Source: a virus
Length of the DNA: 22,180 nt
IMG/VR virus record: IMGVR_UViG_3300048591_000108
Location: 1 to 22,180 of that record
Reading direction: 5' to 3' (one strand)
Under the pieces are notes generated by a model, which saw only the letters and a list, made by a program, of their open reading frames with translations, did no database searches and was not told the origin of the DNA. The translations under genes were made by a program, and so were the position numbers. This document shows positions 1 to 22,180 of this stretch, in pieces. Within the stretch, counting starts at the first letter, position 1. Each line of letters starts with the position of its first letter.

Positions 1-398
1 ATGTTGCCGGTCCTGAGGACGATCTGCCCGTCGTCCGGCGCCTGCCAGTTCACCATGAACAGCACGACGGAGGCGTCGTCGAAGAGGCCCGCCTCGATGT
101 CCGCGGCCGACAGGTCGATCAGGCTCAAGTCGCCCTGGTTGATCGCGCCCGTGACCTCCATGTTGTCGACGCTCATGTCCGAGGTCGAGCGCACGTCCGA
201 GCCGGTAATGCCGGCGTGTGCGAGGTAGGTGCCGGAGAGCGCCACCGTGGGCGACCCCGCGCCGCTGATCGTCAGGTCCTGGTCGTGCTCGGTGCCGAGG
301 ATCAGCACGCCGTCGCGGCGGGTGATGCGCCAGCAGACGGCGAGCGTGGTGACCCGTTCCTGCAGATGGGCCAGCAGCGCGGACGGCAGCGTCCTCAC
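1..398 (-). CDS. DUF2163 family baseplate hub protein (GTA gp13-like), 3' end cut by window
   Basis: This is the N-terminal 132 codons of a tail-tip protein; the rest lies beyond the left edge. The GTG start at 398 overlaps the stop of the DUF2460 gene (ATGTGA). It opens with MRTLPSALLAHLQERVTTLA, followed by the aromatic/polar strand CWRITRRDG and a region rich in Asp, Ser and Thr with SDMSVDNMEVTGAI, the pattern I associate with DUF2163 / phage BR0599-like proteins. Family members build part of the tail-tip hub and normally sit between DUF2460 and an NlpC/P60 hydrolase. The position directly after DUF2460 agrees. The family call rests on recall of the motif and on gene order, not on a search. 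Confidence 0.85.
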   Translation of the reverse strand, partial: MRTLPSALLAHLQERVTTLAVCWRITRRDGVLILGTEHDQDLTISGAGSPTVALSGTYLAHAGITGSDVRSTSDMSVDNMEVTGAINQGDLSLIDLSAADIEAGLFDDASVVLFMVNWQAPDDGQIVLRTGN

Positions 399-1027
399 AT
401 GCGGATCTCTTGCAGGGCGAAGCTCACGGCCTGAATCCGGTGGCTGACCTGTTCCACGGGGAACCCGCTGTCGAAGCGGCAGGGGATGTCGAACTCGCCG
501 CCCCAGGTGAGCGTGCCGGCCGGCGTGAACAGCAGCGACACGATGCCGGTCGTGTAGTCGACCGTGTAATGCGTGGTCTCGGTCTTCAGCGTGCCGTTGT
601 CCGCCAGCAGGATGGTGCCCTGCACCGGCTTGTAGATCGGCCGGTCCTGGTAGCGGGCGCCGAACGTGTAGCGCTTGGTGAGCTGGTAGCCGGTCGGGCT
701 GCCGGCCACCAGTGTCAGCGGTTGGTCGACCGACGACGCCGTCTCGCCGACGCGGCAGCTTTTGTAATCGGCCGTGTCCTGGTAGCGGAACCCGATCGCC
801 GACCCGCCCACTGCATGCCAGAACTCGAGGAGCTCCTGCACCTCGTCATCGGCGCGCGGGCCGGGCCCAACGGTGATCGTGATCTTAGTCAGCGGTCGCG
901 ACCAGTTGCGGTTGCGACGCTCGAGGCCGCCCGCCGTGCGCACGATGGTCACGCTGTACTCGGGCTCGCTCATGACCCCGTACTTCGGGCAGGCCGGGAA
1001 GCGGGGCGTTTCGAGGAAATCGTCCAT
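395..1027 (-). CDS. DUF2460 family tail protein (GTA gp12-like, distal tail/tip)
   Basis: A 210-aa protein. The N-terminus (FLETPRFPACPKYG, then a region with GGLERRNRNWSRPL) and the stretch LLEFWHAVGGSAIGFRYQD are typical of the DUF2460/TIGR02217 family, as is the C-terminal PCRFDS...SHRIQAVSFALQEIR. Members are distal tail proteins in GTA-like and lambda-like siphoviruses that link the tube end to the tip. The full family length (about 200 aa) is present. The ATG at 1027 overlaps the tape-measure stop by one base (TGATG), which suggests translational coupling. The DUF2163 gene follows at once. Confidence 0.92.
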   Translation of the reverse strand: MDDFLETPRFPACPKYGVMSEPEYSVTIVRTAGGLERRNRNWSRPLTKITITVGPGPRADDEVQELLEFWHAVGGSAIGFRYQDTADYKSCRVGETASSVDQPLTLVAGSPTGYQLTKRYTFGARYQDRPIYKPVQGTILLADNGTLKTETTHYTVDYTTGIVSLLFTPAGTLTWGGEFDIPCRFDSGFPVEQVSHRIQAVSFALQEIRM

Positions 1028-2883
1028 CAGTTGTTCCGCAGGTTCGCGCGCTGGGCACCACGGGCAGCGGCCGCGGCGATCTGCAGCTCAGTGGATCGGC
1101 TGACCCGGCCCTCGGGCGCCTGGATCATGAAGTGGTTGACGATCTGCTGGCCGCCCTGCTGCATCGGCTCGATGGTCATGCCGGAGCGCCCGCCGAACGC
1201 GAGCTCGGGGCCGCGCTCGCCGACCATGCCGACCTGGCCGGGGCGCAGGAAACCGCCGTCGGCAAAGCCCGGGATGCGGGCCGCCGTGACGGCGATCTCC
1301 GACAGCCCGGACATGTTGCCGCCACCGCCACCGATGCCGCCCAGGATGCCGCCGAGCGCACCGAGCCAGCCGCCACCGCTGCCGGCGCCGCCCGTGCCGA
1401 AGATCTTCTCGGCGATCTGCGCGGCGACTGCCTCGGCGGCCATGCGCTGCAGCAGCTGCACGAACGAGTCGCCCAGCCCTTTAATCCCATCCTCGAACGG
1501 GTCGAAGATGAAATCCGCCAAGATGCCCTGCACGCTGCGGCTCGCCTCCTCGAAGAAGACGCTGAGCTGCTCCTGCTCTTTCTCCGGGAAGATCCGCTCG
1601 GCCGTAATCGTGATCGGCTCGAGGCCCTCCATCTCGAGGCGCGCGAGCGCGGCGGCCGCCTGGTCGGCCAAGTTCGGGTAGGTCGCAGCGAGCTGCTCAA
1701 GCGCGTACTTCTGTTCCTGGTACTGCGCGATCTGGCTCTCGACTGGCGTGCGCAGTCCCTCGATCGCCTCGATGCCGGCGCTGTAGATGTCCTCGTAGGC
1801 CTTGGCCTGCCGCTCGAGGGCCTCGGCGGCCTCGCGCTCGGCGGCCGACATGCCGGTCAACCGCGAGTTCTTTTTTGTCTCGGCGGCCGGGACGGTGTAG
1901 TCGATCGGCGTCGGCCGGCGGTTGCGCCCGCCAGGCGGCAATCGCGTGCCGGTCGAGGTGCGGTTCGCCTGGTCGCCCGCCTGAATCTCGCGAACGACGT
2001 CCAGTGGCGAGGTGAAGAAGCCGTTCTTGTCGACGGCGCGGCCGAGCGCCTCCCACGCCTGGGTGAACGAGATCGTCTTGCGCTCGTTCTGCGCCAGCCC
2101 ATTCGACAGCACGTCGAAGACGAGCGTCAGGCTCGGTGCGACGTTGGCGGTCAGGGTCCGGGCGAACCCGTCCCACGACTGCCCGAGACGCTTGATCGCG
2201 TCGTCGGCCTCGGTCAGGGCCTTGACCTGATCCTCGGTGAGCGATGCACCGAGACGCTGTGCTTCCTCGCGGGCCTTGCGAATGCCCTCGGCCCCCTGCT
2301 CGAAGAGCGGCAGCAGCTCGGCGCCGGAGCGGCCGAAGAGCTCGATCGCGGCGCGCGCCTTGTCGGCCGGATCGCGGACGCGGCTGATCTGCTCGGCGAT
2401 CAGCTCGAACTGCTTGTCCGGGGCCAGCGCCCGGAAGCTCTCGAACTCGATGCCGAGCGCCGAGAACGCCTGCAGCGCCTCCTTCGAGCCAGTGCCGGCC
2501 TCGCTGATGACCTTCTGCAGCTTGGCGAACGAATTCGTCAGCGAGTCGAGCTCGACGTCGTTCTGCTTGGCGGCGAACGCGAGCTCACTGAAGGCCTGCG
2601 CACCGACGCCAGTGCGGACGGCCGCCTTGTTGATCGAGTCGCCGTACTCGATCGCCTTCTGCGCGGCACCTGCGAGGCCGCGGGTGATCGCAACAAACGA
2701 AACGCCGACACCGATCGCGCCGAGCGCCCGGTTGAAGCTGCCGAACGACCGGGTGATCTGCTTGAGCTGATTGTCGGTCGTGCGCTGGAAGCGCGACAGC
2801 TTCGCGTTGGCCTGGTCGAGCTTCTTTTCGTACTCGGCGGTCTGGGCCGTGAGCTTGACAACCAGGCGTGCCAGATCAGTCAC
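1027..2883 (-). CDS. Tail tape measure protein
   Basis: At 618 aa this is the longest gene in the window, placed right after the tail chaperone pair as in lambda (G/GT then H). The first ~60 residues are charged and predicted coiled coil. A hydrophobic stretch (ALGAIGVGVSFVAITRGLAG, about 53-72) follows, then the typical tape-measure segment with RTGVGAQAFSELAFAAKQ and ELFGRSGAELLPLF. A long helical middle leads to a Gly-rich low-complexity region (about 520-545) and the C-terminal GFADGGFLRPGQVGMVGE motif shared by many tape measures. The protein sets tail length; at about 1.5 A per residue it would suit a tail of roughly 90 nm (inference). The GTG start at 2883 overlaps the chaperone T stop (GTGA). 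Confidence 0.95.
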   Translation of the reverse strand: MTDLARLVVKLTAQTAEYEKKLDQANAKLSRFQRTTDNQLKQITRSFGSFNRALGAIGVGVSFVAITRGLAGAAQKAIEYGDSINKAAVRTGVGAQAFSELAFAAKQNDVELDSLTNSFAKLQKVISEAGTGSKEALQAFSALGIEFESFRALAPDKQFELIAEQISRVRDPADKARAAIELFGRSGAELLPLFEQGAEGIRKAREEAQRLGASLTEDQVKALTEADDAIKRLGQSWDGFARTLTANVAPSLTLVFDVLSNGLAQNERKTISFTQAWEALGRAVDKNGFFTSPLDVVREIQAGDQANRTSTGTRLPPGGRNRRPTPIDYTVPAAETKKNSRLTGMSAAEREAAEALERQAKAYEDIYSAGIEAIEGLRTPVESQIAQYQEQKYALEQLAATYPNLADQAAAALARLEMEGLEPITITAERIFPEKEQEQLSVFFEEASRSVQGILADFIFDPFEDGIKGLGDSFVQLLQRMAAEAVAAQIAEKIFGTGGAGSGGGWLGALGGILGGIGGGGGNMSGLSEIAVTAARIPGFADGGFLRPGQVGMVGERGPELAFGGRSGMTIEPMQQGGQQIVNHFMIQAPEGRVSRSTELQIAAAAARGAQRANLRNN

Positions 2884-3215
2884 GGCGTCTTGTCCTTAGG
2901 TTTGGCGGCTCTACGGAAGAAATTCACGATGTTCGCGGTCTTCGCCTTCTCGGCAGCCGGATCACGCTCGGTGAGCATGAAATCGGCATAGCTGAACGCC
3001 CGGGAGCCCGAGCGCCGGTTGGCGTTGGCGATCACGGAGGCGACCAGACCCGAGTGGATGTTGTCGCGGAACGAGCCCCACGGCTCGGCCTGCCAGTAGG
3101 CGACCCAGTCGTCGAGCTCGCGGGCGGAGATCCCGTGCTCGAGCTCGCCGACCGAACGACCGAGCCCCAGAGCGAGGCGGTGCAGAAACCTTCGCTCCGG
3201 GGTCAGTCGTTTTTT
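2880..3215 (-). CDS. Tail assembly chaperone T-part (DUF4035-like), made by -1 frameshift
   Basis: This reading frame continues the upstream chaperone after a -1 shift at the A AAA AAC site. It has no ATG, GTG or TTG near its beginning, so it is unlikely to be translated alone. Its ~110 residues read KKRLTPERRFLHRLALG, then ISARELDDWVAYWQAEPWG and NIHSGLVASVIANANR. The "EWxAYxxxEPWG...IAxxxANxNR" pattern is that of DUF4035-type phage T proteins. In lambda, gpGT binds the tape measure and tube subunits and is absent from the virion. The expected fusion with the preceding frame is about 198 aa. The stop overlaps the tape-measure GTG start. Confidence 0.85.
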   Translation of the reverse strand, partial: KKRLTPERRFLHRLALGLGRSVGELEHGISARELDDWVAYWQAEPWGSFRDNIHSGLVASVIANANRRSGSRAFSYADFMLTERDPAAEKAKTANIVNFFRRAAKPKDKTP

Positions 3216-3475
3216 GAGTCGCCCTCGGTGACGCCATTGAGCGCCATGATCTCCGAGACCGCGGCATCGAGGACCGCCGCCGGCCAGGCGGAGATCTCCT
3301 CCGTCGTGGCCACGGGTTCCGCGAAGCAGGTCGCGACCATGAAGTACACGGCCTGCTCGGGGCTCTCCCGGCGGATCTCGCTGAAGCGATTCCGCTCGGC
3401 GGGCGTCCACTCGCGCAGCGTGACCGTGGTCCCGCGGATCTCGACGCTCTTGCGCGTCAGCGGGAACAGGCTCAC
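3203..3475 (-). CDS. Tail assembly chaperone G-part (GTA gp10/lambda gpG-like)
   Basis: A 90-aa protein starting with MSLFPLTRKSVEIRGTTVTL, then REWTPAERNRFSEIRRE and a helical acidic C-terminus. It sits between the tail tube and tape-measure genes, the fixed position of G-type chaperones. The GTG at 3475 overlaps the tail-tube stop (GTGA), so it is probably translated by coupling. The last codons are TCA AAA AAC GAC TGA: translation either ends here or slips back one base into the T frame. By analogy with lambda, the short form should be the major product. Confidence 0.88.
   Translation of the reverse strand: MSLFPLTRKSVEIRGTTVTLREWTPAERNRFSEIRRESPEQAVYFMVATCFAEPVATTEEISAWPAAVLDAAVSEIMALNGVTEGDSKND
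3209..3215 (-). promoter_or_regulatory. -1 ribosomal frameshift site A AAA AAC in the tail chaperone gene
   Basis: On the minus strand the zero-frame codons are TCA AAA AAC GAC TGA. The heptamer A AAA AAC fits the X XXY YYZ rule exactly, lies two codons before the stop, and a -1 slip leads into the open T frame that ends at 2880. Conserved -1 shifts at this point are well established for lambda-type tail chaperones. Slippage efficiency and any downstream stimulatory structure cannot be judged by eye. Confidence 0.88.
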
Positions 3476-3894
3476 GGGTGCGTGATCGCGCCGCTGATCT
3501 TGAACGTGAAGACCACGCGGTTCGGATCACTCAGCGAGGGCTGCAGCTCCCAGCCGAGGCAGACGGCCGCGAAGGCATACGTCTCGGTCGGGCTGCCGTT
3601 CTCGAAGCGCACCTGGAAGTTGCGCGTCACCTTGTTGTCGACGTCGTCGAGCATCGCCTCGCGCGTCTCGTCGCTCATGTGATAGTTCGTGGTGACCGTG
3701 AACTCCTGGCCGTCGGACAGGCCGGAGATGTATTCCTCCGAGCCGTTCGAGCAGGTGTTCGTGGCGCGGACCAGGGCGTTCTGCGCACCCAGGCCGCCCA
3801 GGTCGGTGACGTTGCAGATCTTCGAGAAGACCTCGGGCGAGGCACCGTTGCCCCGGTAAACGAACCACTCGCCAACAAACGCTTCAGTAGGCAT
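3472..3894 (-). CDS. Major tail tube protein (GTA gp9-like)
   Basis: A 140-aa protein with the size and beta-rich character of lambda gpV / GTA gp9-type tube subunits. Visible segments are EAFVGEWFVYRGNG near the start, TDLGGLGAQNALVRATN, a central TVTTNYHMSDETREAMLDD and a C-terminal strand RVVFTFKISGA. The tube subunit polymerises around the tape measure to form the non-contractile tail. Gene order supports this: the DUF3168 terminator is upstream and the chaperone pair downstream. A good ribosome-binding site (GAGGT, 8-base spacer) precedes the ATG at 3894, stronger than for its neighbours, as expected for a protein needed in many copies. Confidence 0.88.
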   Translation of the reverse strand: MPTEAFVGEWFVYRGNGASPEVFSKICNVTDLGGLGAQNALVRATNTCSNGSEEYISGLSDGQEFTVTTNYHMSDETREAMLDDVDNKVTRNFQVRFENGSPTETYAFAAVCLGWELQPSLSDPNRVVFTFKISGAITHP

Positions 3895-3905
3895 CGGACT
3901 GCACC

Positions 3906-4307
3906 TCAGATTTCATGCCAGATGGAGTAGGTCTGCGAGACCCGGTAAAGGCCCGGCTCGATATCCAGCAGGTCGAGCTCGGACTCGAGGTTCACCCTCG
4001 AAACGTGCACCGACCCCATCGGGCCGGCGTGATTGACCAGGGCGGCGCGCACGGCGGCCGCGAGCTGTACGGCGAGGTCGTAGCTGCGCGCGTAGGCGTC
4101 GATCCGCATCGACGTGCCGGCGAGCGCCTCGGCGCCGCAGGTGTTGATCGGCAGATCCGTGCCGGTGCGCTGATACACGACACACGGCAGCTTCGTCGCC
4201 TCGTTGTAGACGTGCTGCGGGATCACCAGCGGGTACACCCGCGTCCCGGCGAGCAGCGCGACCCCGGCGTCGGCCGTCAGGTGGCTGAACAGGGCCTCGC
4301 CGATCAT
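3906..4307 (-). CDS. DUF3168 tail completion/terminator protein (GTA gp8-like)
   Basis: A 133-aa protein of the DUF3168 family: an N-terminal helix (MIGEALFSHLTADAGVALL), then GTRVYPLVIPQ, LPCVVYQRTGT, a strand with SMRIDAYARSYDLAVQLAAA, and a C-terminus ending VSQTYSIWHE. The "VYP...P...V.Y" followed by "R(I/V)D.YA.....A..LA..VR" pattern is typical. Members resemble lambda gpU and cap the tail tube at the head-proximal end. The ATG at 4307 overlaps the HK97 gp10-like stop (ATGA). The usual neighbours on both sides make the role likely. Confidence 0.9.
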   Translation of the reverse strand: MIGEALFSHLTADAGVALLAGTRVYPLVIPQHVYNEATKLPCVVYQRTGTDLPINTCGAEALAGTSMRIDAYARSYDLAVQLAAAVRAALVNHAGPMGSVHVSRVNLESELDLLDIEPGLYRVSQTYSIWHEI

Positions 4308-4756
4308 GCGCGGGCTGCCGCGGCGGCCCGGCGGCGGGCGATCCGCTCAATCCGGGTGCGCATCTGGTTGGCGATCTCCTGCACAGCGCGATCCTTGTTC
4401 GCCTCGAAGGCCGGCGTGAGCCAGGGACGGGCCGGGAACTTGGACGTGCCCAGCTCTATGAACTGCAGCGCGTAGTAGGCCTCGGGCGCGACACCCACCA
4501 TCGCGGTCGCGGCGGTCTTGTCGCGGCCGGTCCAGGTCTTGAGCCGTAGCGACTGCTGTGCGAACCCGGGCTCGACGGTGCGGCCCTTGTAGGTCTTGTG
4601 CGGTACGGTGCCGATCGGAACCGTGGCGAGCGCCTGGGCGTAGGTCGGCATCATGGCTTCAGTGACGGCGGCCTTCAGCACGCGGCCGCTGGTGGCCTTG
4701 CCGAGCTCGGCGAGCTGGCGGCTGAGCTCCTTCGTGCCTTCAAGCGTTGCCGTCAT
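4304..4756 (-). CDS. HK97 gp10-like head-tail/tail completion protein
   Basis: A 150-aa protein with the HK97-gp10_like layout: an N-terminal helix (GTKELSRQLAELGK), a basic central segment with VPIGTVPHKTYKGRT, the hallmark YYALQFIELGTSKFPARPWL (Y..xxEfGT...paxPFlrPA in the family), and a C-terminal basic helix rich in Arg and Ala. Members act at the neck, where the tail joins the head. The gene overlaps the upstream head-tail adaptor by 17 bases and the downstream DUF3168 gene by 4, which fits tight translational coupling. Confidence 0.92.
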   Translation of the reverse strand: MTATLEGTKELSRQLAELGKATSGRVLKAAVTEAMMPTYAQALATVPIGTVPHKTYKGRTVEPGFAQQSLRLKTWTGRDKTAATAMVGVAPEAYYALQFIELGTSKFPARPWLTPAFEANKDRAVQEIANQMRTRIERIARRRAAAAARA

Positions 4757-5111
4757 ATGCGAACCCTTCGGCGCCGCGCTGCCTGCACATCAGGTGCACC
4801 TCGCGGTCGCGCTCCTGCCAGTTGATGACGGCCAGCACGTCGTAGTAGTGCACCAGGCCAGGGGAGCCCGGCTCGGAGACGAACACGACGCGCAGCTTCT
4901 CGTTCAGGCCCGGCCGGTAGCGGAGCCGGATCCGGGTATTGACCTCGGAGGACACCTGCGCCGCGGCGAAGTACTCGCGACCGGCAATCGGTTCGACGCT
5001 GGCCCAGACTTCGGCCACGTCCGACCACGACCAGGTGACCTCGCCGCTCGCCTGCTGCGTCTCGACGCGCTGCTGCAGCAGGACGCGATGCCTAAGCCTG
5101 CCGGCGCGCAT
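4740..5111 (-). CDS. Head-tail adaptor (SPP1 gp16-like head closure protein)
   Basis: A 123-aa protein of the phage head-tail joining family (PF05521-like). It starts MRAGRLRHRVLLQQRVE and contains GEVTWSWSDVAEVWASVEPI, IAGREYFAAAQVSSEVNTRI and a C-terminal strand INWQERDREVHLMCRQRG. The "lrhrV.lq...d..G......W......vwA.v.pl.G.E...A.....e.t..i.iRy" pattern is clear. This protein closes the connector after DNA packaging and receives the tail. It follows the gp6-like connector with only one small gene between, the usual order being connector, adaptor, gp10. Confidence 0.92.
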   Translation of the reverse strand: MRAGRLRHRVLLQQRVETQQASGEVTWSWSDVAEVWASVEPIAGREYFAAAQVSSEVNTRIRLRYRPGLNEKLRVVFVSEPGSPGLVHYYDVLAVINWQERDREVHLMCRQRGAEGFAYDGNA

Positions 5112-5235
5112 TGGCGGCCTCCCGGCGCAGCTTTTCCTCGGCCATCCGCCGCTCGAGGTCCTCGAGGCGACGGCGGACCGGCGCGGGCATCACCTTGCGG
5201 GCGGCCGCGCAGGGCTTGCAGGGCTCGCGCTTCAT
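5092..5235 (-). CDS. Small basic CxxC protein (47 aa) between connector and adaptor
   Basis: A short gene with good boundaries. Its ATG at 5235 overlaps the connector stop (ATGA), and its end overlaps the adaptor start by 20 bases. The product begins MKREPCKPCAAARKVMPAPV and continues as a highly charged helix (RRRLEDLERRMAEEKLRR). The CxxC could bind a metal, but one pair is not enough to say so. I do not recognise the family. Coding is inferred from the coupled start and charged-helix composition; short genes of this kind are common at neck loci. Confidence 0.65.
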   Translation of the reverse strand: MKREPCKPCAAARKVMPAPVRRRLEDLERRMAEEKLRREAANARRQA

Positions 5236-5531
5236 ACGCCCAGGCAGACCCGGTACGGGAACAGCAGCCGCTCGACGGCCGGGTTCGGCTTGATCTCGAA
5301 GTCGACCTGCGCCTCGCGGTTCTCGTAGAGGTCGGCGACGATCATCAGCACCGCGATGCGGATCGGGGCCGGGCGATCGTTCGGGCTGCCGAGCAGCTCC
5401 TCTTCGGTCAGGTTCAGGAAATTGAGGACGTGCGCCTCGGTGGCCTCGATGTACGCCTCGAGCAGCAGGTCGTCGGTATCGATCTCGACCCGGCAGTGCT
5501 CTTTCGCTTCGTTCAGGTCGGTGAAGATCAC
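5232..5531 (-). CDS. Head-tail connector protein (HK97 gp6-like)
   Basis: A 99-aa protein matching the gp6-like phage connector family (PF05135-like). It opens MIFTDLNEAKEHCRVEID, the family's "lee.K.hlri.....D..l..yI.aA...ve..." pattern, followed by DLLLEAYIEATEAHVLNFL, PAPIRIAVLMIVADLYENRE and a C-terminal VERLLFPYR. The protein forms a ring below the portal. In this genome it is separated from the capsid gene by about 5.6 kb of accessory genes; in HK97-type phages and GTAs it normally follows the major capsid gene. It starts inside the stop of the GT8-like gene (ATGA), so the accessory block is physically joined to the neck genes. Confidence 0.92.
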   Translation of the reverse strand: MIFTDLNEAKEHCRVEIDTDDLLLEAYIEATEAHVLNFLNLTEEELLGSPNDRPAPIRIAVLMIVADLYENREAQVDFEIKPNPAVERLLFPYRVCLGV

Positions 5532-6241
5532 GCGGCGCGCTCCTTCATGAGGTGCTGCTCAGCCCACCAGAGGTCCGAGTGCTCGGCCCGCTCGTAGCCG
5601 GGCATGAACGGCATGCCGAGCGTGTAGTGCGCGAGCTGCACGCCCGACGGCCTCGGCTGCACGCCGACCAGCCAGTTCCAGGTGTTCGGCAGCGCGCCGA
5701 TCTCAGCATCCGTGAGCCAGCAGAACTGGTGCAGGTCGCGACCCGGCACGTCGTTGACCAGGCGCAGGGTCAGGCTGCGGTTCGACTGGTGGTCGCAGTT
5801 GAACAGCATCACGCTGGACCAGTTCTTCCGCCGGTAGCGGGTCTGTTCGCAGCCGTCCATCTTCGTGCCCTCGTCGCCGGCGTGCTCATGCTTGACGCAC
5901 ATCACGGCGTACTTCGGGTCAGCCAGGGCGAAGAGGCGCGCGACGTCGCCCAGGAACAGCATGTCGCAGTCGATGAACAGAGCCCAGCCGGTCTGCGCGA
6001 GGATCGGCACCAGGAAGCGCGTGTTCGAGAACTGCGTCGAGCACGGCGCATCCGAGAGCACGTCCCAGAGCGAATTGCGGTGGATCCTGTACGGGCGCTG
6101 CGACAGTCCGCAGGCCTGCAGCTTCTCGAGCACCAGGGGCGTGACCGTTGTCGGCCGGGTTGCATGCCGACGCAGCGAGAACTCCGCCACCCGGTAGGCC
6201 GGTTCCTCGCGGGTATCGAAGCCGATGTAGACGCGGATCAT
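5528..6241 (-). CDS. GT8-like nucleotide-sugar glycosyltransferase
   Basis: A 237-aa protein starting MIRVYIGFDTREEPAYRVAE, with a Rossmann-like N-terminus and the metal/nucleotide-sugar motif in LFIDCDMLFLGDVARLF (DCD about residues 91-93). A second motif, NWSSVMLFNCDH, resembles the acceptor-side part of GT8/GT-A transferases. The likely role is transfer of a sugar from a nucleotide sugar; substrate and acceptor are unknown. The ATG at 6241 overlaps the radical SAM stop (ATGA). The open frame runs further upstream, but that extension lies in the radical SAM gene and is Arg-rich shadow sequence. It is the last gene of the sugar block, fused by overlap to the connector gene. Confidence 0.8.
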   Translation of the reverse strand: MIRVYIGFDTREEPAYRVAEFSLRRHATRPTTVTPLVLEKLQACGLSQRPYRIHRNSLWDVLSDAPCSTQFSNTRFLVPILAQTGWALFIDCDMLFLGDVARLFALADPKYAVMCVKHEHAGDEGTKMDGCEQTRYRRKNWSSVMLFNCDHQSNRSLTLRLVNDVPGRDLHQFCWLTDAEIGALPNTWNWLVGVQPRPSGVQLAHYTLGMPFMPGYERAEHSDLWWAEQHLMKERAA

Positions 6242-7191
6242 GAGTACGCCACGCACTGCTCGCAGACGGTGCCGGTGACGTCGCGGCGCAGGTGCGCGGC
6301 GCGGATCTGCTGGAACTCCGGCGAGTTCCACGCCTCCATGAACGGCTGGCGCGTCAGGTCGCCGACCTGGAACCGGCCGTCACTGTCGAAGCAGCACAGG
6401 CTCAACCCGCCGTCGGCTCGAACATGCCCTTCGGTGAACGCGGACCAGCACGGCAGCGGCTCGCGCATCGCCTCGAGGCGCCCCTGGTTGCCGGCGGTCG
6501 GGCGGTAACCGAGCTCGGCCTCGCGCTGCACCGCGATCGCACCCATCGAGTACAGCGGCAGCCAGTAATGCTGGTCGACGAACGGCAGGACGTGCTCGGC
6601 GAGCAGCGCCTCCATCTTCGCTTGCTGCTCGCCGTCGTAACGGATCGAGGAGGCATAGAGCCGTGTGCCATACCCGCCGGCGTTGCGGATGTCCCATGCG
6701 GCCTTGACGTTGACGAGCGCCTTGCGCCAGTACTTCGGCGAAACGGCCATCACCTCGCGGAACTGTTTCTCGTCGGCCGCGTTCATCGACCACTTGAGTG
6801 AGTCGAGCCCATGCTGCATGAGCGGCTCGACGTGCTCGGGTGTCGAGAGGCTCGCGTTCGAGGTCAGGAACACATACGGGAACCGCAGCTCACCCTTGAC
6901 CCATTTGAGCGCATCGAGCAGCAGCTCGGGCGCCATGAAGGACTCGCCCAGGTAGAAGAGTCCGATCTCCTCGACGCCCGCCTCGCGCATCTCGGTCGTG
7001 ATGCGCCGGAAAAGGTCGCGATCCATGTCGCCGTGCGGCTGCACCTCGCGGGTGCGCAGGGCGCAGAAACCGCATCTGTAATTGCAGCGGCCCGTCAGTT
7101 CGATCTTCACGGAGCGCGGCGCCGGCGGTGCGGCGAACCGGTGCGTCTCCGGAATCTTCGTGATGGCGTCGATCCGTTCGGTAATGCTCAT
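6238..7191 (-). CDS. Radical SAM enzyme with SPASM-like C-terminus
   Basis: A 317-aa protein. The cluster-binding motif CNYRCGFC gives CxxxCxxC at about residues 36, 40 and 43, preceded by the strand KIELTGR, as in radical SAM enzymes. A central barrel follows (GLFYLGESFMAPELLLDALK, then VFLTSNASLS). The C-terminal part has a PCW, GGLSLCCFDSD and a final CEQC pair (about 310 and 313), the layout of a SPASM auxiliary-cluster domain. Such enzymes modify peptides or sugars by radical chemistry; the substrate here is unknown. The start at 7191 overlaps the FkbM stop. Having this gene within a head-tail operon is unusual. A role in building or attaching the glycan is inference. Confidence 0.87.
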   Translation of the reverse strand: MSITERIDAITKIPETHRFAAPPAPRSVKIELTGRCNYRCGFCALRTREVQPHGDMDRDLFRRITTEMREAGVEEIGLFYLGESFMAPELLLDALKWVKGELRFPYVFLTSNASLSTPEHVEPLMQHGLDSLKWSMNAADEKQFREVMAVSPKYWRKALVNVKAAWDIRNAGGYGTRLYASSIRYDGEQQAKMEALLAEHVLPFVDQHYWLPLYSMGAIAVQREAELGYRPTAGNQGRLEAMREPLPCWSAFTEGHVRADGGLSLCCFDSDGRFQVGDLTRQPFMEAWNSPEFQQIRAAHLRRDVTGTVCEQCVAYS

Positions 7192-7925
7192 GGCCACACC
7201 AGGAAGTAATCGCCGCCGACGCAATCGACCGACTGCATGCCGAGCGCCTGCAGCCACGCCAGGGCGCCGTCCTTCTTCAGGCCGAGCCGTCCGTCCTCGC
7301 CTTTCTGCTCGACCACCACGACCGGGCGGCAGCGCTTCAGCGTCTCGATCGCGCCCTTCACCACGGCGAGCTCGTGGCCCTCGACGTCGATCTTGATCAG
7401 GTCGACATCGACGAACCCGAACGAGTCGAGCGTGCGCATCGGGACGTCGCCGGCGCCGCTCACCTGCGTATGGCCGCTGTGCCCGTCGTAGACCTTGAGC
7501 CCGACGCTGGCCTCGGACTTGCCGAGCGCCACCTGGCGCAGGTGCGCATTCTTGGCCGTGACGTTCCAGAGCCAGAGGTCGGCAACGGCCGGGTTCGGCT
7601 CAAATGCCATGACGAACTGGAACGCCTTGACGAGCTCCTTCGACCACAGCCCGACGTGTGCGCCGACGTCTACGCAGCGCCGGCGGCGATCAGTCGGCAC
7701 GAGCGCCAGGGCCCGCTCGAGCTTGTGGTACTGGTAGGTCAGCTGGCCGTCGACCTCGCGCCGCTGGTGCACCTCCATCATGTCGATCAGGTGCTTCTCG
7801 TTGGCCGGCAGCCAGACGCCGCCTATGAGCTGGGCATCCGGAGGGCCAATCCCACTGCCGTCCGAACAGTGTCCGGCGTGATCAGTGACCACGCGCGCCG
7901 GCAGGCCGGGTGTCGAATTCTCCAT
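7188..7925 (-). CDS. FkbM-type SAM-dependent methyltransferase
   Basis: A 245-aa protein. SAM-binding motif I is CVDVGAHVGLWS (about 84-95), the acidic loop is FEPNP, and the FkbM signature LIKIDVEGHELAVVKGA lies at about 177-192. Family members O-methylate sugars or other small groups and often sit in polysaccharide clusters. I chose the ATG at 7925 because a GAGG with a 7-base spacer precedes it and because the conserved-looking GVWLPANEKH lies soon after. This start overlaps the previous gene by 103 bases in another frame, which is long; no better start occurs after the overlap. The likely role is methylating a sugar made by the adjacent transferases. Confidence 0.85.
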   Translation of the reverse strand: MENSTPGLPARVVTDHAGHCSDGSGIGPPDAQLIGGVWLPANEKHLIDMMEVHQRREVDGQLTYQYHKLERALALVPTDRRRRCVDVGAHVGLWSKELVKAFQFVMAFEPNPAVADLWLWNVTAKNAHLRQVALGKSEASVGLKVYDGHSGHTQVSGAGDVPMRTLDSFGFVDVDLIKIDVEGHELAVVKGAIETLKRCRPVVVVEQKGEDGRLGLKKDGALAWLQALGMQSVDCVGGDYFLVWP

Positions 7926-8560
7926 CCAAGTGCCTCGGGGTCGTCGACCGCCAGGTTGATGTGTATGTCGTAGCCGGTGTTCGCCGGCCGCAGGTAACCG
8001 CCGAACAGCACGACGACCCGCCGGCCGAGGGCCGCGGCGACGTGGTGCAGCGCCCCTTCGGGCAGCACCGCCGTGGCGCAGCCGGCCATCAGGTTGCAGG
8101 CGTCGGCGAAGTCGCGCGTCTCGAGCTGGACGACCCCGCCCAGCCATTTCGTGCCCTCGTTGCCGAGCTGCGCCCAGGGCACGTCCGGGTAGTCGTGGAC
8201 GAGCTCCTGCCAGCGGCCCCACTGCTTGTTCGGGCTGGCGGTCGCCTTGATGTGCGGCTCGAGGAGCACGAGGCCCTCGGCTCGCGGGTCGGGGCGCACG
8301 TCGAACAGCTCGCCCGGGTTCGCTCGCCAGGCGGTGAACGCCCAGCGGTCCTTCGTGGTCCGCTTGTAGTCGATGTACGGCCGGCAGGCCGGGCCGTTTG
8401 TCAGCCCCGGAAACTCGCCCGGCTCACCCGGCCGCGCGATGTAGCTCGCCCGCTCCCAGAGATGGTGCCAGCGGCGCCGGCCCGTCTTGTCCAGGATCGC
8501 TACCTTGCGTCCCGCGGCCCTCGCCTGGCCGACCGCCAACAATTCGTCCCCGATCCCCAC
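7823..8560 (-). CDS. GT9/GT-B-like putative glycosyltransferase
   Basis: A 245-aa protein starting with a GTG at 8560 and the motif MGIGDELLAVGQARAAGRKV, which looks like the N-terminal nucleotide-sugar transferase loop (GxGDxL) of heptosyltransferase-like GT9 proteins. A GT-B-like C-terminal half contains LLEPHIKA, WLGGVVQLETRDFADACNLM and EGALHHVAAALGRRVVVLFG, again close to the GT9 pattern. It therefore probably transfers a sugar onto a glycan, but the donor is unknown. The start is supported by the glycine-rich motif itself, although the upstream gene reads 137 bases past it in another frame. The stop lies within the FkbM gene. Confidence 0.75.
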   Translation of the reverse strand: MGIGDELLAVGQARAAGRKVAILDKTGRRRWHHLWERASYIARPGEPGEFPGLTNGPACRPYIDYKRTTKDRWAFTAWRANPGELFDVRPDPRAEGLVLLEPHIKATASPNKQWGRWQELVHDYPDVPWAQLGNEGTKWLGGVVQLETRDFADACNLMAGCATAVLPEGALHHVAAALGRRVVVLFGGYLRPANTGYDIHINLAVDDPEALGWRIRHPACRRAWSLITPDTVRTAVGLALRMPSS

Positions 8561-9317
8561 TCAGACGCTCCCAGGCCTCGCCAGAGCGCATCTCGGCCAA
8601 GGTCCACTGATGGCCCGCGATGCGGGCGAACAAGTCCCTGCGCTCGTCCTGCGTCGGGCGGTAAGGGGTCTCTAACCGTTCCCACGGCGTCGCGAGGCGC
8701 GCGGCGCAAAAGGTTTTCTCGGTCACGATGACCGGCACCCCGGCGGCCAGCGCGTCGATCGCCACGGCCGACGAGTGCGTGATCACGATCCAGGCATTGG
8801 CCAGGGCCACCTCGAGCGGCGGCTGGCGTCGCATCCGGCCCATCGGCTTCTGGCGCATGACGATCGGCCGCTTCGTGACGGCCCGCAGGTTGCCCTGCAG
8901 CTTGCCGATGTAGTGGCGCAGGCTCATGCCCGTCCAGCGGGCGTAGAACTCCGGCGACTGCAGCGCGACCAGGACGTGCCGGCCGCTGCTCCTGGCGGGC
9001 GCGATCTGCACGCCGAGCCGATCGAGGCGCGCGAAGTCGGGCTCGCCGAATCCATCGCACCAGAGCCGCCGGTGGCTGATCCGGTGATACTCCATGCGCC
9101 GCCAGTAACCGTGGTCGACCTCGTACCAGTCAGTCACCACGGGCGATTGCATGACGGCCTTCTGGTTGTCGGCCATCCCAGAGACGATCGCGATGCCCGG
9201 ACGCGGGGTCCAGTCGTAGACCACCCGCCCGCCGGTCCCCTCAGCCAGTGCGCTGCAGAGGTCCTTGCTGTACTGCTTCCTTTGGTCCGCGTAGCAGGTG
9301 ACGGAAGGCGTATCCAG
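8424..9317 (-). CDS. Putative capsule-type glycosyltransferase, probable CTG start
   Basis: The open frame encodes about 297 aa from a CTG at 9317, or 266 aa from the first canonical start, GTG 9224. I prefer the CTG: residues before the GTG look coding (DTPSVTCYADQRKQYSKDLC) and a GAGGAG lies 7 bases before the CTG. The body contains YEVDHGYWRRMEYHRIS, HVLVALQSPEFYARWTG and VITHSSAVAIDALAAGVPVI, the last like the donor-site motif of GT-B/KpsS-type polysaccharide transferases. The C-terminal ~45 residues, after GEAWERL, are Arg/Gly/Pro-rich and overlap the next gene by 137 bases, so they may be a read-through tail. Exact function is unknown. Confidence 0.7.
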   Translation of the reverse strand: MDTPSVTCYADQRKQYSKDLCSALAEGTGGRVVYDWTPRPGIAIVSGMADNQKAVMQSPVVTDWYEVDHGYWRRMEYHRISHRRLWCDGFGEPDFARLDRLGVQIAPARSSGRHVLVALQSPEFYARWTGMSLRHYIGKLQGNLRAVTKRPIVMRQKPMGRMRRQPPLEVALANAWIVITHSSAVAIDALAAGVPVIVTEKTFCAARLATPWERLETPYRPTQDERRDLFARIAGHQWTLAEMRSGEAWERLSGDRGRIVGGRPGEGRGTQGSDPGQDGPAPLAPSLGAGELHRAAG

Positions 9318-10050
9318 AACCGATCTCCTCGACGGACCACATCGCCCACGCGAGCCGCGTCAGAAACTCCGTGCGGTCACCGCGGAACGGCGCCTCCAGC
9401 GTCTTGCCGAACGGCCGCGCCGCGGGCGCCCCGATCCACTGCGGCAGTCCGTTGTAGACCGGCACGCCGTAGAGCAGCGCCTTGATGGCCGCCCCGCTCG
9501 CCCAGGTCACCGCGAAGGCGGCGCCGTCGAGCTGCTTGTACAGCGACGGGTTCTCCTGGTGTCGGCCCGGGTGTCCCCGGATCACGACCCGATGCCCCAT
9601 GCGCTCGATCAGCTGTGCGGCCTTCTGGTGCCAGCCCGGCGGCTGGGCCACCGGCGGCGAGCCGATGCCGCGCTGCGCGAACACCAGCGCGTGACCATCC
9701 TGCTGGCGCCAGGGCTTGAGCTCGGCGGCGAACATGCCCGCGCGCTCGGTCCCGCCAACGTGCCAGCGGCCCGCGCCGGCGTTCCAGCCGATCGCGAGCG
9801 AATACCAGACCCGGCCCGCCCAGTCGCGGCCGAGGAAGCCGTTCTCGGCGACCACCACCGTGGCACCGTGGCGCTCGTAGTGCGCGGCGAGCCGCGCCCC
9901 GTCGCCGTAGCGGTTCCAGATCAGCAGCAGGTCGGTCGGCGCAGGCTTGGCGAGCTCCGGTCCGACCGTGTATCCGCAGGTCCGCAGCCCGTCGCAGAAC
10001 GCATCGCGCCGGTAGTGCGGCGCCTCGCGGACGGCGACGTGCGCCCTCAC
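9241..10050 (-). CDS. Putative glycosyltransferase (GT-B/capsule synthesis-like)
   Basis: A 269-aa protein from the GTG at 10050, one base after the stop of the membrane coiled-coil gene. It contains DLLLIWNRYGDGARLA, ATVVVAENGFLGRDW, HALVFAQRGIGSPPVA and VVIRGHPGRH, followed by FAVTWASGAAIKALLYGVPV. This last string is the same type of "SS..ieAl..G.PV" donor-site motif seen in the next gene (ITHSSAVAIDALAAGVPVI). The two are probably distant relatives in the GT-B or capsule-polysaccharide class. The end of the frame (after AFRHLLR) overlaps the next gene's proposed start and may be a non-conserved tail. Donor and acceptor are unknown. Confidence 0.7.
   Translation of the reverse strand: MRAHVAVREAPHYRRDAFCDGLRTCGYTVGPELAKPAPTDLLLIWNRYGDGARLAAHYERHGATVVVAENGFLGRDWAGRVWYSLAIGWNAGAGRWHVGGTERAGMFAAELKPWRQQDGHALVFAQRGIGSPPVAQPPGWHQKAAQLIERMGHRVVIRGHPGRHQENPSLYKQLDGAAFAVTWASGAAIKALLYGVPVYNGLPQWIGAPAARPFGKTLEAPFRGDRTEFLTRLAWAMWSVEEIGSGYAFRHLLRGPKEAVQQGPLQRTG
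9325..9330 (-). promoter_or_regulatory. Ribosome-binding site GAGGAG deciding a CTG start
   Basis: On the minus strand GAGGAG is followed by a 7-base spacer (ATCGGTT) and then CTG at 9317, in frame with the 8424-9224 glycosyltransferase. The site is a near-ideal Shine-Dalgarno sequence at ideal spacing inside the end of the previous gene. No ATG, GTG or TTG lies in this frame between the site and GTG 9224. The GAGGAG also encodes Glu-Glu in the upstream gene, so it may be chance. Confidence 0.5.
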
Positions 10051-10051
10051 G

Positions 10052-10336
10052 TCAGTTGCGGTTGTTGTCCAGCAGCGTCTCGATGCGATCGAGGCGCTTG
10101 ACGATGTCCTGCTTGAGCTCGCCCTGGTAACGCTCCATCTGGGCTGAGCGCATCTCGAGCGCACTCAGGCGGGTGGCCGCCTCGAGGTGCTCGATCTGCT
10201 GGACACGGCGATCCATCTGGTCGAAGCGCTCCAGCATCTGCCCGGTCGAGAAGACCAGCGTCAGGACCAGGGCACCATCGACGATCAGCGAACCGAGCGG
10301 AACACGGAACCGTCCAATACCTTCAGGGCTCGACAT
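10052..10336 (-). CDS. Small single-pass membrane protein with coiled coil
   Basis: A 94-aa protein from the ATG at 10336, which overlaps the previous stop (TGATG) and follows GGAGGT with a 6-base spacer. After a short polar N-terminus there is one hydrophobic segment (VPLGSLIVDGALVLTLVFST, about 10-29), then a long charged helix with regular heptads (ERFDQMDRRVQQIEHLEA, DIVKRLDRIETLLDN). It could be a holin-like or spanin-like protein, but no lysin is nearby. A membrane anchor or scaffold for the adjacent glycosyltransferases is an alternative suggested only by position. I do not recognise a named family. Confidence 0.72.
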   Translation of the reverse strand: MSSPEGIGRFRVPLGSLIVDGALVLTLVFSTGQMLERFDQMDRRVQQIEHLEAATRLSALEMRSAQMERYQGELKQDIVKRLDRIETLLDNNRN

Positions 10337-10938
10337 CAGCAACCTCCAAGCGCGTTAATCAGTGAGGCCTGCGGGAAACACCGCAGGCGCGAAATCGGGC
10401 TCGTATTGACCACCTCGAGGCCGAGCCGTTTGCAGTCCTCAGCGATCGCGCCGAAGTTGCGGACGAACAGGTTCCACGGGCTCTCGTTGCGCAGCCCCTT
10501 CGGGTGATCGCCGAAGAAGTGCGAGCGGCGGCCAGCAGGCCCCATGTCGTAGCCCACCAGTACGAACCGGCGGGCGCCCCAGTGCAGCGCGAGGTTCATG
10601 GCCTGCGCGCCGCTGTTGGAGTTGAAATTGATCAGCGCCGGGTCCGTCGAGAGCCCGGTCGTGTGCTTGCCGGCTATTCGCCGGAGTCCGAACTCTTTCG
10701 CGGCTGCCGCGTCCTGCGTCCAGCGTTCCCCGTGGAACGATCGCTCGACTTCGACTCGGTGGATGAGCCACCAGTCGCGGTCGCAGGCGTAGAGGGCTGC
10801 GGCCCACGGCGCGAGGCGCCAGGCGTCGTTGACGACGACGACGGGCCAGTCGCGGGCGAGTCCGAGGTCGGCATCTGCGGCACTCGGGCCGCTGGCGACG
10901 AGGACGACCGTGCGCCGCTCGTCGCGGAATCTAAAGGG
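10336..10938 (-). CDS. GT42/DUF115-like putative glycosyltransferase lacking a start codon
   Basis: The coding frame is convincing from RTVVLVASGPSAADADLGLA through WPVVVVNDAWRLAPWA, LYACDRDWWL, NSGAQAMNLALHWGARRFVL and VGYDMGPAGRRSHFFGDHPK to SRLRCFP near the end. The "GxGPS" loop and "G..A..LA...G...i.L.GyDm" pattern resemble sialyltransferase-like GT42 and DUF115 proteins. The nearest canonical in-frame start (ATG 10599) falls in the middle of this conserved body. No ATG, GTG or TTG occurs upstream in this frame back past the start of the preceding gene; only a CTG at 10995. The left boundary given here is the end of the gene, and 10938 is the slippery heptamer where the preceding frame could enter. 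It may instead be a broken gene or carry a sequence error. Confidence 0.7.
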   Translation of the reverse strand, partial: PFRFRDERRTVVLVASGPSAADADLGLARDWPVVVVNDAWRLAPWAAALYACDRDWWLIHRVEVERSFHGERWTQDAAAAKEFGLRRIAGKHTTGLSTDPALINFNSNSGAQAMNLALHWGARRFVLVGYDMGPAGRRSHFFGDHPKGLRNESPWNLFVRNFGAIAEDCKRLGLEVVNTSPISRLRCFPQASLINALGGC

Positions 10939-11099
10939 CCGGCGACTGGCGCCTCCCGGATGATCTTGGTCTCGTAGTACTCGGCCGCACCGCAGCTGAC
11001 GAGCTGCTGGGCGTGGTCCTCGGAGACGTTCAGCACGTTGCCGCGGCGCAGGTTGCCGTAGGTGCTGAGCATGTCGGTCTTGACTCGAATCTGTGGCAT
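10674..11099 (-). CDS. Small capsid-adjacent protein with low-complexity tail
   Basis: A 141-aa frame from ATG 11099. Residues 1-50 look like a genuine small domain (MPQIRVKTDMLSTYGNLRRG, then NVLNVSEDHAQQLVSCGAAE). This "...LRRGDV..L....A..Li..GaAe" pattern is common in short proteins encoded next to phage capsid genes. Residues after about 54 are Ser/Thr/Pro/Arg-rich and lie over the conserved body of the next gene in another frame. They could be a real disordered tail or simply what remains after loss of the original stop. Function is unknown. A strong hairpin separates it from the major capsid gene. Confidence 0.65.
   Translation of the reverse strand: MPQIRVKTDMLSTYGNLRRGNVLNVSEDHAQQLVSCGAAEYYETKIIREAPVAGPLDSATSGARSSSSPAARVPQMPTSDSPATGPSSSSTTPGASRRGPQPSTPATATGGSSTESKSSDRSTGNAGRRTRQPRKSSDSGE
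10932..10938 (-). promoter_or_regulatory. Candidate -1 frameshift heptamer C CCT TTA
   Basis: In the frame of the small capsid-adjacent gene the codons are GGC CCT TTA GAT. The heptamer C CCT TTA follows the X XXY YYZ rule, and a -1 slip gives CCC TTT AGA TTC, which is exactly the frame of the start-less GT42/DUF115-like gene. This is a candidate only. C CCT TTA is not among the strongest bacterial slip sites, and an indel would produce the same picture. Confidence 0.4.
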
Positions 11100-11106
11100 C
11101 AGAGAA

Positions 11107-11130
11107 GGCGGCCAGGTTGCCCTGGCCGCC
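11107..11130 (-). terminator. Perfect 10-bp hairpin with GCAA loop after the capsid gene
   Basis: On the minus strand GGCGGCCAGG, a GCAA tetraloop and CCTGGCCGCC form a perfect 10-bp stem in the 55-base gap after the major capsid stop. The following bases are TTCTCT, a weak U-tract. It may be a leaky intrinsic terminator that lowers expression of the downstream accessory block, or an mRNA-stabilising 3' hairpin for the capsid transcript. Confidence 0.6.
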
Positions 11131-11154
11131 CCTGTTGGCTTCAGGTCAGGTCGA

Positions 11155-12354
11155 TCAGACGACCGGCGAACCGGCGCGCAGACCACCCGCCACGACCGCC
11201 GCCGGCCGGTACACCGCGAGGGCGGCCCGGAGCTCGGCACGAACCGTGATCAGGTTCTTCTGCACGTTGGTGTCGTCCTGCTCGAACATCTCCACGACGG
11301 CCCCGCTGCGCATGAACAGCTGGCAGGCATCCGCCGCGTAGACGATGTACCCGTCCTCGGGCACCGAGTTGGACACGATCACCGGCAGGCCCCACAACGT
11401 CGGCGTCATGCCGTTGTTGATGTAGCTCAGCGCGGCGCCGTCACCGGCGATATACGACCCGGTCACCGCCGCGGCCGTCTTGCGACGCTCGAGGCGGCCG
11501 AAGTCGGCCGGGTTCATCAGCACCACCGACGGCTGGTAGTCGGATGCGATCACCCGGTACTTCGCGTCGTTGATGGTGTCCGACTCGATGTAGCTCGCAT
11601 CGGTCGGCGTGAACGCGGTGTAGTTGCCGGTGCCCAAGAGGCCCAGCAGCTTGCCCGTGCCCTCACCCGCCACCACCTGCTGCTCGAGCTTGAGCTCGAC
11701 GCCGTGGCGCAGCCGACGATCGATGTACGACTGCAGCGCCGGCGCGTCGTCCAGCACCTGCTTCGACACCTTGATCCAGTGGGCGATCGTGCGCACCGGC
11801 TCCTGCACGAGCGAGAACGTCAGAGTGCTCTCGGGCTTGGTGGCGCCCTCGATCGTCTCTGCCGCGGCGTTCGTGAACGCGAGCTCCTTGGTGTACTCGA
11901 CCATGTTCGAGCTGGTGGCACCCTTCGGGATGGCGTCCAGCACGCGCAGGCCGCGGAACGCGCCGCCCACGATGCCCGGCAGCCGGTCCGCGCCGACGAT
12001 GGTGTCGACCGGGTCCTGCGGGGAGCCGCCCTCGCCGAGGATCGTGTTCTTCACCTCGAGGCGCAGCTTGGACGTGCGACCGTCCTTGTACTGCTGGAAC
12101 ATCTCCGAGGTCACCAGCGTCTCGCCGAGGCTCTTCGCGGCCGGCTTGCCCTCGGCCTTGTCGATGAGCTTCTGCTCGAGCTTGTTGACCGTGTCGATCA
12201 GCGCGCTGTGCTTCTCGGCCAGCACCCGCACCTCGGCCTTCGCCTCGCTGGCGACCGTGCCGGAGTCCTTCAGCTGGCCCTCGTACTTGGCGATGGCCGC
12301 CTCGATCTTCGTCTCGTGCTCCTTCAGAGCACCCTTGATCTGTTCGATATCCAT
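11155..12354 (-). CDS. HK97-fold major capsid protein
   Basis: A 399-aa protein. The N-terminal ~110 residues are a charged coiled-coil delta domain (IKGALKEHETKIEAAIAKYE onward), which is normally removed by the prohead protease. The capsid body shows the HK97 signatures IEGATKPESTLTF, VRTIAHWIKVSKQVLDDAPA, LQSYIDRRLRHGVELK, LWGLPVIVSNSVPEDGY and the C-terminal ITVRAELRAALAVYRP. Compared from memory with HK97 gp5, the Asn of the KNML segment has a counterpart (QKNLITV), but the cross-linking Lys in the E-loop (TFSK) appears to be replaced (TFSLV). Head cross-linking is therefore doubtful. The start at 12354 follows AGGA with a 9-base spacer. The protease gene lies immediately upstream. Confidence 0.96.
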   Translation of the reverse strand: MDIEQIKGALKEHETKIEAAIAKYEGQLKDSGTVASEAKAEVRVLAEKHSALIDTVNKLEQKLIDKAEGKPAAKSLGETLVTSEMFQQYKDGRTSKLRLEVKNTILGEGGSPQDPVDTIVGADRLPGIVGGAFRGLRVLDAIPKGATSSNMVEYTKELAFTNAAAETIEGATKPESTLTFSLVQEPVRTIAHWIKVSKQVLDDAPALQSYIDRRLRHGVELKLEQQVVAGEGTGKLLGLLGTGNYTAFTPTDASYIESDTINDAKYRVIASDYQPSVVLMNPADFGRLERRKTAAAVTGSYIAGDGAALSYINNGMTPTLWGLPVIVSNSVPEDGYIVYAADACQLFMRSGAVVEMFEQDDTNVQKNLITVRAELRAALAVYRPAAVVAGGLRAGSPVV

Positions 12355-12380
12355 TGCAGTGATTCCTGTGTGAAAGTGAG

Positions 12381-13016
12381 TTATGCGACCTTGACGCGCC
12401 GGATCAGGTCCGCAATCACTGCGGCCTCGTTCGGGCCAGAATCACTCTGGACCAGGGCCTTGATCCTCGACACCAGCGCCGTCGAGTCAGCCCGTGAAAA
12501 TCCTGCCGCTTCGCGCAGCAGCTCCTCGATCTCCTTCAAGCTCTGGACCGCCTCGAGCGCCGATTTGACGTCGGCGATCTTCGCGGACAGGTCGGCGGGC
12601 TCTTCGACCACGCTGACCTCGACCAGGTGCACCTCCTTAAGGAGGCGCTTGCCGTCCGGCTGATTCTCGATCTTGACCGGAAAATAGCCGATCGAGAGGC
12701 CGTCGACCGAGCCGTGCTTCATGCTCGCGTAGACGTCCTCGGCCGTGCGGTGGCCCGGGGTGAGCTCGCCCGACACGCGCAGGCCCTTGTCGTCCTCCTG
12801 GATCTCGTTCCACTTGCCGATGATCGGGCCGAAGTGGTTCCAGCGCATGCGCACCGGGCGCTCGCGCTTGCGCAGCGTCTTCTTGTAGGCGCCGGGCGCG
12901 ATGGTGTCGCCGTAGGTGTCGACCCCGTTGAAAACGGAGGCGTAGCCCTCGAACAGCATCGCATCGCCAGCGAACTTGATCTCCGCGGCCTGCAGTGAAA
13001 TTGCCTTGCGTTCCAT
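12381..13016 (-). CDS. HK97-family prohead protease (peptidase S78 type)
   Basis: A 211-aa serine protease that trims the capsid delta domains and scaffold during head maturation. Typical segments are MLFEGYASVFNGVDTYGDTI and APGAYKKTLRKRERPVRMRW, then NHFG carrying the likely catalytic His (about 61), GSVDGLSIGY with the likely Ser (about 108) and KEVHLVEVSVVEEPA with the acidic residue. The C-terminal ~70 residues are helical and charged and may act as a scaffold-like tail. The ATG at 13016 follows GAGGA with suitable spacing. It lies directly before the major capsid gene, as in HK97 and GTAs, but unusually is 4 kb from the portal. Confidence 0.95.
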   Translation of the reverse strand: MERKAISLQAAEIKFAGDAMLFEGYASVFNGVDTYGDTIAPGAYKKTLRKRERPVRMRWNHFGPIIGKWNEIQEDDKGLRVSGELTPGHRTAEDVYASMKHGSVDGLSIGYFPVKIENQPDGKRLLKEVHLVEVSVVEEPADLSAKIADVKSALEAVQSLKEIEELLREAAGFSRADSTALVSRIKALVQSDSGPNEAAVIADLIRRVKVA

Positions 13017-13026
13017 TCGGGGTTCC

Positions 13027-13458
13027 TCAGGTAGTCGTCGCGATCGTCATCAGCATCTCGAGCACGTCCTCGTCGTCATCGCTCCAGTCCACGGCCGCCG
13101 CCAGGACGGCCCCGTCGGGCGTCTCGGCGAGCGCCATGACCATCGAGGCCTCGACCTCGAGGGCGACGCCCGCGCCGTCGGGGCGCTCGGTGACCAGCAG
13201 TCCGGCGACCGCATCGAGCGGGCCCGCGCCGATCAGGATTCGCGCCGTGTCGCGGGCCTCGATCACCTCGAGGCGCAGCAGCACCTCGGGCAGCTCGGGC
13301 TGGTAGGCGACGACGAACGGCGCACCAGGCCGCGGCCGGTAGGCTTCCTCGGTCGGCGGCTCGACCGGCGTACCGATCGGCCACAGGCCCAGATAGGCGA
13401 TCGAGACGGCGCCGAACCCGACGCCGAGCGTCGCGATCGCGCGTGGGTTCAGGCTCAC
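13027..13458 (-). CDS. Small phage protein with hydrophobic N-terminus, unknown role
   Basis: A 143-aa protein beginning MSLNPRAIATLGVGFGAVSI followed by AYLGLWPIG, then a Pro-rich linker (VEPPTEEAYRPRPGAP) and an acidic C-terminal half ending WSDDDEDVLEMLMTIA. The N-terminal segment could cross or touch a membrane, but similar "NPRAIA.LG.G" openings occur in phage structural loci, so a role in the virion is equally possible. I cannot give a function. The GTG at 13458 overlaps the upstream stop (GTGA), so it belongs to the same operon. It lies just before the protease gene. Confidence 0.75.
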   Translation of the reverse strand: MSLNPRAIATLGVGFGAVSIAYLGLWPIGTPVEPPTEEAYRPRPGAPFVVAYQPELPEVLLRLEVIEARDTARILIGAGPLDAVAGLLVTERPDGAGVALEVEASMVMALAETPDGAVLAAAVDWSDDDEDVLEMLMTIATTT

Positions 13459-14294
13459 TGCCGTTCGACGGTGACCGTGCCGACGCCTTCGGTCACGCTC
13501 AGCGTCCAGTCATCGGTGGAGATCTCGGTCGCCGACTGCAGCAGCGGCTTCGTGGGATCGAGGCCGAGTCGCTGGAAGATCTCGAGCAGCTGTGTCGCCT
13601 GCTCGGTCGTGAGCCCGCCGGCGGAGCCGCCGTTCAGCAGCGCGCCCATCGTGCCGGCGGAATTGTTGGCGGCAGCGATCGCGCCCCATACCGCGGAGCC
13701 GACGTTCCCGGTCGTGAGACCCGTACCCGTCACCACCAGATCCGCATCCAGCTCGCCGACGCCGGTCAGTACGGAAGCATCCAGCCCGCCTTCGCCCAGG
13801 ATCGCGGCGAGCATCGCGCCGAATCCCTCGAGGTCGGCATCAGTCACGCCACCCGAGCCGGTAAGGTTCGCGACCGCCGCCAGGAACGCCTGCAAGCTGG
13901 CAGCGGTGATCGCGCCCGAGCCGGTCAGTGCAGCGACCAGCTGCACGATCAGGCCGCCGACGGCCGTCAGTTCGCCACTGCCGGTCAGTGCCGCTTCTGC
14001 GAGCTTGACCGCCCAGCGGTCTGCGTTCGATACCGTACCGCTGCCGGTGACGGTGTTGCGCGCCGCGAGTGCGCCGGCCTGCTGCGGCATGATCCACGCG
14101 CTCGGGTGCCGGTTGCCTGACGGAACGCTGACGAGCTCACTGGTAATGCCCTCGCCTGCGGTCAGGTTCCGGTTCGCGGCGGTGCGGTGGTGGTTCTGCA
14201 CCGTGACCGACGGATAGGCGTTATTGGACGCCGTCGCCCCGAAGATCTGAAACGCGCCCAGGGTGTCGCGAAAGTTATTCGCGAGCAGGCCCAT
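13455..14294 (-). CDS. TGSG-repeat structural protein, probable decoration or fibre-like
   Basis: A 279-aa protein from ATG 14294 (TGATG overlap with the previous stop). The open frame extends further upstream, but only as Arg-rich shadow of the previous gene. The N-terminal ~75 residues have MGLLANNFRDTLGAFQIFG and an aromatic/polar stretch. Residues about 80-192 carry imperfect repeats of ~21 residues, each with a TGSG-like turn (83, 104, 124, 145, then 167, 177 and 189 more diverged) between hydrophobic helices or strands. The C-terminus has LTTEQATQLLEIFQRLGLDP and a beta-rich end. Such repeats suggest an elongated, surface-exposed virion protein. No enzyme motif is seen. Confidence 0.8.
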   Translation of the reverse strand: MGLLANNFRDTLGAFQIFGATASNNAYPSVTVQNHHRTAANRNLTAGEGITSELVSVPSGNRHPSAWIMPQQAGALAARNTVTGSGTVSNADRWAVKLAEAALTGSGELTAVGGLIVQLVAALTGSGAITAASLQAFLAAVANLTGSGGVTDADLEGFGAMLAAILGEGGLDASVLTGVGELDADLVVTGTGLTTGNVGSAVWGAIAAANNSAGTMGALLNGGSAGGLTTEQATQLLEIFQRLGLDPTKPLLQSATEISTDDWTLSVTEGVGTVTVERQ

Positions 14295-15193
14295 CAGCTG
14301 CCGCCGTACCCGTAATCGAAGTCGACGTTGACCGTGCCGGCCGAGCTCGTCGCACCCGTCTGGAACAGCAGGAACTGGATGTTCGCGCCGTCCGGGATCT
14401 TGCGCATCGAGGGCAGCGCGTTGACGAAGTCGACCTTGTTGTAGAGGCCGGTCGCGGGGATCGGCACCGTCCACAGCGGCTTGCACAGGCCAATGATGAC
14501 CGCGCCCGACGCATGCGCGGTGCCCGCCCAGACCAGCGAGACGATGTCGCTGACACCCGTATCGCCCGCCGCGAGCGGCAGGAACGGGTTGTACTTGTTC
14601 GCGGCGGCGCCCGTGTTGAGCAGCGCGCCCACGGGCAGCGAGGCGGTCGAGGTAAACGTGGTGGTCGCTCCGGCGTTACCACCCGTGTCGAGGTAGTTCA
14701 CGATGCAGGTCGGCGCGTTGGCGCCGAGCGCCGTATCCGCCGCGACGAACAGGCGCAGGCCCTGCCCGTTGGGGTAGCGGTCGCCCTTGCCGCCGCCCGC
14801 ACCGAGGGCCGTCATCGTCACGGCCTTCGTTCCGGTGCTCGAGACGTTGGCGCCCGACAGCGGCACGAAGCCGACCAGGTCGATCGCCATGACGTACCAG
14901 GGGGCGCCCGCCGCCGCGACGGCTGCTGCACCCGCCGAAAGGAAATGCTTGGTCGCGGGCGATACGTCGCCGCCGGTGTAGATCGTGCCCTCGGACCAGG
15001 TGTCGTCCGTGGGGACGTAGACCAGGTCGGAGCCGGTGAACGTCGCGGCCGGCGGATAGCCCGCATGGCCGGCGAGCAGCGTCCACGTACCGGCGACCTG
15101 CGCGGCGGCGAGTGTCTTGGTCGTGACGACCGTGTCGCCCTTGCCGTTGACGGTCAGCTGGGTGATCAGGTCGTCCTGGCTGGTGAATCCCAT
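14294..15193 (-). CDS. Phage structural protein, paralogue of the next gene upstream (299 aa)
   Basis: A 299-aa Gly/Ala/Thr-rich, beta-rich protein starting MGFTSQDDLITQLTVNGKGD. It shares a clear core with the gene immediately upstream: YNPFLPLAAGDTGVSDI here and YSPFVYLQAGDSGVRSI there, each followed by a hydrophobic strand ending in KPL (about 238-240 here, 227-229 there). Both start MGF(S/T)S and have almost equal length. There is no signal peptide, catalytic motif or membrane segment. A virion role (head decoration, spike or minor capsid) is inferred from position and composition. A GAGG ribosome-binding site precedes the ATG at 15193. Confidence 0.82.
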   Translation of the reverse strand: MGFTSQDDLITQLTVNGKGDTVVTTKTLAAAQVAGTWTLLAGHAGYPPAATFTGSDLVYVPTDDTWSEGTIYTGGDVSPATKHFLSAGAAAVAAAGAPWYVMAIDLVGFVPLSGANVSSTGTKAVTMTALGAGGGKGDRYPNGQGLRLFVAADTALGANAPTCIVNYLDTGGNAGATTTFTSTASLPVGALLNTGAAANKYNPFLPLAAGDTGVSDIVSLVWAGTAHASGAVIIGLCKPLWTVPIPATGLYNKVDFVNALPSMRKIPDGANIQFLLFQTGATSSAGTVNVDFDYGYGGS

Positions 15194-15200
15194 GAGTGCC

Positions 15201-16097
15201 TCAATTCCAGAAAGTTTCGACGATCCCCGCGAGGATCGAAGTGGCCAGCGACCCGGCGTAGCCGGCGGCGAGCAATCCGAGGACTGTTCCGTCCTTGATC
15301 TGCGGCGCCCCAGCGGCGTGGATGACCGATTGGAACTCCGCGCACGATCCGTAGCTCTCGAGATTGCCCGAAGTCGTACGGCGGCATTCCTGCGCGACGA
15401 AGTGCTTGAGCAGCGGCTTGACGATGACCAGAGCCATCAGCCCGCCGCCGGCCGCCGTGAACGTCACGGACTCGATCGAGCGGACGCCCGAGTCCCCGGC
15501 CTGCAGATAAACGAATGGGCTGTAGGACGCGCCCGCGCCGCTGGCGCTGACGATCTGTCCGCCGCCGGCGACCACGAACGTGAACGTGTTCTGCGACACC
15601 CGGCCAGGCACGCCGTCCTGGTTGGTGTACGTCATCGTGAACTGCCCGACCGCCGACGCCGCGGACTGCGCGACCGCGATCACCTGGCCGGCACCGTAGC
15701 GCGGCAGCGCGATCGTGTTGTCGAGGTCCTGCTGCTCGCCGACCGCGTCCGTGTCGATGAACGGGTAATAAAGCAGGTAGTCGCAGAGCGCCAGCTGCTG
15801 ACGCCCGTTCGCGGTGGACGTGGCCGAGTTCGCGGCCGTCATCACTCGCAGGTTGTTCAGGTGCTGCGTGGCCGGCGCGACAGAGGGCAGGTACAGCCCG
15901 CGCGTCGGGTCCACCACTGCGGCCTCGAGCGGCGTCGAGGCGTAGAAGTTCGCCGGCGGCGAGCCCGCGAAATAGGTGTAATCGATCCAGCCGTTTGTGG
16001 TCGTTGCGGCGCTGGCCACGGCCTTGCGGAACTGCGTGGTCCATACCTGGCCGGCTTCATCGGCCGCCGCGTACTCGCTGATCGAGCTGAATCCCAT
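15201..16097 (-). CDS. Phage structural protein, paralogue of the next gene downstream (298 aa)
   Basis: A 298-aa protein starting MGFSSISEYAAADEAGQVWT at ATG 16097, which overlaps the zinc-ribbon stop (TAATG). The N-terminal third is richer in aromatic residues than in the paralogue (WTTQFRKAV, GWIDYTYFAG, LCDYLLYYPFIDTD). The C-terminal core YSPFVYLQAGDSGVRSIES and VIVKPLLKHF is shared with the paralogue. It ends in a Gly/Ala-rich hydrophobic tail (TVLGLLAAGYAGSLATSILA) that the paralogue lacks. It is probably a virion protein; no known domain is recognised. The divergence suggests an old duplication with different partners. Confidence 0.82.
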   Translation of the reverse strand: MGFSSISEYAAADEAGQVWTTQFRKAVASAATTTNGWIDYTYFAGSPPANFYASTPLEAAVVDPTRGLYLPSVAPATQHLNNLRVMTAANSATSTANGRQQLALCDYLLYYPFIDTDAVGEQQDLDNTIALPRYGAGQVIAVAQSAASAVGQFTMTYTNQDGVPGRVSQNTFTFVVAGGGQIVSASGAGASYSPFVYLQAGDSGVRSIESVTFTAAGGGLMALVIVKPLLKHFVAQECRRTTSGNLESYGSCAEFQSVIHAAGAPQIKDGTVLGLLAAGYAGSLATSILAGIVETFWN

Positions 16098-16366
16098 TAC
16101 ACACACCGCCCCGTGAGCGCGGCGGCAATCTTCCAGTAGCCGACCTTCGTGCGGTCCTTCCAGTTCAGGCCGCCCTCGCCCGCGACGATGGCCTTGCGCG
16201 GGGCGATGATGCCTGCGTCCTTGCACTCGACGCAGGGGCGATCGATCACCGGCTCACCGCCGGCCACCGGCGTCACCTTCACGGCCCGCAGGCACTCCGA
16301 GCAGTAGTACAGGGGCGGACCCAGCTTGTCCCACAGGGCCCGCTCGAGGTCGCTGCGCTGATCCAT
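16097..16366 (-). CDS. Zinc-ribbon small protein (89 aa)
   Basis: An 89-aa protein with two CxxC pairs: YCSEC at about 22-25 and CVEC at about 45-48. They are separated by a 19-residue loop, as in zinc-ribbon or treble-clef folds. The C-terminal part (LNWKDRTKVGYWKIAAALTG) is basic and aromatic. It starts inside the stop of the fibre-like gene (TGATG) and ends inside the start of the 298-aa gene, so it is firmly part of the operon. A structural zinc site is likely from the spacing; function is unknown. Nucleic-acid or protein binding are both possible. Confidence 0.75.
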   Translation of the reverse strand: MDQRSDLERALWDKLGPPLYYCSECLRAVKVTPVAGGEPVIDRPCVECKDAGIIAPRKAIVAGEGGLNWKDRTKVGYWKIAAALTGRCV

Positions 16367-16800
16367 CAGGATTCGGTGACCGTGAGCGCGCCAGCCGCGA
16401 ACTGCGGCGTGATGCCAGACGACACAGCCAGCGGGGAATTCAGTTCGCCGTAGTGCCAGACCGCCGTGGCACCGGACACCGCGACGCCGGTTGAGACGTC
16501 CGTCAGGGTCGCGCCCGAGGCGCCGCACTGCGGGAACGAGATCGTCGCGGCATTCGCCGTGGCGCCACCCGAGGCGGCATCCCAGCCCGTTGAGCGGGCG
16601 ACCGACTGGCGCGCGTAGTTGGTGTACGCCGTTTCGTTCTCGGCCTGGGAATTCGTCGCCGCCGTGAGGCCGGCCGTGTGCAGCCCGACGAACACGTTGG
16701 CGAGCGGTGAAGCGGCGGCATTGTCTGCCACGTTCGCCCACGCCGTCGCCCGGTACATCAGGTTGACGATGGAGTTGCAGGTCGCGGTGCTCTTAGGCAT
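16366..16800 (-). CDS. Phage fibre-like / minor structural protein
   Basis: A 144-aa protein starting MPKSTATCNSIVNLMYRATA, then VFVGLHTAGLTAATNSQAEN, AYTNYARQSVARS, ISFPQCGASGATLTDVS and a C-terminal SGITPQFAAGALTV. This layout ("LH.a........E..YT.YAR..V.R", "FP.C", "GI.P.FaaGaLtvt") is one I know from small phage proteins often annotated as tail-fibre or capsid-associated. They are beta-rich and probably on the virion surface. The ATG at 16800 follows GAGG with an 8-base spacer. The location between portal and protease favours a head-associated role over a tail fibre. Confidence 0.85.
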   Translation of the reverse strand: MPKSTATCNSIVNLMYRATAWANVADNAAASPLANVFVGLHTAGLTAATNSQAENETAYTNYARQSVARSTGWDAASGGATANAATISFPQCGASGATLTDVSTGVAVSGATAVWHYGELNSPLAVSSGITPQFAAGALTVTES

Positions 16801-16815
16801 TCGATAATCCTCTGA

Positions 16816-17151
16816 TCAGCCGTGCCGGATGCGCGCGTCGAGCACGCGCACCGTCTGACCCTCCACCAGGGAGAGTGCATCGATCTTCACTTCGGCCCCG
16901 ACCCGCAGGTCATCGGCCACCAGGTCACCTGAAGCGTCGTGCAGCTCGGCCAGGTAAGGTCGGCCGCGGGTCACGGCGCGTGCCCGCAGCTCGCCGCCGA
17001 GGACGAGCTCGTCGCCCGACACGCCGGCGTCTGCGATGGGCAAGCTGGCGAGCACCACTCGGCCTTCGCTCAGCAGCACCAGGGCACCGCCGGTCAGTTC
17101 ATCGGCCACCAGCTGCATTCGCCGGGTGCGAATCTCAGGCGCGTAGCGCAC
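16816..17151 (-). CDS. Minor structural protein downstream of portal
   Basis: A 111-aa protein starting MRYAPEIRTRRMQLVADELT at a GTG, three bases after the portal stop. It is rich in short beta strands (GALVLLSEGRVVLASLPIAD, ELVLGGELRARAVTRG, DDLRVGAEVKIDALSLVEGQ). Similar "MRYs..iRn.R...v.dal..G" proteins occur beside fibre-like genes in phages and are thought to be virion components. No catalytic motif is seen. Function is unknown; the call depends on composition and on the fibre-like neighbour. Confidence 0.78.
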   Translation of the reverse strand: MRYAPEIRTRRMQLVADELTGGALVLLSEGRVVLASLPIADAGVSGDELVLGGELRARAVTRGRPYLAELHDASGDLVADDLRVGAEVKIDALSLVEGQTVRVLDARIRHG

Positions 17152-17154
17152 GCG

Positions 17155-18546
17155 CTAGTCCTCGTCGACGGCGCGCAGGCCTGCGGCCCGGCCGTTCGCG
17201 TCGCGCTCGACGACGTGCCGGGTCTTCGGGTGCGCGAGGTGCACGTGCACCGGCGAGGCCGGCTCTGACTTGCGCGCGAGCTCGCCGACCTGACGCTGCA
17301 GCGCCTCGGTGGTCTTGAGCAGTTGGTCGAGTTCTTTCGTCGGCCCCGGCGCCTGGCGGCCCGCCATGCCGGCCGGGATCATGTTGCCGTTAACGAGCAG
17401 TTGGTCGCCGCCAGGTAGCGCCTTGCGGCCTTCCTCGGCCCGCGCTTCGTTCGGCGTGATCACCGCGGCGTTGATGCCCTTCTGGTAGCCCTCCATGCGG
17501 GCGCCGAAGTCGGCGCGCAGGAGCTCGTCGAAGTCGAATTCGGCTTCCCAGCGGCCGCGCTCCTCGTCGGTGAGCAGGCTGACCTCGATCGACGTCTCGA
17601 ACCGCTCGAGGTACGGGCGCAGGCCGAGCTTGTACCAGCCGGCGATGATCTGCTGGATGCCCGATCCCCAGGTCGTCGACCCCGCCGTATCGTTGATCAG
17701 CACCGACGGCACGCCCATGAAGCGCGCGATGTCCTCGATCTGGAAGCGTCGCGATGCGAGCAGCTCGATGTCCTGCGGGGACATGCTGACCTGCTCGTAC
17801 TTCATGCCCGCCTCGAGCACGATCAGCGAGTCGTCGTTGCCCTCGGCCAGGTCCTTGAAGCTCTGGCGGATCTGCGTGCGCTGGTCGGGCTTCAGGACCT
17901 TGTCGTACATCAGCACGCCGGTCGGCTTGGCCCCGTTCAGGAACACCTGGCTAACGCGCTTCTCGCTGGCGATCGCGATGCCGAGCGAGCTCCGGGCATG
18001 GCCGAGCGGGCTCAGTCCGATCGTGTTGTTACCGAACAGCTTGACGTGCCAGATCGTCTCGGCGGCGTAGGCCACCGTGCCCTTGTCGGTGTAGTACAGG
18101 TACGTGACGCTGCCGTCCTCGAGCGTGCGGACCTCCATCTGCGGCGCCATGAGCGGCAGCAGCGAGATGATCCGGCCGTCGGCCCCGCGCGCGATGCGGG
18201 CGTAGCTGTTGCCGTGCACCGCGAGGTTGAGCGACTGCGTGGCAAAGAATTCGTGGCGGTTCTGGAACCGGTTCACGCGCCCGGATAACAGCCGCGCCAG
18301 CCACAGGTCGTCGCGGGTCGCCGAGGCGCCCGAGTCGCGGTCGTAGAACTCGAGCGGCAGGCTCGCGCAGGTGTCGGAGATCAGCCGCACGCAGGCCCAG
18401 AACGCCGAGACCTGCATCGCGGTGTCGAAATTGACGTCCGCCGCCGGCGTCTGCGACGCGGACAGCGGCACCGGGTACTGCGTGCCGTGGACGTCGCGCG
18501 GGCCGTAGTAGCCCAGCCAGCTGACGATGCGGTTGTAGAGGCTCAC
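17155..18546 (-). CDS. Portal protein (HK97 gp3 family)
   Basis: A 463-aa HK97-type portal, which forms the dodecameric ring for DNA entry and exit and tail attachment. Signatures are SAFWACVRLISDTCASLPLE near the N-terminus, RHEFFATQSLNLAVHGNSYA, TIGLSPLGHARSSLGIAIAS, FLNGAKPTGVLM and EDIARFMGVPSVLINDTAGS. The C-terminal ~80 residues hold a Pro/Gly linker and a short coiled coil (LDQLLKTTEALQRQVGELAR). Length is slightly above the family's usual 390-430 aa because of this tail. The GTG at 18546 overlaps the terminase stop (GTGA). Confidence 0.96.
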   Translation of the reverse strand: MSLYNRIVSWLGYYGPRDVHGTQYPVPLSASQTPAADVNFDTAMQVSAFWACVRLISDTCASLPLEFYDRDSGASATRDDLWLARLLSGRVNRFQNRHEFFATQSLNLAVHGNSYARIARGADGRIISLLPLMAPQMEVRTLEDGSVTYLYYTDKGTVAYAAETIWHVKLFGNNTIGLSPLGHARSSLGIAIASEKRVSQVFLNGAKPTGVLMYDKVLKPDQRTQIRQSFKDLAEGNDDSLIVLEAGMKYEQVSMSPQDIELLASRRFQIEDIARFMGVPSVLINDTAGSTTWGSGIQQIIAGWYKLGLRPYLERFETSIEVSLLTDEERGRWEAEFDFDELLRADFGARMEGYQKGINAAVITPNEARAEEGRKALPGGDQLLVNGNMIPAGMAGRQAPGPTKELDQLLKTTEALQRQVGELARKSEPASPVHVHLAHPKTRHVVERDANGRAAGLRAVDED

Positions 18547-20264
18547 GCCCGGCCCCGCCGCATCGTGATCGGGTTGCTGAACACTTCGTCGAGGTCCGGC
18601 GTCTGGTCACGCAGCGCCAGGCCAAGCGCGGTCAGGAGTGCCACGAACCCGTCGATCTTCTTCTCCTCGCGATCCTTGCGCGGGTAGACGTTGTCCTTGG
18701 CGTCCATCTTCGCGACCACGTTGGAGACCATCCACGACATGACCGGGTCTCCGTTGTGACGGAGCTTCCGGGCGCGGATGAGCGCATCGGCCTGCTTCAT
18801 CGGTTCGGAGAAGTTGAGCACGGTCGGTCGTACCTCGATGCAGGGCAGGCCTGCATTCATGAGCTCGGTCACGAGCATCGTTGCCTGGAACGGGTCATAG
18901 CCGAGCGACACCACGTCGAACTGGGCCGCGAGGAGCTGCAGGTCCTCGAGGATCCGTCCGAAGTCGATGATGTTGCCCTCGGTGACGGTCAGCCACCCGG
19001 CCCGGGCCCAGCCCCGATAGTGGTCGTTGTGCGGCAGCTGCACGGTTTCATCCGGCAGGTAGTACCGGCCGAACCGCGCGTAGGCCCCATCATCCAGCGG
19101 GAACAGCAGCTCGAGCGCCGCGATGTCCACCTTGGACGCCAGGTCCATGCCGATATAGCAGCGGCGGCCCGCGAAGGCCGTGAGGTCGAGCTCCTGGTCC
19201 CGGCATTCGGTCCAGCGCTGCATGTTCACGTAGGCGTCGCGGGCGTTCTCCCAGATGTTCAGGTGCTTCGTCTTGAAGACACCCTGCTTCCTGGGATTGC
19301 CGATCGCGTCGCGCAGCTGGCTCTGCAGGAATTCGATCGAGACGCTGACGCCGGCGTTCGGGTTCGCCTTGCGCAGCGCGATCTCGCTCGTCCAGTCGTC
19401 CTCGGGGTCCGCGGCGTAGATGACCCCGAAGTGATCGTCGGCCTCGAGCGTCCCCTCGAGGATCTTCTGCACCGTCAGCCAGTCGTCGTAGCACGGGCCG
19501 GCGATGTCATACCCGGCCGTCGAGATCACCAGCAGCAGCGGCTGCTCGCGCGCACCCATGCCGGTCAGCATTGTGTCGTAGAGGTCCGACGTCGGGTGCT
19601 CGTGGTACTCGTCCACGATCGCGCAGTGCGGCGAGGCGCCGTCGCCCGGCTTGCCAATGATCGGCTCGAACTTCGAGGCGTCCGCAAGGCGGATCATGTT
19701 CGAGGCGTTGACCGTGACACCGAGCGCCTCGGGCAGTGCGGGCTCGGCCAAGGCCATCTGGCGGGCCGGTCCGAACACCTCCCAGGCCTGCTTCTCGGTC
19801 GTGGCGCCGGAGTAGACCTCCGCGCCTGGCTCGCCGTCCTTGCCGAACATCCACCAGGCGATGCCGCCGGCGGTCGTCGACTTGCCGTTCTTCCTCGGCA
19901 GGTAGATCGAGCATTTCCGGAACCGGCGCAGGCCGCTGCCCTTGCGGATCCAGCCGAACAGGCTCACGACGATGAAACACTGCCAGCCTTCGAGCTTCAG
20001 GCGGTTCGCGGCCGGCTTTTTCGGGTCTCGCTTCGCCCATTTGCCCTTCACATGGGGCAGCAGCTCGAGGAATCGGCAGACGCGCTCGGCGCCGTCCGGG
20101 TCGAACTTGAACCGGCAGGCCTTCGTCCGCTCGCGCTTGCGGTCCTCGAGGTGCCGGCGACAGGCCAGCGTCGCCCATTTCCCCGCCGGCAAGCGGCCCG
20201 CCAGGACGTCGCGGCAGTACTTCTCAGCCGCTACGACGTGCGGATGCCCGCCCTTCCGTGTCAC
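18543..20264 (-). CDS. terL: Large terminase subunit (terminase_1 family)
   Basis: A 573-aa packaging motor. The ATPase half has the Walker A-like YLPRKNGKSTTAGG (about 121-134) and Walker B HCAIVDEYHEHP (about 213-224), followed by the coupling region LLLVISTAGYD. The nuclease half has GMDLASKVDIAALEL with a likely metal-binding Asp (about 374), SLGYDPFQATMLVTELM, and a C-terminal KKIDGFVALLTALGLAL that carries the last acidic residue. Length and motifs match HK97-like (cos-type) terminases, which often need an HNH partner; one is encoded two genes upstream. The GTG start overlaps the small-terminase stop. Confidence 0.97.
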   Translation of the reverse strand: MTRKGGHPHVVAAEKYCRDVLAGRLPAGKWATLACRRHLEDRKRERTKACRFKFDPDGAERVCRFLELLPHVKGKWAKRDPKKPAANRLKLEGWQCFIVVSLFGWIRKGSGLRRFRKCSIYLPRKNGKSTTAGGIAWWMFGKDGEPGAEVYSGATTEKQAWEVFGPARQMALAEPALPEALGVTVNASNMIRLADASKFEPIIGKPGDGASPHCAIVDEYHEHPTSDLYDTMLTGMGAREQPLLLVISTAGYDIAGPCYDDWLTVQKILEGTLEADDHFGVIYAADPEDDWTSEIALRKANPNAGVSVSIEFLQSQLRDAIGNPRKQGVFKTKHLNIWENARDAYVNMQRWTECRDQELDLTAFAGRRCYIGMDLASKVDIAALELLFPLDDGAYARFGRYYLPDETVQLPHNDHYRGWARAGWLTVTEGNIIDFGRILEDLQLLAAQFDVVSLGYDPFQATMLVTELMNAGLPCIEVRPTVLNFSEPMKQADALIRARKLRHNGDPVMSWMVSNVVAKMDAKDNVYPRKDREEKKIDGFVALLTALGLALRDQTPDLDEVFSNPITMRRGRA

Positions 20265-20662
20265 GCGTCAGCGAACGGGTTGCCTTTCGGGCCGTCGTCT
20301 CCGGCTGGGGCAATCTTCGTGCGGGCCTGCGGCGTCATGCCGAGCTGGATCAACCACTGGCGGAGCTCGGCCGAGAGCTTCCCGAAGCCGGGATGCAGCG
20401 CGGCCATCGGCCCCAGCTGGCGGATGCCGGACAGGCAGTAGGCGGCCTGCTCGACCGCAAACTCGTCGGAGCTCGACAGCACGATCTTCGGCAGGCGCTG
20501 CACGATCGCGTGCCATACCGGCACGACGTCGCTCGGCATCTCGGTCGGCGGGTCTTTGTCGAACGGCGCGGCGCCTTCAGCATCCTGGCGTCGGCGTTGC
20601 GGGTTCGCTTTGAACGCTCCGCGCAGCTCGAGGATCTTCGCTGATGTTCTAGGACGGGCCAT
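20261..20662 (-). CDS. terS: Small terminase subunit (P27 family)
   Basis: A 133-aa protein: MARPRTSAKILELRGAFKAN, basic PQRRRQ, then DPPTEMPSDVVPVWHAIVQR, KIVLSSSDEFAVEQAAYCLS, and a C-terminal LGMTPQARTKIA. This is the pattern of P27-like small terminases ("W..ia..L...glLt..D...v...a......... " then "lGltP..R.ki"). It recognises the packaging site and delivers DNA to TerL, whose start overlaps its stop. The 48 bases upstream are AT-rich relative to the rest of the window. Confidence 0.92.
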   Translation of the reverse strand: MARPRTSAKILELRGAFKANPQRRRQDAEGAAPFDKDPPTEMPSDVVPVWHAIVQRLPKIVLSSSDEFAVEQAAYCLSGIRQLGPMAALHPGFGKLSAELRQWLIQLGMTPQARTKIAPAGDDGPKGNPFADA

Positions 20663-20710
20663 CTCGGAACCTGCTTACCGACTTTCCATTTTGTGGACGT
20701 AACTTTTTGA
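20663..20710. other. AT-rich intergenic gap between HNH and terS (possible packaging region)
   Basis: A 48-base gap with runs of A/T (AACTTTTTGAC, TTTCCATTTTGTGG) in a GC-rich operon where most genes overlap. Cos-type phages with HNH/TerS/TerL modules often carry the packaging site near terS. No defined cos motif or inverted repeat can be confirmed by eye. It also contains the terS ribosome-binding site (CAGG, 7-8 bases before ATG). Confidence 0.3.
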
Positions 20711-21097
20711 CTACCCACGCGGTCGGCGAGCAAAAACCCTTTTACTTTCAAGGGGCCCCACCGTCGGCGCAGCGTTGCCGAATCCGCCGTCCTCGCGCGC
20801 CGTCTTCGAGGCGTGGCAGGACGCGCAGAGCGGCTGCCAGTTGCTCACGTCCCAGAACCGATGACCGTCGCCTCGATGCGGGACGATGTGATCGACGCAG
20901 GTCGCGGCCTCAGCCCATCCGTTGCGCTTGCACTCGGCACACAGCGGATGCTCTTGCAGGTAGACCTTGGCCGCTCGACGCCATGCGTTCGTGTAACCGC
21001 GCTCCTGGCTGCTGCCTCGGTATCGTTCCGCGTCAGCCTTGCGCTGCGCCTCAGTCCGACTGCCTGGTGCTCGAAACACTGGCGCGGCGCGCGGCAT
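20711..21097 (-). CDS. HNH endonuclease (packaging-associated)
   Basis: A 128-aa HNH nuclease. After a basic N-terminus there is HPLCAECKRNGW, then ATCVDHIVPHRGDG with the first catalytic His, WDVSNWQPLCASCHASKT with the Asn/His part, and KTAREDGGFG. The two CxxC pairs bind the structural zinc. In HK97-like phages an HNH protein beside the terminases is needed for cos cleavage, so this is probably not a homing nuclease. The ATG at 21097 follows GAGG with a 7-base spacer. Confidence 0.93.
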   Translation of the reverse strand: MPRAAPVFRAPGSRTEAQRKADAERYRGSSQERGYTNAWRRAAKVYLQEHPLCAECKRNGWAEAATCVDHIVPHRGDGHRFWDVSNWQPLCASCHASKTAREDGGFGNAAPTVGPLESKRVFARRPRG

Positions 21098-21239
21098 TAG
21101 AGCGCCTCGATCGCGACTGGTATGCCTCGATGGCCAGCGCCTTGCGCCTCTGCTCGGCGTCGCGCTTTATGGCCTGCGATGGCATCAGCCCGTCGAGCCA
21201 CTTGATGTGCTCCTCGATCGGCGTCAGGCGACGGCGCAC
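21051..21239 (-). CDS. Small protein of unknown function (62 aa)
   Basis: The frame starts with a GTG at 21239, inside the end of the FnIII-like gene, and ends 47 bases into the HNH gene. Residues 1-46 look coding: MRRRLTPIEEHIKWLDGLMP, SQAIKRDAEQRRKALAIEAY. They are helical and charged, with Lys, Glu, Gln and Ile use unlike shadow frames nearby. The last ~15 residues overlap the HNH start and are Ser/Arg-rich. No family is recognised. It fills what would otherwise be a 126-base gap in a compact operon, which supports it being real. Confidence 0.5.
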   Translation of the reverse strand: MRRRLTPIEEHIKWLDGLMPSQAIKRDAEQRRKALAIEAYQSRSRRSNAARRASVSSTRQSD

Positions 21240-22015
21240 TTCGCGACGACAGTGCCACGCACCAGCTTGCCCCAGAAGTTGAGCCGCACGTCATCGCGGT
21301 CGACCTTGGCCCACTGGCCATCCTTGACCTCGCCGCACTCGACGCCCAGAGCGATCTTGCCCGCGACCAGGGAGGGTCGGTCGTTGAGCCACAGGCGGGC
21401 CACCTGGTCGACCGTGAGCAGGGTCGGGGCATTCGGCTTGGTGGAGATCGTCACGGTCGCGCTGGTCGCCGCTGAGGCCAGGACGATGGTCTTGCTGGCC
21501 AGGTTGGACATGTCCGACTCGATGCCGGCGGCGTTCACGGCCTTGATGCCGAAGTGCCGGGCGCCTGCGCCGAGCCCGGTGACGGTGTAGGTCGTCGCGT
21601 GTGCAGTGACCGTGGTCGGCGTGGCCGTGGCCACTCCTGCACTGGTCGCAGCGTGGTAGACCTTGTAGCTCGCCAGGTTGGTCAGGGCGGAGCCGTCGGT
21701 GTTCTGGGTCGGCGGCGTCCAGGTGAGCACTGCGCTCCCGCTGCCCTCGGTGCACGTCAGGGTGAACGTCGAGGTGGCCGTGACGCCTGTCACCACCTGC
21801 GTCCCCGTCAGGGCCTTGGCACCCGACCAGGCACCCGAGGCTACGCACGAGGCGGCACCGGTGCTCGACCAGGTCAGCGTCACATCAGCCGATCCGACGC
21901 CCGCGGAGGGCGAGGCCGTCAGGGAGACCGTCGGGGCTGCCAGCAGCGGCCCGCTGAACGACAGCAGGAACAGGGCAGCCAGGAAGATCCTGAACGGCGG
22001 GCTGAATGTGCGCAT
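21224..22015 (-). CDS. Secreted fibronectin type III-like protein
   Basis: A 263-aa protein from ATG 22015, with GAGG and a 5-base spacer. The N-terminus is a Sec signal peptide: basic MRTFSPPFRI, a hydrophobic core FLAALFLLSFSGPLL, then AAP for cleavage. After a beta-rich region with two Cys (ASCVASG, TLTCTEG) comes an FnIII-like domain with LTWTPPTQNTDGSALTNLAS, YKVYH, TTYTVTGLGAGARHFGIKAV and NAAGIES. The C-terminal ~75 residues are a different domain with WLNDRPSLV and RDDVRLNFWGKLVRGTVV. An exported protein in a phage operon may act at the host envelope; its target is unknown. The upstream frame extension (to 22153) lacks coding character. Confidence 0.8.
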   Translation of the reverse strand: MRTFSPPFRIFLAALFLLSFSGPLLAAPTVSLTASPSAGVGSADVTLTWSSTGAASCVASGAWSGAKALTGTQVVTGVTATSTFTLTCTEGSGSAVLTWTPPTQNTDGSALTNLASYKVYHAATSAGVATATPTTVTAHATTYTVTGLGAGARHFGIKAVNAAGIESDMSNLASKTIVLASAATSATVTISTKPNAPTLLTVDQVARLWLNDRPSLVAGKIALGVECGEVKDGQWAKVDRDDVRLNFWGKLVRGTVVAKCAVA

Positions 22016-22097
22016 GCTGACCTCGCAATAGATCCGGTCCCGAGCGCAGGCTGAGGTTTCAGGAGACAAGCTGTGGCGTGTCCTGGTCGGGACCGGG

Positions 22098-22124
22098 AAT
22101 AAAAAACGCCGCCCGAAGGCGGCG
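22098..22124 (-). terminator. Strong rho-independent terminator (UUCG loop)
   Basis: On the minus strand CGCCGCC, a TTCG tetraloop and GGCGGCG form a perfect 7-bp GC stem followed by TTTTTTATT. This is a textbook intrinsic terminator for a transcript entering from the right. The FnIII-like gene starts 83 bases later, so a promoter for the following genes might lie in 22016-22097, but I see no convincing -35/-10 pair there. The remaining 56 bases at the right edge hold no gene I can support. Confidence 0.9.
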
Positions 22125-22180
22125 AAGACGTTGACGTCGGGAGATGACGGCAACAGGGGGCCGGACTACACAAATGAAAG

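Follow-up and report, generated by a model that had tools for sequence, protein, structure and literature searches.

A run of glycosyltransferase (GT) and sugar-tailoring genes lying between the major capsid protein (MCP) gene and the gp6-like connector gene of an uncultivated phage is probably a mobile, modular, late-expressed cassette whose products glycosylate virion proteins in the cytoplasm while particles are being assembled. The window analyzed is the whole stretch of 22,180 nucleotides (positions 1 to 22,180 of IMG/VR record IMGVR_UViG_3300048591_000108). The product predicted from the gene content is probably an unusual sugar chain on the virus particle.

Gene content of the capsid-to-connector interval

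The glycan genes named in a preliminary description of this DNA are present between the capsid and connector genes, as indicated by Pfam, PHROG, profile and structural-model matches, and all are co-directional and overlapping on the minus strand (Table 1). From this gene order, the GTs of the block would be expressed together with virion genes. No match was obtained in the PHROG search for the paralogous head-region proteins at 13455-16097, and the earlier suggestion that these are acceptors gained no support from the analysis. One enzyme of the block was not found in the cultured phages searched.

Table 1. Features of the block and its borders in the 22,180-nucleotide window
Feature	Position	Strand	Evidence and remarks
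Whole glycan block	5528-10938	minus	MCP on one side, gp6 connector on the other
HK97-type MCP (left border)	11155..12354	minus	phrog_10 major head protein, 1.8e-53
Small post-capsid ORF (zero frame of proposed frameshift)	10674..11099	minus	ATG at 11099; N-terminal domain of ~50 aa, then Ser/Pro-rich dual-coding tail; phrog_2616-like
Slippery heptamer CCCTTTA (zero frame C CCT TTA)	10932..10938	minus	Identical heptamer in L071, L072 and L007
Downstream hairpin GCGACGAG/CTCGTCGC	10895..10925	minus	6-nt spacer after heptamer; folds in window, L071 and L007
GT42/sialyltransferase-like (DUF115-like) domain (-1 frame)	10336..10938	minus	phrog_4603, 9e-43; GT42 sialyltransferase profile matches
TMcc, small membrane coiled-coil protein	10052..10336	minus	Travels with cassette in L003-L006
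GTa, GT-B transferase of Kdo-transferase (WbbB/KpsC/KrkA) fold	9241..10050	minus	Model pLDDT 80; Foldseek 1.9e-8; Z up to 13.1
GTb, paralogue of GTa	8424..~9317	minus	Aligns with GTa; start uncertain (CTG, ACG, or coupled to GTa)
GT9 (heptosyltransferase-like) GT	7823..8560	minus	Pfam GT9 3.3e-4, just under cut-off; profile to WaaF 4e-8
FkbM-type methyltransferase	7188..7925	minus	PF05050 4.9e-17; 63 bits, above cut-off of 22.7
Radical SAM/SPASM-twitch enzyme (optional module)	6238..7191	minus	PF04055 and PF13186 above cut-off (42 and 47 bits)
GT8-like GT	5528..6241	minus	phrog_28018, 3e-54
gp6-like head-tail connector (right border)	5232..5531	minus	Pfam Phage_connect_1 PF05135 1.7e-12; phrog_40 head-tail adaptor 5.7e-25

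Neither GTa nor GTb gave a family match above cut-off. The GTa model nevertheless shares its fold with the Kdo transferases WbbB, KpsC and KrkA (Z 10-13.1, the next row being at 7.8; 8-16% identity), and GTb aligns with GTa. The alignment of GTa with KpsC is weak, and no conserved Asp stands opposite the KpsC catalytic site. The next gene is termed GT9-like only, because it scores 20.5 bits against the curated Pfam GT9 cut-off of 22, while its alignment profile matches WaaF. The GT8-like gene likewise falls short of its curated Pfam cut-off (17 versus 24.3 bits), and D91 and D93 of its DxD motif are invariant in 28 sequences. In the radical SAM enzyme, the cysteines of the CxxxCxxC motif (C36/C40/C43) and of the auxiliary cluster (C248/C266/C267/C310/C313) are invariant in 47 sequences.

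The membrane coiled-coil protein TMcc is present in the block as described earlier, but it travels with the cassette in close relatives only. It is probably not a core component, because it was not found in the corresponding cassettes of two divergent phages (L007 and L174) and of the cultured Caulobacter phage CcrSC.

A proposed -1 frameshift into the GT42-like domain

The first gene of the block is DUF115/GT42-like, as described earlier, but its reading frame in the window contains no ATG, GTG or TTG and joins the small upstream ORF at CCCTTTA. Loci of this kind were gathered with an HWHGDHP DNA pattern, since the sequences in the GT42 alignment (A1) diverge too far to support a scan of the collection, and a single-protein scan gave one locus. 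Among the matches listed, homologues of the small-ORF N-terminal domain precede the GT42-like gene in ~49 lineages, Pseudomonas D3-like phages included, and the small ORF runs into that gene through a -1 frame overlap. A start codon is lacking in 43 of the 49 lineages of this overlap class and present in 48 of 50 others. A slippery heptamer occurs in the zero frame in 29/49 overlap-class lineages, compared with 4 and 7 for the remaining phases; canonical heptamers other than CCCTTTA are found in other GT42 lineages. A sequencing error was rejected as the explanation for the absent start, because independent contigs (L071, L072 and L007) and ~40 other lineages share the arrangement. The GT42-like PmgO of phage P1 was placed outside the class because it has its own ATG and no comparable overlap.

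Folding downstream of the heptamer is stronger across the overlap family (mean z -1.75 versus about 0; p 1e-7). RNAalifold found no consensus structure in alignment A10, probably because the hairpin arms shift within it. Conservation of the hairpin was assessed instead by a family-wide count of the named structure, in which the helix is 78.5% paired, compared with 26-52% when slid. From these features we infer that a programmed -1 frameshift produces the GT42-like domain as a fusion with the small post-capsid protein.

Profile matches to GT42 sialyltransferase structures of the CstII type are weak (E 0.007-0.018). H130 is nearly invariant in alignment A1, and the alignment to CstII ends ahead of the CstII catalytic His. 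The family phrog_4603 is named for GT42 sialyltransferase. Four weak partial matches, none convincing, were the only trace of the GT42-like family in 274 bacterial genomes.

Recurrence, mobility and selection

The same families occur together again in divergent phages (L007, L019, L031, L056 and L087/L088). In L174 the gene order is identical to that of the block, with one extra methyltransferase, and the set again sits before gp6. In CcrSC, gp169-174 (GT42, GTa, GTb, GT8, FkbM and GT9) are flanked by tail genes and lysozyme; in Tetraselmis virus S20, GT42- and FkbM-type genes are flanked by capsid and head-closure genes. Unrelated phages of the SU10/P22-portal type carry a radical SAM-GT8 pair amid SU10_adaptor, SU10_MCP and portal genes; TPR and aminotransferase genes, and genes for nucleotide-sugar and CMP-sugar synthesis, are close by. 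GT8 was present in the fetched stretch at 46/65 viral radical SAM loci (not de-duplicated) but at only 11/80 bacterial-contig loci.

In L003 the TMcc-GT8 genes are found at 87% identity but between DUF2460 and DUF2163 tail genes; the segment from TMcc to GT8 has moved as a single unit of 4.8 kb from one late-operon site to another. Close relatives (L193-L198) lack the radical SAM gene, its neighbors abutting in L194 and L198, and in L007 it lies apart from the GTs. The GT42-like gene was rejected as a strict partner, as a 50-kb contig (L046) carries the radical SAM cassette without it. The L194 and L197 contigs break off at the GT42 position and are uninformative on its presence. dN/dS is 0.04-0.10 for the radical SAM gene, which is under strong purifying selection, and <1 for all block genes compared. 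Unrelated single insertions in relatives, which the preliminary description had named as a refuting outcome, were not what was found: the set recurs, moves as a block and is under purifying selection. On this comparative sequence evidence, the gene set is more than a chance pile-up.

Candidate acceptors and comparison with known systems

Under the favored explanation, ribosomes translating the small post-capsid ORF would slip by -1 at CCCTTTA, aided by the hairpin, yielding a minor fusion whose small domain may bring the GT42-like enzyme to the nascent head or head proteins. Soluble GTs (GTa and GTb of Kdo-transferase fold, the heptosyl-type GT9 and the GT8-like enzyme) would then lengthen a sugar chain from host nucleotide sugars, FkbM would O-methylate it and, where the module is present, the radical SAM/SPASM enzyme may act on it by C-H oxidation or epimerization. 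Among the block genes nothing was recognized as a flippase, polymerase or lipid-linked initiating transferase, and therefore the acceptor should be cytoplasmic. Embedding among head genes in unrelated phages favors a virion acceptor, as does the putative frameshift that joins the GT42-like domain and a small post-capsid protein. Radical SAM cassettes that have no GT42-like gene, such as that of L046, weigh against this explanation, as do the bacterial radical SAM homologues, which usually stand alone.

GT9, Kdo-type and GT8 enzymes count among the typical enzymes of the LPS core as well, and with FkbM they are at home in LPS or capsule loci. Late in infection the enzymes could accordingly modify the lipid A-core or LPS of the host cell, e.g., against trapping of progeny on debris or against superinfection; soluble GTs could work at the inner membrane face, and TMcc looks membrane-anchored. 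This is unlikely given that several unrelated types of phage have such genes within their head and connector regions, and given the predicted fusion between a post-capsid protein and the GT42-like domain. In addition, neither the GtrA flippase nor the GtrB bactoprenol transferase of gtr-type serotype conversion was recognized among the block genes with Pfam and PHROGs. Glycosylation of phage DNA bases is a very improbable role. Other phage GTs are known to put glycans on DNA bases (Pyle 2024, cited in PMC12619734), but the genes here are placed late, among structural genes, and their folds are of heptosyl, Kdo and sialyl type, unlike known DNA GTs; no base-hydroxymethylation gene was recognized in the window, which lacks the replication region.

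The substrate of the radical SAM enzyme, and perhaps of GT8, might instead be a peptide, such as a virion protein modified directly, with the neighboring GTs forming a separate activity. The fold neighbors of the radical SAM enzyme are tied in Z between the peptide-modifying SuiB and ChlB (with SkfB and anSME also in the tie) and the sugar-modifying BtrN and DesII (Z 20.6; 15% identity), and the gene is optional, separate from the GTs in L007 and mostly stand-alone in bacteria. However, it adjoins GT8 in unrelated phages and several bacterial contigs, and the sugar-alcohol dehydrogenase BtrN figures both in the best profile matches and in the tied nearest structures, which leaves the peptide reading improbable. 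The C-terminal cysteine pattern of BtrN is also similar to that of the block enzyme. Bacterial contigs, mostly from Betaproteobacteria, hold usually stand-alone homologues at 57-74% identity, and chromosomal relatives lie mostly outside glycan loci. As a clue to the substrate these were set aside: five annotated neighborhoods hold stress, respiration or TPR genes, and TPR, stress, respiratory and transport neighbors give no clear lead.

The preliminary description had raised the possibility of an undescribed virion glycosylation system. This holds for the gene set, on which as a unit no paper was found in the literature, but not for virion glycosylation as such, which is known from mycobacteriophages Che8 (gp110), Corndog (gp38) and Myrna (Freeman 2023, as cited in PMC12619734 and PMC12363180). 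Those phages, like the block, encode their own GTs, which act on capsid or tail proteins; one or two GTs are reported for them, whereas the block has about five together with FkbM and radical SAM enzymes, is movable and lies in the head operon, and its glycan is a predicted one. CcrSC, a jumbo phage, shares the GT42, GTa, GTb, GT8, FkbM and GT9 families, grouped there after tail genes, but its cluster differs in gene order and site and lacks radical SAM and TMcc; no functional study of gp169-174 was found in the literature searched. In Pseudomonas phages D3 and PMG1, as here, a small ORF overlaps a GT42-like gene in the MCP-to-head-tail-adaptor interval, with a CCCAAAG heptamer. Unlike the block, these phages have no GT cassette, and the pair is annotated as two separate genes with no frameshift product. 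The gpG/gpGT tail chaperones and the major head protein of phage A2 likewise use a slippery heptamer in a structural operon to make a minor, C-terminally extended product, but the predicted extension here is a GT-like domain and adjoins the capsid gene.

A broader proposal is that the frameshift makes a sub-stoichiometric fusion of a small head-binding protein and a GT domain, keeping the enzyme tethered to the very capsid on which it acts, and that this mechanism is widespread in phages and accompanied here by a movable cassette building a methylated, radical SAM-tailored virion glycan; we offer this tentatively, as a possibility with the balance against it. A frameshift at the post-capsid GT42-like gene, in D3 and others, would explain the overlapping gene pair beside many capsid genes. 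If the virion is indeed the acceptor, phages would swap whole glycan-building cassettes, radical SAM tailoring included, and so vary what their particles display, with consequences for how phages are recognized by the immune system, how stable their particles are and how they interact with hosts.

Late operon and block architecture

The window is a virus contig of 22,180 bases in which all recognized genes lie on the minus strand and form one late operon: small and large terminase, portal, several head-region genes, protease, major capsid protein (MCP), the block, gp6, head closure, gp10-like, tail terminator, tail protein, tape measure, DUF2460, and DUF2163 (terminase, portal, and tail genes named by inspection of order and translations). 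The preliminary description of a multigene glycan block inserted between capsid and connector holds, and adjacent reading frames within the block abut or overlap. Two similar-looking proteins encoded upstream had no match in a PHROG search and may be head decoration proteins.

Coordinates of features in the window and in relatives' loci
Feature	Coordinates	Strand	Placement
Window: glycan block	10938 down to 5528	minus	between MCP and gp6
Window: two similar-looking proteins	14294-15193, 15201-16097		between portal and protease
Window: small ORF	from 11099		extends through overlap with GT42 frame
Window: C CCT TTA	10938-10932		in frame of small ORF
Window: conserved GTb N terminus	9224-9317		overlaps GTa end
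L194: extra ORF and HNH endonuclease	6372-7467		between GTb and GT9
L107 (Pseudomonas phage PMG1): PMG1_0007, PMG1_0008	4692-5410		overlapping genes
L107: ~831-nt gene and methyltransferase	6795-8193		behind head closure
L200 (Psp6): ~831-nt gene and methyltransferase	5144-6560		between GT42 and connector

Proposed recoding into the GT42 frame

The GT42 frame of the window contains no ATG, GTG, or TTG. A -1 slip at the C CCT TTA of the small ORF would carry ribosomes into it. GT42 loci (at least 154, in 102 clusters at 70%) were collected from fetched loci and an HWHGDHP pattern scan and were classified by a long upstream frame, with start codons not used; the overlap class comprises 49 clusters among the loci listed, three spurious ones having been dropped by eye. 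Among these loci, the GT42 frame lacked a start codon in 43 of 49 overlap clusters but in just 2 of 50 clusters outside that class. Within the final 60 nt, 29 of the 49 overlap clusters listed had a canonical heptamer in the zero frame, compared with 4 and 7 for the other two phases, and many overlap clusters without a canonical zero-frame heptamer carry C CCN at the equivalent place. The small domain matched phrog_2616 in 13 of 20 lineages. In the D3-like phage PMG1, the annotated PMG1_0007 and PMG1_0008 are, judging from sequence, probably one frameshift pair at CCCAAAG.

Compared with shuffled sequences, the 55 nt downstream of the slip site fold more stably, with a mean z of -1.75 (p 1e-7) against -0.13 and +0.10 for the controls. 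A GGCCGCTGGC/GCCAGCGGCC helix is paired in 78.5% of cells versus 26 to 52% when slid; one pair occurs as GC, CG, AU, GU, and UG, covariation is weak by the other measures, and the 3' arm, which encodes part of GT42 (ASGP), is under coding constraint as well. The window has a hairpin at the equivalent place, with a sequence unlike this helix.

The conserved GTb N terminus has no ATG, GTG, or TTG in the window or in relatives L003 and L194, and has an ATG in L071 and L007. A CTG or ACG that follows GAGGAG may serve as the start; alternatively, recoding may occur here too.

Recurrence and mobility of the gene set

Window proteins and profiles derived in the analysis were mapped onto relatives' loci. 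The preliminary description had proposed a search for the same set in other phages, and L174, a metagenome-assembled contig titled Candidatus Hydrogenedentota with phage structural genes, has the window order apart from one additional gene: portal, GT42, GTa, GTb, methyltransferase, GT9, FkbM, radical SAM, GT8, gp6, and head closure. Most families also recur in L007, with the same glycosyltransferase series between MCP and gp6 and the radical SAM gene displaced behind gp6, and in the cultured Caulobacter phage CcrSC (gp169-174: GT42, GTa, GTb, GT8, FkbM, and GT9). Two loci (L087 and L088) place GT42, GTb, FkbM, GT9, and GT8 behind gp6, and in three (L019, L031, and L056) the order is shuffled. 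The additional genes in other copies, among them methyltransferases and genes for a hexapeptide-repeat transferase and an HNH endonuclease, are of the kinds that glycan-tailoring and mobile elements would be expected to carry.

The segment from the start of TMcc (a small membrane coiled-coil protein) to the end of GT8 forms a single alignment block with 87% identity between the window and L003, where it lies between DUF2460 and DUF2163. L003 also retains a separate, distant GT42 adjoining gp6, so the mobile cassette is a unit apart from GT42. The HNH endonuclease of L194 may be an agent that moves the cassette. The ~831-nt gene and methyltransferase pair of PMG1 and Psp6 is a further small movable insert among head genes.

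The radical SAM gene is absent from L194 and L198, where GT8 directly follows FkbM. Its protein had no match among 50,697 phage records, but an IMG/VR search gave 68 loci. Its dN/dS values (NG86 method, script written for the analysis) were 0.04 and 0.10, those of MCP 0.15 to 0.35, and those of other block genes approximately 0.1 to 0.65 (L003, L007, L071, and L194); larger values arose from partial alignments to distant copies, e.g., GT42 versus L003 and GTa versus L198. In bacterial contigs the gene is mostly solitary: 11 of 80 loci have GT8 no more than 10 kb away, and the Pfam neighbors at five loci are mixed. The family is common in betaproteobacterial contigs (L109 to L188), chiefly outside glycan loci.

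Predicted enzymes and role of the block

GTa is clearly predicted to adopt the KpsC/WbbB/KrkA fold, although its catalytic Asp could not be located in the alignment. GT9 is WaaF-like, and the GT42-like protein matches CstII-type structures weakly. CMP-ulosonates and ADP-heptose are products of Gram-negative hosts, and these would be the donors, provided that donor follows fold. For the radical SAM model (pLDDT 86), SuiB, ChlB, BtrN, and DesII tied at Z of ~20.6 to 20.9, so the fold does not decide between sugar and peptide chemistry.

L010, with an SU10-type capsid, has the order MCP, two small ORFs, TPR protein, methyltransferase, radical SAM, HNH endonuclease, GT8, small ORF, and head closure Hc3. 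Among 104 ORFs neighboring the radical SAM gene at loci that lack the complete cassette, the top recognizable families were SU10 adaptor (9), TPR proteins, P22-type portal (5), SU10 capsid (5), and DegT aminotransferase (3); a nucleotide-sugar dehydratase gene and a CMP-sugar cytidylyltransferase gene each occurred once. Unrelated phage types thus place the same enzymes amid head genes.

The block had been proposed as an undescribed virion glycosylation system. The gene set remains new insofar as a literature search that included few subscription papers found nothing on it or on the GT42 frameshift, but virion glycosylation itself is already known in mycobacteriophages (Freeman 2023, cited in PMC12619734 and PMC12363180). 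On genomic evidence, virion glycosylation would be the best-supported reading of the block, given where the enzymes lie in several phages of unrelated types, the restriction of the GT42-like family to phages, and the proposed link of that family to a post-capsid protein.
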